In this document: piece after piece, positions 1-64,000 of the stretch
Layout of the letters: every line of letters begins with the position of its first letter
Numbering within the stretch: position 1 is the stretch's first letter
Origin: a virus
IMG/VR virus record: IMGVR_UViG_3300033233_000020
Coordinates: 1 to 64,000 of that record
Reading direction: 5' to 3' (one strand)
DNA length: 64,000 nucleotides
Notes under the pieces: generated by a model
The model's database searches: none
What the model saw: the letters and a program-made list of their open reading frames with translations, nothing else
Told to the model about the DNA's origin: nothing
Program-made: the position numbers and the translations under genes

Positions 1-1833
1 GCGCCATGGCGATTCAATCATGTAAGCATCATTTTCCTGCTGTACTGCAAGCTCCATTGCAAGCGGCAGGCGATTAGTTTCGCCGTTGCGGTATGCGTGA
101 ACAGCAGCAGACCAAATCGCATCGCGTTCCATCAGTAGGGTTGCGGTGTTAATTTGATCGACCTGGGTTTTGGTTGTAGGGATTACCCAAAAGCGACGGT
201 TTCCAGTTTCATCAACCAAGAACCCAGCGGTCTTATTGGTAGTGCCAACAATAATGCCACGCCTAGGAAATGCCTCAACAGCCTTACCGTATGGAACCCT
301 AAGTAGGTCAACGGCTTGCGACAGGAACGCCTTAACTTGGCCGGCGTGCTTGCGGTTGGTAATGTGATCCAGTTCTGCCCATTCCATAATCCAAGAACGG
401 TGCAGCACCATTACGTCATCCTTGGTGCTGATGTCACCTAGGGCATCTGAGTAGAACGGACCGCCAAGGCAACCCCAAAAGCTGGACTTGTAAGCGCCTT
501 GATCGCCCATGATCACGCAAGCGGTGTCATGCTTGTAGCCGGGGTCAAAGGCACGGGCAACAGCACCGATCAAGGTGCGCTTGAGCATCTCGTCGTAGAT
601 ACTGGTGCCGCCATCGCCAGGCCTGAGGTACGCGGTTGCCAGTCCGTCGATGTAAGTCGGTTCAACGTGCTGCTCGCAATGGAGCAGGTACTCGGTGACT
701 GGGTTGTAGAGGTTTTCGTTGGCCACTTGGACCAGGCAGTCAATGGCTAGCTCCTTGCCAACCTTGTAACCCATCTCAGCCAGCTTGAGGTAGAAGCGGT
801 CGGCGCCGTCGATCACCTTGCCTTTGATCTCGATTTGCTGGGTAAAGACGTTGTAACGGATCTCATCAGCCTGGCTGCGCAGCAGTGCCAACAGCTCTGC
901 GGTTTCCAGCTTCTCCGGCTTGGTGATGATCGGAGGCTTATCGCCTCCACCATCGCTAGCTCCACTGGCAACAGTGCGGCTCGGTTCACGCCGTTGCGAG
1001 CGCCAACCGTCCTTCTTGGCCATATCGCCAAGGGTGCCAAGGCTGATGCCGGATTTCTTGAAGCTCTTCCACTTGCGCTGGCAGTCGCTGGGCTTGTGCT
1101 TGCCAGATTGCGCTGACCAGTGCTCCCAATCGTTTAGAAGGCTGTCATCGCCAACGCTATGGAGCGCCATGCCAACAGCTAACCAGTCGTCGTAGTCATC
1201 AGCGCGGCTGCCGGATAGCGCATCAAGGTATGAGCGCGCACGGTCTGCGTCATTAGAAGCCGCCAGCAATGGCAACGGCTCAGCCACTGGCTTAAGCATC
1301 CGCTCGATAAGGCAAAGCGGCGCTTCTGCTAGGTCGAGGTCTTCAGGGCTGTATTTGGCAACCCAGTGGTATCCGGTAGTGGTTGGATGCGCGCCAGCTA
1401 CAACTGACTGACAGCCTGTCCAGCGGAGTTCGATCTGCTCTGGCTTGTTGTCGGAATCGGTGACACCAGACTTGTATTTGCGCGTGGCGATGTCTGGCCA
1501 GTACTGCTCTGGTACGCGGTAGATGACCTGAAACCTGCCATCACGGCCAGATGTGACAGTCCATGAGCGCGGCATCGACGACATGGGGCAACCCCAGTCG
1601 CGGAGAATGGTGCTAGCGCTGCGGCCATCGTGATCAAGAAACAGCAAACCACCAGATGGCACGCCACAGCAGACGCCGATGGCCTTAGCGCTGCCGGCTT
1701 CTAGCTCAGCCTGCAAACCAGCTTTGTCCAGCGGCCGTTCCTGCCACTTGGTCTGGTATGGGCGCTTCTGATCATCGACAGCGACATAACCCCACCCATC
1801 GGGCAGGCGTGCAAGCTCTTCGGTAAGGCTCAT
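1..1833 (-). CDS. Primase-polymerase (AEP) / VapE-type helicase, 3' end truncated by window
   Basis: Replication initiation protein joining an archaeo-eukaryotic primase (Prim-Pol) domain to a VapE/D5-like P-loop ATPase. The frame is open from an ATG at 1833 to base 1, giving 611 codons without a stop. The catalytic DxD is D67/D69 (FLDHDG), followed by SGRDGRFQ and ELRWTGCQSV motifs typical of cyanobacterial members. A PriCT-like segment lies near residues 190-265. Walker A GDQGAYKS is at about 443-450. Its start overlaps the stop of the small upstream gene (ATGA), so the two are probably coupled. It would prime, and perhaps synthesise, phage DNA; no other DNA polymerase is seen here. Confidence 0.88.
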   Translation of the reverse strand, partial: MSLTEELARLPDGWGYVAVDDQKRPYQTKWQERPLDKAGLQAELEAGSAKAIGVCCGVPSGGLLFLDHDGRSASTILRDWGCPMSSMPRSWTVTSGRDGRFQVIYRVPEQYWPDIATRKYKSGVTDSDNKPEQIELRWTGCQSVVAGAHPTTTGYHWVAKYSPEDLDLAEAPLCLIERMLKPVAEPLPLLAASNDADRARSYLDALSGSRADDYDDWLAVGMALHSVGDDSLLNDWEHWSAQSGKHKPSDCQRKWKSFKKSGISLGTLGDMAKKDGWRSQRREPSRTVASGASDGGGDKPPIITKPEKLETAELLALLRSQADEIRYNVFTQQIEIKGKVIDGADRFYLKLAEMGYKVGKELAIDCLVQVANENLYNPVTEYLLHCEQHVEPTYIDGLATAYLRPGDGGTSIYDEMLKRTLIGAVARAFDPGYKHDTACVIMGDQGAYKSSFWGCLGGPFYSDALGDISTKDDVMVLHRSWIMEWAELDHITNRKHAGQVKAFLSQAVDLLRVPYGKAVEAFPRRGIIVGTTNKTAGFLVDETGNRRFWVIPTTKTQVDQINTATLLMERDAIWSAAVHAYRNGETNRLPLAMELAVQQENDAYMIESPWR

Positions 1834-1994
1834 CGCTTGGTGGCGGGCAAGATGCCGTGCAGGTGCAGATCAAGCGACTGCTCCAGTAGAAGCCGTATGG
1901 CAGTAGCGCGGCTCATGCGATCACCACGCCACGAGTCAAGACGCTGCAACTGATCTGGTGTTAGTCGTATATGGGTTGGATGGCTTAAGCGCAC
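1830..1994 (-). CDS. Small ribbon-helix-helix-like protein
   Basis: A 54-residue reading frame starting at GTG (1994) and overlapping the primase start by 4 nt. It carries THIRLTPDQLQRLDSW followed by MSRATAIRLLLEQSL, which fits the strand-helix-helix pattern of CopG/Arc-type DNA-binding proteins. An in-frame stop lies just upstream, so the protein cannot be much longer. A perfect 17-bp palindrome sits about 27 bp upstream of the start. Autoregulation of the leftward replication operon is an inference. Confidence 0.55.
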   Translation of the reverse strand: MRLSHPTHIRLTPDQLQRLDSWRGDRMSRATAIRLLLEQSLDLHLHGILPATKR

Positions 1995-2020
1995 GGTGCT
2001 GGGCGGGATGCTTGCACACT

Positions 2021-2037
2021 GTAGCAGCGGCTGCTAC
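2021..2037. promoter_or_regulatory. Perfect palindrome in divergent control region
   Basis: GTAGCAGC-G-GCTGCTAC is a perfect 8-bp inverted repeat with a one-base centre. It lies between the leftward RHH/primase operon and the rightward early operon. Position and symmetry suit a dimeric repressor site, possibly for the adjacent RHH-like protein or the HTH protein at 2186. Confidence 0.45.
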
Positions 2038-2059
2038 GGAAGCGATAGGGCTCAGGCGC

Positions 2060-2088
2060 TTGACAGCCTGCCGCCGATCCTTTAGTGT
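2060..2088 (+). promoter_or_regulatory. Candidate sigma-70 promoter for rightward early operon
   Basis: TTGACA (2060-2065), a 17-nt spacer, then TAGTGT (2083-2088). The -35 box is perfect and the -10 box is weak. A second TTGACA lies at 2091-2096 without a good -10. It is the only promoter-like sequence I see before the gene at 2186. Confidence 0.35.
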
Positions 2089-2185
2089 CTTTGACAGGCG
2101 GAACAAGCCGGTCTCGACCCCGGCCCGCTCCTAGCCATCAGCTAGCACCATCATCACGGCCAGCCTCCGGTTGGCTTCATTATCC

Positions 2186-2722
2186 ATGTCTCCTTTTGAC
2201 TTTTCACGTTGGAGTGGCGACGACCAGCGCCGCAAATTTACTGACCTTGCTTTGTCTTCTGAGCAAGTTGAGTCGATTCTTTCAACTAAGCACGGCATTA
2301 GCGAAGTGCTGCTGCAAGAGTTTCCCGACTTGACGCGCAGGGGAACCATCCCTCACGCTTTTATGAAGGCGCTGCTTGTCTTTGAAGAATACGGACGCGA
2401 CACCAGCTATGCAGCGATTGCCGCTGCTCTTGAGGTCACTGCCGACACTGCTAAGGAGTACCTCCGAGAGGCTCGCGTTGCAATTCGATCTGCACTCGGC
2501 GTTGAAATGACCCATGGCGGCGACACGATCCGCCTTGTGGTCGCCAACGATGCACGCGAGAAAGCTATCCGCGTGTTGAACGTGTTTGAAAAGCACGTTG
2601 AGCCAGCGCTTAAAAAACTGGAGGCTTGCACCAAAAGTTTGGCCGTCAGTAATGTGCAGATGGCGCTACCTGCTCGTGCAGTTGCGCTGCTTGAAGCCAA
2701 CAAGATCAAGGAGGTCGTCTGA
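2186..2722 (+). CDS. HTH-containing protein, first gene of early operon
   Basis: A 178-residue protein from ATG 2186; a TTG at 2171 is also possible. Residues around 85-120 (TSYAAIAAALEVTADTAKEYLREAR) look like a helix-turn-helix of the sigma-region-4/LuxR kind. The rest is helical and ends in a Lys/Glu-rich tail. I do not recognise the family. First in the operon and next to the divergent palindrome, it may be a regulator. The stop overlaps the next start as TGATG. Confidence 0.7.
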   Translation: MSPFDFSRWSGDDQRRKFTDLALSSEQVESILSTKHGISEVLLQEFPDLTRRGTIPHAFMKALLVFEEYGRDTSYAAIAAALEVTADTAKEYLREARVAIRSALGVEMTHGGDTIRLVVANDAREKAIRVLNVFEKHVEPALKKLEACTKSLAVSNVQMALPARAVALLEANKIKEVV

Positions 2723-3801
2723 TGCAAACGACTACCCTCGCGGTGGTTGAGCCTCAAGAGGCTGTGTTTCTGCTGGAGAGTCCTCTCTCTCCGGCGGAGT
2801 CCGCCCAACTCCAGTCGTGCGAGCTGGCCATTGAACTGGCCGGCAAGGATCGACTAGAGAAGGCTCTGATCATCGGTGAAAAGCTCAGCGCCATCTACAA
2901 CGGTGCGCTGTTCCGTGGAGCCGATGGCGGCTGCGGTTGGGAACAATGGCTTAAGGATCGGCTACCAAAGCTGCTACCGGAGGCGGAGGGTAGGTCAACT
3001 GACTGGGGTGACAGGCGAAGGCTTCTTTGGGAGCAACGAAAACTACTTTCCGCGTGCGCATGCGCACCGGGAATCTTGCCTGTTACTACTCGAATCGTTG
3101 ATGCTCTTACAGCATTGGTCCCCAGGCAAGCGTCTAAGGGTCCAGGCAATTGGCAACCCGCCATCCTTGACGATCCCGAAGCCGCCGAAGGCATTGCCAA
3201 GGTCTGGGAGCTGGCGTGCACCAACGCCGAATCCAACCAGCGCCGCAACGGTCCAACCGCCGAAGACGTGCGCGCTGCTCGTGAGGAGCTTCGCCCCGCA
3301 CTAGAGCATCAAGGGCTGATTCGCTCAGCGCCAGCATCCTTCCAAGCCGCAACAGCGGCCAGAGTGGAGGCCGCCCGCCAGCGAACGGTTGACGTGACGC
3401 CTGCCGATGCAGAGCGGTTCAAAGAGACCATGGCCAACATTCGCGACACCAAAGCGGAGCGCACGGCCAAGGTTGAAGTGGATCACGTTCGGGAACAACT
3501 GGATGCTGTCGAGCAAGATCAGCGCCATGATCTTGAAGAGCAAGTACGCCACTACAACAGGCGATTGCATGATGCCGGCACTGCCATTCACGATTTACTG
3601 GGATACCTGCAAACGCTTTCGCGAACGCATGGCACTCAATACCTCGACCAAATGCGTTGCATTGACGTACTTGGGTTGATCACTGTTGGCGATGACATGC
3701 AACGATTGCAAGAGATGGGTACTGAGTTGATGGATGCCGTAAAGCTGGCGCGCACCTCTGACCCATCAACTGGCATCAATGCGCAAACCATAGAAGTGTG
3801 A
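2722..3801 (+). CDS. Hypothetical protein, DUF3102-like N-terminus
   Basis: A 359-residue soluble protein. The N-terminal third (LEKALIIGEKLSAIYNGALF, then GCGWEQWLKDRLP) resembles the 'IGerL...G.W..WL' pattern of DUF3102/phage replication accessory proteins. The middle is Glu/Arg-rich and predicted coiled coil, roughly residues 195-290. It overlaps the upstream gene by one base, so it is probably coupled. A GC hairpin follows its stop. The function is unknown; a DNA-binding accessory role is a guess from context. Confidence 0.65.
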   Translation: MQTTTLAVVEPQEAVFLLESPLSPAESAQLQSCELAIELAGKDRLEKALIIGEKLSAIYNGALFRGADGGCGWEQWLKDRLPKLLPEAEGRSTDWGDRRRLLWEQRKLLSACACAPGILPVTTRIVDALTALVPRQASKGPGNWQPAILDDPEAAEGIAKVWELACTNAESNQRRNGPTAEDVRAAREELRPALEHQGLIRSAPASFQAATAARVEAARQRTVDVTPADAERFKETMANIRDTKAERTAKVEVDHVREQLDAVEQDQRHDLEEQVRHYNRRLHDAGTAIHDLLGYLQTLSRTHGTQYLDQMRCIDVLGLITVGDDMQRLQEMGTELMDAVKLARTSDPSTGINAQTIEV

Positions 3802-3807
3802 CCTTGT

Positions 3808-3826
3808 GCCCCCTTCGGGGGGCTTT
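3808..3826 (+). promoter_or_regulatory. UUCG-tetraloop hairpin between genes
   Basis: GCCCCC-TTCG-GGGGGC followed by TTT: six GC pairs closed by a UUCG loop, placed between the stop at 3801 and the helicase start at 3836. Only three T residues follow, so it is a weak terminator. A role as attenuator or 3'-end stabiliser is as likely. Confidence 0.55.
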
Positions 3827-3835
3827 ACCAACGCC

Positions 3836-5200
3836 ATGACCTACAAAGACTTCCTAGACCAAAAGACACACGAGGGCGCAACGCACGGGTTTGAACCTGT
3901 GTTCATGCCCAACCAACTGTTTGATTTCCAGCAATCGCTGGTGGATTGGGCTGTGCGCAAGGGTCGCGCTGCGATCTTTGCTGACTGCGGACTCGGCAAG
4001 ACCGCCATGCAGCTCACATGGGCTGAGAACGTGGCGCGCCACACTGGTAAGCCGGTGCTGATCTTGACGCCCTTGGCTGTTGCTGCGCAAACTATTCGCG
4101 AGGGTGAGAAGTTTGGCATTGAATGCGCCCGATCCTCCGATGGCGCTATCAACAGCCGCATCGTGATCACCAACTACGAGCGGCTTGAGCATTTCAAACC
4201 GGCTGGCTTTGCCGGCGTGGTCTGCGATGAGAGCAGCATCCTTAAGAGCTTCGACGGCGCCCGCCGCAATGAGATCACCGATTTCATGCGCAAGGTGCCC
4301 TACCGACTACTAGCCACCGCCACTGCTGCGCCTAACGACTTCATTGAACTAGGCACCAGCTCTGAAGCCCTTGGCTACATGGGCCACATGGACATGCTCG
4401 CCCGGTTCTTCAAGAACGATCAGAACAATTTGACTAGCCGCCGCATGTACGGCGAGGCGCCCAAATGGCGCTTCAAGGGTCACGCTGAGCAGCCGTTTTG
4501 GAGGTGGGTTACCAGCTGGGCTAGGGCGTGCCGCCAGCCATCAGACCTTGGCTTTGATGATGGCCGGTTTACTTTGCCGCCACTGAAGGAGATTGACCAC
4601 CTGATTGAGACCAGCACCATTCCCGAGGGGATGCTGTTTGCCATACCAGCAACAGACCTAAGGGAGCAACGCGCTGAAAAGAAACGCACGGTTGTGGAGC
4701 GATGCGAGCAAGTGGCCAGCATGGTTGCCGATACTGGCCAGCCGGCGCTGGTGTGGTGCCATTTGAACGAAGAGGGCGACCTGCTAGAGCGGCTGATACC
4801 AGGCGCGATACAGGTATCTGGCAAAGATAAAGATGAGGCCAAGGAGCGCCGGTTAATTGATTTTGCGGAAGGCAGATCGCGAGTATTGGTTACCAAGCCA
4901 AAGATCGGCGCATGGGGGTTAAATTTTCAAGTTTGCAGCCATGTGACTTATTTTCCGTCTCATAGCTTTGAGCAGTATTACCAATCCGTCAGGCGTTGTT
5001 GGCGGTTTGGGCAAAAAAACTCTGTGACTGTTGACATCATCCTCACAGAGGGAGAGCGGCGAATTATGCAAAATCTACACCGCAAGCGGCTGCAGGCTGA
5101 GCAAATGTTTGGCAACCTAGTTGCTGAAATGAATCACTCGCTGGACATCCAGCGCAAAGAATACAACACCACTCCTATTGAGGTTCCATCATGGCTATGA
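3836..5200 (+). CDS. SNF2-family DEAD/DEAH-type helicase
   Basis: A superfamily-2 ATPase of the phage SNF2-like kind, 454 residues from ATG 3836. A GTG at 3806 would put the start inside the hairpin, so I prefer the ATG. Walker A DCGLGKT is at 50-56 and the DExx box DESS at 131-134. Motif III is LLATATAAPNDF, and motif VI (YYQSVRRCWRFGQ) is near the C-terminus. The 10-nt overlap with a DNA methyltransferase suggests coupled translation. Such helicase/methylase pairs are common in phages, and a role in replication or remodelling of phage DNA is inferred. Confidence 0.88.
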   Translation: MTYKDFLDQKTHEGATHGFEPVFMPNQLFDFQQSLVDWAVRKGRAAIFADCGLGKTAMQLTWAENVARHTGKPVLILTPLAVAAQTIREGEKFGIECARSSDGAINSRIVITNYERLEHFKPAGFAGVVCDESSILKSFDGARRNEITDFMRKVPYRLLATATAAPNDFIELGTSSEALGYMGHMDMLARFFKNDQNNLTSRRMYGEAPKWRFKGHAEQPFWRWVTSWARACRQPSDLGFDDGRFTLPPLKEIDHLIETSTIPEGMLFAIPATDLREQRAEKKRTVVERCEQVASMVADTGQPALVWCHLNEEGDLLERLIPGAIQVSGKDKDEAKERRLIDFAEGRSRVLVTKPKIGAWGLNFQVCSHVTYFPSHSFEQYYQSVRRCWRFGQKNSVTVDIILTEGERRIMQNLHRKRLQAEQMFGNLVAEMNHSLDIQRKEYNTTPIEVPSWL

Positions 5201-6156
5201 TCACTGACCGCTATGCAATTTATAACGGCGACTGCATTGAAGTAATGCAAAGCCTGCCGGCGGCTTCTGTCCATTTCTCGATCTACTCGCCGCCATTTGC
5301 TGGACTGTATGTTTACAGTTCAAACGAGCGCGACATCAGCAACTGCAAAGACTACGATCAGTTCATGAGCCATTATGGTTTTGTTGTTAAAGACCTGCAC
5401 CGGCTAACGTTGCCTGGTCGGCTAACTGCTGTTCATTGCACCGACATTTCAAGCGGCAATAGCGGCAAGGATTCATTGATTGACCTTCCTGGCAAGATTA
5501 TTGAATTGCACCAACACCATGGCTGGCATTTTGTGGCTCGCCATACGATATGGAAAGAGCCGCTGTGGGTGAGAAACCGAACAATGGTAAAGAGCTTGGC
5601 GCATAAAACAATTGTTGACGATGGCGCTTATGCCGGTGTTGCAAGTGCTGATTATTTGTTGATCTTTCGGCGCAGTGGTGAGAATACTATCCCAGTTGCG
5701 CATCCAACCGGGCTAGACCACTACGCCGGCGAATGCCCTATCCCGGTAGAGCTGCATAAGTACAAAGGATGGAAAGGCAAGCAAACTGAAAACCGCTTTA
5801 GCCATTGGATCTGGCGCCGGTACGCCTCGTCTATTTGGGATGACATAAACATGGGACGGGTGCTTCCGTTTCGTGATGGCAAAGATCCTGATGATGAAAA
5901 GCACGTCCACCCGCTGCAGCTTGACGTGATCGACCGTGCTATCTGCTTGCGCTCTAACGTAGGCGAAACGGTGCTTACCCCATTTATGGGCGTTGGCAGT
6001 GAGGTTTACGGCGCTGTGCAGCTTGGCCGCCGTGGCATCGGCATCGAGCTAAAGGAGTCCTACTTCAAACAGGCGATTAAGAACATGGAGATTGCAGTGG
6101 AAGACACGCGCACTCCAGATCAAACAGAGTTGCTCGATACTCAGGGGATGGATTGA
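5191..6156 (+). CDS. Beta-class DNA methyltransferase (SPPF motif)
   Basis: A site-specific DNA methylase of the N4-cytosine/N6-adenine family, 321 residues. The catalytic motif IV is SPPF (33-36), near the N-terminus. The AdoMet-binding motif I (FMGVGS, 265-270, followed by GRRGIGIELKESYF) is near the C-terminus. This order defines the beta class. It probably protects phage DNA from host restriction. No cognate nuclease is adjacent, so it is likely an orphan. Its composition is lower in GC than that of the next helicase. Confidence 0.88.
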   Translation: MAMITDRYAIYNGDCIEVMQSLPAASVHFSIYSPPFAGLYVYSSNERDISNCKDYDQFMSHYGFVVKDLHRLTLPGRLTAVHCTDISSGNSGKDSLIDLPGKIIELHQHHGWHFVARHTIWKEPLWVRNRTMVKSLAHKTIVDDGAYAGVASADYLLIFRRSGENTIPVAHPTGLDHYAGECPIPVELHKYKGWKGKQTENRFSHWIWRRYASSIWDDINMGRVLPFRDGKDPDDEKHVHPLQLDVIDRAICLRSNVGETVLTPFMGVGSEVYGAVQLGRRGIGIELKESYFKQAIKNMEIAVEDTRTPDQTELLDTQGMD

Positions 6157-7517
6157 TGAACCTCCGCCCCTACCAGACCGAGCTGATCACCGCTATCAGG
6201 CTCCAATACCAACTAGGCCACCGCAAAGTGCTGGCGGTGCTGCCAACCGGCGCTGGCAAGACGGTCTGCTTTAGCCACATTGCCCAATCCGCCGCCAAGA
6301 AAGGCAACCGCGTGCTGATCGCGGTGCACCGTCAGGAGCTACTGGACCAAGCCTGCCGCTCACTGCCGATGCCTCATGGTGTGATCGCCGCTAACCGCGC
6401 CATGGACCTATCTGCAGCAGTGCAGGTGGCCAGCGTGCAGACCTTGGCCCGCAGGCTCCACAAGCTGCCGCGTGACTTCTTCCAGTTGGTGATCATCGAC
6501 GAAGCCCACCACAGCAACGCCGGCACCTGGGCACGCACACTGGAACACTTCCACCAATCGCATCTGCTGGGTGTCACTGCAACACCGATACGCCTAGACG
6601 GCCGCGGCCTTGGCGAGCACTACCAGTCAATGGTGGAAGGCCCTAGCGCTGCCTGGCTTACTGACAACGGATACCTAGCACCTGCGCGTGTGCTAGCGCC
6701 GCCAGGGTTCGATACCACTGGCCTACGCAAGCGGATGGGTGACTTTGATACCCGCGAGGCTGAGCACCGGATCGGCACGATCATGGGCGACTGCTTAAGC
6801 CACTACCGCAAACACCTAGACGGGCAGACGGCGATCGCGTTCTGCTGCAGCGTGGCACATGCCGAGGCAGTGGCTTCTCTCTTCCAGTGCAACGGCATCC
6901 CAGCCGCAAGTATTGACGGCAGCATGGATGCGGCCAATAGAAGGCAGCTATTGGCTGATCTGGCAATAGGTCGGATCAAGGTACTCACCAGTTGCGCGTT
7001 GATTGGCGAGGGCGTGGACGTGCCATCAGTCGGCGGCTGCATCCTGCTGCGGCCTACCGCTAGCACCAGCCTGCACCTGCAGATGATCGGTCGCTGCCTC
7101 AGGCCATCACCCGGCAAAGCTGCTGCGGTGGTGCTTGACCATGTTGGCAACACCTTGCGGCTCGGCCATCACCTTGAGCCGCGTGAGTGGACGTTGGAGG
7201 GCCTAGCTAAGCGCGACCGCTCCGCAGCGCCATCGGTCAAGGTGTGCCCGCAGTGCTTTGCTGCAATGGCCAGCCAGGCTAAGCAGTGCGGTGAGTGCGG
7301 CCATACCTTCGCCGCTGAGGTACGCGAACTTCAGCAGGTTGAGGGTGAGCTGGTGGAGCTTCAGAGGCAGCAGGCCAAGCGGGAGCAAGGTGGCGCTCAA
7401 TCGTTGCAGGATCTAATCGCGCTAGGCCATCAGCGCGGATACAAAAACCCAGTGGGCTGGGCTAAGCACTTGCTAGCCGCCCGCCAAACCAAAGGACAAT
7501 GGAGCAAAATCAAATGA
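6156..7517 (+). CDS. SSL2/UvsW-type DEAH helicase with zinc ribbon
   Basis: A superfamily-2 helicase, 453 residues from ATG 6156; the ATG shares a base with the methylase stop. It begins with the RPYQ Q-motif. Walker A PTGAGKT is at 30-36, DEAH at 115-118 and TATP near 141. Motif VI is MIGRCLRPS. After the helicase core, CPQC and CGECG form a zinc ribbon near 360-385, followed by a Gln/Glu-rich tail. It probably unwinds or remodels branched DNA during replication and recombination, as UvsW-like phage helicases do. Confidence 0.9.
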   Translation: MNLRPYQTELITAIRLQYQLGHRKVLAVLPTGAGKTVCFSHIAQSAAKKGNRVLIAVHRQELLDQACRSLPMPHGVIAANRAMDLSAAVQVASVQTLARRLHKLPRDFFQLVIIDEAHHSNAGTWARTLEHFHQSHLLGVTATPIRLDGRGLGEHYQSMVEGPSAAWLTDNGYLAPARVLAPPGFDTTGLRKRMGDFDTREAEHRIGTIMGDCLSHYRKHLDGQTAIAFCCSVAHAEAVASLFQCNGIPAASIDGSMDAANRRQLLADLAIGRIKVLTSCALIGEGVDVPSVGGCILLRPTASTSLHLQMIGRCLRPSPGKAAAVVLDHVGNTLRLGHHLEPREWTLEGLAKRDRSAAPSVKVCPQCFAAMASQAKQCGECGHTFAAEVRELQQVEGELVELQRQQAKREQGGAQSLQDLIALGHQRGYKNPVGWAKHLLAARQTKGQWSKIK

Positions 7518-7837
7518 GCCGCTACACATTTTCACTCAATCTTGAAAACACAACTCTTCCAGACGCTATAAGTGCGTTAGTTGAAGCTTGGTACGACTCT
7601 CAAGTAATTGAAGCCGATGGCGGCAAGCAAACTGAAGCGCGAAACTTGCGACTCCCTGAACCATCAAATGGCGAAAGCAAAAGAGGAACGTGGAAGCAAT
7701 GTGCTTGGTACGTCAGACCTAAAACATATTCAAAGCTAAAAAGATATGTCAACAGATTGCAAGAAAATGGCCGCAACGGCGATGCAAGTGATGTCGTAGA
7801 TTCCGCATTGCAAATGTGGATGGATGATTTTGTCTGA
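7514..7837 (+). CDS. Hypothetical protein in an AT-rich island
   Basis: A 107-residue protein from ATG 7514, which overlaps the helicase stop as ATGA; ATG 7499 is an alternative. The C-terminus (GDASDVVDSALQMWMDDF) looks like the helical half of a ribbon-helix-helix fold. I do not recognise a family. Base composition is clearly more AT-rich than either neighbour, suggesting separate acquisition. The stop overlaps the next gene by 14 nt. Confidence 0.65.
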   Translation: MSRYTFSLNLENTTLPDAISALVEAWYDSQVIEADGGKQTEARNLRLPEPSNGESKRGTWKQCAWYVRPKTYSKLKRYVNRLQENGRNGDASDVVDSALQMWMDDFV

Positions 7838-8177
7838 GCAATCCATTCAGCAACACATCCGCCTGACCTGCAGCACTGGAGCTACCAGGTTGTTTCGCAA
7901 TAACACCGGCACGCTGCGTGACCAGCATGGCCGCCCGGTGAGCTTCGGGCTGTGCAAGGGCAGCGCTGACCTGATCGGCTGGCGCACGGTGACGATCACC
8001 CCAGAGATGGTGGGTCAGCAGGTGGCGGTGTTCACCAGCATCGAGGTCAAGACCCCTACCGGCAGGCTCCTGTCAGAGCAAAAACTGTGGCTAGATGCAG
8101 TGCAGTCAGCAGGTGGCATCGCTGGTGTGGCCCGCAGTGTTGAGGATGCGTTACGGATTACGACGGCGGACGGTTGA
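7824..8177 (+). CDS. VRR-NUC domain nuclease
   Basis: A 117-residue stand-alone PD-(D/E)XK nuclease of the VRR-NUC family. The core shows GSADLIG with D49, then EVK (74-76), followed by GRLLSEQKLWLDAVQSAGG, the usual closing segment. The length is typical for the phage single-domain form. VRR-NUC enzymes are thought to cut branched DNA. Between helicases and recombinases, it probably resolves replication or recombination intermediates. Confidence 0.85.
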   Translation: MILSEQSIQQHIRLTCSTGATRLFRNNTGTLRDQHGRPVSFGLCKGSADLIGWRTVTITPEMVGQQVAVFTSIEVKTPTGRLLSEQKLWLDAVQSAGGIAGVARSVEDALRITTADG

Positions 8178-8201
8178 CGAGGGCGGCACAGGGTGTATTG
8201 T
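8174..8201 (+). promoter_or_regulatory. Candidate promoter
   Basis: TTGACG (8174-8179), a 16-nt spacer and TATTGT (8196-8201), lying at the end of the nuclease gene and 43 nt before the ATG at 8244. It would restart transcription for the next cluster of small genes. Confidence 0.35.
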
Positions 8202-8243
8202 TAGGGGACAGGAGGCGAGAGCTTCCACCCCAACCCGAGAACC

Positions 8244-8474
8244 ATGGCGATCTACACCCTTGAGCGCACCGAAACCCAGCAGATCCCAGCCGCTCGTTGC
8301 ACATTTCAGCAACGCGTTTCGGAGTCCGGCAAGAAGTGGGTTGATGTCACCATGCTGCATCTCACGTCAACGGGATGGGGCGGCACCATGGGGCGCGGCG
8401 ACGGCACCTACACCGTCAGCCAAGCTAGGGAGTTTTACAGCAGCCTTCTTGGCAGGGGATTTACCGCCGCCTAA
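8244..8474 (+). CDS. Hypothetical protein, 76 aa
   Basis: A small soluble protein without a recognised domain. The sequence begins MAIYTLERTETQQIP and ends with SQAREFYSSLLGRGFTAA, suggesting mixed strands then a helix. A plausible promoter lies 43 nt upstream and a 60-nt gap follows, so it may be expressed as its own unit within the early operon. Confidence 0.6.
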   Translation: MAIYTLERTETQQIPAARCTFQQRVSESGKKWVDVTMLHLTSTGWGGTMGRGDGTYTVSQAREFYSSLLGRGFTAA

Positions 8475-8534
8475 CCCCACGCGGCCTGCCGGAGCCGCAC
8501 CCAATCCGGCGTTAATTACCCCACACCGAGAACC

Positions 8535-8717
8535 ATGACTACTACGACCATCGCCCTGCTACTAGCGCTGCTGCTACTGCCGCTGCTGGTGCTGCTATGG
8601 GCCACTGAGAGCACCGAGCAACGCGTTAAGCGTCTGCGCAGCTACGGCTGGGCGCAGCGCCGCATTGCAGAGCACATGAACATCACCCGTTACCGCGTCC
8701 GTCAGGTACTCGCATGA
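8535..8717 (+). CDS. Membrane-anchored helix-turn-helix micro-protein
   Basis: A 60-residue protein in two parts. Residues 1-23 are a Leu-rich transmembrane helix (MTTTTIALLLALLLLPLLV). Residues 27-59 form a helix-turn-helix (EQRVKRLRSYGWAQRRIAEHM, then TRYRVRQVL) with many Arg residues. A DNA-binding helix tethered to the membrane would be unusual; it might bind DNA or host RNA polymerase at the membrane. It overlaps the next micro-gene by ATGA. Confidence 0.65.
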   Translation: MTTTTIALLLALLLLPLLVLLWATESTEQRVKRLRSYGWAQRRIAEHMNITRYRVRQVLA

Positions 8718-8857
8718 TCACCAACCCTTGGGTTAACCGCATCACCGCATTGGTGGTGCTTGCTGCCATCTATGCCGGTGGCTATGCCGGTGGCCGCGAT
8801 GCCACCGTGCAAGCCCACCACAACCATCCCGCTTGCAATACCAACCTCAAGCCATGA
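8714..8857 (+). CDS. Membrane micro-protein, 47 aa
   Basis: A 47-residue frame, ATG 8714 to TGA 8855-8857, linked by ATGA overlaps to both neighbours. One hydrophobic helix (ITALVVLAAIYAGGYAGG) is followed by a His-rich tail with one Cys (AHHNHPACNTNLKP). No family is recognised. The chained overlaps are the main support that it is real. Confidence 0.55.
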   Translation: MITNPWVNRITALVVLAAIYAGGYAGGRDATVQAHHNHPACNTNLKP

Positions 8858-9054
8858 GCGAATCTGACGTTTTTTGGACTATGGCCACTGCTGCGCAATA
8901 CGCCGGCAGCTTCTACCAAGCAATGGGCAACGCTGGCCTTGCCGCTGACCCCAACAACAAGCGCCGCATCCTGCAGGCATTCCCTGAGATGGTCGCCACC
9001 TACGGCGTAGCCAGCAGGCTACATCAGACCATGCGCGCAGGGGTAGCAGCATGA
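8854..9054 (+). CDS. Hypothetical protein, 66 aa
   Basis: Starts at ATG 8854 (MSESDVFWTMATAAQ), which overlaps the previous stop; an earlier start at 8833 is less likely. It is a helical, neutral protein with no recognised family. It overlaps the RecE-like exonuclease start by 4 nt, so it belongs to the recombination operon. Confidence 0.6.
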   Translation: MSESDVFWTMATAAQYAGSFYQAMGNAGLAADPNNKRRILQAFPEMVATYGVASRLHQTMRAGVAA

Positions 9055-9839
9055 CCAGCAATGCTGACTACCACGCCGACCCAGCTATCAGCGCCAGCCA
9101 TCTCAAAGCGGTAATGCAATCGCCTTACCACTACTGGAGCCGTTACCTAAACCCAAAGCGGCCAACCATGGAGCCTACGGCTGCGATGCGGTTAGGCAGC
9201 CTCGCTCACTGCGCAGTACTGGAGCCGGATGAGCTGCATAACCGGTATGCCATCGCCCCAGACCGCCGCACTAATGCTGGCAAGGCCCTTGCCGCTGACA
9301 TGGCTGCACGGGGCTTAGAAGCAGTATCGGAGTCCGATATGGTGCTGGCGGTCAATATGGCCATTGCGGTTCAAGGGCATCCATATGCCAATGCACTGCT
9401 ATCCCACGGCAAAGCGGAGGAGTCGTTCTGGGCGGATGACATTTCAACTGGTTTGCGCGTCAAGGCACGGCCAGACTGGCATGACGGCGGCACCATTGTC
9501 GACCTAAAGACCTGTCAAGACGCAAGCCCGAGTGGCTTTGCGCGTGCCTGCGCCACCTTTAGCTACCATGTGCAAGCTGCGCACTACTTGAACGTCACCT
9601 TTGCGGAGCGGTTTGTTTTCATCGCCGTTGAAAAGACCTACCCGTTTTGCGTTGGCGTGTACGAGCTAGACGCGGCTGCGATGGTTGCTGGTAAGGAGCA
9701 ATGCCGCAACAACCTGCAGACCATCGCCGACTGCCGCGCCATTGCTGAATGGCCTGGCTACGGCAACACCATCCAACCGCTGAGCCTGCCTAACTGGGCG
9801 CTCTACGGCACCTCAACTATTACCTCCGATGACTTCTAG
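9051..9839 (+). CDS. RecE-like PD-(D/E)XK exonuclease (DUF3799 type)
   Basis: A 262-residue nuclease of the exonuclease VIII/DUF3799 group. The N-terminal part has [12 protein letters not shown], the conserved H53 region of the fold. The active site follows as RPDW (D142) and IVDLKT (D151, K153). In the family these enzymes resect double-strand ends 5' to 3', giving single strands for an annealase. The next gene is such an annealase (Bet/RecT), and SSB follows, giving a complete Red-like module. Confidence 0.85.
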
Positions 9840-10590
9840 CTCCCTAGCGCTCTGGACACCAGAGCAAGTTCAGTTAATTTCCACCACCATTGCGCCTGGC
9901 TGCAGCAACGATGAGCTACGGCTATTTGCCTATGCCTGCCAGCGGACGGGATTAGATCCGTTCAGCCGCCAGATCTACGCCATTAAGCGTGGAAAAATGA
10001 CCATACAGGTTGGCATTGACGGCCTCAGGTCCATCGCGGAGAGAACGGGACAGTTGGCCGGCAGCCAACGCTTTTGGTGCGGCCCAGACGGTGAATGGCG
10101 CGAAGCGTGGCTTGAAGCCGCTCCACCTGCCGCTGCAAAGGTTGTCGTCTACCGCAAAGGCTGCGACCATCCATTTGTTGGCATCGCCGTCTTTAAGGAC
10201 TACAGCACTGGCGACAACCTATGGCGCAAAATGCCAAGCGTGATGATCGGCAAGTGCGCCGAGGCGCAAGCACTTAGAGCTGGTTTCCCTGCGGATTTGT
10301 CTGGGCTGTATACGTCAGACGAAATGGAGCAAGCCGATGTGCAGCCTGTTACGGTCACTGCCACCAGCACTGCTGCACCAGCACTGCCTGCAGGTGATGA
10401 CAAGGTGTTTATTGCTGGCAAGGCTGCCATCGCAAAGGCAACCAATATGGAAGCCCTAGCCAAGGTGACCGAGCGCATGGAAGCCCGCAAAGGTGACCTA
10501 TCTGCTGAGCAGCAGGAGATCCTGCTAGCGCTTGCGTTGGAAAAGGAAGCCAGCTTTACCACTGCTGAAGAGGATCCATTTGATGACTGA
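9829..10590 (+). CDS. bet: Bet/RecT single-strand annealing protein
   Basis: A 253-residue recombinase of the Redbeta/Bet family. Recognisable segments are [41 protein letters not shown] and [16 protein letters not shown], followed by [10 protein letters not shown]. The C-terminal 80 residues are variable and acidic. It pairs single strands produced by the overlapping upstream exonuclease, for recombination-dependent replication. The gene overlaps its neighbours on both sides (11 and 8 nt). Confidence 0.92.
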
Positions 10591-10792
10591 GCCGTACCTG
10601 ACGACTGACCAGCTTGCAGCGCGTTGGGGGTTGCAACCAGCAGCCATCAAAAACCAACGTGCACGCGGTATCGGCCCTAGGTACTACACCATCCCGCGTA
10701 TCGGCTTTCCTGTTGGTACGCCACGGGTCCGGTATCCGCTAGCGCAAGTGCTGGCATTTGAAGAATCCAACTCCATTACACCACTGAACTAA
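10583..10792 (+). CDS. Excisionase/MerR-like HTH protein
   Basis: A 69-residue protein from ATG 10583. [31 protein letters not shown] matches the HTH_17 (excisionase-like) winged helix, with [13 protein letters not shown] completing it. It could be an excisionase or a small regulator. No integrase is in the window, so a regulatory role is equally possible. Confidence 0.8.
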
Positions 10793-10794
10793 TC

Positions 10795-11118
10795 ATGCTT
10801 AGCATCACAGCACAAGGCAACATTGGCCGCGATCCCGAACTTAAGCAGGTAGGCGCAAATCAAGTTGCAAGTTTTTCGCTTGCGGCCAGCACCGGCAAAA
10901 ACGAAACAACATGGATCGAGTGTTCCGTGTGGGGCGCCAGATCAGATGTGGCAATGCGGTTCTTAAAAAAAGGCGGCTCAATTACAGTTTCTGGCCGTGG
11001 AAAAACTCGCGCTTACCTAAAAAAAGACGGCATTGCTGCATCATCTATTGAGCTTGATGTTTTTGATTTTACTTTGCCATTGCGCGCGAGCAATACCAAT
11101 GATGAGGTTGCTTTCTGA
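10795..11118 (+). CDS. ssb: Single-stranded DNA-binding protein
   Basis: A 107-residue OB-fold protein. GNIGRDPELKQVG, VASFSLAAS, TTWIECSVWGARSD and KKGGSITVSGRGKTRAY follow the SSB pattern in order. The C-terminus is short but ends in acidic residues and Phe (NDEVAF), as in proteins that recruit partners. It coats single strands in the RecE-like/Bet module. The gene is more AT-rich than its neighbours. Confidence 0.92.
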   Translation: MLSITAQGNIGRDPELKQVGANQVASFSLAASTGKNETTWIECSVWGARSDVAMRFLKKGGSITVSGRGKTRAYLKKDGIAASSIELDVFDFTLPLRASNTNDEVAF

Positions 11119-11273
11119 TGGATAAGCCCGACCTAATCGAAGCCGCCTTCCGCGACTGGTGGTTCGACTCCTACAACCGCCCGCCTAACCCCCAGGCGAC
11201 TATGACGCACGTCGCCTTTGCTAATTACATACTCGCACTGCTGGAACTAACCCAAGATGTACAAACTCCTTAG
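11118..11273 (+). CDS. Hypothetical micro-protein, 51 aa
   Basis: ATG 11118 overlaps the SSB stop by one base and the frame runs to TAG 11271-11273, overlapping the RlpA-like gene by 17 nt. The sequence (MDKPDLIEAAFRDWWFDSY, later FANYILALLELTQDV) is helical and acidic. No family is recognised. Confidence 0.55.
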   Translation: MDKPDLIEAAFRDWWFDSYNRPPNPQATMTHVAFANYILALLELTQDVQTP

Positions 11274-11574
11274 CCTCGCGCTTCTACTGCTGCCCTTACC
11301 GGCAGCCGCCAGGCCAGTCACTGCAACGGTCTACGACGGCTGGTATCACGGCCGCACCACGGCTTGCGGCAGCACTTACCAGCACTGGGGCATTAGCGCC
11401 GCCCATCCTTGGCTGCCATGCGGTACGCCCGTTCAGGTCAGTCACCACGGCAAGCACCTGACCGTGCGCATCACTGACCGCTGCGACTGCAACAGCATTG
11501 ACCTAAGCGCCGGCGCCGCTTACCGCCTTGGTGTACCGCTTGATGGCATTGCCACCGTACAAATCAGCTACTAA
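11257..11574 (+). CDS. Secreted RlpA-like double-psi beta-barrel protein
   Basis: A 105-residue protein with a clear signal peptide (1-18, MYKLLSLALLLLPLPAAA). A single RlpA-type double-psi barrel follows: ATVYDGWYHGRTTACGSTY, CGTPVQV, VRITDRCDC, IDLSAGAAYRLG. In the family the conserved Asp of VRITDR lies in the active-site groove of lytic transglycosylases. Four Cys residues may form disulfides in the periplasm. It may loosen peptidoglycan during infection or lysis, although it sits among replication genes, not with the lysis cassette. Confidence 0.85.
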   Translation: MYKLLSLALLLLPLPAAARPVTATVYDGWYHGRTTACGSTYQHWGISAAHPWLPCGTPVQVSHHGKHLTVRITDRCDCNSIDLSAGAAYRLGVPLDGIATVQISY

Positions 11575-11591
11575 TTACCCCAGCGACCCCC

Positions 11592-11873
11592 ATGACTAAT
11601 TCCATCACCCCACCGCCGGAGCTAGCCCAGCCCGAGCGGGAAGGGCCCGAGGGCTCCTACTTTACGGACGGTGACTACAACCGCGAAATCCACTACGCTT
11701 GGGAGCTGCACGACGCCGAGGGCGAATGGCAAGCAGGCGGTTCAGCTAACAGATTGGATGATGTCCGGCAAGAAGGTAGTCATTACCTGCAGACCTACTC
11801 CCAAGACGGCCCCCACAAGTTGATCATTCAGCGGCATTGCTTATCAACTATTGAAGAGGTGACCAATGGCTGA
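11592..11873 (+). CDS. ITPPPEL-family hypothetical protein
   Basis: A 93-residue acidic protein beginning MTNSITPPPELAQPE. The N-terminal ITPPPEL block, with 22 identical nucleotides, recurs in the gene at 59266. Small proteins with this start are frequent in picocyanobacteria and their phages. The rest (HYAWELHDAEGEWQAGG) differs from the second copy. Function unknown. It overlaps the next gene by 8 nt. Confidence 0.65.
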   Translation: MTNSITPPPELAQPEREGPEGSYFTDGDYNREIHYAWELHDAEGEWQAGGSANRLDDVRQEGSHYLQTYSQDGPHKLIIQRHCLSTIEEVTNG

Positions 11874-12078
11874 CCTTTCCCCCGCCACCGCCGCCATCCT
11901 GGACGCCTATTGGGAAGCGTTCAATGCGCCGCTTGAAGGCGCCGTGCATCGACCACTGGCCGCCGCCCTGCGGGCTGCTGCTGATCAAATGAGCTGCTAT
12001 CAATCCAAAAAGTTTTTGTACTCTATTGTTGACGCCATGAAGCTCCGCGCCATCGCCGCCGAGCTGGAGGGCCAATGA
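11866..12078 (+). CDS. Hypothetical protein, 70 aa, picocyanobacterial type
   Basis: A helical Ala-rich protein: LSPATAAILDAYWEAF, LAAALRAAADQ and LRAIAAELEG. Short proteins with this pattern accompany ITPPPEL-type genes in picocyanobacteria, from my recollection of the family. No function is known. Overlaps of 8 nt upstream and 4 nt downstream support it. Confidence 0.65.
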   Translation: MADLSPATAAILDAYWEAFNAPLEGAVHRPLAAALRAAADQMSCYQSKKFLYSIVDAMKLRAIAAELEGQ

Positions 12079-12239
12079 CCCGCTGGCGCATCCTGGCCAA
12101 AGCCCTTGGCGAGAAGGGTCACCCTGACCCACGCATCGCTGATCGCATCGCCTTGGTGCGCCTTGCCATCCTGCTCAGCTACCTAACTACCAACACCGTC
12201 ATCATCGCCGGGGTTATCCGGCATTGGAACCACACATGA
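12075..12239 (+). CDS. Membrane micro-protein, 54 aa
   Basis: ATG 12075 to TGA 12237-12239, overlapping both neighbours by 4 nt. A basic N-terminus (MTRWRILAKALGEKGHPD) precedes one transmembrane helix (LAILLSYLTTNTVIIAGVI) and a short tail. No family is recognised. Confidence 0.55.
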   Translation: MTRWRILAKALGEKGHPDPRIADRIALVRLAILLSYLTTNTVIIAGVIRHWNHT

Positions 12240-12619
12240 AACCTGCTATAGAGCACGGTGAGAAATGCTACAACGCTCGCCTAACTGAAGAGCAAGTGCG
12301 CCTTGCTCGCATTTATGTAATGAAAGGCCCAGTTGGTACATTGCCGCTATGCGCTAGGCGGTGGGAAGTTGGCGTTCAGACACTACGCAATGCAGTGATC
12401 TACAAAACCTGGAAGCATATCCCACCACCTACTGCATCTGAGCTGGCTGATACGCCGCTGCCGCACTGGATTGATTCCATTGGCGCACCTCATCGTTCGC
12501 ACTGCGGTATGTGCGTCCATTGGTGCAACGCCCGGTCATGCACCATGGGGATCCCTGAGGCTGGCGGCTTCTTTGCTAAGTCATGCGCGGCCTATGCCGT
12601 CACAAGCCTCGCGGACTAA
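12236..12619 (+). CDS. HTH plus cysteine-rich protein
   Basis: A 127-residue protein from ATG 12236. Residues about 5-62 (ARLTEEQVRLARIYVMKG, then WEVGVQTLRNAVIYKTWKHI) resemble the helix-turn-helix found with phage HNH endonucleases. The C-terminal half has CGMCVHWC, C and CAAY, a possible zinc site. No HNH motif is present, so it may be a stand-alone DNA-binding derivative. Confidence 0.65.
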   Translation: MKPAIEHGEKCYNARLTEEQVRLARIYVMKGPVGTLPLCARRWEVGVQTLRNAVIYKTWKHIPPPTASELADTPLPHWIDSIGAPHRSHCGMCVHWCNARSCTMGIPEAGGFFAKSCAAYAVTSLAD

Positions 12620-12778
12620 CCATCGAATCTGCGACTTCTGGCTAGCTTCTAGCTCCGCTAACAGCAGCGCATATTCCAGCAAGCCATTCCAATCGCCTTT
12701 GGCGTGCAATGCTCGTAATGCACTTGCATTGGCTGCGCCATGGAACTGTGCTTCCATTGTATGAACTAATGGATTCAT
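12581..12778 (-). CDS. Antisense small protein between HTH and sigma genes
   Basis: A 65-residue frame on the opposite strand (ATG 12778, MNPLVHTMEAQFHGAAN) that fills an otherwise empty 160-bp gap. It overlaps the 3' end of the upstream plus-strand gene by 39 nt. The product is helical and balanced (WNGLLEYALLLAELEASQKSQIRW), unlike a random frame. It is divergent from the sigma-factor gene. Function unknown. Confidence 0.5.
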   Translation of the reverse strand: MNPLVHTMEAQFHGAANASALRALHAKGDWNGLLEYALLLAELEASQKSQIRWLVREACDGIGRA

Positions 12779-12779
12779 C

Positions 12780-13685
12780 ATGTCCCCATCATTCAAAAGC
12801 TACCTTAACGAGATTGCGCGCTATCCACTGCTTACGAGCGCGCAAGAGCTGCTATACGGCAGACGCATCGCCAGGATGCGTGAGCTGCAAGAGCTAGAGC
12901 GCCCGTTGACAGATGCAGAGCAGCGGCTAGTGCGTAGCGGCCTGCGCGCCCGCGAGCGGTTTATGCAATGCAACCTACAGCTAGTGGTACATGTAGCAAA
13001 GAAGTACGAAAACCGTAAGCGCAAATCACTTGAGATCATGGATCTCATCCAGGAAGGCAATATCGGGCTAGCGCGTGCGGTTGAGCTGTTTGATTCATCA
13101 CGCGGGTACAAGTTTTCAACTTACGCCTACTGGTGGATCAAGCAAGGCATTCAACGTGCGCTATCGCAAAGCGACGCGATGATTAGATTGCCCACTGGCT
13201 TGCATGAGCTGTTGGCTAAGGTAGCTCGCACTACATCAGACCTCAGTCATTGCATCGGCCGCACACCAACACTGGCGGAAGTAGCAGATCATATCGACGT
13301 TGATGTTAATACTATCCATGATGCACTACGCCGCAGCCATGCAGTGCATAGCTTAGATGCAATATCAGCCAACAGCGAAACATTATCACTGATTGATATG
13401 ATCGCCGACCCTAAGTCATTGATTGATATGAATGAACTTAGCATCAGCCATCAAGCGCAGGAGATGCTTGAGTTAATTGATAAGTATTTAGACGACCGAT
13501 CTAAGTTTATTGTTCGCAGTCGTAGGTTGCAGGAGCCGCTGTGCTGGGATGAGATCGCCGCAAAACTTGGCATATCAAGAGCGCGCACGCAGCAACTTGA
13601 ACGCATGGCGCTGTTTAGATTAAAGATGATGCTCAACAAAGGAAAGGAACTAAATGGCACACCACTTGGCAACTACAACCATTGA
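12780..13685 (+). CDS. RpoD-family RNA polymerase sigma-70 factor
   Basis: A 301-residue sigma factor of the cyanobacterial group 2/3 type without region 1.1. Region 1.2 starts at YLNEIARYPLLTSAQEL. Region 2 (about 65-135) includes LIQEGNIGLARAVELFD, FSTYAYWWIKQGIQRAL and IRLPTGLHELL. Region 3 spans about 145-215. Region 4 ends with LGISRARTQQLERMAL. It should bind host core RNA polymerase and redirect it, most likely to phage promoters. It is last in the early operon, which suits a middle/late switch. Confidence 0.92.
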   Translation: MSPSFKSYLNEIARYPLLTSAQELLYGRRIARMRELQELERPLTDAEQRLVRSGLRARERFMQCNLQLVVHVAKKYENRKRKSLEIMDLIQEGNIGLARAVELFDSSRGYKFSTYAYWWIKQGIQRALSQSDAMIRLPTGLHELLAKVARTTSDLSHCIGRTPTLAEVADHIDVDVNTIHDALRRSHAVHSLDAISANSETLSLIDMIADPKSLIDMNELSISHQAQEMLELIDKYLDDRSKFIVRSRRLQEPLCWDEIAAKLGISRARTQQLERMALFRLKMMLNKGKELNGTPLGNYNH

Positions 13686-13836
13686 ACACATCAACAGCAT
13701 GTGGAGAGTATGCACTAATGGGATATGTAAAGAGCACCGGCAAGAATGGCAGGCGAAAGTTTATTACCACCAGATGATCAATAATCCCAGCGCACACGCG
13801 GCCGAGGGCTGCCAGCACGAATGCCAAGATGAATGA
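13654..13836 (+). CDS. Small Cys/His-containing protein
   Basis: A 60-residue frame overlapping the sigma gene by 32 nt and the convergent endolysin gene by 59 nt. The product (HINSMWRVCTNGICKEHRQEW, ending in AEGCQHECQDE) has four Cys and several His and could bind zinc. The heavy overlaps make it uncertain. Confidence 0.4.
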   Translation: MAHHLATTTIEHINSMWRVCTNGICKEHRQEWQAKVYYHQMINNPSAHAAEGCQHECQDE

Positions 13837-14842
13837 AGCCTTTAGTGGCACCGTAACCAAGTGAAAAGGGCCACTTAGCATCGCACCAATCTTGCACGGC
13901 CTTTACGGGTACTCCGCTGATAAAAAAATCAATGGCACCGCATCCTGGTTTATAGAGATGCTCGCTATTGCTGGCACCACCGACTGCCTTGTTCACATTT
14001 TCTGGCCTGTTGCCGCTGGTGATGATGACTGGCTTGTTACCGAATTGAGTTCTGGCTTTCTCAATGAAAACGCACAATTCAGTGCAGATGTCACATTGAG
14101 CTTGGCTGGTAAAACGCCTGCGCTCTTCATTGACGCAAACATCGCCATATGTGATATGCGGTGTAATGAACGCAGTAAAAGGCGACGCCGGAGTAAAACG
14201 CGGCGCTGATTGCTGCAATGGCGGATTGCCAGCAAATAAAGCAACTTCAGCAGCGCGACGGCGTGTAAGGCCAGCTAGCGACTTGCCGTTTGCCTTGTCC
14301 CACCTAAGCAGCTCTTGAGGTACAACCATGATGCCAGGCTCGCCAGCTAACAGCCGATTGCGCAGGGTGCTGGATTCAACAGCGCCAAGACCTACGTTGA
14401 ATGCCCATGAGATCAACGCTGCCTGCTGATTGGCGCCCCATAGCTGGCTGTTGGGTAGTAGGCGGTGGATGCCATCGGCAAAACGCTGTAGGTCTTCGGC
14501 TAGCCATTGATCTGCTTGCGCTTGGCTGATAGCGGGGCCGCCAATAGTGATGCTGGGGCCAGTGCGGCCATAGCCCTGCGTCGCAACGCCAGCGGGGCAC
14601 ATGTACGGTTCAAGTCGGCAGCCTTCAAACTCGGCAACGATCTTGCGGGCAGGGTCAAACCATGCTGGGCGATCTGGTTGCTTGCCAGCTTGGCTCCATG
14701 TCTTAAACCACGGCTGATCCCTATTAAAGAGATCAGGCACTTGCTTTAATAACTCAGCTTCTAATTCAACGATCGCCGCCATTTGATGCGGCGTACCTTG
14801 GCGGTAGTAGCGGAATAGGTCGCTGAGCTTAATCTGACTCAT
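13778..14842 (-). CDS. Modular endolysin: GH24 muramidase plus M15 peptidase
   Basis: A 354-residue lysis enzyme with two catalytic parts. The muramidase core (about 65-210) has EFEGCRLEPY with E73, GYGRTG (90-95) and WAFNVGLGA. The C-terminal M15 peptidase (about 235-354) has TSGNRPE, VGGASNSEH, the zinc-binding GAIDF segment and FIHLGIR, ending RVRWDY. Cutting both glycan and peptide suits host wall destruction. No signal peptide is visible, so a holin is needed; two holin-like genes lie just upstream in the same operon. Confidence 0.9.
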   Translation of the reverse strand: MSQIKLSDLFRYYRQGTPHQMAAIVELEAELLKQVPDLFNRDQPWFKTWSQAGKQPDRPAWFDPARKIVAEFEGCRLEPYMCPAGVATQGYGRTGPSITIGGPAISQAQADQWLAEDLQRFADGIHRLLPNSQLWGANQQAALISWAFNVGLGAVESSTLRNRLLAGEPGIMVVPQELLRWDKANGKSLAGLTRRRAAEVALFAGNPPLQQSAPRFTPASPFTAFITPHITYGDVCVNEERRRFTSQAQCDICTELCVFIEKARTQFGNKPVIITSGNRPENVNKAVGGASNSEHLYKPGCGAIDFFISGVPVKAVQDWCDAKWPFSLGYGATKGFIHLGIRAGSPRPRVRWDY

Positions 14843-15528
14843 CGCTTGAGGTTGCGGATAGCTGCCTTAACAGGATCATAGGGACCCAGGATGGTGCTGA
14901 CCTGCGTGGCAGTAGCAATGCCGCCAATCTTTAGCTCCACGCGGAGGCGTTGGATGGGTACGTCAGGTAACGCCCCACCTTTAACATCACTGTATCTGTA
15001 CTTGCGGCCTTGCAGATCAATGATGTCCTCAGGGCCAAAGTTCTTGATTACTACCTGCTGAAGGTGATTAAGTGGATGGCATTGGATGCCATGCTTTTCG
15101 GAGCACTTGGCTACGTCAATTTTATTTGTAAAAGTAAAAACATCAGGTGCGTTGTCTTTACCGAAGTCAACTGATCCGGTAGCGCGTTTGCTGATGATGA
15201 CGCCTTGCGAGCCAAAGGTCAGCGTGTCAGGCCCGGTGGAACCAATGAATCGCCATGAGGTGTAGATACCGCGATCAAGGTGGAAGCCAAGGACCTTAGC
15301 TTTTGTTTCGCCTGCAGCTTGCATCTCGTCCCGCTTGCGTTGCGGGGTAGTGCGCATCTCTAGTCCCATGAGATGACTGCTTGGTGCATTTGCTTGGATC
15401 TTGACGATGCTTCCGTTCCTGTTGGTATCAAGCGCGAACGTTGAATACCCACGTTGCGTGGTATCCAGTGCGTTCCAGTTGAGTGCAACGGTGAGGATGG
15501 GCAAGATAGCGGCGGCTGGTGCTGGCAT
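14839..15528 (-). CDS. Hypothetical protein in lysis operon
   Basis: A 229-residue protein ending in a 4-nt overlap with the endolysin start. The N-terminus (MPAPAAAILPILTVAL) may be a weak signal or membrane segment. The rest is beta-rich and basic, with two Cys near residue 150. I do not recognise a family. Position suggests a lysis or wall-associated role. Confidence 0.6.
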   Translation of the reverse strand: MPAPAAAILPILTVALNWNALDTTQRGYSTFALDTNRNGSIVKIQANAPSSHLMGLEMRTTPQRKRDEMQAAGETKAKVLGFHLDRGIYTSWRFIGSTGPDTLTFGSQGVIISKRATGSVDFGKDNAPDVFTFTNKIDVAKCSEKHGIQCHPLNHLQQVVIKNFGPEDIIDLQGRKYRYSDVKGGALPDVPIQRLRVELKIGGIATATQVSTILGPYDPVKAAIRNLKR

Positions 15529-15533
15529 GATCG

Positions 15534-15740
15534 TTAGGGTTTAGTTGGGACAAGGAGACCACCGATCCAGCCGGCGGCGGCACCAACCGCTGCACTGATT
15601 GCGCTGGATTGCGCATCACAGGCAGATGGTGTGCGAACGCGGCAAGCTGCTAGGTCAATGCTACTGATGATGATGCCTGTTGCTAGTAGCCCCACTAGGC
15701 AGCGGAGGAGATAGCTGCGTTCGTTGGGTGAGGTGGTCAT
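15534..15740 (-). CDS. Small membrane protein, holin or spanin candidate
   Basis: A 68-residue protein with two hydrophobic stretches, LLRCLVGLLATGIIISSIDLAA and AISAAVGAAAGWIGGLLV. Size, topology and position between another membrane protein and the endolysin operon suit a holin. The LAAC sequence could also be a lipobox, which would make it spanin-like. Confidence 0.6.
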   Translation of the reverse strand: MTTSPNERSYLLRCLVGLLATGIIISSIDLAACRVRTPSACDAQSSAISAAVGAAAGWIGGLLVPTKP

Positions 15741-15976
15741 CTGCCTTCAAGCTTGCTGACTCGCTGCTCGACTGAGTTAAGGCGAGTGTAGGTTTCGCGT
15801 CTATCGTCTTTGATGTCGCTGTGCATTGCTTCTAGCTGTGTTGCTATGTGCTCCACCGCCGAGGTAAGGCGAATGACAGCATCACGCGCCTCATCGTTGC
15901 GCTTACCGAAGCCCATCGCACCCATCGCAGCCACGCTGATGGATGCTCCAGCGATAGCCGCGATGACCTCGATCAT
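15737..15976 (-). CDS. Membrane/coiled-coil protein, holin-like (XhlA type)
   Basis: A 79-residue protein: N-terminal helix MIEVIAAIAGASISVAAMGAMGF, then a charged coiled coil (RLTSAVEHIATQLEAMHSDI, ending RLNSVEQRVSKLEGR). This resembles XhlA-like lysis proteins. The ATGA overlap with the next gene supports a shared lysis cassette. Confidence 0.65.
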   Translation of the reverse strand: MIEVIAAIAGASISVAAMGAMGFGKRNDEARDAVIRLTSAVEHIATQLEAMHSDIKDDRRETYTRLNSVEQRVSKLEGR

Positions 15977-15993
15977 GGTGGCATTCTACCTAC

Positions 15994-16308
15994 TTACATT
16001 GACCACGGCATACCCTGAGCAGTGGTCGGTGTGCGCTGCTGGTCGATCTGCACTTGTAGTGCAGCTTGAATTTCATCCACCTTTTCGGTGCCGCCGAGTT
16101 TGTCCTGCACCCAGCCGATGACAATCTCGGGGGTGAGGTCGGCAAAGGGGATAATAGCGTCTTCAGGAGCTTCAAGGCCAATGCTGCCGTAAGCGCCGGC
16201 AGAGTAGGTGCCGTCATTGGCATCTACGGTGTAGTGGGCAGTGAAAACAATGCCGTCAGCAGCATGACGCTCAAGCTGGGCAATGTTCCAAGTGGTGATA
16301 GTAGCCAT
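15994..16308 (-). CDS. Conserved cyanophage-type protein near fibre genes
   Basis: A 104-residue soluble protein beginning MATITTWNIAQLERHAADG, with TAHYTVDANDGTYSAGAYGS and PFADLTPEIVIGWV. I recall this pattern from phage proteins encoded beside tail fibres (DUF7936-like). Function unknown. It lies between the lysis cassette and the fibre gene. Confidence 0.65.
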   Translation of the reverse strand: MATITTWNIAQLERHAADGIVFTAHYTVDANDGTYSAGAYGSIGLEAPEDAIIPFADLTPEIVIGWVQDKLGGTEKVDEIQAALQVQIDQQRTPTTAQGMPWSM

Positions 16309-16365
16309 GGGAAAATCAGTGATGGAACGATTGTAGCAGGATAGTAGAGAGTAGGTCTAGCGGGC

Positions 16366-19300
16366 CTAGCTCAGGCGGTAGAGAGTGAAAGCGTTAGCCC
16401 CAGTGCGCCGTAGCGCATAGCGAGCAGAAGTAAGTGTGGCCACAGTCAGAGAGCCCACAGTGGTGTTGCCATTGGCTCCCACGGTAAGGGCGTTCGGTCC
16501 AGTGTTGATCACACTAAACTCAAAGGTCATGTTGGTGTAGATGCCGCTGAAGCCAGCCTCAATGTCTGTACCCGTAGGTAGCGTCATCGTGACGGCTGCT
16601 GCGGTTGTGCTGGTGATGATGCCAGTCTTGAGGTTGGCAGCAGTGATGGTGGCCGTAGTATTAACGGTGGCTGGTGCGGCCTGGTTGTAGGCACGAACGC
16701 GGTCGTTAGTAATGCGGAAGGCTTCAGTTGGTGATGCCGAGCCATCTGCCGTAGTGGAGAACACTAGGCGGCCTGGCATGTCGTTGGTGCCGGGGGTGCC
16801 GTCTACTTCAGCATGAACTCTTGCAGCAGGTATCGGAGCAGTGCCATCAGACCCGCCAAAATAAATCTCGCCCAACGTATCGTTTACTTGAACAACCGTT
16901 TGACCATTGACCGTCCCCGAACGAGATTTAAGAAAATCTAAACGTGCTGCGAATTGATTATTTACATAGCAGCCAATGACTTGGGGGGCAGCCCCTCCAG
17001 CAATAGCTAATTTGTCAACAGCAGTGCCAAAAAAAGTGGTAAGCGCACTAGACGTCCCCACCAAGAGCCTGCCGGAGCTGTCGATGCGGGCGGATTCTGC
17101 GGTGTTAATCTTGGCAATGAAGGGTGCGGTAGCTGCGGCAGAAGTGAGAGTTGTGGTGCCTGCGCTATCAATCCTCATCCGCTCCGTAAGACTTGCACTA
17201 CCATCAGCAGTGGTGCTAAATATCAGACGCCCTGGCATGTCGTTAGCGCCGGGGGTGCCGTCTACAAAGGCATTGATACACGCAAGGTTGATCGGCTGCG
17301 TTCCGTCTGCACCGGCAAAAGCAATTTCTCCGACGTTATCACCGGACTGAACCGCTGTATTCGAGCCAAGCGTCGCACCTCTACTCTTTGCCAGAACGAG
17401 AAAGCCTCTTGCAAAAGCGTCGTTAAAATTGGCTACAAATGTCGCACCCGTATTATCAACTTTTTCTATTTGTAAAATATTACCGGTAATGGTTGACCCA
17501 TAGAACGCTGTACGCGCACTAGACGTACCAACTAAGAGCCTGCCGGAGCTGTCGATGCGGGCGCGTTCGCTTACCGCTCCACTGCCTCCTGTATGTATAG
17601 CCAGCGCACCGCCACTGCCAGCAGGAATCAATAGTTTGCCAAAATTGATAGCACCGATATTGAAATTAAATGCCCTAGTTGAATCCGCCCCTGATCCAGG
17701 ATCGAACTCAATAGTTCCTCCAACTACGTCAAGGCGGCCATTAGGACTCGTAGTGCCAATCCCTACGTTGCCTGCGGCGTTAATTCGCATCCGCTCCGTA
17801 GGACTAGCCGCACCATCTGCCGTAGTGGAGAACACTAGGCGGCCTGGCATGTCGTTCGTGCCGGGGGTGCCGTCTACTTCGCAGCGAATAAGACCAGCAG
17901 GAATAAAGTTTGTGCCATCTGCACCATTAAAATAAATATCCCCAAGGTCGTCGCCATCCGTTACGGTAGTATTTGTTCCTACAGTTGTTCCACGAGATTT
18001 GCTTAGGTCAAGACGCGCAGCAAATGCATCGTTTGCGTAACTGAAGAAAGAGACTGGACCCGAGGTTGTTGTTGCAATCTGAAATCTCGGAGATACCGTT
18101 CCAAATGCAGAAGCAAGGGCACTAGACGTCCCCACCAAGAGCCTGCCGGAGCTGTCGATGCGGGCGCGTTCGGTGTTATTGGTAAACAGCGAAAGCGAAT
18201 GATTACTGATTGTGCCGATGATGCCAACATTGCTAGCGGCAAGGGGCAACAGCCTGAGATCAACAGTCGAGTCAACGGTTCTTATCTGGCCGACAACATC
18301 CAATGGCACTGCAGGGCTAGTAGTGCCAATCCCTACGCGGCCTGCGTTTGTGATACGCATTGCCTCAAACATTGTTGCAGCGGCTCCAGCGGTGCCGGAT
18401 GCTGACGAATACTCAAATACATGCTCACCACTTGTATTTTGATAGTAGTTACTTGCATAGCTAGATCCGATGAACTTATTGCCCCCATCGTTGTACAGGT
18501 TCCGGGAAAAAAGCGTAAATCCGTTAACTCCGCCAGCAAACCAGTTGCTAACAGCTCCATTTAACTGAATTGCCGTACGTGTGCCAAATGCACTTGGCGC
18601 TGAAACCAGTCCAACATTCCCGCTCGCATCAACAAACAACCGCCCCGTGCCGGCTGTCGCCAGTGCCACCTGATCAGCGCCGGGGCTGTAGATGCCGGTG
18701 TTGGGGTCGCCAAGTATCGAAAGTGATGGAGATGCAGCTATACCTGAGGCGATCACTCCAGAAGTAAAGGTCGCAGTAGCGCCGCTTAGTGTGACAAAAT
18801 TACCACTAGTAAAACTTGACTGGGTACCTGTTATTGTTAATCCAGATACTTGAGTTGTAAAAACACCAGACACAAAGTTAGCTGTTGCACCTGTAACAGT
18901 AACTCCCGTAAGAGATGTAAAGTTTCCGGTTACTGAGTTTACAGTGGTTCCATTTACAGTGGTTCCGGTAATTGTTGTACCAGTAAGACTTGTAAATGTT
19001 CCAGTGGTTGAACTGATAGTTGTTCCACTAATAGTTGTTCCGGTAATTGTTGTACCAGTAAGGGAAACAAAAGTACCGCTAGTGAATTGGGCCGTAGTGC
19101 CAGTGATGGTCGCGCCTGATACCCTAGTTGTAAAAACACCAGACACAAAGTTGGCTGTTGTTCCTGTTGTAGTTGTTCCCGTAAGAGACGTAAATGTGCC
19201 GCTGACACCTTGAACTGTGGTTCCCTGAACGGTATTTCCCGTAACAGTAGCCCCAGAAACTGTAAAGTTTCCGATCAAAGTGGCTCCGGAGATTACACCA

Positions 19301-19413
19301 CTTACCGCAACACCGCTAGTAATAGCTCTATAAATACCAGATGCAGTTACATTCTGATCGGCGCCGCCGTTATCAAAAGTAATATTATCAACTTTTACGG
19401 TACCGTACGGCAT
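16366..19413 (-). CDS. Large tail-fibre protein with T/G-rich repeats and GTSS/GIGTTSP modules
   Basis: A 1015-residue fibre. Residues about 25-215 are short beta-repeats of the type FTSLTGTTxTGTTA, the pattern of triple-stranded beta-helical fibres. The rest has recurring ERARIDSSGRLLVGTSS, GIGTTSPxGRLDVVG and TPGTNDMPGRLVFSTTADG modules, common in cyanophage fibres. No chaperone-type GDSGG or intramolecular peptidase motif is seen at the C-terminus. The 5' third is AT-rich while the 3' two thirds are GC-richer, so the gene looks mosaic. It probably binds the host surface. Confidence 0.85.
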   Translation of the reverse strand: MPYGTVKVDNITFDNGGADQNVTASGIYRAITSGVAVSGVISGATLIGNFTVSGATVTGNTVQGTTVQGVSGTFTSLTGTTTTGTTANFVSGVFTTRVSGATITGTTAQFTSGTFVSLTGTTITGTTISGTTISSTTGTFTSLTGTTITGTTVNGTTVNSVTGNFTSLTGVTVTGATANFVSGVFTTQVSGLTITGTQSSFTSGNFVTLSGATATFTSGVIASGIAASPSLSILGDPNTGIYSPGADQVALATAGTGRLFVDASGNVGLVSAPSAFGTRTAIQLNGAVSNWFAGGVNGFTLFSRNLYNDGGNKFIGSSYASNYYQNTSGEHVFEYSSASGTAGAAATMFEAMRITNAGRVGIGTTSPAVPLDVVGQIRTVDSTVDLRLLPLAASNVGIIGTISNHSLSLFTNNTERARIDSSGRLLVGTSSALASAFGTVSPRFQIATTTSGPVSFFSYANDAFAARLDLSKSRGTTVGTNTTVTDGDDLGDIYFNGADGTNFIPAGLIRCEVDGTPGTNDMPGRLVFSTTADGAASPTERMRINAAGNVGIGTTSPNGRLDVVGGTIEFDPGSGADSTRAFNFNIGAINFGKLLIPAGSGGALAIHTGGSGAVSERARIDSSGRLLVGTSSARTAFYGSTITGNILQIEKVDNTGATFVANFNDAFARGFLVLAKSRGATLGSNTAVQSGDNVGEIAFAGADGTQPINLACINAFVDGTPGANDMPGRLIFSTTADGSASLTERMRIDSAGTTTLTSAAATAPFIAKINTAESARIDSSGRLLVGTSSALTTFFGTAVDKLAIAGGAAPQVIGCYVNNQFAARLDFLKSRSGTVNGQTVVQVNDTLGEIYFGGSDGTAPIPAARVHAEVDGTPGTNDMPGRLVFSTTADGSASPTEAFRITNDRVRAYNQAAPATVNTTATITAANLKTGIITSTTAAAVTMTLPTGTDIEAGFSGIYTNMTFEFSVINTGPNALTVGANGNTTVGSLTVATLTSARYALRRTGANAFTLYRLS
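18768..19323 (-). repeat. Beta-helix repeat tract of fibre 1
   Basis: Tandem imperfect repeats of about 10-20 codons encoding SGxFTSLTGTTxTGTT-like units. Runs such as GTTCCGGTAATTGTTGTACC recur with small changes. The same unit type fills most of the neighbouring fibre gene. Confidence 0.75.
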
Positions 19414-19449
19414 GTCTTCACTGCTTTTTTCTTATTCTAACTTAACCAA

Positions 19450-21531
19450 TTAAGGAAGGATAATTAATGGTCCTTGGATTATAAAACCAGAAGTACCACC
19501 GGACACAACTCCTGAACATACTATAGCGGCAGTCGCACCAGAAGGAGTAGTAAGTGTGATTGTTGCACCTGTAATTGAAGTAAATAAACCACGGGTACCC
19601 GTTACGGTATCTCCACTTACACTTGTCGTAAAGGTACCAGAAACACCAGTTACATTTGAAAAAGATCCCGTATTACCTGTTACTGTAGCCCCACTAACTC
19701 TAGTCGTAAAGGTACCGGAGACTCCCGTTATATTTGAAAAGGAACCTGTGTCGCCAGTAATAGTTCCCCCGCTGACCCTAGTAGTAAAAGTACCTGATAC
19801 ACCAGTTAAGTTTGCAGCATTTACGGTATTACCTGTTAAAGTTGTCCCCGAAACTAATGTTGTAAATACGCCCGAAACAAAATTGGCAGTAGTACCAGTG
19901 GTGGTTGTGCCTGTAAGAGATGTAAAAGTACCTGTGACAAAACTCGCGGTAACACCCGTGGTCATCGTGCCTGTAAGGGAAATAAAAGTACCTGTTGTAA
20001 ATTGAGCAGTTGTTCCAGTTACTGTGCTCCCACTTATTGTTCCTGTGACAGTTAAACCAGAAGAAATAATTGCGTTGCCTAGTGTTTCCGTATTTCCTGA
20101 GAAAGTTAAATTACCACCAAATGTTTGGTTTACGGCAAATAAATTTTCAAAAACTCCGCTGAGGCCTTGTATTGTATTGCCTGTTATTGTGGCGCCGCTT
20201 AAGTTTTGAAATACACCTGACGTAAAACTAGCCGTAGTACCTGTTGTAGTTGTTCCTGTTAAAGAAGTAAATACTCCAGTTATATATGTTGCAGTTACGC
20301 CTGTAGTTGTAGTTCCTGTTAATGAAGTAAAAGTACCTGTTGTGGCACTAACCGTAGTACCAGTAAATGTAGTTCCAGTTAAGGAGCTAAACGTTCCCGT
20401 TGTTCCTTGAACGGTTAATCCAGATACTGTTGTAGTTCCAACTACTGTTGCACCAGTTACAGATTGAAAGTTACCGGTGGTTGCGTTAACAGTAGTGCCA
20501 GTTATTGTGGCACCAGATAGCGAAGTAGTGAAAGTACCAGTTACACCGGTAACACTTTGAACGTTACCTGTTGTGAAGTTGGCAGTTGTACCTGTTACCG
20601 TAGTACCACTCAGATTTACAAACTGACCAGTAACGCCTGTTACCATTGTTCCGGTTAAAGACGTAAAGCTTCCTGTTGTTGACGCGACCGTTACTGCGGT
20701 AATTGTTGTGCCAGTAACTGTGGTTCCGGTAAAGGATGTAAAGACACCAGTAGCAAATCTGGCGGTTGTACCTGTTACCGTAGTACCACTTAGGGTTCCC
20801 GTTACATTAACACCAGCCGCAAAAACAGCTGCACCGCTTACTCCCAGTGTACCTGTAACTGTTAAGTTTCCGCTTATGTTTTGCGTTGTCGCATTAACAA
20901 CTTGAAAAGTACCAGTGGTGAAGTTTGCGTTTGTTCCAGTGATGGTTGCACCTGAAACGCGGTCAGTAAAGGTGCCGCTTACACCAGTAATATTGGAACC
21001 CTGGATGGTATTTCCAGTTACTGTTGTGCCACTTACTTTGACAAAATTACCGGAGGTACCATTGATAACGTTTCCTGTTACCGTTGCGCCAGACACAACC
21101 GTCGTGAAAATACCACTAGCGTAAGTAGCTGTTGTACCGGTTAACTGTGTTACTCTTCCTGAGATTGCATCGATTGTTGTTGCTGCAACCAGTGTGCCAG
21201 TTAACGTGACACCACTCAGTGTCCCATTGAGCCTTAAATCATTCTGAACAAAAACGCCACTAAAAGTAGCAAGAGCAGAACCTGTAATACTTGTGAAGTT
21301 ACTGGTACCTGAAACCGTCAGGCTTCCGTTGATTACTATGTTTCCACTAAAAGTATCACCGGAAATACTGGGATAATATATGTCTAAATAATTTCTAAAC
21401 TCTGTAAACGTAATTTTTTTATTACGTAAAACAGGGTCAACTTCAAATACGTGAACAAGTGTCAATAGATCCTGGTCAACGATATCCGCTGCAGGAATAC
21501 TAGGAAATTCAGAAATCCTTCTATTAGCCAC
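19450..21531 (-). CDS. Repetitive tail-fibre protein 2
   Basis: A 693-residue fibre. The N-terminal 60 residues (RRISEFPSIPAADIVDQDLL, later KKITFTEFRNYL) form a non-repetitive attachment domain of a type common in cyanophage fibres. Residues about 60-670 are nearly pure TGTTVTG/FTSLTG repeats, suggesting a long triple-stranded beta shaft. It ends in a short hydrophobic tip (GFIIQGPLIILP). It lies directly upstream of fibre 1, which shares the repeat. Confidence 0.85.
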   Translation of the reverse strand: MANRRISEFPSIPAADIVDQDLLTLVHVFEVDPVLRNKKITFTEFRNYLDIYYPSISGDTFSGNIVINGSLTVSGTSNFTSITGSALATFSGVFVQNDLRLNGTLSGVTLTGTLVAATTIDAISGRVTQLTGTTATYASGIFTTVVSGATVTGNVINGTSGNFVKVSGTTVTGNTIQGSNITGVSGTFTDRVSGATITGTNANFTTGTFQVVNATTQNISGNLTVTGTLGVSGAAVFAAGVNVTGTLSGTTVTGTTARFATGVFTSFTGTTVTGTTITAVTVASTTGSFTSLTGTMVTGVTGQFVNLSGTTVTGTTANFTTGNVQSVTGVTGTFTTSLSGATITGTTVNATTGNFQSVTGATVVGTTTVSGLTVQGTTGTFSSLTGTTFTGTTVSATTGTFTSLTGTTTTGVTATYITGVFTSLTGTTTTGTTASFTSGVFQNLSGATITGNTIQGLSGVFENLFAVNQTFGGNLTFSGNTETLGNAIISSGLTVTGTISGSTVTGTTAQFTTGTFISLTGTMTTGVTASFVTGTFTSLTGTTTTGTTANFVSGVFTTLVSGTTLTGNTVNAANLTGVSGTFTTRVSGGTITGDTGSFSNITGVSGTFTTRVSGATVTGNTGSFSNVTGVSGTFTTSVSGDTVTGTRGLFTSITGATITLTTPSGATAAIVCSGVVSGGTSGFIIQGPLIILP
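19480..21351 (-). repeat. Beta-helix repeat tract of fibre 2
   Basis: About 1.9 kb of degenerate tandem repeats coding for T/G/S-rich units. Unit spacing at the protein level is roughly 10-20 residues. Similarity to the tract at 18768-19323 would allow recombination between the two genes. Confidence 0.75.
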
Positions 21532-21582
21532 TTAACTCGTACAGATACCCTTAAAAGAATTATAGGCGTCCCTTACTCAGTC

Positions 21583-21897
21583 TTATTTCATCTTAATCTC
21601 AATGCGTGGCAAGGTATTGGTAATAAAATTAACAGCAAACTGAGTTCCAAATACAATGCCACAAGACAAGGCAAGCATAAGAATTATTTCAGCAACAGTC
21701 AGAGGACGCTTGACGTATACAACTTGTTCTAGCGGCCTTCCAGGGGGGATAGGTTGTGCTTGCTGTTGTTGATATACCTGCATAATTGCGGACTCCCTTG
21801 CACGAGCTTTCATTTGCTCTAGTTGTTCAGGCGTGATCTGCCCAACCAAACCCTGTGAAGCTGGAGGAAAATTACTAGCGGGAATTTGTTCTTCCAT
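21583..21897 (-). CDS. Single-pass membrane protein, 104 aa
   Basis: An N-terminal Gln/Pro-rich cytoplasmic part (EQLEQMKARARESAIMQVYQ) is followed by one transmembrane helix (VAEIILMLALSCGIVFGTQFA) near residues 68-90 and a short tail. No family is recognised. It is first in the leftward fibre block, divergent from the gene at 21952. Confidence 0.65.
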   Translation of the reverse strand: MEEQIPASNFPPASQGLVGQITPEQLEQMKARARESAIMQVYQQQQAQPIPPGRPLEQVVYVKRPLTVAEIILMLALSCGIVFGTQFAVNFITNTLPRIEIKMK

Positions 21898-21951
21898 GGA
21901 TCATGCAAAACGCCTAATAAAACTGTAGCATTTAATTAAACGGACTGCATT

Positions 21952-22470
21952 ATGACTACACCTTTAAAAAAAAGTCTGGAAGACATCGCCTTTGAATTAC
22001 GTGGCATCAAGCATGTTTTGTCAAGCATGTGGCATTCACGCTACAAGAACGAGGATACTGACCAAGTAAGCCCAGAGTTTTTTGCCGATGAGTACGTATC
22101 TACCGAAGAGTGCGCTCGCCGCCTGGGCGTAACAGACCAAACAATTCGCAACTGGATTTTGGTAGGTAGAAGGGAGCCTGACAAAGGATGGATCCAAGGG
22201 GTGCATTACATCATGATTAATCCTTTAAGCAAGAAACAAATCATTCGTATCCCTTGGAATCGATTAATTCTTTCCTATTCAAAAGGAGAAGAGCCAACAT
22301 TGAGATCTTTTGACAAGGGGCATGCGTTATATCAAGATCATCGTGGCAAAAAAGCTGATCACATTCCAGATCCTACAAAGCCTCGTATCGATATGGAAGA
22401 TGAAGAAAGTGACGATACCCTTAACACGACTTTTGTTAAGGCCTGGGTTGACGAGGCAACTGAGCAATGA
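21952..22470 (+). CDS. HTH regulator, excisionase/MerR-like
   Basis: A 172-residue protein with the HTH YVSTEECARRLGVTDQTIRN followed by a GRREPDKGWIQGVHY wing at about residues 45-85. The C-terminal part is acidic (DMEDEESDDTLN). First gene of a rightward island with a Dam-like protein and dCTP deaminase, it probably binds DNA; the regulatory target is unknown. Confidence 0.75.
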   Translation: MTTPLKKSLEDIAFELRGIKHVLSSMWHSRYKNEDTDQVSPEFFADEYVSTEECARRLGVTDQTIRNWILVGRREPDKGWIQGVHYIMINPLSKKQIIRIPWNRLILSYSKGEEPTLRSFDKGHALYQDHRGKKADHIPDPTKPRIDMEDEESDDTLNTTFVKAWVDEATEQ

Positions 22471-22961
22471 TAGTCACTAGATTTGCTACGTTTTCAATTG
22501 AAGACATAACTATTGAAAACATTTCTAGTATCTTGCCTGAGTCACTTTACTTGCAAGTCGAAATGTTCCTGCCTCCCAGTGGTTCATTTAATGACGAGTG
22601 CTTGCAGCGATACTTAAAAAACCTAAAGGATTACGAAGAGGAAGACCCACACTCTTCTATGACCTTGGCAAATCGATTGCGATTAGCTTTTGTGGATATG
22701 GACCCCGATACGATATGTGGTAAATTCCCCACAGCAGACTTACCTTTGAAAAGGAGGTTGCGTTGTGTTGCCGAGTATTTAATTCGGGCCGGGGAATTTG
22801 ATAAACTAAGGGATGAGAACGGAAAACTTGTCAAAAAAAGAGGGGTACTTGGCAAGTTAGTTGTTTTGTACCAGCCCCTTCCAAGACTCCAAGAAAACTT
22901 ACAACGGCAAGGATTGTTACCCCATGAATCGAAGAGAGCAATTAATCAGCAAAACTCTTAG
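22467..22961 (+). CDS. Hypothetical protein, 164 aa
   Basis: Overlaps the HTH gene by 4 nt. It is mostly helical, with FLPPSGSFNDECLQRYLKNL and a basic segment RDENGKLVKKRGVLGKL near the end. No family is recognised. It overlaps the next gene by 38 nt. Confidence 0.6.
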   Translation: MIVTRFATFSIEDITIENISSILPESLYLQVEMFLPPSGSFNDECLQRYLKNLKDYEEEDPHSSMTLANRLRLAFVDMDPDTICGKFPTADLPLKRRLRCVAEYLIRAGEFDKLRDENGKLVKKRGVLGKLVVLYQPLPRLQENLQRQGLLPHESKRAINQQNS

Positions 22962-23307
22962 CCCTTCATTAGATGAGAAGGAGGCTAAGATGCTGGACAC
23001 TACCATGCGCTTGATTTTGGGCGACATGGGAGAAATGTACATGAAATTTTGGGAGACAGAAGGACCAGGAGTTATGTGCTTTCAGCCAGACTCTGATCGC
23101 TCTATGTTCTTTTTGACTTTAGAAGAAATACACGCCGCAAAAGAAAAGGAAGAACGCGATAACAATGGAGACCTTGCAGAGAGTTTTCGTCGAATCCTGG
23201 AGGCCGCACAAAAAATTGATCCAGCGGAAAAAGCTGGTTACATCATCAATGATGAAGTGGGCATTCGCTATTTGGAAATAGACTATAACCAAGGGATTAA
23301 GAAGTAA
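22924..23307 (+). CDS. Hypothetical protein, 127 aa
   Basis: Start chosen at ATG 22924 (MNRREQLISKTLSPSLDEKE); an upstream alternative at 22861 would deepen the overlap. A charged, helical protein with no recognised domain. It overlaps the Dam-like gene by one base. Confidence 0.6.
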   Translation: MNRREQLISKTLSPSLDEKEAKMLDTTMRLILGDMGEMYMKFWETEGPGVMCFQPDSDRSMFFLTLEEIHAAKEKEERDNNGDLAESFRRILEAAQKIDPAEKAGYIINDEVGIRYLEIDYNQGIKK

Positions 23308-23900
23308 TGCCCGCTTTTGTTGGTAACAAACAAGTCGAAGCTTACGAGTGGATAACCAATCGTGACTTAGTTGATTCCGCTCATCTTTTGATGGGTGGCA
23401 TTGATCTTGATCCAGCCAGTTCCCAGATGGCTAACACATATGTAAATGCAAAAAACTTTTACACTGTGATGGATGACGGATTGAATGACCAAGATTGGCA
23501 CGGAAGTGTCTACTTGTTTCCACCAAATAAAACTTATTTTTGGAATGCAAAATCGTATAGGTGGAAAGCAACTAGGGGCTTGTCACCTACGTTGATATCA
23601 GGCCATGCGCTCTGGTGGCAGACATTAAAAAGAAAATGGTTGAGTGGTGAGGTTGACCAAGGTCTTTACTTTTCTAATTGCCCTGATATGTTTCAATACT
23701 GTCAAGATATCTTTGACCATCCGGTATGCATCTTGCGTACACGTCCCGTACTCCTTCAACATTTCTTAGCAAGTGACGAAATCAAATCTCGAAACACTTG
23801 CATCTCTTTTGTGGTATACCTCCAGCCTAAGGAATATACCTCTGATGCTACTCAAAATTTTATTGATATTTACGGCGATAAGGGCAAACTCCTCTGCTGA
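23307..23900 (+). CDS. Dam-like DNA N6-adenine methyltransferase, altered catalytic motif
   Basis: A 197-residue protein matching the phage Dam family (PF05869) in GGIDLDPASSQMANTYVNA, a DGLNDQDW turn and a following WNAK segment. The catalytic NPPY/DPPY tetrad is replaced by FPPN (LFPPNKTYFWN, near residue 72). This may abolish methylation or change specificity. It precedes dCTP deaminase in a short rightward operon. Confidence 0.65.
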   Translation: MPAFVGNKQVEAYEWITNRDLVDSAHLLMGGIDLDPASSQMANTYVNAKNFYTVMDDGLNDQDWHGSVYLFPPNKTYFWNAKSYRWKATRGLSPTLISGHALWWQTLKRKWLSGEVDQGLYFSNCPDMFQYCQDIFDHPVCILRTRPVLLQHFLASDEIKSRNTCISFVVYLQPKEYTSDATQNFIDIYGDKGKLLC

Positions 23901-23932
23901 GTCGGTTAAACTGATCAAGCTTGACTGACGTT

Positions 23933-24520
23933 ATGAGCATTCTTTCCGACCGCGAAATCAAACACCTGGCACTTGAGCAGGGGATGATTCAACCCTTTCA
24001 GGACCGTCTCATTAGTGAGGAAGGTGGGAGGCGCCTTCTTAGCTACGGACTTAGTTCTTATGGATACGATATCCGACTTTCGCCTAAGCAGTGTTTAATT
24101 TTTGGTGGTGTCCAGAGAGGAGATTGCGATCCTAAAGCTTTTGATCCGGAGATTTTAAAGCCTGCCGACTTACTAGAAGATGAGAAGGGACAGTATTTTT
24201 TGATTCCGCCCTATGGCTACTGTTTGGGCGTAGCCGAGGAGTATTTGGAACTACCTGCTGATGTAACCGTTGTCGCTGTAGGCAAGAGCACTTATGCACG
24301 TTCAGGTATTCTTGCTAATATCACACCGGCCGAATCCACTTGGAGCGGCCACTTGACACTTGAAATCAGTAATTGCACTGCCTTGTTTAATCGTATTTAT
24401 GCCAACGAAGGGATCTGTCAACTCCTTTTCTTTCGCGGCAATCCTTGCGATGTAACTTACAGTGATCGCAAGGGTAAGTACAATGATCAGCCAAAGGAAG
24501 TAGTCTTCAGTCAGGTTTAA
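23933..24520 (+). CDS. dcd: dCTP deaminase
   Basis: A 195-residue enzyme of the dCTP deaminase/dUTPase fold. ATG 23933 (MSILSDREIKHLA) is the normal family start; a TTG at 23921 is less likely. Key segments are GLSSYGYDIRLS, VAVGKSTYARSGILANITPAE, SGHLTLEISN with the conserved Glu, and a Gln-containing EGICQLLFF. It converts dCTP to dUTP and feeds dTMP synthesis, suiting an AT-rich phage infecting a GC-richer host. Its 3' end overlaps the convergent gene by 4 nt. Confidence 0.93.
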   Translation: MSILSDREIKHLALEQGMIQPFQDRLISEEGGRRLLSYGLSSYGYDIRLSPKQCLIFGGVQRGDCDPKAFDPEILKPADLLEDEKGQYFLIPPYGYCLGVAEEYLELPADVTVVAVGKSTYARSGILANITPAESTWSGHLTLEISNCTALFNRIYANEGICQLLFFRGNPCDVTYSDRKGKYNDQPKEVVFSQV

Positions 24521-24906
24521 AAACCTCTGAAGGTACCAGAGAAAGCACCGGGCTTTCGTGCATAGTTGGTACTTCCTACTGTACCAATAGCATCTCCCAT
24601 ACTCGGAAGCTGTGTCCCATCAATCACGGCTTCCGTTCTTGGGGTTTTACCACGAATAGTGGGCTCAGCAATTTGAGTTCTCTGGCGGTATTCTCCTGCT
24701 GTCCTGGCAGCGGCCATAAATTTCTTTACACGGTTCTGTTGAACCTCGTTGCCGGTATCTGCGCGATCTGCAAAACCTCTTTCAGTTTTATCCAGGTGCC
24801 GTGTATCAGTTGCGTAAGCACGTTCCGGATGTAAATCTGAATTATCACCGCCAGAACTACCTGCGTCCTGACGGGGATCGTAAGTGGGCTCAAAGAATCT
24901 TGCCAT
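24517..24906 (-). CDS. Hypothetical protein, 129 aa
   Basis: A hydrophilic, probably disordered protein beginning MARFFEPTYDPRQDAGSSGG and ending SGTFRGF. Charged and Gly-rich with no recognised domain. It could be a minor virion protein, as the leftward genes nearby are structural. Confidence 0.55.
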   Translation of the reverse strand: MARFFEPTYDPRQDAGSSGGDNSDLHPERAYATDTRHLDKTERGFADRADTGNEVQQNRVKKFMAAARTAGEYRQRTQIAEPTIRGKTPRTEAVIDGTQLPSMGDAIGTVGSTNYARKPGAFSGTFRGF

Positions 24907-24947
24907 GATAATATTGTAATTGAAAGAATTTAAACCCAGATATCTTC

Positions 24948-25310
24948 ATGATGCATTCCGCCCCATCTCCGGATGCGTTTTTAGATCATTTTATTGTTAG
25001 CGACAGCGAAGTCAAGAATCGTTGCTTAAGCCCACTTGATTTTGGTGGTGAGCTAGATAATGAAAACAATGACGTCCCACTAAATGACATGTATAATCGA
25101 GGTTTGGCACTGACCCAACAAGGTCGCGAGCGCCAGAATCTCCAAATTGAAGGTGGACCACGATGCGGACTAACGGGTTTAATTCCGAGTGCGGAGGAAG
25201 GAATGATGATGGGTGCTCAACCACAACCCCGCAGCTTGATCTTGGAGTTGGATGGACCGGACTCGAATCAGATCGAAATGTCGAAAAAACGCCGTGGTTT
25301 AACCCGGTAG
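24948..25310 (+). CDS. Hypothetical acidic protein overlapping DUF3310 gene
   Basis: A 120-residue frame beginning MMHSAPSPDAFLDHFIVSD, with no recognised domain. Its last 148 nt overlap the 5' part of the DUF3310 frame, so either both are translated or the DUF3310 protein starts later. Confidence 0.5.
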   Translation: MMHSAPSPDAFLDHFIVSDSEVKNRCLSPLDFGGELDNENNDVPLNDMYNRGLALTQQGRERQNLQIEGGPRCGLTGLIPSAEEGMMMGAQPQPRSLILELDGPDSNQIEMSKKRRGLTR

Positions 25311-25579
25311 AAGGGGAGTGTAAAGACGGATTTTGTCCCATGCCTCAACGTAAAGTTGACATGGTAAATCACCCACCACACTATTCCAACCCAAATAAAA
25401 AACTTGAAACTATCGATAAGATAGAGGATGCGGTTCAGTTTGCACCTAATCCTGTTCTTGGTGGTCTCCAGTGGCAAGTGCTGAAATATATGGACAGACT
25501 CTGGGACAAAGAAAACCCTAAGCAGGATGCTCAAAAAGCTCTCTGGTATCTTGAAAGACTAATCGCCAAACTTGACTAG
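25163..25579 (+). CDS. DUF3310 protein
   Basis: The conserved part is MVNHPPHYSNPNKK, then ETIDKIEDAVQFA, WQVLKYMDRLWDKEN and DAQKALWYLERLIAKLD, matching DUF3310, which is often annotated as a phage nucleotide-kinase-like protein. The frame is open from ATG 25163 (138 aa). ATG 25340 gives a 79-residue version with only the conserved domain and no overlap with the upstream gene. Confidence 0.75.
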   Translation: MRTNGFNSECGGRNDDGCSTTTPQLDLGVGWTGLESDRNVEKTPWFNPVEGECKDGFCPMPQRKVDMVNHPPHYSNPNKKLETIDKIEDAVQFAPNPVLGGLQWQVLKYMDRLWDKENPKQDAQKALWYLERLIAKLD

Positions 25580-25896
25580 AAGGGACTCAGTTCCTTTCTT
25601 AACTCGTCATTGTCGTCATCTTCGTCATCATCGTCGAACTCGTCAGCACACATCAATGCCAACTCAGTTAATTCAAGCTGGGTTGGCATGTCCCACTCAA
25701 GTTCGATACTTTCATCTGCCAAAATATCTTTGATTGCTGCCCATTCAATCATTCGACGATGATAGAGGTTCAGAAGGGCAGCATATAGCTGATCCCAAGT
25801 CATTTCTTGGGCCTCCAGCTCTGCCTTACGCATAGCAAACTGCAGTTGCAGAGGGAGTTCTAGCTCTCTTGGATTGACTGTTTCTTCCATTTGCAT
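25576..25896 (-). CDS. nblA: NblA-like phycobilisome degradation protein
   Basis: A 106-residue protein. Residues about 9-60 (ELELPLQLQFAMRKAELEA, then MTWDQLYAALLNLYHRRMIEW) align by eye with the NblA helical core: L-x-L-x-x-Q-x-QF, a turn, then a second helix ending in an M/K/I-rich segment. NblA proteins direct phycobilisomes to Clp proteolysis, and freshwater cyanophages are known to carry them. The acidic extension (61-106, with DEFDDDDEDDDND) is longer than the usual 60-residue protein. Homology is by pattern, not search. Confidence 0.6.
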   Translation of the reverse strand: MQMEETVNPRELELPLQLQFAMRKAELEAQEMTWDQLYAALLNLYHRRMIEWAAIKDILADESIELEWDMPTQLELTELALMCADEFDDDDEDDDNDELRKELSPF

Positions 25897-25933
25897 GCGA
25901 ATAACCTAGAAATATTCTAGGTCCTGTTATCGA

Positions 25934-26581
25934 TCACACCAGTAGCCTATCACTTTCCAGGTAATCGATGTGGTACTCATCTAAGATAAATTTATTGGCA
26001 AACGCTGCTAGAACATAAGGATTTAACTGCTCTTCAAGCTGCCTAATGGCATTGAGCTGCCTGGGAGAAGCCGTGTAGTTACGGAAAGCTTTGAGAAGAA
26101 TATCACTAGAAACCAGAACGGTATTTTTAATTTCGCTTAAAAAAAGCAAGGATTCTTCTCGCCGCCTGTCAATAAGGCCTCCAATTGTGCGGTCATAGTC
26201 GTCAAAAATCCAACGAGATATTTCTGCTGTCGCACCAGGCCAGTTCTCTCCTTCAATAAGATCAATGAGGTTACTGTATAAAAAAGAATCCCATCCAACA
26301 GAGTGGATAAATGAAATCAATGCTTCTCGCATTGATCCATCAATGCCCAGATTTAAACGTGCAACATCCTCTTCAATGATCCCTACATCATGCTGCAGAT
26401 ACTCCAGTGCCTTTTGCCTGGAACAACACTGACCTTTCTTTACTGCTGCTCCATCTGGGTAATATTGAGACCCATAACCAAACGTATAGGGTGCTCCACC
26501 AGTACTGGAATCAGGATAAGCACACTCACTGTATCCCTCATACTTCTTAATAATGTCAATTGCCCGCGCAAAAGAAGACAT
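25934..26581 (-). CDS. GH24-type lysozyme
   Basis: A 215-residue muramidase. E15 in KKYEGYSECAYPD and GYGS (35-38) give the T4-lysozyme-like E...GYG pattern. ALISFIHSVGWDSFLYSNL matches the following helices. The C-terminal 60 residues are extra and unrecognised. Among virion genes and away from the lysis cassette, it is more likely a particle-associated lysozyme used at entry. Confidence 0.8.
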   Translation of the reverse strand: MSSFARAIDIIKKYEGYSECAYPDSSTGGAPYTFGYGSQYYPDGAAVKKGQCCSRQKALEYLQHDVGIIEEDVARLNLGIDGSMREALISFIHSVGWDSFLYSNLIDLIEGENWPGATAEISRWIFDDYDRTIGGLIDRRREESLLFLSEIKNTVLVSSDILLKAFRNYTASPRQLNAIRQLEEQLNPYVLAAFANKFILDEYHIDYLESDRLLV

Positions 26582-26631
26582 AAGACATAACTCAGTTACA
26601 TCCCATGATAAACATATATTACTTAAAGGTG

Positions 26632-26757
26632 TTAGCCCTTTCCTTGCCCACGGGATTTTTTTCTCCCGTGATTAGGCTTGGAGTTCATACCTTGACCCTG
26701 CCTAGTTCCTTTGGGGCGGCCTTCTTTCTTTTGAAGAGTTGTTTTTACTTTGTTCAT
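26632..26757 (-). CDS. Very basic micro-protein, 41 aa
   Basis: ATG 26757 to TAA 26632. The product (MNKVKTTLQKKEGRPKGTRQ, ending GRKKSRGQGKG) is almost entirely Lys, Arg, Gly and Gln and should bind nucleic acid. It follows the DUF6321-like gene with a 5-nt gap. The hairpin CACGGGA/TCCCGTG lies within its 3' end. Confidence 0.5.
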   Translation of the reverse strand: MNKVKTTLQKKEGRPKGTRQGQGMNSKPNHGRKKSRGQGKG

Positions 26758-26762
26758 TTAAG

Positions 26763-27068
26763 TCACCATTTTTCACGATCAGCCCAGTATGCGGCTGACA
26801 TTTTTCCTTTAGCTATATTTTTTGCGTGTCTAGCTTTAAAGCTAGCACGTTTTTGTTTCATGCGATCAGACTCACCTTCCTTTGGTTTACCAGCGGTCTT
26901 AGCTCCTTGTTCACCAAAGCGTATCAACTTTTCTTTACCTCCTTCACAAGCTTTTACAATATGACTTTTGGTGGGATGACCAGGAGTTTTTTGTGGTTTA
27001 TTGCATGCCATCTTGCTTTTTTGATAACGCTTGGCAGCACTAGCAGCTTGTTTTCGTTTGTCTACCAT
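26763..27068 (-). CDS. DUF6321-like basic phage protein
   Basis: A 101-residue Lys-rich protein. KLIRFGEQGAKTAG, SFKARHAKNIAKGKMSAAYWA and a final REKW match a domain widespread in marine and cyanobacterial phages (DUF6321 as I recall). Function unknown; a nucleic-acid or virion role is suspected. It overlaps the large gene upstream by 7 nt. Confidence 0.7.
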   Translation of the reverse strand: MVDKRKQAASAAKRYQKSKMACNKPQKTPGHPTKSHIVKACEGGKEKLIRFGEQGAKTAGKPKEGESDRMKQKRASFKARHAKNIAKGKMSAAYWADREKW

Positions 27069-29257
27069 TGGAAATTAAAAAGACCAGAAGACGAGGATCC
27101 TTTTTCTTCTGCTTCTTTTTCAGCGTCTCCAAATAGTGTAGAATAACTATTCTCTTGCGAGCCTTTTGTTGATTGTTTTTGGGTATCTGAAAATAAAGAT
27201 CCAATTGAATCCATTGTTGCAAAAGGATCCGATGTATCTATATCAAAACCTAGGCCACTATTATCACCTTTTAACACATCAGATATTAGTTGTTGATCAG
27301 CTCTATCAACATCTGGCATAAAATCATTGTAGAATTCATCTTCACTTCCTTCATACCCAGAGTTTTTAAACAAGTTGTAAAGAGTTGTTTCTTTGCCCGT
27401 GGATTTAGTAACATCATCAATATCTCTTTGTATGTATTCAATGCCTAAGTTTTTTTGAGTTGGTGTTTTTTTCTGTTCGTTAAGTTGTTTAATAGCGGCT
27501 CTAATATCTTCGGCTGGCGCAGTCCTGGTTGCGTTAAGAAGTAGACCCTTGACTTCTTCTATCGATTTATTTGTACTATCAATGCCGTGCTCTTTTAAAG
27601 CTTTTTCCCAAGCTTCTGGCGTTTTTAATGGGTCAATGTTACTAACAAGTTGATCAGCTAACTGGTCTGATGTCATGAATTGTAAAAATACGCTGTCACC
27701 AAAAGCTTCTTTAGCTTCTGAAAGATAGGGTGTTAGTTCATTGTTAATGTAATTAAAAAGATCTGCATTTGTTGGCTTGTCAGAAGATGGATCAAACCCA
27801 CTTGGTTTTCCTACAACCTCGTAATGAAGTTTTGCAAATTGATCTTTATTATTAACATTTAAACCATATTTATACGCCCATTGATCCCATGTCATACCAT
27901 TGACTAGAGCAGTTGATTTGGACTTGGCTTGATCCCAAGCATTAGCGACATTTGTTTTTTGGGTTGTATACAGACTTGTTTTTGCGTCGTTTCCAGTGGG
28001 GTCAAAATAGAAACTTGAATCAAAGTAACCCTTGCTTTGAGCGGCTAACTGGCCCAAAAAAGAGTCTGCTTTTTGCATACCCAGCTCTTTAAGCTTGTTG
28101 CTTACTGTTTGCGTTTGCAGGATGTTTTGTTCACCATCCTGTACGTCCATATAACTGATAAACTCTGACATTGATTTAGAGTTATCAAAGCGTGGTTTTA
28201 AATAATCATCAACAAAAGTTTTAGCAAATTCTTTATCAATTGCATATTTTTTTTCTGCATCATTTGGATCTGTAATTTCAGTTAAGTTTTCATATTTACT
28301 GGCTAGACTTTCATCAAACCATTTTTGCCAGTTGTAAGAGACTGAATCTTTTGTCCCTAGTAGTGATTGAATACCTTCTTCCAGCCCCTTTGCTGTTTCT
28401 CCTTGACCAGCCAGTGTTAACATACCCCCAATGCCAGTATCACCTAACAAAGAATTAGATAATGTGGATTTAAAATTCATAATCTCATCAAAGCCAGGCA
28501 TTCCGGCAAACATGTCATATTTACTTTCTTGTTGACGCGCTTTATTGACTTCCGCTACTGTGTTCTTCAATACATCTTGAAGTAAATAGTTAAATTTATT
28601 TTGGTTTTCTTGGTTAACAATTTGTTCAATTGTTGCGTCAATGGGAGCCTTGCCTACCGTGGATCCTATTCCTAAAATGGTATCCCTAAATGCTTGTTTT
28701 TCAGCATCAGTAAGCCCTTGCCTTGTTTCTTCATACGTGCTCGCTGCGGATGCTGCTTCCTCAGCGTTACCCCTAAGCCCACTCGCTTTGCCTGTAGTTG
28801 AATAGTGCTGATGAAGAAACGTATTTTGATCATACCTTTTTGTAATGTCTACATCAGGTAAAGTAATTCCTCCAAAGGTAACTCCAGTTGCTGCACTTGA
28901 CCATTGATTTAAAAGGGCAGGGTTTTGGCTTGCATAATAAGCGGCGTTAAATGTCCCGGCGGGGGGATTCAAGCCTTGAGTTGTTGCACTCCAGGGGGTG
29001 GTTACATTTTTGGAAACATAAAAATCAGTTACTTTATTCAGTTCTCCATTTGGAATCAACGTGCTTAAATTGCTTGCTCCTTGACTTTTCGCAATTGATT
29101 CTAGTATTTGTTTGTAGCTACCAGGGGTAGACGTATTGAATGAGTTCGCGAGAGATGTGAATAATGTGTTTTGTGCAGTGTTGTCCCCACTGGTTACTGT
29201 GAGCAGCGGAGCGTCTGTCGCTGTTTTACCGATAACAAAAGTTGCAGCGGGCATCAA
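27062..29257 (-). CDS. Large virion-type protein, 731 aa
   Basis: An AT-rich gene for a hydrophilic, helical protein. It has Asn/Gln/Ser-rich segments, repeated DQWAYKYG/WQKWFDES-like stretches and an acidic C-terminus (AEKEAEEKGSSSSGLF). There is no signal peptide, clear membrane helix or recognised domain. Size and location suggest an internal virion or tail protein. The HNH gene ends at its start codon. Confidence 0.65.
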   Translation of the reverse strand: MMPAATFVIGKTATDAPLLTVTSGDNTAQNTLFTSLANSFNTSTPGSYKQILESIAKSQGASNLSTLIPNGELNKVTDFYVSKNVTTPWSATTQGLNPPAGTFNAAYYASQNPALLNQWSSAATGVTFGGITLPDVDITKRYDQNTFLHQHYSTTGKASGLRGNAEEAASAASTYEETRQGLTDAEKQAFRDTILGIGSTVGKAPIDATIEQIVNQENQNKFNYLLQDVLKNTVAEVNKARQQESKYDMFAGMPGFDEIMNFKSTLSNSLLGDTGIGGMLTLAGQGETAKGLEEGIQSLLGTKDSVSYNWQKWFDESLASKYENLTEITDPNDAEKKYAIDKEFAKTFVDDYLKPRFDNSKSMSEFISYMDVQDGEQNILQTQTVSNKLKELGMQKADSFLGQLAAQSKGYFDSSFYFDPTGNDAKTSLYTTQKTNVANAWDQAKSKSTALVNGMTWDQWAYKYGLNVNNKDQFAKLHYEVVGKPSGFDPSSDKPTNADLFNYINNELTPYLSEAKEAFGDSVFLQFMTSDQLADQLVSNIDPLKTPEAWEKALKEHGIDSTNKSIEEVKGLLLNATRTAPAEDIRAAIKQLNEQKKTPTQKNLGIEYIQRDIDDVTKSTGKETTLYNLFKNSGYEGSEDEFYNDFMPDVDRADQQLISDVLKGDNSGLGFDIDTSDPFATMDSIGSLFSDTQKQSTKGSQENSYSTLFGDAEKEAEEKGSSSSGLFNFQW

Positions 29258-29613
29258 GAAGCTCTTTTAATTAAACATAGAACGTCAGACAACTCAATTA
29301 TTTCAGTTGTCATCCAGTTCTTTATTTTACTTAGTTTTTCCTCTGAAAAGAAATTTTGTTTTTTATACCAGGGTTCCATTTCGGTACTTGCTTTATCTTG
29401 GTTACACCTCCTACAACAAGGAAGCAGGTTGTGCCTGAAAGAAAAGCCAGACTTAAAACGTGGGATTATGTGATCAAGGCTTGTTGCTATGCCACCACAG
29501 TAGCCACATGTATTGTCCCAGGCTTTGTATATGTCATCTCTAAATCGCTTTTTCGCTAGCTTTGGAGTTAATTCAACGAGAAGTGCAAGGGGCTCATGCT
29601 CACTCGCAAACAT
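29254..29613 (-). CDS. HNH endonuclease
   Basis: A 119-residue free-standing HNH nuclease. The zinc and catalytic residues are visible as CGYCGG, SLDHIIPRFKSG, HNLLPCCRRCNQDKAS. Small HNH proteins in phage structural regions are usually selfish homing enzymes, though some aid packaging. It is squeezed between genes and shares its stop with the next start. Confidence 0.88.
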   Translation of the reverse strand: MFASEHEPLALLVELTPKLAKKRFRDDIYKAWDNTCGYCGGIATSLDHIIPRFKSGFSFRHNLLPCCRRCNQDKASTEMEPWYKKQNFFSEEKLSKIKNWMTTEIIELSDVLCLIKRAS

Positions 29614-29736
29614 GCTCTTCGGTGCTGTTGCTTTATTTTAAGAGCACCTAGTCAAGATCAAAGCTAAAGGTTTGGTTAAACCGCTTGACACGGGGCTACG
29701 GGCATGTAAGGTGCTGTTGTACTGCCACGCAATTCC

Positions 29737-29958
29737 ATGGGTAACAAGTCAGGCTGGGTCACGGCCAACAAAGCATGCGAGCTTCTCCAGCTCGACAAAA
29801 AAACACTGTTCCGCATGCGAGACACAGGTATCCTTCACCTGGGACCTCACTACGCAGCTTTTAATGACACGTTCTCGCGTGACTCATATCGTTGGAACGT
29901 AGCAAAAGTACGCAAGACTTTGGCTAAGCTAGAGCAAGCGACGCTAGCCGCTGCTTAA
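29737..29958 (+). CDS. Small HTH protein on opposite strand
   Basis: A 73-residue protein: VTANKACELLQLDKKTLFRMRDTGIL fits the excisionase-like HTH_17 fold. It lies rightward within a leftward structural block and overlaps the frameshift extension of the next gene by 15 nt. TTGACA lies about 50 nt upstream of the start with a weak TAAGGT -10. It is a possible local regulator. Confidence 0.7.
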   Translation: MGNKSGWVTANKACELLQLDKKTLFRMRDTGILHLGPHYAAFNDTFSRDSYRWNVAKVRKTLAKLEQATLAAA

Positions 29959-30019
29959 CTTACCGTCTTCAATGTAGCTACCAGCAGTCGTCATTAAGTT
30001 GGCGGCTGTTTTCATATGT

Positions 30020-30247
30020 TTAAGTGCTGGGCCCCACACCGCTTGCAAAAGCTCCCCAGGCAAGCCCAACGGCTTGTATGGTAGATAGTTCGCCTGATGC
30101 GTAGGGAAGGTGTACAACGTCCCCTGGGGTGTACACAATAGGGTTCCCACTAAAAGACACAGGACTGAATCCGAACTGACTACGACTTAACTGCTCTTCA
30201 GATGTTACGTACCGTGTTTCAACCACATCACCAAATTCAACTGTCAT
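30020..30247 (-). CDS. Small virion-associated protein with possible +1 frameshift extension
   Basis: A 75-residue protein (MTVEFGDVVETRYVTSEEQL), overlapping the large upstream gene by 4 nt. The zero frame stops at 30020-30022. The +1 frame continues as PALKHMKTAANLMTTAGSYI to a stop at 29944, adding about 28 sensible residues. The shift would happen at GTG GGG C CCA (plus-strand 30029-30035). It may be programmed, a real mutation or an assembly error. Confidence 0.5.
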   Translation of the reverse strand: MTVEFGDVVETRYVTSEEQLSRSQFGFSPVSFSGNPIVYTPGDVVHLPYASGELSTIQAVGLAWGAFASGVGPST

Positions 30248-31701
30248 GTGAAAGAACCATCTTTATTTTGAAGGGAAAAATTCTGTAGTCTAATAAAACT
30301 GGTCGGTATGTTCAATAGTTTTTGTAGCATTGGCAACAATTGCGGTGATTGTAAATTCTTTGGTGGCATATCCATATATGACAAACCTTTAACAGAATTC
30401 ATGTAATCAGTATTTGTTTTGACGTTGGTAACCTCTTTAGTTAACCGTTGCTCCCAGTTTACGATTCCCTCGTCCATATCTACGGGGAGATCCGATGGTT
30501 CAGGTAACAAGATACCCTCCTGAAAGCGAAGAGCGTAAATATGCTTGCAATATCGCATCTCGTCTAGCAATGGACTCCAATAGTCACTGAAGGAAATGAT
30601 TTGGTTGTCTTTAGCTTTGTAGTCAACAAAGGTAGCAGGTCCTTCTGATGCACCTGGAGAACTTGTATTCCTTAAGTAACGGCCGCCAAAGTCACGAAAT
30701 AAACCTGGGTTATCTACTGATTCAAATGTAAGCGCAAGATCACGATTGTTATTTAATTCTGTGTCAACGTTGTTGTTGACATTACCAAAGGAATCAGTTA
30801 AGACTTCATGTCTACCAAACTTTAAACCTGCAGGACGAGTATATGGAAATCTCTTTGTTGTTTGCGCTTCATTTCTTTTACTGAAATCAGCGTAACTACG
30901 TCGGCTAAAGTCTTGGCAAGTACATGCGTATCTACTACCAAGAATTAAAAAACGATTAAAGGCTGGTGGGCGAGTAGCTGGAGTTACGAAAACTCCGTCA
31001 ATTGTAGATTCAAAAGAGCCATTTTTCTGTAGTTTTAAGACGCCGTTGTCTTGATCAATGTCAATTAAAAGAGCTTGAACATATCCATACTTAGTGTCAG
31101 TAGCTGGATCTTTTGATGCAGCAGTAATAGGAATACCTTCTACCGTTAATACGCGATCTTCAACTACTTCTCCAATGAGTGGTTTAAGAGCTGGCCCACC
31201 GTTAACCCCTGGTATGTACAAAGGGGCTGGTAACGGGTTGATAGAAGACCAATTCCCGGCAAGCTGTACGTACCAGTAGTCGGCATCTTCAGTGTAAGAG
31301 TCAACTCTTGCCCTTGTTCCTGTGCTGTCAATTACGTTATCAAAACGAAGTAGAGCACTAACGCGACACCCTGTCCAGTGAATACCAAACTCTCTATTAG
31401 AAGTAGGAAATCCTTGTAATACGCCAATAATTACAGGGTCATTACCAGGAGCAGGAGTAGTTCCTTCTGGAACTGGTAAGGTGTAACGAAAGGGAAAATT
31501 ATATGATTTTTGGATTCCTACTGTAACAGCAATTTCATAACCACGTCTCCAACGTGTCCATGCAGACTCTCGGTCCATGGCAACGATGGAGTTCGGTACT
31601 GAACCCCTGGAGAATTCAGTAGTAATACGTTTGATAGCACCAAGTTTGTAATCGGTCTGGTTGTTAAAGGTACCAAATTTACCCCCAACTCTTTGTACCA
31701 T
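30244..31701 (-). CDS. Virion-type protein with SWIM-like CxC...CxH motif
   Basis: A 485-residue protein, beta-rich in the N-terminal 250 residues. It contains YACTCQDFSRRSY (C260, C262) and MRYCKHIYALRF (C385, H387), the ligand pattern of a SWIM zinc finger but with a very long 122-residue insertion. The surrounding genes are structural, so it is probably a particle or tail component. No family is recognised. Confidence 0.65.
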   Translation of the reverse strand: MVQRVGGKFGTFNNQTDYKLGAIKRITTEFSRGSVPNSIVAMDRESAWTRWRRGYEIAVTVGIQKSYNFPFRYTLPVPEGTTPAPGNDPVIIGVLQGFPTSNREFGIHWTGCRVSALLRFDNVIDSTGTRARVDSYTEDADYWYVQLAGNWSSINPLPAPLYIPGVNGGPALKPLIGEVVEDRVLTVEGIPITAASKDPATDTKYGYVQALLIDIDQDNGVLKLQKNGSFESTIDGVFVTPATRPPAFNRFLILGSRYACTCQDFSRRSYADFSKRNEAQTTKRFPYTRPAGLKFGRHEVLTDSFGNVNNNVDTELNNNRDLALTFESVDNPGLFRDFGGRYLRNTSSPGASEGPATFVDYKAKDNQIISFSDYWSPLLDEMRYCKHIYALRFQEGILLPEPSDLPVDMDEGIVNWEQRLTKEVTNVKTNTDYMNSVKGLSYMDMPPKNLQSPQLLPMLQKLLNIPTSFIRLQNFSLQNKDGSFT

Positions 31702-31703
31702 CT

Positions 31704-32495
31704 TTAATAGAAACCGCCCTGCGCATAGACATGTGCTCCTGGCAGATAACCAGAGATATTAGGACCATCGGCAAACACACCAACGTATACGCGATCACCA
31801 CGCTCTAGAAAAATGCCTTTATTGCGTAGTGGTGCTGTTTCACCAAGGCCGGTAGTATTACCTGCACTCATAACAGGAGCAGATAAAGCTGGCATTACAT
31901 CACTACAATCAACTTGTTGCGTATTGGCCGGAACCTTCTTAGTAAACAACACCTTGTAGTCGCCACTCGCGGGAATTGGTGTAGTGGTACCTCGCGTTTG
32001 GTAGAAGACAAAATTTACGGCTGGTTGATTAGCGTAAATTGTTCCACCATAACTGAAGCCAGAGGTAACACCCGTTGAGTAAAGAATAGCTGTGTTGATT
32101 CCCGTAAGAGTACCTGATCCTGTGTAGGTGTAAAACCCAGCACCAGCAAAAGGTGCTCCTGCTCCAGTAAGAATACCGGTACTTACGATTTGTGCAATCT
32201 GACCGCTAACAAAACTAATGGGAGTACCAGAGGTACCGGAGCTTACCGTGTGATCTACGTCACGGTAATCATCGTTGCGGATAATGGTAATGGAATCAAT
32301 TACGCCGCCACTATTATTATCTTCACTGAGGTTGGCATCCATGTCCACCAAAATAGCTGGGGCCTGACCACCTTGTACAACCAAAGTATTTGCTGCACCA
32401 GCGATTTGAGTAGTTACTCGAACCGAATCAAATAGAGGCCGGTCAATTAGAAGGGGTTGCTTGTTGGTACTAGTACTGGCTATTTGACTAAACAC
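31704..32495 (-). CDS. Beta-rich structural protein, 263 aa
   Basis: A Gly/Ser/Thr-rich, probably all-beta protein (FVSGQIAQIVSTGILTGAGA, ending in a GAHVYAQGGFY tip). The composition resembles capsid decoration or tail proteins; the gene at 36705 is similar in style. Two nucleotides separate it from the SWIM-like gene. No specific family is recognised. Confidence 0.6.
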   Translation of the reverse strand: MFSQIASTSTNKQPLLIDRPLFDSVRVTTQIAGAANTLVVQGGQAPAILVDMDANLSEDNNSGGVIDSITIIRNDDYRDVDHTVSSGTSGTPISFVSGQIAQIVSTGILTGAGAPFAGAGFYTYTGSGTLTGINTAILYSTGVTSGFSYGGTIYANQPAVNFVFYQTRGTTTPIPASGDYKVLFTKKVPANTQQVDCSDVMPALSAPVMSAGNTTGLGETAPLRNKGIFLERGDRVYVGVFADGPNISGYLPGAHVYAQGGFY

Positions 32496-32544
32496 CCTGT
32501 CTCTGGTAGATTGACAGGGGCCTCCGAAAACTTCTTTTATTCTA

Positions 32545-33108
32545 ATGGTACAAACAACTTTCCAGTGCTTCCTTTGTGGTGTTTTTTATGAACGCAGTGG
32601 CAACACGGCAGCATGGCATAGAAAACGGTTGCGCGACAGAGGATATACGTTTTGCTCAAAAGAATGTGGTTCTTTTAGGCATGGAGGATACAAAAATAAA
32701 ACAAGTGAGTACGCTTCTTGGAATGCAATGAAAGATCGTTGTAACAATAAAAACTCCACAGCATACGCACGATACGGCGGACGGGGCATTACACACGATC
32801 CAGCCTGGGCCGATTTTAAAAAGTTTTTAGAGGATATGGGTCCTAAAGAAAACCCAAAACTAGAACTAGAACGTATTAACAACGATAAAGGTTATTACAA
32901 AGCGAATTGCCGCTGGGCTACACACAAAGAACAGACACGTAATCGTGGGGGTAAACGAGCAACACGGCTTTATACTTTCAATAACAAAACCATGTGTATT
33001 GCAGACTGGGCAAAAGAAGTGGGCATCAGCCCACAGTCAATGCAAAAAAGACTAAACAAAGGATGGGATTTGGATAGAGCCTTAACCCCACCCCTTAACA
33101 ATACTTAA
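32545..33108 (+). CDS. Homing-type endonuclease (zinc finger + AP2/HNH-like core + NUMOD-like tail)
   Basis: A 187-residue protein on the strand opposite the structural genes. The N-terminus has a CFLCG...CSKEC zinc finger. The core shows YASWNAMKDRCNN, YARYGGRGI, WADFKKFLEDMG and LERINNDKGYYKANCRWAT, a pattern common in phage and plasmid HNH-type homing enzymes. The tail (WAKEVGISPQSMQKRLNKGW) is a DNA-binding helix-turn-helix. It probably is a selfish intergenic element. Confidence 0.85.
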   Translation: MVQTTFQCFLCGVFYERSGNTAAWHRKRLRDRGYTFCSKECGSFRHGGYKNKTSEYASWNAMKDRCNNKNSTAYARYGGRGITHDPAWADFKKFLEDMGPKENPKLELERINNDKGYYKANCRWATHKEQTRNRGGKRATRLYTFNNKTMCIADWAKEVGISPQSMQKRLNKGWDLDRALTPPLNNT

Positions 33109-33120
33109 CTGCCTACCAAG

Positions 33121-33151
33121 CTTCCCTTCCTATTAAAGCAGGGAAGGGAAG
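33121..33151. terminator. Hairpin between convergent genes
   Basis: CTTCCCTTCC and GGAAGGGAAG form a 10-bp stem with an 11-nt loop just after the endonuclease stop. The 3' arm also encodes the end of the SLT-like protein. There is no T-run, so it is probably a bidirectional insulating hairpin or weak terminator. Confidence 0.45.
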
Positions 33152-33834
33152 ACTAACCCAGGAAGACCACGCGAGAAATCGTCAACAGTAGTGTTGGGAT
33201 CTGTAGGACCAGATAGTACATTCAAGAGTTCATTGTTCAACAATTTACTGATGGGAGATTGATAGTTAGCATTCTCCAAGAAACTCTTTTGTAACATCTG
33301 CTGAAATAAATCCGACTTCTTCGGGTCACTTGTTCCTGCAGTGGTTGCTGCAGATGCAATCTGCCCCTGCCCTGGAAGATCACCAAGAACACGTTGAGCA
33401 TTTGCGTACAAATCACCACCTTGCTTAAAGCGTGGTAGTGCACCAGCAACTGAAGTCCCAAAGGAATCTTTGGCGTTCAAAGAGACATTCGGATTCCCAC
33501 CTAAGACAGTTGCATAAGCACGATCAATTCCCATCTCACCTGGCTTAAAGCCACGGTCAAGAAGAAATTGAACAGCTTGTGGCATCTGTTCAGCACGGGT
33601 GTATTTACCCATGCGTGAAGGATCCAGGTACTTCTTTTGTTCAGAAGGACCAAATTGAATCATCCCATAGTAGTTGCCGCCAGCACCACCCCGAATATTG
33701 GGGTCCATGTTGACGCCTGACTCTAAGGAAAGGAATGCTCCCAGTTCGTATGGATTTAATTTTAGACGTTGAGCAGCATTAAAAATTGCCTGGCGATCAG
33801 CCGTAGGTAAAATGCCAATCTTGCTTCCAGACAT
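33133..33834 (-). CDS. Lytic-transglycosylase-like virion protein
   Basis: A 233-residue protein. KLNPYELGAFLSLESGVNM with E38, followed by GGNYYGMIQFGPSEQKKYL, matches the SLT fold (ES.....G..Q). Such enzymes in structural blocks usually open peptidoglycan during DNA entry. The C-terminal 90 residues are unrecognised and may anchor it to the tail or internal proteins. Confidence 0.8.
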   Translation of the reverse strand: MSGSKIGILPTADRQAIFNAAQRLKLNPYELGAFLSLESGVNMDPNIRGGAGGNYYGMIQFGPSEQKKYLDPSRMGKYTRAEQMPQAVQFLLDRGFKPGEMGIDRAYATVLGGNPNVSLNAKDSFGTSVAGALPRFKQGGDLYANAQRVLGDLPGQGQIASAATTAGTSDPKKSDLFQQMLQKSFLENANYQSPISKLLNNELLNVLSGPTDPNTTVDDFSRGLPGLVFPSLL

Positions 33835-33844
33835 CGACGGTACC

Positions 33845-33961
33845 CTATTCTCCTACCCAATTTGAATTTGCCTTAAGACCGGGAACAAACACTGCTTGAA
33901 GAGCTACGACTAGACTCAGTTTTGCGGTAAGTCGACGGACAAAATTAGGGCAAAGAATCAT
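33845..33961 (-). CDS. Possible secreted/membrane micro-protein, 38 aa
   Basis: ATG 33961 to TAG 33845. A basic N-terminus (MILCPNFVRRLTAKL) is followed by a hydrophobic stretch and AxA-like end (SLVVALQAVFVPGLKANS), resembling a signal peptide. It lies in a 232-bp gap otherwise empty apart from this frame. Confidence 0.3.
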   Translation of the reverse strand: MILCPNFVRRLTAKLSLVVALQAVFVPGLKANSNWVGE

Positions 33962-34066
33962 TGGTTTTTAGCAACAACACTGGTCTCCGTAGATCTTGTG
34001 ATCTGTTACCCAGTAGGTGGACTTACACACTAAGGTGCTGCCAAGTGACTCTACTTTAACAAAAGT

Positions 34067-35017
34067 TTATTTTGCGCCTGCTTGTTTTAGGAGCTGCTCT
34101 TGATAAGCCTTGATCATTTCAGGTGTCACATCTTCGCCACTAAAGTTCATAAGCCGAGGACCTTCTCCAAGGGCGTAAATGGGACCAGCGGGATTCAGTG
34201 CTGGATCTACTTGTGGTACCAATGGTGATGGCCCCATTGTGTACTCACCAGCTCCTCTAGACATACCGGGGAAAGTACGCTCCATTAGAGGATTAAAAGC
34301 AGGAGTAGGAACTTGACCTGTCTGTTTGTAAATGGTATCAAAACCAGACTGTCCAGTTTGAACTTTTGCAGCTAATTTAGGCTTAGCCTTGGCCCACATC
34401 TCCATCCCCATGTCACGAACGGAGTTCATTTCTTCTTGGGTCTTAGCTGCAGACCTAGCCGCCTCATAACGTAGCAACTCAGGGTCTTGAGCTGTTAATT
34501 GAGCAGTACGAGATAGTTCCTGTTGATACGCACGATCTGCAGGAGAGACTATACCAGGCTGTCCTGTAAAGGTGTTAAGGGAGTAACCAGCGTTTCCACC
34601 ACCTCCACCGCCCCCACCAGGTCTAGCTGCATCTGCAAGACGTAACTCAGCACGGCGATAGGATTCACCATCAGCACTAGGAGGAATAGAGCCAATCACA
34701 CCGCGATAGCGCCTTTGATTCGCAGCAACAGCAGTGGGACTAGAGCCAGCATACCCACGTGTCTGTGTAGAAAATTGATTTTGAATACTTGTTCCAAGAT
34801 TTTGTAAACTTGTAATGATATTATCGTTTGGGTTAAAAACTTTAGGCACGATATATGCAAGGTCCATTAGTGTTCCAACCGGCCCTAGCAATCCAGTCGC
34901 TCTGGGCACCCCACCTCCACTCTTAGGCATTGTTGTACGAGCGTTTAGACGTTGCCGTGCAATACTACCGGCATCGCGTCCACTGGGATTACGTAATAAA
35001 AAGTCAAGCGGGTTCAT
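34067..35017 (-). CDS. Virion-type protein with Gly run, 316 aa
   Basis: A Pro/Gly/Ala-rich protein with an eight-Gly run near residue 137. The first 60 residues include MNPLDFLLRNPSGRDAGSIA and an amphipathic TLMDLAYIV segment. There is no recognised domain. Placement between the SLT-like and M23 genes suggests an internal or tail component. Confidence 0.6.
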   Translation of the reverse strand: MNPLDFLLRNPSGRDAGSIARQRLNARTTMPKSGGGVPRATGLLGPVGTLMDLAYIVPKVFNPNDNIITSLQNLGTSIQNQFSTQTRGYAGSSPTAVAANQRRYRGVIGSIPPSADGESYRRAELRLADAARPGGGGGGGGNAGYSLNTFTGQPGIVSPADRAYQQELSRTAQLTAQDPELLRYEAARSAAKTQEEMNSVRDMGMEMWAKAKPKLAAKVQTGQSGFDTIYKQTGQVPTPAFNPLMERTFPGMSRGAGEYTMGPSPLVPQVDPALNPAGPIYALGEGPRLMNFSGEDVTPEMIKAYQEQLLKQAGAK

Positions 35018-35019
35018 GC

Positions 35020-35481
35020 TTATCTCCAGTTAAGGTTTAAGAAAATACTGGAACCAGTACTTACGTCAGCAGGGCCAGGCAGCGCCTGGATAAATTCAGC
35101 ACCGGAACGTTCGTAGCGATACCTGGCCTGGAACGGATCTTTGTAGTTGGGAACGTAAAGGATGTTGGCAAGTCGATTTGTCTCATAAAGATAAATCTCA
35201 TCCCATACCTTTAATGCTTCCTTGGCATTACTGGATCTGATCGTACGATCAACGTCACCAGCAATGTTCTCAATCCGAGTAGAAGGCGAAGTTGCTACTT
35301 CGGTTTTCTTCTCGGCTGTGTCGCAGCGACCAACCTGAATAATGATCTTATCGTAGAAATAAGAATCAGGTACCGTGTTTAAGGATTCCTCCAGGCGAGC
35401 ATAGTCACCCGCTGGTACAGAAACAACGTAATACCCCAAGTGGTATCTAACTCTACTTTTGTCGAAGTCAGATAAACGCAC
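35020..35481 (-). CDS. Hypothetical structural protein, possible connector
   Basis: A 153-residue protein beginning MRLSDFDKSRVRYHLGYYV. Size, charge and the VWDEIYLYETNRLANILYV segment recall head-completion/connector proteins, but no motif proves it. It ends two nucleotides before the next start. Confidence 0.55.
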   Translation of the reverse strand: MRLSDFDKSRVRYHLGYYVVSVPAGDYARLEESLNTVPDSYFYDKIIIQVGRCDTAEKKTEVATSPSTRIENIAGDVDRTIRSSNAKEALKVWDEIYLYETNRLANILYVPNYKDPFQARYRYERSGAEFIQALPGPADVSTGSSIFLNLNWR

Positions 35482-35516
35482 TTTTTGCCTTCAGTATTGT
35501 TTTATTATAAAAGCAC

Positions 35517-36158
35517 TTATCCAAGCAGGCCTTGTGTTGGTATTAACCTAGATAGCTCTTGGCTTAATAACTGTTGCGTCAATGAAGGTTGTTGGCTTTG
35601 ATTTAGTAATTGTTCAAATAAAGCGTATTGTAATTCTTGATCTTGACTGTCAGGCGCAGCAGATGGTGTGGCCGCCGCAGAAGCAGGAACAACGCTGGTA
35701 TTAGTAAGATCAGTTGCTTCCCCCAAGTTTTTCATGTGGCCATAACCTAATTCATATTTGTTATCTCCCGTTGTCCACGTAGCAAGATTACCATAACCAC
35801 CAGCATCTTTACGTGGGGTGAATTTAACGTCGCCCTCTACAAAAATTTCAGTCCCTTCTGCTCCAGCAAGATCACGTCCTCTGTGATTAGTAGAGGCACC
35901 AGGAATACCCGTATTCCTTGGACCAAATCCAGAAGTAACTGTCAACCCAGCGGCGGGATTTAATGTGATTTCTCCGTTCTTACCTTGAAGATATTTCGGT
36001 ACTCGATTAGCTCCTATCCTCACGCCCAGGAATTTGCTCTTATGGTATTTTGGGTTTTCGTATTCGCCGGTAAGTAGGTTCTTTACATACTCATGAAGGT
36101 GTGGACCACTAGAAACACCAGTGGAACCTAATTGCCCCAGTCTTGTGATATTCGCCAT
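35517..36158 (-). CDS. Circularly permuted M23 (LytM-like) peptidase
   Basis: A 213-residue protein with all M23 zinc-site parts in the wrong order. GSTGVSSGPHLHEYV (H20, H22), normally last, is at residues 11-25. SGFGPR and NHRGRDLAGAEGT (H92, D96), normally first, follow at 76-103, then GGYGNLATW and LGYGHM (H141). The C-terminal 60 residues are Gln/Ser-rich. It probably cleaves peptidoglycan cross-links during entry or assembly. The permutation keeps every ligand, so activity is plausible. Confidence 0.75.
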   Translation of the reverse strand: MANITRLGQLGSTGVSSGPHLHEYVKNLLTGEYENPKYHKSKFLGVRIGANRVPKYLQGKNGEITLNPAAGLTVTSGFGPRNTGIPGASTNHRGRDLAGAEGTEIFVEGDVKFTPRKDAGGYGNLATWTTGDNKYELGYGHMKNLGEATDLTNTSVVPASAAATPSAAPDSQDQELQYALFEQLLNQSQQPSLTQQLLSQELSRLIPTQGLLG

Positions 36159-36175
36159 ATATTAATTTTACCAAG

Positions 36176-36197
36176 AAAAAACCCCGGTCACCCAGGG
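36176..36197 (-). terminator. Rho-independent terminator
   Basis: Read leftward: CCCTGG-GTGA-CCGGGG-TTTTTT. Six pairs (one G-T wobble), a GNRA loop and a six-T run, between the HhH gene and the M23 gene. Confidence 0.75.
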
Positions 36198-36231
36198 CAA
36201 GTAATGCGCTAAAAGCGGAAAGGTAGATGTG

Positions 36232-36663
36232 TTAAACGCGGATCAGATCGGCTGCCATTACGGATTCCCAATCGACCCTTCTAATCTGTTTCAACTGCTC
36301 AAGACTGCTGAATTTCTCACCCGATAAAGAAAGTTGAAGATCTTTAATTTCTCGAGCAGTTTTTAGACCAATACCCTTAATATGGTCTGCAATCATTTGG
36401 GCTGTAGCACCGTTGATGTTAAGTCTTGTGTCGGGAGGGAAAGTACGAGGTGCTTCTTTAGATGCTCGATCTTTTACTTGAAGAGTTTTGACTTTTTGAG
36501 TCGCTTGCTCATCAGGAAGCAATTCGGTTTTGTACGCGGTATACAGGCGACCATCTTGGTCTTCGACCATGAACCAATCACCTGCATCCCACTCACTAAC
36601 AATTCTTACCCGTGCTCCAGTCTTTTTATGACGATGGAGAATTTCTTCGGTGCTAGTAGCCAT
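36232..36663 (-). CDS. Helix-hairpin-helix DNA-binding protein (ComEA-like)
   Basis: A 143-residue protein. The N-terminal 60 residues form an SH3-like beta unit (ARVRIVSEWDAGDWFMVEDQ). From about 80, LNINGATAQMIADHIKGIGL then TAREIKDLQ, and FSSLEQLKQI match the tandem HhH of ComEA-type proteins, with GIG binding DNA backbone. It lies next to capsid genes and is followed by a terminator. The start codon directly abuts a 10-bp hairpin. It may act on packaged or ejected DNA. Confidence 0.75.
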   Translation of the reverse strand: MATSTEEILHRHKKTGARVRIVSEWDAGDWFMVEDQDGRLYTAYKTELLPDEQATQKVKTLQVKDRASKEAPRTFPPDTRLNINGATAQMIADHIKGIGLKTAREIKDLQLSLSGEKFSSLEQLKQIRRVDWESVMAADLIRV

Positions 36664-36692
36664 AAGACCAGATCAATTAACAATCTGGTCTT
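36664..36692 (-). promoter_or_regulatory. 10-bp hairpin abutting the HhH start codon
   Basis: AAGACCAGAT/ATCTGGTCTT with a 9-nt loop, ending immediately before the ATG at 36663. It covers the place of a ribosome-binding site and lies 12 nt after the upstream structural gene's stop. Its role may be translation control, or termination without a T-run. Confidence 0.6.
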
Positions 36693-36704
36693 AGTTTAGC
36701 CTAA

Positions 36705-37499
36705 TCAGCTAACAGTGCGACCAGTTAAGTAGCCATCGATGTCTTCGTAGCCAGGTGCATCGTCAGGAACGATGTAGCAAACTTCGACACAGAGGTAACC
36801 AGTGCGGCCAGCAGTTGAGTCACCGCTGGAGATGTAGAAACCACCACCAGTTGCTGTGGCGTTACCAGAGGCCTTGGAGAAGACCTTAAAGGTAGTTGCG
36901 CTGGTATAGGTAGCATAAAGTCCGGTGACGGTCGCAGACTGGCCGGTAGCGGTCAGGATGGGCACGTTACCAAACGCTTGTACACCACCAGCGAACAAGA
37001 TCTCACCCACTTGACCACCAGAAACGGTAGAAGCAAGGTTGGCTTGTGCAGTAGGCTCACCGGAATAAGCAACAGGGCTACCAGCGTTGTCGCGGCCAAA
37101 GGAGATCACGTTGCCGGTGGCGGCATAGATACCAGAAGCAACACGACCATCACCCCAACCAGAAGCAACCGAAATTGCCGTACGATAAACGTAAGCAGAT
37201 TGGGTGGCGTTACCAGAGATCACCATTCCGGTGATGTCGGTACGGGTATCATCTTGCCGATAAGGCGAAGGGATGATAACAGAAGCAGTGGAGACAGGAC
37301 CGCTGCCAGAGGTTGCCGTCACAGGAACGTAACCACGAGCCTGGAAGTAACGATAACCAGGGATAGCCAGCACCGAAGTGGGGCCACCTTTGGAAGAATC
37401 GTCAGTACCGTTTTGGGTATTGTCAATATTCTTATACCAGCTATTCAGGGGTTCAGCCCAGTTGCCGGGAAAGATTTTTTTAGCTGAAAGATAGGACAT
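36705..37499 (-). CDS. Beta-rich capsid-associated protein
   Basis: A 264-residue Gly/Ala/Thr-rich protein (MVISGNATQSAYVYRTAISV, then GEILFAGGVQAFGNVP) directly downstream of the major capsid gene. It has a strong AGGAGG six nucleotides before ATG 37499, implying high expression. A decoration or cement protein is likely; no family is recognised. Confidence 0.65.
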   Translation of the reverse strand: MSYLSAKKIFPGNWAEPLNSWYKNIDNTQNGTDDSSKGGPTSVLAIPGYRYFQARGYVPVTATSGSGPVSTASVIIPSPYRQDDTRTDITGMVISGNATQSAYVYRTAISVASGWGDGRVASGIYAATGNVISFGRDNAGSPVAYSGEPTAQANLASTVSGGQVGEILFAGGVQAFGNVPILTATGQSATVTGLYATYTSATTFKVFSKASGNATATGGGFYISSGDSTAGRTGYLCVEVCYIVPDDAPGYEDIDGYLTGRTVS

Positions 37500-37528
37500 T
37501 TATTCCTCCTAATGTAATTTATTTTTTA

Positions 37529-38680
37529 TCAGACGTCGCCGTCGTCTTGCAGGAAGCTGAACGCAGTGGTAATGAAGTCCTTGTTCAGAATCTCAAAACC
37601 AGCGTACAGTTGCCAAATCAGAATGATAAATCGGCTGAAGTCATCGTTATTGTTGATGAGGACTTGAGCATTCGGGCCACCGATACCCACGCCAACTGCT
37701 TGAGGACCGAAGAAGTAACCTTGAGCGACTTCGTAGGTACCTGCGCCAGGGGTAGTGCCCAGGGTAGCAGCTTGGTTCTTGGTTGGGAAGTTGGTGGATT
37801 CGAAGAACTTCACACCTTCAAACTGAACGCCAGTAGGCATCACAGGTTCACCGGCAAGGAAGTAACCTTGACCAGCTTGAGGACCTTGGAAGAAGCTAGC
37901 GTTGTTAGGCATCATGGGGTTACCCATGTACATGCCTTGACCAGGATTACCGGAGTAACGTGCAATCTCGCGGAAGTCAGGGTCACGACGCAGATGCATC
38001 ATGAACGTGGGGTCGCAAATACAACGATACAGACCATCAGCGAAGGTAGGAACGTTGCGCTTACGCAGGTCCTTAACAACGGTCAGAAGGTCGGTACGAA
38101 CTTGGAACTGCTGAACGTTAGCAGTGTACTCGCCTGCGGTGTAAGAAGGGTTCTTGGTCTTGTTACCAGGGAAGTAGTAACCACCTTGGCTAGAAGATGC
38201 GGGACCATTTGCTTCTGCCTTGGACAGTTCGTCAAGGAAGACGCGGTCACGCCAGCGGCGGTAGTCGTCGAGCAGGGTCAGTGAACCGATGCTCTGGTGG
38301 AACATATTCAGGTTACCGGTGTCCAGCAGCATGCGCTGGGCGGTAATCAGAGTTTCACGAGCAATCTTAAAGGTGCTGGGCTGAGTCGGATCGCCGGGGT
38401 CAGCAGGACCGGTGTATTCCTTAAGCACCACAAGGACTTTCTCCTTGGTGATGTTACGGCTGTTGGCGGTACCGATGGTCTGGTCAGCGATGCGTTCGCG
38501 GCTGTCCTTAGTACCAGGGCTGCCCCAGAACTTGTAACGGTCGAGCTGAACAGTTTGGCCAGGCTGGGAAGTAAAGTCGTGGACAACCACGGGCTCTACA
38601 GCCATCTCGCAAATGTAAGCAGGGTGGGGGCGGTAAAGTTCCGCGCCCAGAATCTTAGGAAAGTCTGTATCAAGAAACAC
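37529..38680 (-). CDS. Major capsid protein
   Basis: A 383-residue protein starting at GTG 38680 with GGAGG ten bases upstream. Its place after the portal and scaffold genes, its size, the VEPVVVHDFTSQPGQTVQLD N-arm-like start and the MMHLRRDPDFREIARYSGNPG segment suit a HK97-fold capsid of a cyanophage type. I cannot prove the fold by eye. A linker rich in Gly/Met (MYMGNPMMPNNASFF) is unusual. Confidence 0.75.
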   Translation of the reverse strand: MFLDTDFPKILGAELYRPHPAYICEMAVEPVVVHDFTSQPGQTVQLDRYKFWGSPGTKDSRERIADQTIGTANSRNITKEKVLVVLKEYTGPADPGDPTQPSTFKIARETLITAQRMLLDTGNLNMFHQSIGSLTLLDDYRRWRDRVFLDELSKAEANGPASSSQGGYYFPGNKTKNPSYTAGEYTANVQQFQVRTDLLTVVKDLRKRNVPTFADGLYRCICDPTFMMHLRRDPDFREIARYSGNPGQGMYMGNPMMPNNASFFQGPQAGQGYFLAGEPVMPTGVQFEGVKFFESTNFPTKNQAATLGTTPGAGTYEVAQGYFFGPQAVGVGIGGPNAQVLINNNDDFSRFIILIWQLYAGFEILNKDFITTAFSFLQDDGDV

Positions 38681-38790
38681 TTTCTTTTATCCTCCAGTGT
38701 CGCTGTGGACGATTATTTTATCGGGGAAAGATTCAGACACAAGTGTCTTATCTAACATAAATTTTAGCAGGCGCTAATTTACTAAGTAAA

Positions 38791-39378
38791 TCAAGCGTAT
38801 TGCAGGCCAGAAATAGACCGCGTTGGGATAGATCGCCGGGCGCCAGGCATGTTGCTGGATTGATAAGCTTCTGGGTCAGCAATTCCTTGTTGGAAACCAG
38901 GCGTACCCATCTCACCAATTGCACCACCAAGGGCAATGCCACCTAAGCCAGCTAAGCCAGCGGAAAGAGGTACAGCGGCGGCGGCGGCACCAGGAAATGC
39001 TGCTGCGTTTAAAGTAGCCGGCAATCCCAATAGATTTGTTCTAGCAATATTGCCCACAGTCTTGGGATCGTATAAAGTTGCGGCTTGGCCACGACTCATA
39101 TATTCAGGACTGTTAACAATTCCTTGATTAACACGTTCCCTAATAGAACGATTAGATTGTCCCATAGACTTATTCAAGCCCTTTTCAACTAATCCTGGAA
39201 GGGCTTGTCCATACTTACCAGCAAGTACGCGGGCACCCATCAAACCTGCTGCTCCTCCAAGGCCGCCTGCAATTGCAGCTAGTCCAGCAGAACCAGGATC
39301 TTCACCTTGAGAAAGAGCGTACCCACCCGTGGCTAGGCCAGCGGCAGCGGGTACGCCATACCTAAGATATTGGCGCAT
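38791..39378 (-). CDS. Gly/Ala-rich membrane-active virion protein
   Basis: A 195-residue protein with several small-residue hydrophobic helices (AAAGLATGGYALSQG, AIAGGLGGAAGLMGARV, AAAAVPLSAGLAGLGGIALG). Such composition is typical of ejected membrane-penetrating proteins. It lies between scaffold and capsid genes; a similar style recurs at 47401-50934. Confidence 0.6.
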   Translation of the reverse strand: MRQYLRYGVPAAAGLATGGYALSQGEDPGSAGLAAIAGGLGGAAGLMGARVLAGKYGQALPGLVEKGLNKSMGQSNRSIRERVNQGIVNSPEYMSRGQAATLYDPKTVGNIARTNLLGLPATLNAAAFPGAAAAAVPLSAGLAGLGGIALGGAIGEMGTPGFQQGIADPEAYQSSNMPGARRSIPTRSISGLQYA

Positions 39379-39382
39379 GGCC

Positions 39383-40336
39383 TCACTCCATCACAAACAG
39401 TTTGTTTGCAACAGCTTGAGCAGGAGCTTGGTTGATAACGCGCCAGGCGTTAGCAGGATCACGATCCATTACTTCCTTAAAAGTACCCCAGAAATCCTGG
39501 GACTGTTGAGGAGAAGATGCAGCAGGAGGTGCAGGGAACTGACCCATTTGTTGCATGGGAGCTCGCGTAGGATAACCAACCGTTTCCAGTTGACCTTCGT
39601 TTTCGTACACAGGGTACGGACCTTCAGGACCAAAGAACTTCAGCGTGTAATCGCTGAGCACATCAGGGTTAGTAAGGATCTCGTTATATGCAAGATTCTC
39701 TTGATGCTCATTAACAGAAAACCGGGCGTAACCAGTCAACGTATTAGTTGCTTCGTGGCCCCATGCCACTGCGCTGTCCAGCATTGCTTCCAGGTTTAGC
39801 GCGTACTGGTTTAGTACTGCCGGAGCTTCCGTTCCGTACGCGTCGACCACCATCCGGCTTTCCGGACTCCACTGGAGCACTTCCGCTACCTCGGCCAAGG
39901 AGGGACTCGAGGAAGTTTGGGAATAGTTGGGCGAGTAGGTCTGGTTTGTTTGCCAGGTCTGCGGAGCCGATTGTTGCGTAGCTGGGCTGCTGACTTGTCC
40001 GTAGTTGGCCGGGATAAACTGAGTCGGACTGGCTTGTTGCGAGTACTGTCCCTGGAATGGGGATGGCACCGGGCTCCCCAGTAGGTTCACTACTTTGTTG
40101 AATGCCGACTCCCATGGGTTGCCGTTCTGTTCCGCCGGTTGGGATTGGGGGGCGTACTGAGTAGGCGCTGATTGGTAACTGGTAACCCCCTGAGGTGCCA
40201 TCTGGGGCACTGCTTGGGGATAGGCTGTTCCCACTTGGTAAGGAGCCACTGGTGACGCTTGGGTCACGTAGCTGCTTGGAGCCACTGCTGGTGCTTGGCT
40301 CATCTGTGGGATCGATTGGACGGTAGCGTCCTGCAT
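39383..40336 (-). CDS. Scaffolding protein candidate, overlaps portal gene
   Basis: A 317-residue protein. The first 140 residues are Pro/Gln/Ser-rich and disordered (MQDATVQSIPQMSQAPAVAP). The second half is helical and charged. AAGGAG lies 9 nt before ATG 40336, so the start is credible. Order portal-scaffold-capsid and composition support a scaffold role. Its 5' 593 nt overlap the 3' end of the portal frame in a different phase. Confidence 0.6.
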   Translation of the reverse strand: MQDATVQSIPQMSQAPAVAPSSYVTQASPVAPYQVGTAYPQAVPQMAPQGVTSYQSAPTQYAPQSQPAEQNGNPWESAFNKVVNLLGSPVPSPFQGQYSQQASPTQFIPANYGQVSSPATQQSAPQTWQTNQTYSPNYSQTSSSPSLAEVAEVLQWSPESRMVVDAYGTEAPAVLNQYALNLEAMLDSAVAWGHEATNTLTGYARFSVNEHQENLAYNEILTNPDVLSDYTLKFFGPEGPYPVYENEGQLETVGYPTRAPMQQMGQFPAPPAASSPQQSQDFWGTFKEVMDRDPANAWRVINQAPAQAVANKLFVME

Positions 40337-42083
40337 AACTCATCTCCTTTTGTAAAGCTTCTAGTGTTCGATACAGATAGGGCGTCAGATCTAGACGAGG
40401 GTCCGCAGCCATTGGAAGATCCGGAGCTTGCGGGTGAGGGGTCTGCATCATGCCCCCCACGAGACGAGATAGTTGGGAGAAAGCTCCCTGCAACTCGTTT
40501 ACCATCCTGAACGGGAACCCAGATAACATCTCGGCCCGTTCCTCATCTGTTTTTGAAGGGAAGAGGTACTTCAATGCTTCAATGCTATCAACACCTAATT
40601 CCTGAAGGTTTCTAACAACAATTGAGTTGTTCAAGATGTCCTGCGTAGATTCTTCATAAACAGGTCCCATCCAACGCCAGAACACTGTAATGTCACCGTC
40701 AGGAATAAGTCCTTTGACACCAGGGGGAACCATCTTTGCTTCCACCAGGGCCATCATTATCTTCTTCAGTTGCTCGTTGTATTGCTTTAATGCATCTTCA
40801 TAAGCAGCCTCCTCTTCTGGACTAACACCTGCTTCTGGCTGAATAGGCTTCTCAAAACCTGCAGCATTAGCAAGCGTATCTTTAAACAGTTGCTCCTCCT
40901 GGTAGATAATCAACTCAAGGCAACGAGCGATACCGTGACTATAGATAGCATTGGCCTTCTTTTTAGATGTGGCTGATACGCGACCAAACAGTGACTTGTA
41001 TTCTGTTGCAGTAACACCAGCGGAAATTGAAAGCTCGTCTACACCGCCAAGCGAGGTACGAATCTCCTCTCGGTACTGACGAATAAAAGCATTTTGATCT
41101 CCACTGATTGCATCTGGAACAATGTAACCAACTCGGTCATTTGGTTCCAGGTTTGCAATAATACGTGGTACTCGCAGTTGGCCATCAACACCACGGCTAA
41201 TGGGATCTGCTTTAAACGTAGACCTAGTTAAATTAGCAGGACTAGAGAAGCCAGAGTTAGCAGCAATAGAAGGACGTTGAACAACTGAGTCACCACCAGC
41301 TTCTATGAGGTCAGTCTTGGGTCTAGAAGAAAGTAGGGTTGGGTTACCAAAGAACTGAATGTTCTTGCGCATATTACGCACCAATTCATCATGCGTGACA
41401 ATGTGATTCGCCATTGAATCAAAATCACCGCTTCCCTCCATTGAGAAGCCCTTAGGATTATTGAGAATCTCTACGCAGGGAATAAAACGCAACGTATTGG
41501 TAAACTTCTTTGTCTTACCAGGAATCATGTAGTTGATGTTGTCAAAAGACATCTCACCTTCTGAGTGAGTCTCTTCAATTACATCACGTTTAATTGAAAG
41601 TCTTATGTATCGCTTTGATCCTGGGGCCTCGCCGGAATTGATATCGTTCAGGTTGTTAGTGCCAATATCTGCGCCAAAACCATTCCCTCTCCGCACCTTA
41701 TAGCTATAGATGATCACAACTTCTTCTAGCTCTCCGTCTACGTTGTAAAACGTACGATACTCATGAGACCTGAAGTAGTAAAGGCGATAATTTGACTTAG
41801 TAGGACGAACGTAAAATAAACCCTTACCATCGGCAATAAAATAATCCCAAATGGAATCAAGCCGAGTATCTAGCTTGTTGTATTTTAAAACGCGATCAAT
41901 AAAGTCTTTTCGTTGGTTACCAAAATTGTCCTGTGAAGGAAAAAATTCAACTCCTTGGCGGATACCAAAAAGTTTCATCTGTGCAATATGAGAAGCAACA
42001 ATACCAGAATCAACGACCGCGTTCCCATCGCGCTCAATGTAAGCGTCAATGATTTCCTTGAGTCGACTGTTAGCGTTCGCCAT
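39744..42083 (-). CDS. Portal protein with C-terminal extension in dual-coding region
   Basis: A 779-residue protein. The first about 580 residues have a usual portal length, with SIWDYFIADGKGLFYVRPTK, YYFRSHEYRTFYNVDGELEE and a long helical stem region (EAALEY-like, AYEDALKQYNEQLKKIMMAL). The last 198 residues are Ser/Pro/Gly-rich and lie entirely within the overlap with the scaffold candidate. The portal forms the DNA gate at one capsid vertex and docks the terminase encoded upstream at 43298. Confidence 0.8.
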   Translation of the reverse strand: MANANSRLKEIIDAYIERDGNAVVDSGIVASHIAQMKLFGIRQGVEFFPSQDNFGNQRKDFIDRVLKYNKLDTRLDSIWDYFIADGKGLFYVRPTKSNYRLYYFRSHEYRTFYNVDGELEEVVIIYSYKVRRGNGFGADIGTNNLNDINSGEAPGSKRYIRLSIKRDVIEETHSEGEMSFDNINYMIPGKTKKFTNTLRFIPCVEILNNPKGFSMEGSGDFDSMANHIVTHDELVRNMRKNIQFFGNPTLLSSRPKTDLIEAGGDSVVQRPSIAANSGFSSPANLTRSTFKADPISRGVDGQLRVPRIIANLEPNDRVGYIVPDAISGDQNAFIRQYREEIRTSLGGVDELSISAGVTATEYKSLFGRVSATSKKKANAIYSHGIARCLELIIYQEEQLFKDTLANAAGFEKPIQPEAGVSPEEEAAYEDALKQYNEQLKKIMMALVEAKMVPPGVKGLIPDGDITVFWRWMGPVYEESTQDILNNSIVVRNLQELGVDSIEALKYLFPSKTDEERAEMLSGFPFRMVNELQGAFSQLSRLVGGMMQTPHPQAPDLPMAADPRLDLTPYLYRTLEALQKEMSYAGRYRPIDPTDEPSTSSGSKQLRDPSVTSGSLPSGNSLSPSSAPDGTSGGYQLPISAYSVRPPIPTGGTERQPMGVGIQQSSEPTGEPGAIPIPGTVLATSQSDSVYPGQLRTSQQPSYATIGSADLANKPDLLAQLFPNFLESLLGRGSGSAPVESGKPDGGRRVRNGSSGSTKPVRAKPGSNAGQRSGMGPRSN

Positions 42084-42143
42084 TAACTATTTATCGCCCT
42101 TGATTTTTATATCTTAACAGATTAAAGAAAGTAAATTACTAAA

Positions 42144-42776
42144 TCAAGAAACGGTTTTTCTGTTGAAACCCGCTTGCTTGGTTTGCTGCATATTTGTCAT
42201 TGCTTGTATGTAACGACCAATTGGATTCCCTGTGCCAGAAATTAAAAGCTCTTCCGTCTCTGCTGGTTGTTGTGATACGTTGTCTACTTTGTCTTTATTT
42301 TGCATGTTTGTTAGTGCTTGTACGTAGCGACCAAATGAATTCCCTGTACCAGAAAGTAAAGGCTCTTCCGTCTCTGCTGGTTGCTGTGCTGCGTTGCTTT
42401 GTTGATTTATATTTTGCATATTTTCTATTCCTTGTGTGTAGCGGGTAAAAGGCTCTCCAGGGCCTGCAAAAGGATTAAATACTGTAGACATAGATGCTAC
42501 ATTTCCTATATTCATCGCTGGTTGACCCATTGCTTGAGGTCCAAATACAGCTCCTGGATTTGATTCCATGACATCACGAAGATTTTTTATCCGTTGCCCA
42601 GTTGGAGTGTTATCCATTCCACGACGCCAAAGTTGATTAACCCCTGGCTGCTGCCCTGGTGGGAAAGGATCCCGTGTCCATGTACCCGCAACTGTAGTAT
42701 CCGGTGCACCGGCATTCCCAATATATCCAGCTTGAACACTCTTTTGCAATGGATTGGAATTAAACATTTTTTTCAA
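42144..42776 (-). CDS. Protein with tandem SGTGNxxGRYxQAxTNMQ repeats
   Basis: A 210-residue protein. Two clear C-terminal repeats of about 38 residues begin AETEEPLLSGTGNSFGRYVQ and AETEELLISGTGNPIGRYIQ, with a degenerate third copy before them (GPGEPFTRYTQGIENMQN). The DNA shows the matching repeated CTTCCGTCTCTGCTGGTTG. No family is recognised; it sits between portal and regulatory genes and may be a virion protein. Confidence 0.65.
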   Translation of the reverse strand: MKKMFNSNPLQKSVQAGYIGNAGAPDTTVAGTWTRDPFPPGQQPGVNQLWRRGMDNTPTGQRIKNLRDVMESNPGAVFGPQAMGQPAMNIGNVASMSTVFNPFAGPGEPFTRYTQGIENMQNINQQSNAAQQPAETEEPLLSGTGNSFGRYVQALTNMQNKDKVDNVSQQPAETEELLISGTGNPIGRYIQAMTNMQQTKQAGFNRKTVS

Positions 42777-42792
42777 ACCTGTTGTTTTTATT

Positions 42793-42978
42793 TTACTCTT
42801 CTTTTACTTCGTAACCAGAAGGGTCATGTACTTTGCTCAATACAATACCCTCGCCCTTCAAATCCCAATTAAGAATATCCCCTTCTTTCCATCCAAGCTC
42901 ATCAATTAGTTCATCTGGAAACTCAATGAACAATTCCCCTTGTTCATTTTCTTGAACCTCCACAGTGTAACTTGTCAT
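42793..42978 (-). CDS. AbrB/MazE-like DNA-binding protein
   Basis: A 61-residue swapped-hairpin protein: VEVQENEQGELFIEFPDELI, LGWKEGDILNWDL, then IVLSKV. This is the SpoVT-AbrB pattern found widely in cyanophages. It overlaps the next upstream gene by 4 nt. No toxin partner is nearby, so it is probably a regulator. Confidence 0.8.
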   Translation of the reverse strand: MTSYTVEVQENEQGELFIEFPDELIDELGWKEGDILNWDLKGEGIVLSKVHDPSGYEVKEE

Positions 42979-43268
42979 TTTGTAAAAAGCTTTTCCACTA
43001 GCTTATCAAGCTTAAGGTTGATTTGCCTAAAGTTATCATGCATTTCCTGGATTTCCCTTAAGAAGTCAACCTTGAGAACGTATTCCAAGGGGAGCCGGCT
43101 CACTTGATTTTCTAATGAGTTTAAACGATTCTCTTGCTTACTTAACAATTCGTACACTGTTTTAACCCTATCGCTTGCACGTGAAAGTATCTTGTTTGCC
43201 ACCCAGCTCCCACCTCCAATTGAGGATATTACCGCCGTTAGGACGAGAGCAAAATATTCCGGGCCCAT
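42975..43268 (-). CDS. Membrane/coiled-coil protein, 97 aa
   Basis: An N-terminal helix (MGPEYFALVLTAVISSIGGG) followed by a long coiled coil (SKQENRLNSLENQVSRLPLE, then HDNFRQINLKLDKLVEKL). Topology resembles class III holins or membrane-anchored lysis accessories, but it is adjacent to the terminase. Function open. Confidence 0.6.
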   Translation of the reverse strand: MGPEYFALVLTAVISSIGGGSWVANKILSRASDRVKTVYELLSKQENRLNSLENQVSRLPLEYVLKVDFLREIQEMHDNFRQINLKLDKLVEKLFTK

Positions 43269-43297
43269 CAGTCAAATACTTTTCTATATTTTACTAT

Positions 43298-44836
43298 CTA
43301 AAAATCAATCTGAAGATTCCCTTTACGCATCAAGCCTGTAACGAGCCAGACCAGGGCGTCAACACAGTCATCGTGACTGCTTACACCGAAGTTAGTCAAC
43401 TCTTCAAACATTGCCGTAAAGTTTCGATAACGATTAAAAATGATCTTTCTATCTTCAAACATACCCATGATGCCACGGAATCTTGCCAGTTTATCTGCCC
43501 TAAAAGCTTTTACGGGATGCCAATTTAAGTTGTATAGTCCTTCATTATTTAAGCAAACTCTTTTGAAGTCTGATTCCAAAGAAGCCTGATAGGCTACTGC
43601 TTCAGACCAAATAGCACACGTTGAATAGGTAGGAAAATACATTCCACCTTCATCCTTACCAATAACAGACCAGTCATTTAAAAGCTCTTTCAACTCATCT
43701 AGTTTCTCCAAGTTACCCATCACACGTAGTCGCCTGTAATCAATGATGTGGATCTGATCGCCAATGCGACCACCCAATACCATCACCGTGTAATCATTCT
43801 TTTCTTTGATTCCAGCGGAGAGGTCAACCCCAATACCAAGAGCATCAAATTCAGTTGCTATTTCAGCTTTAACAATAAGTTCCGGCGTCAGCGACAATTC
43901 ATTTTGCCTGACAATCTGATTCATGTACTGGAAAGAAAAAGCAATAGGTGCCTGCCTCTTCTTTTCCTTCAAGTAATCAAGGGACCACATCTCTGGCCAA
44001 TAGGACTGCTCTTCTCCCGTGATGGGATCATTGTTGATTGCAGATAGAACAATCTGACGCCAATTATTTTGCTCATTAAAAGTGGTTGCATGGATGTCAT
44101 CATGCCTAAATCTGGTACCTAGACAAATTGCTCGACCACCTTCAAACATCGTTGGCGCAATAACTGCGTTCCAGTTATCTTGCATTGTGCGCCTGATATC
44201 TGGGTTAGAAATATCGGCACTACTTTTAATAGGGTCATCGATACAAACTAAATGACTACGCTTGGATGTAACTGATCCCTTTAGGCCTGCGGCACACAAA
44301 GTAAACTGTTCATCACCTGTGTTTTCAATACCCGCAAAACGATAATCAATTGACCAATATTCATTGCTGGTTACGTTCTTAAGAAGTCGTACAGACGGAA
44401 ATACTTCTTGATACCGTTTACTTTCAATAATTCGTTTAATGGTTGCCGACTTAGAGCGAGCAATGTCAACCGTATAGGACAAGTAAAGAATTTGAAGCGG
44501 TTTCTTCGCTGTGGTGTGAACACCAATAGACCATGCTGCAAGCAAACCCAAGACTGTTGATTTGGCTGAACCCCTGCTGGCAAGTAGGTCTAGGTTTGGT
44601 CCAGCAATCTTGAGTAAACAATCACTGTCTTGGTTTGTTACCAGATGTTGATGCCATTCAAGGTGGTGCTTCGCTGGTTTCTTTTTGGGATCAATGTACT
44701 CGCAGAAAAAAGCAAAATCATCTCTTGCTCTAATCAATGAGTCTTCATCTTTATGTTTGCGTATCTTGTGATTATTAGCGGCTGCTTGTGCGTTACGTCT
44801 ATATGCAAGATGAAGATTTGAAGCCACGTTAGCCAA
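43298..44836 (-). CDS. terL: Terminase large subunit
   Basis: A 512-residue packaging motor. Walker A is SRGSAKST (87-94) and Walker B is LVCIDDP (196-202), with the coupling motif GTRFR near 240. The C-terminal nuclease has GVDLSAG (D338) and HDDCVDALVW near 490. It cuts and pumps DNA through the portal. Upstream small genes, including a small-subunit candidate, are in the same leftward operon. Confidence 0.93.
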   Translation of the reverse strand: MANVASNLHLAYRRNAQAAANNHKIRKHKDEDSLIRARDDFAFFCEYIDPKKKPAKHHLEWHQHLVTNQDSDCLLKIAGPNLDLLASRGSAKSTVLGLLAAWSIGVHTTAKKPLQILYLSYTVDIARSKSATIKRIIESKRYQEVFPSVRLLKNVTSNEYWSIDYRFAGIENTGDEQFTLCAAGLKGSVTSKRSHLVCIDDPIKSSADISNPDIRRTMQDNWNAVIAPTMFEGGRAICLGTRFRHDDIHATTFNEQNNWRQIVLSAINNDPITGEEQSYWPEMWSLDYLKEKKRQAPIAFSFQYMNQIVRQNELSLTPELIVKAEIATEFDALGIGVDLSAGIKEKNDYTVMVLGGRIGDQIHIIDYRRLRVMGNLEKLDELKELLNDWSVIGKDEGGMYFPTYSTCAIWSEAVAYQASLESDFKRVCLNNEGLYNLNWHPVKAFRADKLARFRGIMGMFEDRKIIFNRYRNFTAMFEELTNFGVSSHDDCVDALVWLVTGLMRKGNLQIDF

Positions 44837-44866
44837 CAGCCTTTAACTGCATACTAACTTACTTTC

Positions 44867-45019
44867 TTATTTATCGTTCTTTTGCTTCTTGTATTGCCTT
44901 GCTTTATCCAAGGCAACCTTACGTTTCTCCGTATCACTCATGTCAGATCCGTCTTCCTTTTTAGTTTCTGTATTTTTAAAATGCGCTATTAATTGAAGAG
45001 GTGTTTTGGGTTTATTCAT
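44867..45019 (-). CDS. Charged micro-protein, 50 aa
   Basis: ATG 45019 to TAA 44867, overlapping the upstream stop. The sequence (MNKPKTPLQLIAHFKNTETK, ending ARQYKKQKNDK) is Lys-rich and helical. It fills the 180-bp gap before the terminase gene. No family is recognised. Confidence 0.55.
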   Translation of the reverse strand: MNKPKTPLQLIAHFKNTETKKEDGSDMSDTEKRKVALDKARQYKKQKNDK

Positions 45020-45231
45020 TAAACAGAACGAGCTTCTGGCTTACGGGAAACATTTAACAACTCTTGAAATTTATCGGGGTCGCCAGGGGTAGGTGCATCT
45101 GTTTTTTTGGGTTCTGAACTACGTGCTTGAAGTGGACGATCACCACTGTTTTTTTGTAGTCTTTGGACCATACTAAATATGTCTGCTGGGGTAATAAAAC
45201 CAGCGGTTGGCTTGTTAGCTTTATAGTCCAT
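45019..45231 (-). CDS. Hypothetical protein, 70 aa
   Basis: A hydrophilic protein: MDYKANKPTAGFITPADIFS, then a Pro/Lys-rich linker and FQELLNVSRKPEARSV. It lies between the small-terminase candidate (3-nt gap) and the micro-gene. No domain is recognised. Confidence 0.6.
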   Translation of the reverse strand: MDYKANKPTAGFITPADIFSMVQRLQKNSGDRPLQARSSEPKKTDAPTPGDPDKFQELLNVSRKPEARSV

Positions 45232-45234
45232 AAA

Positions 45235-45852
45235 TTAATCCTCGAATTGCATCTTAGCCCATACACTCATCGATGCTTCATGCAATGGACCTTCAATAGG
45301 ATCGTCTTTGAAGATTAACATTAACTCTCGAATTGCGCGGTCTGCGCCAGCCATCAATAAACCCTTGTTGTCCCTGGATGAAGTAAAGGAATCAACCTGA
45401 GAAATGGTGCTGCGTAATTCTTTTTGTAGGCTTGCAATACGCGCAACACCTACATCTCTTTTTACTGCAAAGTTTTCAATATCTTCTCGTAGTTTACGGA
45501 TGTCTTCCTGCATCTCTCTAATTTCTGAGAGCAAGATTTTAAGGTGATTAGGTTTTGGGAACTTATTGTTTACCCATGCTTCCGCAGCAACTATGCTGCC
45601 GCGATACCCAAGGAACCTGGAGTACAGGTAAACTTGAATAGGGGAGAACGTGTCTTTAGCAAAAGAATAAAACGAATCTAAGGTAGGAACATCCAGGCCT
45701 TCAAGCCAGTAGTCAAATACCTCAATATCGATACGCTCGTTGGGACTGCCCGTAGTCTCGTGCTTCGTCTGATTCGCCGAAACGCTGGGCTTGTTCTGCG
45801 CTTGTGCGCTGTTCTTGGGCGCTCTTTCCGAGACTTTCCCTTTGCTGTGCAC
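45235..45852 (-). CDS. Terminase small subunit candidate
   Basis: A 205-residue protein, two genes upstream of the large terminase. After a disordered N-terminus (1-45) come DIEVFDYWLEGLDVPTLDSF, helical VYLYSRFLGYRGSIVAAEAW, then a long coiled coil (LSEIREMQEDIRKLREDIEN). A DNA-binding segment plus oligomerising coiled coil suits TerS. Homology is not proven. Its 5' 131 nt overlap the upstream gene. Confidence 0.5.
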   Translation of the reverse strand: MHSKGKVSERAPKNSAQAQNKPSVSANQTKHETTGSPNERIDIEVFDYWLEGLDVPTLDSFYSFAKDTFSPIQVYLYSRFLGYRGSIVAAEAWVNNKFPKPNHLKILLSEIREMQEDIRKLREDIENFAVKRDVGVARIASLQKELRSTISQVDSFTSSRDNKGLLMAGADRAIRELMLIFKDDPIEGPLHEASMSVWAKMQFED

Positions 45853-45967
45853 CCTGGTCCTCCATTTTCTTTTTGGAAAAATCGTAAGCTACGCCAGCTG
45901 CTTGACGATATTTGTCAAGATCAAACCAATCATCATTTTCGTAAGTTGGTGCTGGATCGATAGCCAT
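45722..45967 (-). CDS. Hypothetical Gln/Arg-rich protein, 81 aa
   Basis: A hydrophilic helical protein (MAIDPAPTYENDDWFDLDKY, then QRESLGKSAQEQRTSAEQAQ). It overlaps the TerS candidate by 131 nt in another frame. No family is recognised. Confidence 0.55.
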   Translation of the reverse strand: MAIDPAPTYENDDWFDLDKYRQAAGVAYDFSKKKMEDQGAQQRESLGKSAQEQRTSAEQAQRFGESDEARDYGQSQRAYRY

Positions 45968-45981
45968 CTAAATAATCCTAC

Positions 45982-46191
45982 TCAGAAATTACTCATCATG
46001 CCAGCCATACCTTGGGCAAAGGTACCGCGACGATCTTCAACAGCTTTTTGACGCACTTGACGCTTTTTGGAGCCTTCAAGACGATCAAGCAGTTGTTGGA
46101 ACTCGACAAGATTAACAGCAGCGTCAGCACCAGTGTTGCCAGCTACACCTTGATTGGATACACCTTGATTGGATCCACTTTGATTAGCCAT
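45982..46191 (-). CDS. Hypothetical protein, 69 aa
   Basis: N-terminal Asn/Gly/Ser-rich repeat (SNQGVSNQGVAGNTG) then a helix (VEFQQLLDRLEGSKKRQVRQ). No recognised domain; it is part of the leftward virion operon. Confidence 0.55.
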   Translation of the reverse strand: MANQSGSNQGVSNQGVAGNTGADAAVNLVEFQQLLDRLEGSKKRQVRQKAVEDRRGTFAQGMAGMMSNF

Positions 46192-46234
46192 AACTCCGAG
46201 ATTTAACTTCTTAAATTATAAGATACCTTATCTG

Positions 46235-46819
46235 TTAAAAGTTGAATGCGGAAACAAGACTACCAAGGATGGCGGTACTGCGATCAATTTTTTTACCTTT
46301 AATACCGTATTCACCACGAATATTTTCAACGTTTGCTGCACCGGCGTTGATAATACCTTGTAAATCAATGGCACCTTTGGCGCGAATATTTTCAGCTCCT
46401 AGGACACCTTCTAACTCTCTATCCGAAGAATACTTAGTACCTTCAAGATTTAATGCACCTAATCCTAAAGCAGTGTTTTTCTTTATCCTTTCAACAGCTA
46501 TTAGCGATTTACCGTTTTCTTTGGCTACATCAATAGAACTCTGAGCATTTAAAACTCCGAGGTTCTGAGCTAATGTGCCTTGGTATGCACCAGGGGTTAA
46601 AAACTCCTCGGAAGAAAAATCACCAAAACCAGGTACGTCTACAGGGGAAGAGTTACCACCCTCTCTTGCACCATAACTAACATCAATGCCCATAGACTTA
46701 GCTATGGGTATCACACCGCCTTTTATACCTAGCTTTTTCTTGATTAGATTTAAACCAGCAAGATTTAATGTATCCCTGCCTTTAAGCGCATCTCTTATTT
46801 GTTGTTCATTGCTTGCCAT
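46235..46819 (-). CDS. Virion-type hypothetical protein, 194 aa
   Basis: A protein with repeating Ala/Gly/Asn-Leu units (LNLAGLNLIKKKLGIKGG, LGLGALNLEGTKY, KGAIDLQGIINAGAANVENI) suggesting amphipathic helices or a repeat solenoid. It ends ILGSLVSAFNF. No family is recognised. Confidence 0.55.
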   Translation of the reverse strand: MASNEQQIRDALKGRDTLNLAGLNLIKKKLGIKGGVIPIAKSMGIDVSYGAREGGNSSPVDVPGFGDFSSEEFLTPGAYQGTLAQNLGVLNAQSSIDVAKENGKSLIAVERIKKNTALGLGALNLEGTKYSSDRELEGVLGAENIRAKGAIDLQGIINAGAANVENIRGEYGIKGKKIDRSTAILGSLVSAFNF

Positions 46820-46825
46820 TTTTTA

Positions 46826-47401
46826 CTAACCTCGATACACAAGAGGATCGATCTTTAGCCCATAACGAGCACCTGTAAAACCAACTGCTCCCGTATTGGG
46901 ATCTTTTGTTGGTACAAGTCGCCCGTACATTGCAGATACCGCCTCCTCAGAAGGAGTTTCCGCCTGCGCAAAATTACTAGCAGGATTTGAGTAGGCCATA
47001 CCAGCTATCTCTTGCAGAGAAGGGCTTTCTTTTTTGAAATATTCACGTTCTTCAGGATTCATTACTCTTCCCAGGGCGGAAAGATAAGTTTGCTGTGCCT
47101 TATCCAAGGCTTCTTTTTTGGAAGGGCTATAAGTTGCTTTATAAGCATCAGTCCAGGTTCTGCCTCCAGGTTGGAAAGTTCTTGATTTAGGATACATTTT
47201 TCCTATTGTAGCAATATCAAAAGCTGCCTGGCTTGGGTCAGTCCCAGAGGAAAGCACTGATTGAAATAAATCAGAAAGCCTGTTTTCTTCTTTTTCACCT
47301 AGGCGATCATTGCTGAATATTGTTTTCCAATATTCCTGTGCATCCGGATCCATGTCTGGCGCATCAGGACCCCCAAAAATACCACCAAGAAAACTACTCA
47401 T
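46826..47401 (-). CDS. Virion-type hypothetical protein, 191 aa
   Basis: Begins MSSFLGGIFGGPDAPDMDPD, a hydrophobic N-terminal segment also seen in ejected proteins, then a charged helical body. It shares one base with the stop of the next upstream gene (47401). No domain recognised. Confidence 0.55.
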   Translation of the reverse strand: MSSFLGGIFGGPDAPDMDPDAQEYWKTIFSNDRLGEKEENRLSDLFQSVLSSGTDPSQAAFDIATIGKMYPKSRTFQPGGRTWTDAYKATYSPSKKEALDKAQQTYLSALGRVMNPEEREYFKKESPSLQEIAGMAYSNPASNFAQAETPSEEAVSAMYGRLVPTKDPNTGAVGFTGARYGLKIDPLVYRG

Positions 47402-47907
47402 TATGTTCTCCGATAAATAGGGCCATACAAATCTTTTCTAGCAGCAGAAGCAGTGACGCCACGCGTGTTTAAAAGATTTTCAAAATCCTGTGGTCCATAA
47501 TAACCAGCTTGCCTGGCACTAGCTTTATCCCTAAGGGATTGCATCTCTCTGCCGTACTCTTGGTTTTTTAAAAATTCTTGGCCTGCCAGGTTAGCAACAA
47601 AGCCAATTTTTGCTTGGCGTTGTGCATTCTTCATAGAAGCTTCTGCTGCTTGGGTAGCCGCACCAGCACCATAGAGACTCATGAGCCCACCAGCAATTAA
47701 GCCAACAGGGCCTCCTGCCAACCCAAGCAATCCACTAGCAGCCCCACCTGCGGCAGCAGACCCACCTGCGGCAGCAGCTCCACTTGCGGCAGCAGCCGCC
47801 CCTGCACCAGCAGCAGCTCCACCTGCACCAGCAGCCGCCCCTAGCCCACCAAATGCAGAAGCCGGATTAAAAATGGCGGGATTAAAACCAGAAAAAGAAC
47901 CAAACAT
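47401..47907 (-). CDS. Ala/Gly-rich membrane-interacting virion protein
   Basis: A 168-residue protein. Residues about 18-85 are a nearly pure Ala/Gly tract (GGLGAAAGAGGAAAGAGAAA) followed by LLGLAGGPVGLIAGGLMSLY, a strong membrane segment. The C-terminal half is charged and helical. The pattern suits an internal virion protein inserted in the host membrane. The DNA is visibly repetitive (CAGCAGCTCCACCTGC-like). Confidence 0.65.
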   Translation of the reverse strand: MFGSFSGFNPAIFNPASAFGGLGAAAGAGGAAAGAGAAAAASGAAAAGGSAAAGGAASGLLGLAGGPVGLIAGGLMSLYGAGAATQAAEASMKNAQRQAKIGFVANLAGQEFLKNQEYGREMQSLRDKASARQAGYYGPQDFENLLNTRGVTASAARKDLYGPIYRRT

Positions 47908-47919
47908 CTAATCAACCTC

Positions 47920-48444
47920 CTAAAAGTATTTTACCACTTGAGGTGCTTGAAAATTCTCTGTCTGTCTTCCGAAAGCAGTTGCAGCTTCTCGGCCATACAT
48001 CTGCCCTGCGTTTGCAATTTGACCAGGAATATTAGTAATTGTTTTAAGTAAGTTTGTAGCTACTAACTCTTGAAATTCAAGGGGTCTTGCTTTTAATCGG
48101 TTAGCGAATTGCCTTTGCTCAGTCATATCTAAAATCTTAGAATAATTCTCTAACAGCTGATTGTCACTTTGCTGTCTCATTTGATTACCAAAAAGCTGAG
48201 CCATGGCCATGCTACGTGCAGTTTCATCAGGAATAGCATTAGCTGCATTGACAGCAGCTTGAAAATCCTGACCACCAAATCCACCCATATTACTAGATAT
48301 TCCTTGTGGAGGCTCTAGTAGTGTTACCGGTGTGGTTACCGTGGGATCTAGTTTAGTTCTAAACGCGTTACTGTAATTTGGGTCAAAACCCTGGAACCCA
48401 CTAGCAAGAAGATTACCAAAAGCTTGTGAAGAAGCAGATGCCAT
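47920..48444 (-). CDS. Virion-type hypothetical protein, 174 aa
   Basis: A helical Ala/Gln/Asn-rich protein (GGQDFQAAVNAANAIPDETA, MAQLFGNQMRQQSDNQLLEN). No membrane helix and no recognised domain. Six nucleotides separate it from the next upstream gene. Confidence 0.55.
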   Translation of the reverse strand: MASASSQAFGNLLASGFQGFDPNYSNAFRTKLDPTVTTPVTLLEPPQGISSNMGGFGGQDFQAAVNAANAIPDETARSMAMAQLFGNQMRQQSDNQLLENYSKILDMTEQRQFANRLKARPLEFQELVATNLLKTITNIPGQIANAGQMYGREAATAFGRQTENFQAPQVVKYF

Positions 48445-48449
48445 GTTAT

Positions 48450-49403
48450 TTACCCGAATGCGATACTAGGTGCTTGAAGGTTAGCACTTGCGTAAGGATT
48501 AGATTGCAATGCAGTACGTAACGTTGCACCCATCTCAGCCTGACTGCCTGTTGCTAGTTTACCAGCGGTTGCCAAGGTTCCAAGCATCGCATACTGTTGG
48601 CCTTGTGTAGCCATCAATGCTTGCTGACGTACTAGGTTAGCATTGTTCATCTTTTGAATCAAAGGATTCATCCTTTGCATATCAAGATAATCTTGCTCAC
48701 TATTGAACAAACGTAAATCTTTAATATTGCTGGTTTGAATTCCTTGAGCACGACCAAATAAATCAAGTCCTTGATCAGCCATTAAATACTGTTCAGCAAG
48801 TTGATTTTTTAAATCATCTTTCCCAGTAATAGGATCACCAGTTAAAGAACGCTTGGTACTTTCAGCTAGCTGTGCTCCAATATTACCACTAATCATGCCA
48901 CCAGCTACAGGCAAAGCAGCTTGCCCTAATTTACCTAGTAGACCAACAATGCCAGGAGCTTTGGCAACTCCACCAAGAACAGCCTTACCTAAACCAACAC
49001 CAACAGCAGAACCCAGTAAACCTCCACCAAGAGCACCTAAAGCGCCTGTTGGACGGCCAGCTTGTGCTTCTTCTACTGCGGTGAATACAGGAGCGATGGT
49101 ACCGCCTATTAAACCAACGCGGCCCATAGGAATATTTTGTAACGTCCCTGGCAATTGACCCAATGCTGCGCGAGCACGTGTAAGTTGTTCTTGCGCAAAA
49201 TCTTTTGCGTTATTAAAACGAGAAGCTTGTACGTTTTGCTGTGTAATATCAACGTCACTTAAAAAGGGTTGTGACGTACCTGCTACAGAACGCCTTTGCT
49301 TAAGGGTTATATCCTCAAGAGGTGAACGCGCACCATAAGTGTTAACTCCCCCTAGGTCAACACCTGCTTGTAATGCAGCTAACTGTTCGGGAGTAAGGGC
49401 CAT
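48450..49403 (-). CDS. Virion protein with glycine-rich membrane helices, 317 aa
   Basis: Around residues 95-175 there are several Gly-rich hydrophobic helices (GRVGLIGGTIAPVFTAVEEA, LGALGGGLLGSAVGVGLG, GGMISGNIGAQLA). The rest is Gln-rich and helical. Likely one of a set of ejected membrane-pore proteins; no homologue is recognised. Confidence 0.6.
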   Translation of the reverse strand: MALTPEQLAALQAGVDLGGVNTYGARSPLEDITLKQRRSVAGTSQPFLSDVDITQQNVQASRFNNAKDFAQEQLTRARAALGQLPGTLQNIPMGRVGLIGGTIAPVFTAVEEAQAGRPTGALGALGGGLLGSAVGVGLGKAVLGGVAKAPGIVGLLGKLGQAALPVAGGMISGNIGAQLAESTKRSLTGDPITGKDDLKNQLAEQYLMADQGLDLFGRAQGIQTSNIKDLRLFNSEQDYLDMQRMNPLIQKMNNANLVRQQALMATQGQQYAMLGTLATAGKLATGSQAEMGATLRTALQSNPYASANLQAPSIAFG

Positions 49404-49433
49404 CTATACATGTATTACATTAATTAAATTCTA

Positions 49434-50363
49434 TCACTGCATATCTTGTTGGTATTCAACAAGCGTTGGTAATCTTGGTCGATTACCTTGTGCGATTGCT
49501 TCGTTGATAACGGTACCAATCGCAGCACCAGCAGCAGAACCTAAGCCTGCGCCAACAATGCCCCTACGGAAGGCCTGCTTGGGTCCAGGAGCTGTCCTGA
49601 TTGCTGCTGCGGTACCAGCTAAGCCAGCAGCCGCTGTTGTGGCTGAGGCTATGTTTACGGGGTAACCAAGGACACGTAACTCTGGGACGCCTTCTAAGTT
49701 CTCAGGTGTGGCTTTGACTAGCCCCATGAGACCTTTGTCTTGATAATAATTCCGCATAAACTGACTATAACGCTCAGGCGTTAAGTCAGGAATATCTTCT
49801 TTTGCTGTTTCATATTTTAGTGGTCGGCCGGAGCGACCCAAAAAGAAACGTTCAAATAATTCAAGACCTGGTTGAGTGGTTTCCCTACGATCTTCTGAAC
49901 CTTCTTCTGCGTAACTCTGAGCGTATCCCTTGGGACGAAACATCTCGCCGACATTGGTAATGTCATAGTTACCTGCAAGTGCTGTGGCTGGTAACGCAAT
50001 AGCGGAACCAATCAGACCGGTCTTTAGTGGACCCAGCTCCTTGTAAGTTTCTTTACCAATGGTCTTTTCAATTCCTTTCTCAAGTATTGCAAGCGGATGG
50101 TTGTACCGCCAATAAACACCACGTGTACCATCATTGGTGATGTCTGTGGCAATACGTGCTGCCATAGCACCAACTGCTTGAAGAGGAGTCTCCTTAAAAG
50201 AAACACCCCTACTTGCTAATTCTTTTTTGTAAGGACTGGCAAGATTTAAAACACTTGGATATGCTTCGTTTGCTGCTTTGCTTGATTCCGCACTCTTACG
50301 TGCGCCAAGTAACACTTGTCTACCACCATGTAACAGTGCTTGAAAGGGACCTGGATTAGACAC
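49434..50363 (-). CDS. Virion protein with membrane segments, 309 aa
   Basis: Hydrophobic segments TGLIGSAIALPATALAG and IASATTAAAGLAGTAAAIRT, then GAGLGSAAGAAIGTVINEAI near the C-terminus. Similar small-residue helices appear in its neighbours. It overlaps the next upstream gene by 8 nt. Confidence 0.6.
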   Translation of the reverse strand: MSNPGPFQALLHGGRQVLLGARKSAESSKAANEAYPSVLNLASPYKKELASRGVSFKETPLQAVGAMAARIATDITNDGTRGVYWRYNHPLAILEKGIEKTIGKETYKELGPLKTGLIGSAIALPATALAGNYDITNVGEMFRPKGYAQSYAEEGSEDRRETTQPGLELFERFFLGRSGRPLKYETAKEDIPDLTPERYSQFMRNYYQDKGLMGLVKATPENLEGVPELRVLGYPVNIASATTAAAGLAGTAAAIRTAPGPKQAFRRGIVGAGLGSAAGAAIGTVINEAIAQGNRPRLPTLVEYQQDMQ

Positions 50364-50934
50364 CGACTATAGCCCCCATCTGACGACCGATACCAGCGAT
50401 GTCATATTGCTGTGGATTTAAGGCATCTTCAAGAGCACTACGCAGGGCGACATTTTCAAGACCTTGTGCCTGAAGCATGGTGCCAGGGAAATAAGAGTTG
50501 GGTGCACCACCGGCAAGCATACCCTTGTTAATTAAATCCCTTTGGACATTTTGCTGAAGAATCTGTTGTTGCTGTAAAGCTTGATCCTGTGGTGGGATGT
50601 ACGGTTTCTCTAGAGAAGATACAGCTAAACCAGATAGAACAGACGCAACAATGTTGGTGGGTATCTCTAGGGAAGAGCGTGGGTTCTCGGTTCGTATCTT
50701 ACCAGTTGCCGTATCTTTTATCTGCACTGGTGACTTGGGGCGCAAACCACGCACTGCAAGAGTTGCTGGATATGAAAATAAAAAGTCTGCCGCACCGTAT
50801 TTTAATGCTGCCCCAGGATCACCAGCCAATAAACCCATGCCTGTAGTGAGGGCTGCACTGATACCAGCATCCATAGCCACTCCAGGATTCTTCTTGATCA
50901 GGTTCATTAAACCCTGGAAAACCTGGCCTTTCAT
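50356..50934 (-). CDS. Virion protein with membrane segments, 192 aa
   Basis: N-terminal hydrophobic region AMDAGISAALTTGMGLLAGD, then helices and a Gln-rich centre (DQALQQQQILQQNVQRDL). Part of the same run of membrane-active proteins. No family is recognised. Confidence 0.55.
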   Translation of the reverse strand: MKGQVFQGLMNLIKKNPGVAMDAGISAALTTGMGLLAGDPGAALKYGAADFLFSYPATLAVRGLRPKSPVQIKDTATGKIRTENPRSSLEIPTNIVASVLSGLAVSSLEKPYIPPQDQALQQQQILQQNVQRDLINKGMLAGGAPNSYFPGTMLQAQGLENVALRSALEDALNPQQYDIAGIGRQMGAIVGV

Positions 50935-50969
50935 ATACGTATCTTTTTACTTATTATACGAGACTTAAA

Positions 50970-51542
50970 TTAAGTATTCTCAGGACGCTCTTCTTTTTTC
51001 TTATCAAATCCTGATTCACCGGACAACAAGCTTGCAACAGACACGTTGCCATCCGCTTCATTTTCTACGCGGCTTTCAGCAGCAGCCATAATATTACCCT
51101 TGGGATCTGGATTACGTACACTGGGAAGTGGGTTTCTAACTTTATCTTTTTGTGAAATTGTTGGGCTTAAACGATAAGCATCTACCCAAGTCTCTTTGAA
51201 ATCAGGAGCAGATTTAAAATTCATATTTGTCCTGGCGCGGCCTAGATCAAAATCAAATAACTCAGAACGTTCAGTATCAAAACGACCAAGGCCAGCAAAG
51301 ACCTCATACTCTTCTGGTTGATTGCCTACAAAATTAAGACGAGGATTAAGAGCAAGCTTTCGTGTTACTAGTTTGTTACTTAGTTCTCTTGCGCCAAACC
51401 TATTAATATTAAAGGGAGGTTCGCCTTCAGAAGATTTAGCTTGAAATGAATCAGCGTAGTCAACTTTCTTTTGCTTTAGAAAAGATTGCCCTACTTCATC
51501 AATGTAATCAGAAGGATTACTTAGTCGGCTATCTCTTGGCAT
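50970..51542 (-). CDS. Hypothetical protein, 190 aa
   Basis: A charged, soluble protein (MPRDSRLSNPSDYIDEVGQS), ending in an acidic tail. It lies one base from the next upstream gene. No domain recognised. Confidence 0.55.
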   Translation of the reverse strand: MPRDSRLSNPSDYIDEVGQSFLKQKKVDYADSFQAKSSEGEPPFNINRFGARELSNKLVTRKLALNPRLNFVGNQPEEYEVFAGLGRFDTERSELFDFDLGRARTNMNFKSAPDFKETWVDAYRLSPTISQKDKVRNPLPSVRNPDPKGNIMAAAESRVENEADGNVSVASLLSGESGFDKKKEERPENT

Positions 51543-51778
51543 TAGCTATTTTCCTTTTCAGATTTTTTCTTCTTATGTAAGCCTACTAGCGTTTGACGCA
51601 ACCGCGCTTGTTTCACCGTTTTTTCGTCATACTTATCAGGGCTGCCCAATACGTTTGACTGAAGTTGTGCCGATGTGATACCACGGCGCTTTGCTTTTGC
51701 TGTAAATGCACCTTCCTTCATCTCAGTCTTTTGAATCCACTTCTTATCTTTTTTCTTTTTATTGTCAGCCATGATCAA
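51542..51778 (-). CDS. Lys-rich small protein, 78 aa
   Basis: A very basic protein (ADNKKKKDKKWIQKTEMKEG, ending GLHKKKKSEKENS). Probably binds DNA or an acidic partner. It overlaps the 1191-residue gene by 4 nt. Confidence 0.6.
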   Translation of the reverse strand: MIMADNKKKKDKKWIQKTEMKEGAFTAKAKRRGITSAQLQSNVLGSPDKYDEKTVKQARLRQTLVGLHKKKKSEKENS

Positions 51779-54700
51779 CCCCTCTGGTAAAACACATTGC
51801 GTTGAATGGGTTTTACAGTCTGACTTAGTGGAACCATTCTACCCTGCCTACGCACCATACGTTCCTTGGGTTGACGATCAGCAAAACTCCAAGTATCGAC
51901 TTCATCTTCGTCAAGTAAATCTTTACGTGGATTCTTTTTAAGCACGTAGTTTTCTGCTGTATCCCGCTCCAAGGCTTTTGTATAGAAATCTAAAGCAGAG
52001 TCAGGTGTGTAACCCCTGGGCGAAAGGGGATTAGTTTCCAGTACTCCTGGTATCACGGGTTGATCACTCCCTCCTGGTACGCGCACTTTATTTATTGCTC
52101 TGTTAATAGTCGGCCCCGGTTGTACACCGCGCTTATAAGCAGCTTGTGCCATCAGTTTATTACCAAAATCCTGAAGTTGTGCACCAGTTGTACCATAACG
52201 GGAAACAGTTTCTGATTCACTCAGGTTACCAAGGCCAGCGGGGATAACCCCCATGCCTTCACCAAGATTTAACGCACCACGAACAACGCGTCCCCCAGGA
52301 GTTAAGTTTGCATTTAAAGCAAGTTGATTACGCTCTTGTAATTGACGTTGAGAAGTTGGTTCAAGTAAAACTTTAAGTTGCCCTGGAGTATACTGATAGT
52401 TTCCTTCAAGGACACGAGATGCAGGCCCCGATGCAGCAGCGGCTGATCCTGTGTATGGATTAGACGTACGTGCTGTAGAACCTGTGCTAATTCTTGCGTT
52501 TCTAGCTCCAGGGGTTTCCATTTCCCTGCGTAACTTAGACATCAAGGAACCAACTTGAGTATTAGCTGTTCCCGTAAAATTAACACCTTGATTTTGTGCT
52601 AATTCAATAAGCCTTTGTTGGGAAGTAGTACTTATACGTGGCGTAAAGAACGCAACGTTTCTTTTATCCGGATAATCTTCCCCAATGGTCATGGGATCAA
52701 CACCACCGCCACCCGTGGTTTCATAACGCCCTGGGATTGGAATTTTTTCATCATCAGTTGCATATACAATGTAACCGCCCCGATTAGTTACCATCTTGCC
52801 TTTTTCATCGCGCAAAGGAACTAATCGACCATCTGAATCAACTTTAAATTTCTTACCGTAAACCGGAGTATTTTTTTCAGTTTTTAAAAGATTCATTGCA
52901 AACGTAGTACCGGCTTTGTCTATACCGTAATCACCTTCTTTTAAAATAGGAAGATTAATTCCTTTTTTATTCATCAAGAAATTATCAATTCTTTCTGTAA
53001 TAAAATTTTGATAATGATAAGGCTCGCCTATATCAGCCAAGGTAAGACCTTGCTTAAGTCCTGTGGTTAATAGCTCCGGATCTACACGCCGCAGATAAGC
53101 AGCCTTTTCTTTGGGATTATTGAAATATGCGTCTTTAGCAGCTTCTGCTTCATCCTGTAGTTCAGAACGAGATAAAGTTAGTTTTGTAAGGGGCGCATTT
53201 GGAACATCAACAAAGGGACTGCCTGCCGCATCTGGCTTAACGCCAGGAATGCGACTACGACGATAACCAACTAATGGCTCTTCTTCGTCCAGGAGTTCTT
53301 TACCTGGTGCAGAATACAACAAACCATCATCACCCTTTATTACACCTGAATTCTTTCGCCATTCTGATACTGGTTGGGTCGTGAGAAACTGGCTAACATT
53401 AACTTGATCTGATTGAGAACCACCAACAAGCTTGCTTCCCTGTGTGTTGATATCTGCAGATACTACCCTTTTGTTTTGCCGATTACCGACTTCAAGCGAT
53501 TTAAGATAGCTGCTCAAATTAGCATCAGCATTTAATTTACCTTTTAATGCATTTGCTTCTTCAAAAGAAATAGCATCAGCATTTAATAAAGCGTTGATGT
53601 TTTTAATTTCTTCTTCATAACTTGGCGCGGCAACTATACCTCTCGTCTGAGCATTATCTGCATCCCGGCGCAAGGGAAGAACAACGTCCTGGAACCGCTC
53701 CTCACGTTCAGATCCAGAAGCAGCCCCTCTCATTGTTTGGGTAGCTCCAGGGATCATAGTTGTTCCTTGGTTGGTTTTTTCTTTAAACGCTTCTGTCTCA
53801 ATTAAAAGATTACCAACACCTTCCGTGTCTCCATATTCAGCGCCACCATACTTACCGCCCGTCATCACTTCGGTTGGATCAATATTTACATCATCAACCA
53901 TTTGAACAAAATTACCTGTATTGGGATCACGTACAAGACCTGCTTCATTTAACTGTTCTATTTGCCTGAGTTGCTGCCAATCTGTAGTGTCAACAAGATT
54001 TGTCAACCCTTCACCACCAGCGCCTCTGGTCTGTTTGGAATAAGTAGGACTACCTGGCATCGAAGCTGCTGCGCCACCAGCAATTTCAAAGGTTGGGTTT
54101 GCACTCACACGACCCGCTCGCTCCTCAGGGGCTTCTCCAAGATACTTTTTAAGATCTTCAGTTTTGATATTAGGATTCAGAAACATATCTCGCATTTCCC
54201 TTGGATAAGACACCGAAGCCATGGTGCGATCTAGGATCTCTTGCGGGCTAAGACGATTTATACCAATGCCTTCACGTCCAGCAGAATCAGAAAATTCAGC
54301 AAGCCTGACTTGATTCCCACGAACGTTTACTCCTAATGCTCTTAATTTTTTAGCATCTTCAGCAGAGCGAAGTGAAAGAGTACCTGTTAAGTCAGCAGCA
54401 ATTCTACCACCTTTTTCGTAGATATTTTCTTGATACCTTCGATTTGCATTTCCCATCTCTTCTAACAGTTCTTCTGTCTCCCAAGGGTTACTTGTAAGTA
54501 CGGAGGGCTTCCTTTTAACTTGATCAACAGGGGAACCATCTGGTAATTGAGAAGCAACGCGAGCAGCTTCAGCAGAAACATTTTCTGCTTGTCGACTAAA
54601 CCTTACAAAATCGGTATCTGGTTTGGTGTGTTGCGTGACGTTCCCAGTAGTTTGGTCAACAGGAACACCATCTGGTAATTGAGAAGCAACACGATTGATT

Positions 54701-55350
54701 GGCTCATCTTGCTCCATCATCCAATTACGTTGCTCACTTGCAATATCTTCAAGTATTTCAATTTGGCCTAGATCAAGATCTTCATTACGTTGTAATTGAT
54801 TTTTTACACGGCCTGTTGCTTGGTCTTCCCCAGACTCCAAAGCAGCTATAGCTTGTCTTACATTGAACCCACCAGTTGTCTGTTGTTGATCAACAAGAGT
54901 ATTGGCGATATCTACTTTGCTAAGAACATCAGCCACTGCATCATCAACTGCGGAGCTAATATCCACTGCTTGTTTTACAGGTGCTACTGGAGCATCCATA
55001 ACGACTTTTGAAGGTGCTACGGATGTTGGTTTGGTCCTCCCGGCTTCCCTTATTTGTTCTGTGTCATATTTTGATAAATCAAATGAGGAAACACCCGACT
55101 GACCGGTCGCCTTGCCAGATCGCAACATGCGTCGAGCAGCAAGACCTGCTCCAGTAAGCCCAGCAAGACCTAAACCTATTCCAAGTCCAAGAGCTAAGGG
55201 GTTGCTGTTACTGGATTCTTGTGATTTAAGTTGATTGCGCCGAAATTCCAAAACCTCAGGCGCTTGTTGAGCACGTTCTTCCGGTGATTCTGGGTAAGGT
55301 TGTCCCGTTGCACGGGAATAAGCGTAAAAATCAGCAGGAGCAAGTGCCAC
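51775..55350 (-). CDS. Giant virion-type protein, 1191 aa
   Basis: The largest gene of the window and first of the leftward virion operon. One membrane-like stretch lies at about 52-72 (PLALGLGIGLGLAGLTGAGLAA). The rest is hydrophilic and Gln/Asn/Ser/Thr-rich, with a repeated RVASQLPDG and VASQLPDGSPVDQ motif near 205-270. No catalytic motif is recognised. Size and composition suggest a large internal or ejected protein, though a tail protein cannot be excluded. Confidence 0.65.
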   Translation of the reverse strand: MALAPADFYAYSRATGQPYPESPEERAQQAPEVLEFRRNQLKSQESSNSNPLALGLGIGLGLAGLTGAGLAARRMLRSGKATGQSGVSSFDLSKYDTEQIREAGRTKPTSVAPSKVVMDAPVAPVKQAVDISSAVDDAVADVLSKVDIANTLVDQQQTTGGFNVRQAIAALESGEDQATGRVKNQLQRNEDLDLGQIEILEDIASEQRNWMMEQDEPINRVASQLPDGVPVDQTTGNVTQHTKPDTDFVRFSRQAENVSAEAARVASQLPDGSPVDQVKRKPSVLTSNPWETEELLEEMGNANRRYQENIYEKGGRIAADLTGTLSLRSAEDAKKLRALGVNVRGNQVRLAEFSDSAGREGIGINRLSPQEILDRTMASVSYPREMRDMFLNPNIKTEDLKKYLGEAPEERAGRVSANPTFEIAGGAAASMPGSPTYSKQTRGAGGEGLTNLVDTTDWQQLRQIEQLNEAGLVRDPNTGNFVQMVDDVNIDPTEVMTGGKYGGAEYGDTEGVGNLLIETEAFKEKTNQGTTMIPGATQTMRGAASGSEREERFQDVVLPLRRDADNAQTRGIVAAPSYEEEIKNINALLNADAISFEEANALKGKLNADANLSSYLKSLEVGNRQNKRVVSADINTQGSKLVGGSQSDQVNVSQFLTTQPVSEWRKNSGVIKGDDGLLYSAPGKELLDEEEPLVGYRRSRIPGVKPDAAGSPFVDVPNAPLTKLTLSRSELQDEAEAAKDAYFNNPKEKAAYLRRVDPELLTTGLKQGLTLADIGEPYHYQNFITERIDNFLMNKKGINLPILKEGDYGIDKAGTTFAMNLLKTEKNTPVYGKKFKVDSDGRLVPLRDEKGKMVTNRGGYIVYATDDEKIPIPGRYETTGGGGVDPMTIGEDYPDKRNVAFFTPRISTTSQQRLIELAQNQGVNFTGTANTQVGSLMSKLRREMETPGARNARISTGSTARTSNPYTGSAAAASGPASRVLEGNYQYTPGQLKVLLEPTSQRQLQERNQLALNANLTPGGRVVRGALNLGEGMGVIPAGLGNLSESETVSRYGTTGAQLQDFGNKLMAQAAYKRGVQPGPTINRAINKVRVPGGSDQPVIPGVLETNPLSPRGYTPDSALDFYTKALERDTAENYVLKKNPRKDLLDEDEVDTWSFADRQPKERMVRRQGRMVPLSQTVKPIQRNVFYQRG

Positions 55351-55453
55351 TTATTGCAATAACCATGTTTCTATACACTTATTTTAAATGTAAAAATTTA
55401 AAACGGATCAAATGCTATAGACTATATAGATACTGAGTACCGCACCAAGGCAA

Positions 55454-55684
55454 ATGCCAAGATATGGTGAAAAGACAGACAACGATATGTTGTTTGAACG
55501 CGCAGTTGCCTTTAAGGCTATCGCTACCAAGGCAGAAGAGCTTGGGGAAAAAGGAGCACTACCTTTTGAAGTACGTTCTTTCATCCAAGGGGCAAATAAA
55601 GAACTTGCAAATCAAGTGCCTGACCCTGAAATGTACAGCAAAGCGTTAAAAGTTGCAGCAACACAAAAAGTTAACAGAAGTTAA
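55454..55684 (+). CDS. Hypothetical protein, 76 aa, first gene of right arm
   Basis: A charged helical protein (MPRYGEKTDNDMLFERAVAF) facing away from the giant gene across a 103-bp AT-rich divergent region containing TATAGACTATATAG. A terminator follows 30 nt after the stop. No family is recognised. Confidence 0.6.
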   Translation: MPRYGEKTDNDMLFERAVAFKAIATKAEELGEKGALPFEVRSFIQGANKELANQVPDPEMYSKALKVAATQKVNRS

Positions 55685-55715
55685 ATAAAATAAACGCAAA
55701 TTTGGGGTAAAAATT

Positions 55716-55734
55716 AGGGCTAAGGCCCTTTTTT
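55716..55734 (+). terminator. Rho-independent terminator
   Basis: AGGGC-TAAG-GCCCT followed by TTTTT, just after the gene at 55454. It separates that gene from the leader-bearing array. Confidence 0.8.
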
Positions 55735-55806
55735 ACTGACATTTTTTAATGTAAATAATTTTTTATAGTTTTTATTCAACATGTAATCTGTATTTGTACT
55801 AGGACG

Positions 55807-55824
55807 TTTTTGTACATACAAAAA
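55807..55824. promoter_or_regulatory. Perfect 8-bp palindrome in long leader
   Basis: TTTTTGTA-CA-TACAAAAA, in a 304-bp stretch (55685-55988) that holds the terminator above, this palindrome, a TCAACCC/GGGTTGA pair at about 55859 and 55922, and the first CTGCG hairpin. It may be an operator. Confidence 0.4.
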
Positions 55825-55940
55825 GCCTCACTTTTTTACCTATTAGGGGTAAGATTTACTCAACCCTTCTCACATACCCTACCCGAATATAAGTACGTAG
55901 AGAAAAAAAGAAAGGCGGGATGGGTTGAATAAGAGTAACG

Positions 55941-55965
55941 GGGGCTGCGCATCCGAGCAACGCAG
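55941..55965 (+). ncRNA. Family C leader hairpin, copy 1
   Basis: GGGG then CTGCG-CATCCGAGCAA-CGCAG: a 5-bp stem with an 11-nt loop, 23 nt before ATG 55989. Copy 2 at 56405 has the same stem, loop length and flanks. Confidence 0.55.
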
Positions 55966-55988
55966 AAAACCAACGCACTTTCAGTCAA

Positions 55989-56279
55989 ATGACACCAGCA
56001 ACAACAGCAACAGCACCAACAGCTAAGTGGAAGCATAACTGGCGTGAATCAACTGGCAACAGGCCAGTAGACGCCAAGCTTTTCCACAGCTATGTGGAAC
56101 AAGCGTATGAATTACTTAAGGAGTTTACTTCAGCAGACTTCTTATACCACGATGTGCGAGAGGTTTGCCAACCACAGTATCTGTTCAGTGTCGTATCTGA
56201 CATGACTGAGTGTAAGCTCAGCATGAAGATATATAACACTGAGTCAGGACTACGCGTCATTACCATCCATAAGGTATAA
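55989..56279 (+). CDS. Hypothetical protein, 96 aa
   Basis: A Thr/Ala-rich start (MTPATTATAPTAKWKHNWRE) is followed by a helical/beta body (FHSYVEQAYELLKEFTSADF, later LSMKIYNTESGLRVITIH). No family is recognised. It follows the first family C leader. No Shine-Dalgarno site is seen. Confidence 0.65.
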   Translation: MTPATTATAPTAKWKHNWRESTGNRPVDAKLFHSYVEQAYELLKEFTSADFLYHDVREVCQPQYLFSVVSDMTECKLSMKIYNTESGLRVITIHKV

Positions 56280-56404
56280 TACCAGCCAATAAGCTGTCGT
56301 TCACCCCAAACCCCTTGCTATCACTACGTTCTTATACCCATTTAGGCTAAGTATCTAGGTGGGGCAAATAAGATTGTCGTAGCAATTAGGGCTATGTATA
56401 AACA

Positions 56405-56429
56405 GGGGCTGCGCATCTGTAACACGCAG
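56405..56429 (+). ncRNA. Family C leader hairpin, copy 2
   Basis: GGGG then CTGCG-CATCTGTAACA-CGCAG, 24 nt before ATG 56454. It matches copy 1 in stem, loop length and the downstream CACTT. Its presence argues that translation starts at 56454, not at the earlier in-frame 56394. Confidence 0.55.
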
Positions 56430-56453
56430 ACAACTCACTTGCCTATCAACATC

Positions 56454-56675
56454 ATGGATTACAACTTTTGGGATCCTAGTAAAGACTCCCTTTGGGGAGT
56501 TTACGAGAAAGGACAATGCGTTTATGTTTATTGCTCCAAGCTTGAAGCTCAATTTGCTGCCGAAGACATTGGCGGTCAATTGGTTGAAGTCAGCAATCAA
56601 GAGCTGCCAGACTTTTGGTTTTACAACGCAGGTCTCAATTTAATTCGCACAGGTTGTTATCACCAAGTCTACTGA
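56454..56675 (+). CDS. Hypothetical protein, 73 aa
   Basis: MDYNFWDPSKDSLWGVYEKG, then VYVYCSKLEAQFAAEDIGGQ. A compact alpha/beta protein; no family is recognised. The start is set by the leader hairpin just upstream. Confidence 0.6.
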   Translation: MDYNFWDPSKDSLWGVYEKGQCVYVYCSKLEAQFAAEDIGGQLVEVSNQELPDFWFYNAGLNLIRTGCYHQVY

Positions 56676-56684
56676 ACTGTAGTA

Positions 56685-56747
56685 CTCCGTTTGCGGAGGG
56701 CCAGGTGCAACTCCTGGCTTCAGTTATTGCCTCCAGCGGAGATAGGC
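56685..56747 (+). ncRNA. Family A three-hairpin leader, copy 1
   Basis: P1 CTCCG-TTTG-CGGAG; P2 GCCAGG-TGCAACT-CCTGGC (56700-56718); single-stranded TTCAGTTATT; then a variant P3 GCCT/AGGC. It lies in the gap before GTG 56769. P2 has a 7-nt loop with T-loop character. Confidence 0.65.
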
Positions 56748-56768
56748 ACCGCACACACGGAGAACACC

Positions 56769-56987
56769 GTGACCAACACTACTACAGCTACACTTCCTAC
56801 CAGGGAAGAGCTAGCTAACACGGCCTACGATCTCATCCAGTTCTGGATGGAGTCAGGCCACTCGCAACTACTAAGCCGTGAGCAAGCACTTGAGATTGCC
56901 GCATGGGGTCTCAAGATTGCTGGCGAACGCGAGTTGCAAGCCCAAGTTCTTGCGGAGCTTGTAGAGCTTCCCGAGAACTACGGCTGA
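56769..56987 (+). CDS. Hypothetical protein, 72 aa
   Basis: Start chosen at GTG 56769 (VTNTTTATLPTREELANTAY), after the family A leader; the longer frame from 56691 would translate the leader RNA itself. It is a helical, acidic protein (EQALEIAAWGLKIAGERELQ). No family is recognised. Confidence 0.6.
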   Translation: MTNTTTATLPTREELANTAYDLIQFWMESGHSQLLSREQALEIAAWGLKIAGERELQAQVLAELVELPENYG

Positions 56988-56988
56988 T

Positions 56989-57049
56989 CCGTCAAAGCGG
57001 AAGGCAGGGTGCAATTCCCTGCTCAGCAATTACCACTCACTGAGAGTGG
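56989..57049 (+). ncRNA. Family A three-hairpin leader, copy 2
   Basis: P1 CCGT-CAAA-GCGG; P2 GCAGGG-TGCAATT-CCCTGC (57004-57022); spacer TCAGCAATTA; P3 CCACTC-ACTGA-GAGTGG (57033-57049); then ATG 57064. Relative to copy 3, P2 and P3 stems differ but stay fully paired. Confidence 0.7.
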
Positions 57050-57063
57050 TCAACTCAACCGTC

Positions 57064-57252
57064 ATGTCTAACTACAAAACATTCAGCTTCGCTGTCACAG
57101 GCGTTGTAGCAACCATGGCTATTGTTTGTCACCTTGGTGTACAAGCACTAGACAAGGCTACAGCCGAACAATGCAAGACACATGCATGGCCTCAGGTTGC
57201 ACATCAAGTCCACATGGACTGGTGTGCAGACAATGGCTATGCAACCAACTGA
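57064..57252 (+). CDS. Membrane protein with Cys pair, 62 aa
   Basis: Start at ATG 57064 directly after the leader. One transmembrane helix (FAVTGVVATMAIVCHLGVQA) is followed by an outer part with two Cys (EQCKTHAWPQVAHQVHMDWC). It resembles short cyanophage membrane proteins with the same Cys-His-Trp pattern. Function unknown. Confidence 0.65.
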   Translation: MSNYKTFSFAVTGVVATMAIVCHLGVQALDKATAEQCKTHAWPQVAHQVHMDWCADNGYATN

Positions 57253-57254
57253 GT

Positions 57255-57316
57255 CCGTAAACACGGCACTGGGAGGTGTAAGTCCTCCCCCAGTTATTAC
57301 CACCCACTGAGGGTGG
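57255..57316 (+). ncRNA. Family A three-hairpin leader, copy 3
   Basis: P1 CCGT-AAAC-ACGG; P2 GGGAGG-TGTAAGT-CCTCCC (57271-57289); spacer CCAGTTATTA; P3 CCACCC-ACTGA-GGGTGG (57300-57316); then ATG 57331. The core GGTGTAAGTCC is also found at 60851. Confidence 0.7.
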
Positions 57317-57330
57317 TTACACCACTGACC

Positions 57331-57483
57331 ATGGCTATCCGCAAAGCTATCGCCACTCAACTCTCCAATGCTGCCAAGGCTTTGGAGAAAGACCAGACTA
57401 AAGAGCAAGCCGGTAGGTTAATCAACAGCATGCGCATTGGCTTAGCTAATGTCATCATGCCTAACATACCGCTGGCTAAATAG
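57331..57483 (+). CDS. Basic micro-protein, 50 aa
   Basis: ATG 57331 to TAG 57481-57483. A basic amphipathic protein (MAIRKAIATQLSNAAKALEK, ending IGLANVIMPNIPLAK). It follows leader A3 by 14 nt, which is the main evidence that it is translated. Confidence 0.55.
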   Translation: MAIRKAIATQLSNAAKALEKDQTKEQAGRLINSMRIGLANVIMPNIPLAK

Positions 57484-57521
57484 TACGCACGTACTACTCC
57501 CCTCCCACCCGCAAGGGTGGG
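57481..57521 (+). ncRNA. Double-hairpin leader
   Basis: TAGTAC-GCAC-GTACTA (57481-57496) and CCCACCC-GCAA-GGGTGGG (57504-57521, GNRA-type loop), 22 nt before ATG 57544. A different sequence from family A but the same hairpin plus C/A-rich tract design. Confidence 0.55.
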
Positions 57522-57543
57522 CACACACCCCTAACTAATCACC

Positions 57544-57729
57544 ATGCTTCAACCTATTCTTGCGATTGTCATGGGCACTGGTGCTGGCATGCTTCTAACC
57601 GTCGCCGGGCAGAAGCTACTCAACCAGCATTACCAGGAAACATGCCCATCCAAACCTACACATCAGCTAGTATCTATCACCAGCTTTATCGGTGATGCAG
57701 ACTACTGTATCAACAAGAGTTGGCTCTGA
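57544..57729 (+). CDS. Membrane protein with Cys pair, 61 aa
   Basis: A transmembrane helix (MLQPILAIVMGTGAGMLLTV) is followed by an outer domain with two Cys (ETCPSKP and ADYCINKSW). The layout is the same as the gene at 57064, although sequences differ, so they may be diverged paralogues. Confidence 0.6.
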   Translation: MLQPILAIVMGTGAGMLLTVAGQKLLNQHYQETCPSKPTHQLVSITSFIGDADYCINKSWL

Positions 57730-57736
57730 CACTTCT

Positions 57737-57762
57737 TGTCCTAAGCATGACATTAAACTGCT
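57737..57762 (+). ncRNA. Family B leader stem-loop, copy 1
   Basis: TGTC-CTAAGCAT-GACA then TTAAACTGCT; 29 nt before ATG 57792. Compared with copies 3 and 4 the stem has compensatory change (C-G to T-A) and the loop two transitions. Confidence 0.7.
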
Positions 57763-57791
57763 ACCAACTCAACCTAACCCAACTAAAGACC

Positions 57792-58004
57792 ATGTCTCAA
57801 TCTATTTTCGAAATTGAAAACGCATACGTATGCGTCGTGAATGGTGAACCAGAACTATTTGAGACACAACAACAAGCAGAAGATCATGCCATGGAACTTA
57901 GCTTTGCATGGTATGACGCACAGCTTGATGTCCCTGCTCCGCGATTAGCAGTTATGTCAGTCACCAACTGGCTAAACCTGCAATCACGATTAGCACTCGT
58001 CTGA
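57792..58004 (+). CDS. Hypothetical protein, 70 aa
   Basis: Start at ATG 57792 (MSQSIFEIENAYVCVVNGEP), set by the family B leader; the longer frame from 57720 includes the leader. The middle (TQQQAEDHAMELSFAWYDAQ) is helical. No family is recognised. Confidence 0.6.
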   Translation: MSQSIFEIENAYVCVVNGEPELFETQQQAEDHAMELSFAWYDAQLDVPAPRLAVMSVTNWLNLQSRLALV

Positions 58005-58013
58005 TGTTTGCCC

Positions 58014-58050
58014 AGAGGGCTTCGGCCCTCTCTGCAGATTTCATATCTGC
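58014..58050 (+). ncRNA. Double-hairpin leader with UUCG loop
   Basis: AGAGGGC-TTCG-GCCCTCT (58014-58031) and GCAGAT-TTCAT-ATCTGC (58034-58050), 27 nt before ATG 58078. There is no T-run, so it is not a classic terminator. Confidence 0.6.
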
Positions 58051-58077
58051 TACTCAACTACAACCCAACTAGGAACT

Positions 58078-58320
58078 ATGTCTCCTTCAAGCGTTGAACA
58101 TCTACTCACCCAGCAAGCTCGCCTTCTGGCACGTAGAGAAACACCAGTCATCGACCAAGAGCTTGAGAACTTACGCCAATCGGCATTGGAAGTATTCTTC
58201 CAGTGGCAAGATGGCTTATGTGAGTTCCAAGATCTAACACCTTTCGTTGCCATCCTTGAGAAGAAGGTTGATCTCAACCAGTCACTACTCAAGTGGGAAC
58301 AAGAACACATCACTGACTGA
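58078..58320 (+). CDS. Hypothetical protein, 80 aa
   Basis: A helical, acidic protein (SVEHLLTQQARLLARRETPV, later FVAILEKKVDLNQSLLKWEQ). No family is recognised. It follows the double hairpin and a C/A-rich tract. Confidence 0.6.
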   Translation: MSPSSVEHLLTQQARLLARRETPVIDQELENLRQSALEVFFQWQDGLCEFQDLTPFVAILEKKVDLNQSLLKWEQEHITD

Positions 58321-58322
58321 TC

Positions 58323-58496
58323 ATGGAACAGTTAACTCTTCAACAAACGGCATTACTCAACCGTTACCACCGTATTTATGCGGCATGGTTAAAGGTTGAG
58401 ACTTATGAAATGGATGTCATGCTCTGCGCAGCTTACGCTTCCGCACTTGACACCTGCCTTGCTGCTGACTTTAATCCTTTTGATTACCCTGAATAG
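58323..58496 (+). CDS. Micro-protein, 57 aa
   Basis: ATG 58323 (two bases after the previous stop) to TAG 58494-58496. A helical, mildly acidic protein (MEQLTLQQTALLNRYHRIYA, ending DFNPFDYPE). No family is recognised. Confidence 0.55.
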   Translation: MEQLTLQQTALLNRYHRIYAAWLKVETYEMDVMLCAAYASALDTCLAADFNPFDYPE

Positions 58497-58514
58497 ACTG
58501 ATCTCTGCACTTAA

Positions 58515-58555
58515 CCCTGAGTAACACCAGGGCTTTCTGCAGGGTTCACCCCTGC
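58515..58555 (+). ncRNA. Double-hairpin leader
   Basis: CCCTG-AGTAACAC-CAGGG (58515-58532) and GCAGGG-TTCAC-CCCTGC (58539-58555), 26 nt before ATG 58582. The second stem is identical to P2 of family A copy 2 but has a shorter loop. Confidence 0.55.
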
Positions 58556-58581
58556 TCAACACTCACATCATTCACAGCACC

Positions 58582-58815
58582 ATGAAAGCATTACTCCTTG
58601 CATTAGTTCTGACAACACCCGCCATTGCTCAATCTATTGATCCTATTGCATATGGCGAAAGGTATTGTCTATTACGTAAATTGAATATTGATTCTGCAAC
58701 GGCACGTAAAACTGCTGTTGAATACAGCTATGATACACACCGTAGCCTGGTAAATAGCAAAGAAGATATTTCTGCTGCTGCTAAATACACAGTTAAGAAC
58801 TGTCCTGACTTCTAA
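58582..58815 (+). CDS. Secreted small protein, 77 aa
   Basis: A classic signal peptide (MKALLLALVLTTPAIAQS) with likely cleavage after AIA. The mature part has two Cys (RYCLLRK and KNCPDF), which could pair in the periplasm. No family is recognised. Confidence 0.7.
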   Translation: MKALLLALVLTTPAIAQSIDPIAYGERYCLLRKLNIDSATARKTAVEYSYDTHRSLVNSKEDISAAAKYTVKNCPDF

Positions 58816-58844
58816 CCTGAACTACTCACACCTTTGTTAACAGC

Positions 58845-59036
58845 ATGAAACAAATCATCTCACTTGGTAACAACCGCTACATTCACCTAGACACTTATGG
58901 TGGATACAGGGAATCCCCTCTGTCTAAACTCGTCATGACAACCCTTGTACTAGCTATTGCAGGAATTACTGCAGGAGCTATGGTTGGCATTGACAGCACC
59001 AAGATCAACCCACCTACTCAACACCAAACCAAATGA
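58845..59036 (+). CDS. Membrane protein, 63 aa
   Basis: Beta-like N-terminus (MKQIISLGNNRYIHLDTYGG) then one transmembrane helix (KLVMTTLVLAIAGITAGAMV). It overlaps the next gene by 4 nt. No family is recognised. Confidence 0.6.
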   Translation: MKQIISLGNNRYIHLDTYGGYRESPLSKLVMTTLVLAIAGITAGAMVGIDSTKINPPTQHQTK

Positions 59037-59266
59037 ACACCTATGTAGCACTCATTGCAGATGACAGTGGCAGATACTGTCACGTCTATGGCACTGCAAA
59101 CACATGGCATAATTACGTAGACCAACTCGAAGAGCTGGGCTGCGAAGTTGTCGAAAATCAAACCGACGACTATGACATACAAGACCTTGGTACCATCGAC
59201 GATGAAATAGGCGTGGTACCCATCACCAAGCTACTAACATCCACTGACTTTATCCCCTGCAGATAA
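59033..59266 (+). CDS. Acidic hypothetical protein, 77 aa
   Basis: MNTYVALIADDSGRYCHVYG, then an acidic part (NQTDDYDIQDLGTIDDEIG). Strongly negative, so it may mimic nucleic acid or bind a basic host protein; this is only a possibility. It shares one base with the next gene. Confidence 0.6.
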   Translation: MNTYVALIADDSGRYCHVYGTANTWHNYVDQLEELGCEVVENQTDDYDIQDLGTIDDEIGVVPITKLLTSTDFIPCR

Positions 59267-59640
59267 TGAATAACCCACAACATCCCATCACCCCACCGCC
59301 GGAGCTGGTGCAGCAGTGGTTGTGCTCAGACGACTACCTGTGGGGTCCGCTTGAGCAGACGTCCATCACCATCACGACCAACCGGCTCCAGAACGTCGCC
59401 GCCCAAGCCGCCCAATGGGGCGCCGACCAGGAGCTGGAGGGGTGTTGTAGGTGGTTGCCGAAGCTACCCCCGTGGAGCGCAAACGACCTGCGCAAGCATC
59501 GCCGCCCCAAGCCGCCGAGCTTGAAGGAGCAGGCGCTAACTGCGCTACACGCTGTTGCAACAGGATCTAATGACACCCGTGAGCAACACCAAGACCTTGA
59601 CACTATTCGCCAAGCATTAGAGGCATTACCTAATGACTGA
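59266..59640 (+). CDS. ITPPPEL-family protein, GC-rich insert
   Basis: A 124-residue protein: ITPPPELVQQWLCSDD, AAQAAQWGADQELEGCCRW, RPKPPSLKEQALTALHAV, DTIRQALEALPND. This is the full picocyanobacterial layout. Its 5' end shares 22 identical nt with the gene at 11592. The stretch 59280-59570 is far GC-richer than neighbours, implying recent acquisition from a picocyanobacterium or its phage. Function unknown. Confidence 0.7.
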   Translation: MNNPQHPITPPPELVQQWLCSDDYLWGPLEQTSITITTNRLQNVAAQAAQWGADQELEGCCRWLPKLPPWSANDLRKHRRPKPPSLKEQALTALHAVATGSNDTREQHQDLDTIRQALEALPND

Positions 59641-59800
59641 ACGTGAAAACTTCTACAAGTGGATAAAAACCTGTCCACTTACTGACTACAAAATATGTGA
59701 GGCAACTCTAACTTCTGTGTCATATGAATTTAACTTCAACACTGTTGAACCAGACATTGATCAACTCATTGATGATGTATTGATTCATCTAGAGAAATAG
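59633..59800 (+). CDS. Micro-protein, 55 aa
   Basis: ATG 59633 overlaps the previous stop by 8 nt; TAG at 59798-59800. An acidic protein (MTERENFYKWIKTCPLTDYK, ending IDDVLIHLEK). No family is recognised. Confidence 0.55.
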   Translation: MTERENFYKWIKTCPLTDYKICEATLTSVSYEFNFNTVEPDIDQLIDDVLIHLEK

Positions 59801-59821
59801 CCAATACTACCCATGTATTGG
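59801..59821 (+). promoter_or_regulatory. Intergenic hairpin
   Basis: CCAATAC-TACCCAT-GTATTGG: a perfect 7-bp stem beginning at the base after the stop of the micro-gene. No T-run. It precedes a family B element by about 20 nt. Confidence 0.5.
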
Positions 59822-59842
59822 CACATCTTCTAATACATAACC

Positions 59843-59869
59843 AGACCTGAGCATGTCTATAAACTGCTC
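59843..59869 (+). ncRNA. Family B leader stem-loop, copy 2
   Basis: AGAC-CTGAGCAT-GTCT then ATAAACTGCTC; 31 nt before ATG 59901. The stem sequence differs from copies 3-4 (CGTC/GACG) yet is fully paired, while loop and tail are kept. The ATG at 59853 lies in the loop and is probably not a start. Confidence 0.7.
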
Positions 59870-59900
59870 CGCAAAACCCACATTCAATCCCCTGCAAATC

Positions 59901-60101
59901 ATGCAATCAACCTCTGACTTCATTGATGAGCAACGCAATGCTGACATGCTTGATGCACTGGCAGACATTGCATACGAACAAGAACAAGCTATGCGTGAAT
60001 CCGAGCAAAGCGATTGGGATGGCATCGATGAAATATCTGATGCCGAACGCAATGCTTGTGATCACTACAACGAACGTTATGTAATCACTACCCATGACTA
60101 A
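59901..60101 (+). CDS. Acidic hypothetical protein, 66 aa
   Basis: Start at ATG 59901 (MQSTSDFIDEQRNADMLDAL) after the leader; the longer 82-residue frame from 59853 would begin inside the RNA loop. A highly acidic helical protein (DIAYEQEQAMRESEQSDWDG). No family is recognised. Confidence 0.6.
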   Translation: MQSTSDFIDEQRNADMLDALADIAYEQEQAMRESEQSDWDGIDEISDAERNACDHYNERYVITTHD

Positions 60102-60531
60102 CAAAGCACCACAAGATGAGGATCTAATACTCATCGCTGTAGCAATCTGCTACACACTATTCACTTTACTATTCCAACTCATTTCAGAACTATGGCACTC
60201 CTACCTGAACAACTACTCATTGCCGAAGTCGTTGGCTACGAACCCGTCACCAATGACGAAGGCATGCAACAATACCCAGCCGACGTTGACTTTCAAGATG
60301 CACCCAAAGGTGCCATCCCCTGTACAGGAAACGTCTACAAGAACAAGAAGGGCGTCCTCCGTTGCTACTGGATTCCAGCCGGTGGCAACTACTCGTCAGA
60401 GGAAGGGGACGAACTCACAGGTTGGTACGACGTACCTGACCTCGAAGACATCGAAGAATGGACTTTCGACTCAGTCTGCTTCACACCCTGTGACGACGAA
60501 GTCGAACCTGACCACCCCGATAGCTGGCTAA
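60094..60531 (+). CDS. Membrane protein overlapping the gene at 60192
   Basis: The first 45 residues look real: MTNKAPQDEDLILIAVAICY and TLFTLLFQLISELWHSYL make one membrane helix and fill the gap before 60192. The remaining 100 residues are Thr/Ser/Asn/Lys-rich and are read entirely in another phase of the next gene, so this part may be incidental. Confidence 0.4.
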   Translation: MTNKAPQDEDLILIAVAICYTLFTLLFQLISELWHSYLNNYSLPKSLATNPSPMTKACNNTQPTLTFKMHPKVPSPVQETSTRTRRASSVATGFQPVATTRQRKGTNSQVGTTYLTSKTSKNGLSTQSASHPVTTKSNLTTPIAG

Positions 60532-60551
60532 GTATCCTTGGCCTTATCTAA
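60192..60551 (+). CDS. Acidic hypothetical protein, 119 aa
   Basis: A well-formed protein (MALLPEQLLIAEVVGYEPVT, later GWYDVPDLEDIEEWTFDSVC) with strong Asp/Glu content and a GC-preferring third position (GAC, GTC) unlike its neighbours. No family is recognised. The frame at 60094 overlaps it by 340 nt. Confidence 0.65.
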   Translation: MALLPEQLLIAEVVGYEPVTNDEGMQQYPADVDFQDAPKGAIPCTGNVYKNKKGVLRCYWIPAGGNYSSEEGDELTGWYDVPDLEDIEEWTFDSVCFTPCDDEVEPDHPDSWLSILGLI

Positions 60552-60568
60552 TTAATTAGATTACGCAT

Positions 60569-60775
60569 TTAAGGAGCAAACTTCTGCATTTGATTTAATA
60601 ATCTAATATCTGCTTGTTTTTTTATTACAGGAATGCTTTCATTATTTACAATAGACTCTAAAAAGCTTATCACTTTATCTTGCGATGGCATAGAACCATG
60701 AGCTTTCATGTATTCTTGTTGCCATCCTTGCAGAAAAGGACTATTACTTATTGAATATCGACCAGCAATTAACAT
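60569..60775 (-). CDS. Opposite-strand small protein, 68 aa
   Basis: The only leftward gene of this arm. A helical protein (FLQGWQQEYMKAHGSMPSQD, later IPVIKKQADIRLLNQMQKF). It converges with the acidic gene at an 18-bp gap containing TAATTAATTA. No family is recognised. Confidence 0.5.
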   Translation of the reverse strand: MLIAGRYSISNSPFLQGWQQEYMKAHGSMPSQDKVISFLESIVNNESIPVIKKQADIRLLNQMQKFAP

Positions 60776-60807
60776 CTTATTTACACTATAGATGTTAATA
60801 TTTTAAC

Positions 60808-60865
60808 CCTGGGCAACCACAATCGCTAAGCACATAGCTTAGAAAGATATGGTGTAAGTCCCAGG
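60808..60865 (+). ncRNA. Leader RNA with GGTGTAAGTCC core
   Basis: Outer stem CCTGGG/CCCAGG encloses the hairpin CTAAGC-ACATA-GCTTAG (60826-60842) and the GGTGTAAGTCC core (60851-60861) shared with family A copy 3. It ends 16 nt before ATG 60882. Confidence 0.5.
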
Positions 60866-60881
60866 ATCAACCCTCAATTCA

Positions 60882-61166
60882 ATGCAAACCTACCCCGAGT
60901 ATCCAGTGTCTGACCACGCAAACATCCTACGCATCATCAAGGAACTCAACGAGATCCTTACACGTGAATCCAAGCGTTACGAAATGGATGAGCACCTGAC
61001 TCCATCTATGCGCAGCTTATTGGAGGAGGAGATCATTCCTGCACTAGAGAATGAAATCAATTGGGAACCAAGTGATGCAGACCTTGGCTATGGTGGTGAA
61101 CCACCTATGACTGCTGATGAAATGCACACTGCTGCATGGCAACAGCACCAAGAACTACATAGGTGA
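60882..61166 (+). CDS. Acidic hypothetical protein, 94 aa
   Basis: A helical, acidic protein (ILRIIKELNEILTRESKRYE, later EEEIIPALENEINWEPSDAD). No family is recognised. It follows the leader above and precedes the gene-free stretch 61167-61534. Confidence 0.65.
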   Translation: MQTYPEYPVSDHANILRIIKELNEILTRESKRYEMDEHLTPSMRSLLEEEIIPALENEINWEPSDADLGYGGEPPMTADEMHTAAWQQHQELHR

Positions 61167-61174
61167 GATACTTG

Positions 61175-61213
61175 TAATCCGAGTAACTACCATCTATTCA
61201 TAATCCGAATAAC
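61175..61213 (+). repeat. Direct repeat TAATCCGARTAAC
   Basis: TAATCCGAGTAAC (61175-61187) and TAATCCGAATAAC (61201-61213), 26 bp apart. The second copy runs into the 5' strand of the three-way-junction RNA. They may be protein-binding sites or promoter parts. Confidence 0.45.
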
Positions 61214-61267
61214 AAAGGGCTGGTACGCATTAGTACCTAAGCCTGGTGCGGCCAGGCACCCTTTGTT
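61211..61267 (+). ncRNA. Three-way-junction RNA candidate
   Basis: Outer stem AACAAAGGG/CCCTTTGTT (9 bp), with inner hairpins GGTAC-GCATTA-GTACC (61222-61237) and GCCTGG-TGCGG-CCAGGC (61241-61257). All pairs are Watson-Crick. Further hairpins follow: TCCC-AAC-GGGA (61279-61289) and the 14-bp palindrome TCACTGGCCAGTGA (61298-61311). The gene-free stretch 61167-61534 contains nothing else that I can recognise except the inverted repeat at 61439. It could be a small RNA or a long 5' leader. Confidence 0.6.
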
Positions 61268-61438
61268 AAACGACGGAATCCCAACGGGAAGAATAGATCA
61301 CTGGCCAGTGAGGTCTCGAGAACCACACAAAGTCTAACTTTTAATCAAACTTAACTAACTCAGTACAAATACCCAATGAGACTAAGAGATCCCCCCTGCA
61401 CCCCCCTGGCAACCCACCACCAGCACTATTAGATTTAG

Positions 61439-61473
61439 AAGTAAGTCCCATGTAATACACATAAGACTTACTT
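61439..61473 (+). promoter_or_regulatory. 9-bp inverted repeat
   Basis: AAGTAAGTC and GACTTACTT separated by 17 nt, about 60 nt before the start at 61535. A possible hairpin or operator; TTGACA follows at about 61482 with TGATAGACT downstream. Confidence 0.4.
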
Positions 61474-61534
61474 GCTCTTCCTTGACATCCCTGATAGACT
61501 ACCAACTCATTCACCCACTCATCTCATGCCACTC

Positions 61535-61753
61535 ATGTCACCACTCAACGACGCACCTAAGCCACGCATTCCAGATGCCATCGACAAGCAACGGCTGCAA
61601 GCAATGCAGCTCGTAGCAAAGATGAAAGAATCTGCGGATAAGTACGGCGTTGGTTTCGTCGGCGGCTTCATCAGCCCCAACGGACAAAAGTTCATGATGA
61701 CAAACATGAACGAAGATGACACCAACGCACTCTTGCCGGATGACCTTAAGTGA
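61535..61753 (+). CDS. Hypothetical protein, 72 aa
   Basis: Start chosen at ATG 61535 (MSPLNDAPKPRIPDAIDKQR); earlier in-frame starts at 61526 or 61472 are possible. LQAMQLVAKMKESADKYGVG, then a beta-like GGFISPNGQKFMMTNM. No family is recognised. Confidence 0.6.
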   Translation: MSPLNDAPKPRIPDAIDKQRLQAMQLVAKMKESADKYGVGFVGGFISPNGQKFMMTNMNEDDTNALLPDDLK

Positions 61754-61989
61754 TTTACAAATCAATCACTGATCGTTACGAAAAGATATGGCAGATTACT
61801 GCAGAGGTAATTGCCCATCCTCACCGTACGATTACACCTCATGACAAACATCGTGCAACCGTTCTCATCAGCTTCTTATCCGGAGATGATGAGATGGTTG
61901 AATACATTCATTCTCAAATGAATGAAGATGATTTCAAACAGACCAAACAAATCCGCACCTTTGTACATGACAAAAAAATCACCCATTAA
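61750..61989 (+). CDS. Hypothetical protein, 79 aa
   Basis: GTG start at 61750 overlaps the previous stop (GTGA). A helical protein (KSITDRYEKIWQITAEVIAH, later DDEMVEYIHSQMNEDDF). No family is recognised. Confidence 0.6.
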   Translation: MIYKSITDRYEKIWQITAEVIAHPHRTITPHDKHRATVLISFLSGDDEMVEYIHSQMNEDDFKQTKQIRTFVHDKKITH

Positions 61990-62164
61990 CTTTGACAGAA
62001 CCATCGCAGGTGTCAACATCACCGAGAATGGTATCAAGTCGTACACTAAATCGTTTCAGCTTGGTCCCTTCCAGCTGACACTTAATGCTCGTGACTCTGG
62101 CGTACATGGATCTATATCCTTGCCAGGCACAGGCTTGAGTAAGAGAAACATTAAGATAATCTAA
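61967..62164 (+). CDS. DUF4236-like small protein
   Basis: A 65-residue protein from ATG 61967. IKSYTKSFQLGPFQLTLNAR, then GVHGSISLPGTGLSKR, follows the DUF4236 beta pattern (KSF.LGPF, G..GSI..PGTG). Function of the family is unknown. It overlaps the upstream gene by 23 nt. Confidence 0.6.
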   Translation: MTKKSPINFDRTIAGVNITENGIKSYTKSFQLGPFQLTLNARDSGVHGSISLPGTGLSKRNIKII

Positions 62165-62169
62165 AGATA

Positions 62170-62196
62170 CGTCCTGAGTATGACGTTAAACTGCTC
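62170..62196 (+). ncRNA. Family B leader stem-loop, copy 3
   Basis: CGTC-CTGAGTAT-GACG then TTAAACTGCTC, 26 nt before ATG 62223. Identical to copy 4 through the tail. Confidence 0.7.
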
Positions 62197-62222
62197 ATCA
62201 CTCACCTTCAACTACCACTGCA

Positions 62223-62417
62223 ATGACTACAGCAAAACCATTTGAATCTAATCTCAACATACTTGACCGCGTTCATGTTGCAAATTGTGCAGCAGAACGT
62301 GCACGTATGTACTGCACCGATACCGAAAGGTTCAACGGTGAGTTTGCTACAGTACGCATGTGGACAAACTACAAGTGTTTCATCTCGAACTACGGTAGCT
62401 ACGTAGAAACTTACTAA
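62223..62417 (+). CDS. Hypothetical protein, 64 aa
   Basis: MTTAKPFESNLNILDRVHVA, then CAAERARMYCTDTERFNGEF. Three Cys residues; no family is recognised. It shares one base with the next gene. Confidence 0.6.
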   Translation: MTTAKPFESNLNILDRVHVANCAAERARMYCTDTERFNGEFATVRMWTNYKCFISNYGSYVETY

Positions 62418-62674
62418 TGTCTGTCTTATCTATTCACGACACATCAATTGATAACAACCATGTCACAGTTACAGCAGTTGTGGAAGACATGCATCTCCTA
62501 CGCAGAGCAACTCGCGATGACCCTGATCAATGGGGTCCAGGCCTTTGTTCAACATCTTTTGAACTGGCTGACGACCAATCAATCCCTACTGATGAAGATG
62601 GCTTCTGCAGCTATCTTGATCAGCTTGACCCCCAATGGCAACTCGTTGACCTCTCTGATCGCTACCTAACATGA
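62417..62674 (+). CDS. Acidic hypothetical protein, 85 aa
   Basis: MSVLSIHDTSIDNNHVTVTA, then a strongly acidic body (DDQSIPTDEDGFCSYLDQLD). No family is recognised. It overlaps the next gene by ATGA. Confidence 0.6.
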   Translation: MSVLSIHDTSIDNNHVTVTAVVEDMHLLRRATRDDPDQWGPGLCSTSFELADDQSIPTDEDGFCSYLDQLDPQWQLVDLSDRYLT

Positions 62675-62874
62675 TTGGCTTCTCCTTTGAATTCAAACGA
62701 TGGTATGTAGTAGTACGTGGCCCCAAGGGTACCGTCTACTTAGCCTTTGGCTTTGCTAAGCAAATGCCTGTGTTCACACCAGCTAAAACTATGACTCTCC
62801 AAGAGTACATAGATGATTACAATGATGCCATCGTATTCACTAACGAAAGTGGTGAAGAGTTAATGCGCATCTAA
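62671..62874 (+). CDS. Hypothetical protein, 67 aa
   Basis: Beta-rich start (MIGFSFEFKRWYVVVRGPKG) then a helix (TLQEYIDDYNDAIVF). No family is recognised. Family B copy 4 begins six nucleotides after its stop. Confidence 0.6.
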   Translation: MIGFSFEFKRWYVVVRGPKGTVYLAFGFAKQMPVFTPAKTMTLQEYIDDYNDAIVFTNESGEELMRI

Positions 62875-62879
62875 TCTAA

Positions 62880-62906
62880 CGTCCTGAGTATGACGTTAAA
62901 CTGCTC
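62880..62906 (+). ncRNA. Family B leader stem-loop, copy 4
   Basis: CGTC-CTGAGTAT-GACG then TTAAACTGCTC, 27 nt before ATG 62934 of the large gene at the right edge. Confidence 0.7.
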
Positions 62907-62933
62907 ACACAATAAATCCACCCTTAACTCACC

Positions 62934-64000
62934 ATGCAGTTCCAACTACCCACAAATTTACAAACTGAGTTGATTGCGTATGATCCACAGCTCAAGGCTT
63001 TGGCTCGTACTCAAAAGCAATCAACAACCAAGAAATCTAAATACCCACTGGGTAATCCTATTGATCTTATCCCTAATGAAATCATTACAGCAGAGAGAGT
63101 ACAAGATGCCATTGATGCAATCAACAAGGCACCAGCCCCTGGTCGTTACCGCGAGTTCACCAAAGTAACGTCGACAGGTACAATAACCCACGCAGTCCTT
63201 TACCACTACGAACAAGTATGGTACGCAGCCTGGCTGCCACCTAAGGGCAAGGAAGCTGACTATATCTATGGCTATACCTATGCATACAAAGATACAGCTA
63301 CTGTACGCAAGTTATTGCCACGTGCTTTAAACATGGCAAAAGATGATTGTGTAAACAAACCATCTGGTAGATGTACGTTTGTTACTTATACACAACAAGT
63401 AACCAAACAAGATGTCATCAATGGAAGAGATACATATAATTGGAACATACCAAACATGCAACGATACGCGCAAAAATCACAAAATATGCGCGAACCTATT
63501 GATCGTTTTGAAAACCAAATTGAAATGTCTATACCTCAATGGAAAGACTCTAGAAATATATTCGAACGTATCAAAACCACATGTATTGCAGAGTTATTTA
63601 CACGTGATTTCCATACTGAATACTGGAAAGACATAAACAAATCCAAGTGGTTACCTTCTGTTGATATTATCTTTAGCTTTATTAACAACCAAGATGTACA
63701 CAGCTCATACAACTTATTCGCTGAAGATCTTTATGGTTATAAAAGTATCTTGCACATATTAGATACACCATACTTTCGTAAGTGGATCCAAAACAAATGC
63801 AATGAATCTATAGAATCATTTAACAATCCAGATACTGATACAAAGATATCAATTACACAACCATGGCTTATGATCTTTCATCTGTGTAAACAGATCAAAA
63901 CCGTACACAATATCTGGGGAAATGCATGTCCTCTTGATTACTATCAAACAAACCTCAATGCTTTACTCAGTGTTAGTTATAACTCTGGTTACAGTAAAGA
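62934..64000 (+). CDS. Large hypothetical protein, truncated by window end
   Basis: Open from ATG 62934 (MQFQLPTNLQTELIAYDPQL) for 355 codons to the window edge. It is rich in Tyr, Trp, Asn and Lys, with HYEQVWYAAWLPPKGKEADY, RKLLPRALNMAKDDC and WLPSVDIIFSFINNQDVHSS. No motif I recognise. It is the first long gene after the micro-gene array and is headed by a family B leader. Confidence 0.75.
   Translation, partial: MQFQLPTNLQTELIAYDPQLKALARTQKQSTTKKSKYPLGNPIDLIPNEIITAERVQDAIDAINKAPAPGRYREFTKVTSTGTITHAVLYHYEQVWYAAWLPPKGKEADYIYGYTYAYKDTATVRKLLPRALNMAKDDCVNKPSGRCTFVTYTQQVTKQDVINGRDTYNWNIPNMQRYAQKSQNMREPIDRFENQIEMSIPQWKDSRNIFERIKTTCIAELFTRDFHTEYWKDINKSKWLPSVDIIFSFINNQDVHSSYNLFAEDLYGYKSILHILDTPYFRKWIQNKCNESIESFNNPDTDTKISITQPWLMIFHLCKQIKTVHNIWGNACPLDYYQTNLNALLSVSYNSGYSK

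Follow-up and report, generated by a model that had tools for sequence, protein, structure and literature searches.

The window analyzed here, a 64,000-nucleotide stretch of an IMG/VR virus record of 95,070 bases, contains a minus-strand open reading frame of 106 codons (25896-25576), which starts with ATG, includes a DDDDEDDD run and encodes the product MQMEETVNPRELELPLQLQFAMRKAELEAQEMTWDQLYAALLNLYHRRMIEWAAIKDILADESIELEWDMPTQLELTELALMCADEFDDDDEDDDNDELRKELSPF. Translation may begin instead at M3 (25890), an alternative start that is kept in all 70 distinct proteins of the family, with M1 found in close relatives only. A phage lysozyme (endolysin) gene (25934-26581, minus strand; PF00959, E = 1.5e-17) lies directly upstream, and a gene for a DUF3310 protein (25163-25579, plus strand; PF11753) converges on the reading frame from downstream. 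The stop codons of the two convergent genes overlap by 4 nt, and a search for a terminator between them found none. The reading frame, referred to below as the NblA-like gene, forms the 3′ end of a block of minus-strand genes, the major head protein gene among them, and directly follows the endolysin gene. The sequence-only reading of the window had named no strand for it.

The open reading frame is a real and strongly conserved gene, because it has an annotated orthologue in Synechococcus phage S-EIV1, because IMG/VR contains at least 529 stretches with genes for relatives of its product, and because the dN/dS of its core is 0.03. We computed dN/dS by segment over 88 pairs of moderate synonymous divergence; residues 11-61, the NblA-like core, gave 0.030, and the values for the gene lie far below 1. 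Purifying selection on the gene is thus strong. S-EIV1 (KJ410740), which infects Synechococcus, is the nearest known relative of the window; in a 10-kb stretch, 45% of the DNA aligned, at 77.8% identity. Its protein AHV82245.1, an 84% identical orthologue encoded between the same neighbours, is annotated as a 'hypothetical protein', without recognition of NblA in the record.

We also looked for relatives outside viruses. A plasmid search for relatives of the NblA-like protein returned none, and a collection in which each prokaryote species is represented by one genome yielded only one match to the family, on a contig (L080) of an archaeal metagenome-assembled genome (MAG). We rejected this contig as a cellular copy and consider it probably phage DNA mis-binned with the MAG, because its genes are arranged as in the S-EIV1-type phage lineage. 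A MAG labelled Euryarchaeota (SP67; genome G006) has NblA-like genes on at least three of its contigs (L080, L195 and L199), and at least one of them has a cyanophage gene order, so that they are apparently mis-binned phage DNA.

The surroundings of the gene are constant. Lysozyme was encoded directly upstream on the same strand in all 111 testable distinct contigs, and the DUF3310 gene was convergent and downstream in all 106 distinct contigs. Since these contigs share ancestry, the constant neighbours show that the NblA-like gene is fixed in the lineage of S-EIV1-type cyanophages, and do not show an independent coupling to lysis. A TAGAATA element resembling a -10-type promoter (25913-25919, minus strand, within the site 25913-25921) precedes the gene, 16 nt before the ATG and 22 nt before M3, and all 91 distinct copies carry the pattern TA(G/A/C)AAT(A/G) 20-26 nt upstream of the conserved Met. 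The letters TA-AAT were invariant among 54 distinct promoter-like sites. In S-EIV1, 12 of the 20 TA[GA]AATA sites lie no more than 60 nt upstream of a coding sequence, often 16-23 nt before its start, and this pattern ranked highest of 105 permuted patterns (mean 2.8 of 23.5). Similar sites in the window stand about 20 nt before a 1015-aa open reading frame (19433-19441) and before an HNH gene (29634-29642). TA[GA]AATA therefore appears to be a -10-type promoter element specific to this lineage, and its conservation supports the view that the NblA-like gene would have a promoter of its own, which, judging from the genes preceded by the element, would act late. The assignment of the gene to a late virion block, made in the sequence-only reading, is borne out by the block with the major head protein and endolysin genes and by the conserved promoter-like element. 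We dropped a candidate hairpin (z -2.4) in the 37-nt gap that precedes the gene, as it is not kept outside close relatives; a near-perfect inverted repeat, CCTAGAA-tat-TTCTAGG (25905-25923), overlaps the promoter-like element and is likewise found in close relatives only.

We then examined the core, residues 11-61 (25714-25866, minus strand). In a Pfam search of the window protein, NblA (PF04485), a small protein that directs the light-harvesting antenna of the cell to degradation, was the sole family match, covering residues 14-60 with an E value of 0.0031; its 18.4 bits fall below the curated NblA cut-off of 25 bits, but orthologues scored 27.5 and 28.5 bits, above it. Nineteen of 22 diverse homologues matched the same family, the best with an E value of 6.6e-6. 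The top PDB sequence match was the NblA structure 1ojh, over residues 11-60 (E = 0.0097 with the single sequence, 7.6e-4 with a profile). When the family profile was aligned by hhalign with eight cellular and phage NblAs, 52 ungapped columns were obtained at a probability of 93% and a score of 40.5, as compared with a maximum of 24.0 for 200 column-shuffled NblA profiles and 12.5 for a reversed profile. AlphaFold2 (AF2) predicted helices at residues 16-31 and 34-61, with a pLDDT of about 90, forming a helix-loop-helix hairpin; with a pTM of only 0.46, the model leaves it uncertain how its parts are placed relative to one another. Foldseek searches of two AF2 models against PDB and BFVD gave no significant match, a test with little power for a two-helix hairpin, and the window protein had no match in PHROGs or NCBIfam. 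The Pfam score of the window protein is by itself weak support, and the assignment leans on four further tests. Taken together, the proposal of an NblA-like core holds up: membership of residues 11-61 in the NblA fold family is supported by the sole Pfam match, the 19 of 22 homologues, the best PDB match, the shuffle controls and the orthologues above the cut-off. The profile check succeeds for the orthologues and falls short for the window protein itself, and the structural check gives the predicted NblA hairpin without a Foldseek match to NblA.

These data also bear on the possibility that the likeness to NblA is fortuitous and that the protein is a helical hairpin with an accessory role in the virion or in lysis. 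The endolysin gene is always adjacent, the gene lies in a late block and Foldseek returned no NblA, all of which would suit such a protein; against it stand the several NblA signals with their shuffle controls and the cyanobacterial host, as S-EIV1 infects Synechococcus, which suits NblA. We give this possibility little credence.

The core nevertheless departs from NblA at several positions. In the NblA alignment, L7, E10 and Q11 are invariant. The N-terminal motif LxLEQxF of NblA reads LPLxLQF in the phage family, which retains L7 (L14 in the window protein), Q12 (Q19), F13 (F20) and R16 (R23) and replaces the E10-Q11 pair with (Q/E/H)17-(L/M)18. Toward the end of the hairpin, L51 of NblA is kept as I/L58, and K53 of Anabaena NblA is lost, being A60 in the window protein and A, Q or E in the family; we take L51 and K53 to be the phycobiliprotein-binding residues of NblA. 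ClpC is reported to be bound by the N-terminal motif of NblA and phycobiliproteins near its C-terminus (PMC4103541). The changed E10-Q11 pair thus falls in the reported ClpC-binding region, and the changed K53 in the reported phycobiliprotein-binding region. Because the fold is supported but the contact residues are not strictly identical, we class the protein as a divergent variant of the NblA family rather than as an NblA.

The C-terminal part of the protein (residues 62-106) had been described as a 45-residue acidic extension foreign to ordinary NblA. Such an extension exists, contains DDDDEDDD and is absent from ordinary NblA, but it is acidic only at about residues 84-102; residues 62-83 are a conserved strand or linker followed by a helix, and the terminal Phe is conserved as well. 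The strand or linker, E(N/S)IELE(F/W)DxPT (residues 62-72; 25681-25713, minus strand), has a dN/dS of 0.066, and the extra helix, (Q/D)LELxELAxxC (residues 73-83; 25648-25680, minus strand), which AF2 extends over residues 73-87, has a dN/dS of 0.018. E62, P71, T72, E75 and L79 are invariant among 70 distinct proteins. The acidic low-complexity run (residues 84-102; 25591-25647, minus strand) is less constrained (dN/dS 0.136) and modelled by AF2 with low confidence; its D/E runs vary in length among family members, the final 25 positions of the 70 proteins containing about 12 acidic residues on average and 9 at the least. The tip, LSPF (residues 103-106; 25579-25590, minus strand), ends in Phe in 69 of the 70, as PF in 45 and as VF in 20. 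We treat this tip as a conserved, putative docking motif without assigning a partner.

The strong constraint on the added helix and the altered contact residues raise the question of whether the protein might be an NblA-derived Clp adaptor whose target has become a different protein of the host or phage, the fold and dimer being kept and residues 62-83 together with the tail providing a new specificity. The changed EQ motif and the loss of K53 would be expected of such a protein, as would a new helix (residues 73-83) constrained at least as strongly as the core and, within the core, very high conservation, as in the near-invariant AELEAQEMTW block. However, the reading comes without a candidate client, and other divergent cyanophage NblAs are taken to be phycobilisome adaptors, marine viral NblAs having caused phycobilin loss in PCC 7942 according to work cited in PMC9602691. 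We regard re-targeting as unlikely.

The tip draws attention to another system. An acidic run followed by a terminal Pro-Phe is common to the NblA-like tail and the tip of single-stranded DNA-binding protein (SSB), which in E. coli is DDDIPF and whose terminal Phe makes a key ionic contact with partners (PMC5872125). The protein might thus act late in DNA metabolism, with the tail serving as an SSB-type tip that docks the hairpin dimer onto phage or host SSB partners such as primase, polymerase and exonucleases. Besides the Phe end in 69 of 70 proteins, with PF after an acidic run in 45, it speaks for such a role that the SSB-like protein of these phages ends in PF in 11 of 11 related genomes, usually after acidic residues, and that only 2 of the 128 S-EIV1 proteins end in PF, namely the annotated ssDNA-binding protein and the NblA-like protein, although two such ends among 128 are suggestive only. 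The end is VF in 20 of the 70 proteins, yet in three genomes of this kind that we checked, PF remained the end of the SSBs, so that co-variation of the tail with the phage SSB tail was rejected; moreover, the gene is grouped with genes for lysis and late functions and not with those for replication. We judge a DNA-metabolism role improbable. The window protein itself matched no SSB family in the Pfam search, and thus has no OB-fold ssDNA-binding domain match. The phage has two SSB-like proteins, one of 107 aa ending in NDEVAF (window positions 10795-11118, plus strand) and one of 269 aa ending in ELAHEPF (genome position about 71478-72287, L202). A more speculative idea, to which we assign a low probability, combines the two activities in a bifunctional adaptor, whose NblA-type hairpin would recruit the host protease and whose tail would mimic SSB on replication or repair proteins; if true, it would couple late infection, proteolysis and DNA metabolism, beyond antenna dismantling.

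We favor, with moderate confidence, the reading that the gene encodes a divergent NblA-type protein with a tail, a late-expressed proteolysis adaptor fixed in the S-EIV1 cyanophage lineage. The protein would be produced late, from its own promoter and just before lysis, and would, like NblA, dimerize through its helical hairpin to give a four-helix bundle. This bundle would attach to proteins of the phycobilisome and bring in the host protease ClpC, so that the antenna would shrink, bleaching the cell, amino acids would be freed late in infection and less excess light would be captured before lysis. Residues 62-106 would constitute a conserved small module with an acidic tether, whose terminal Phe would dock onto a partner protein. 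An effect of the extension on Clp or antenna contacts, as suggested in the sequence-only reading, is a hypothesis. Phycobilin loss has been reported from phage NblAs, for which an amino-acid gain and reduced light capture have been proposed (PMC9602691). The points against this adaptor reading are the window protein's score below the Pfam cut-off, the changes at E10-Q11 and K53 and the lack of a Foldseek match; fixation across the lineage beside lysozyme would also be compatible with a function that does not involve phycobilisomes.

If the protein is a working adaptor, antenna dismantling would be a fixed late function of the whole lineage rather than the work of an occasional accessory gene, and the tail would be a natural experiment on a Clp adaptor gaining a new contact. 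S-EIV1-type phages are widespread; of the reads that one marine survey assigned by mapping to cyanophage groups, 3.3% belonged to this group (PMC5332604). That survey gives nblA for other cyanophage groups, and for the S-EIV1 group no more than hli and ptoX (PMC5332604). The tailed NblA-like family is therefore new with respect to the S-EIV1 record and this survey, and may possibly have been recognized earlier elsewhere. An S-EIV1-like prophage is present in S. elongatus UTEX 3055 (PMC9239245), which could provide a model strain.

Comparison with known NblAs delineates what is peculiar to the family. Cyanobacterial NblA (PF04485; 1ojh, 3cs5 and 2q8v/2qdo) matches it without gaps over about 50 residues, including both hairpin helices and the conserved Leu, Gln, Phe and Arg positions, whereas the phage family has changed the EQ motif, lost K53 and added a conserved C-terminal module of 45 residues. 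NblA is a small protein of 63 aa on average (PMC4103541), without an additional domain; the cellular NblAs compared here have 54-70 aa, as against 106 aa for the window protein with its module at residues 62-106. The NblAs of the freshwater phages Ma-LMM01 and PaV-LD belong to the same Pfam family and, like the window protein, are phage-borne in cyanobacterial hosts, but they score 45-52 bits, retain LEQ or MEQ and lack a long tail. Furthermore, nblA of Ma-LMM01 adjoins nrdA/nrdB, whereas the window gene adjoins lysozyme. The NblA homologues of S-TIM5, S-SCSM1 and MAG phages are recognized by sensitive profile methods only, those of S-TIM5 and S-SCSM1 having been predicted in this way (PMC9602691). 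The S-TIM5 and S-SCSM1 homologues appear to be further from Pfam NblA than the window family is, because neither had a PF04485 match at E ≤ 1 in the search applied to that family.

A second tailed lineage (L195, L199 and L218; 113-115 aa) resembles the window protein in joining an NblA helix to an acidic C-terminal extension of about 50 residues. This extension cannot be convincingly aligned with that of the window family and ends in -SEE or -PEE, and the genes have other neighbours, with an HNH-like reading frame overlapping upstream. Since the two extensions differ, a C-terminal extension of phage NblA probably arose more than once. In all, L195, L199 and L218-L222 are apparent cyanophage contigs whose genes for NblA-like proteins of 113-115 aa overlap the end of an HNH-like frame.
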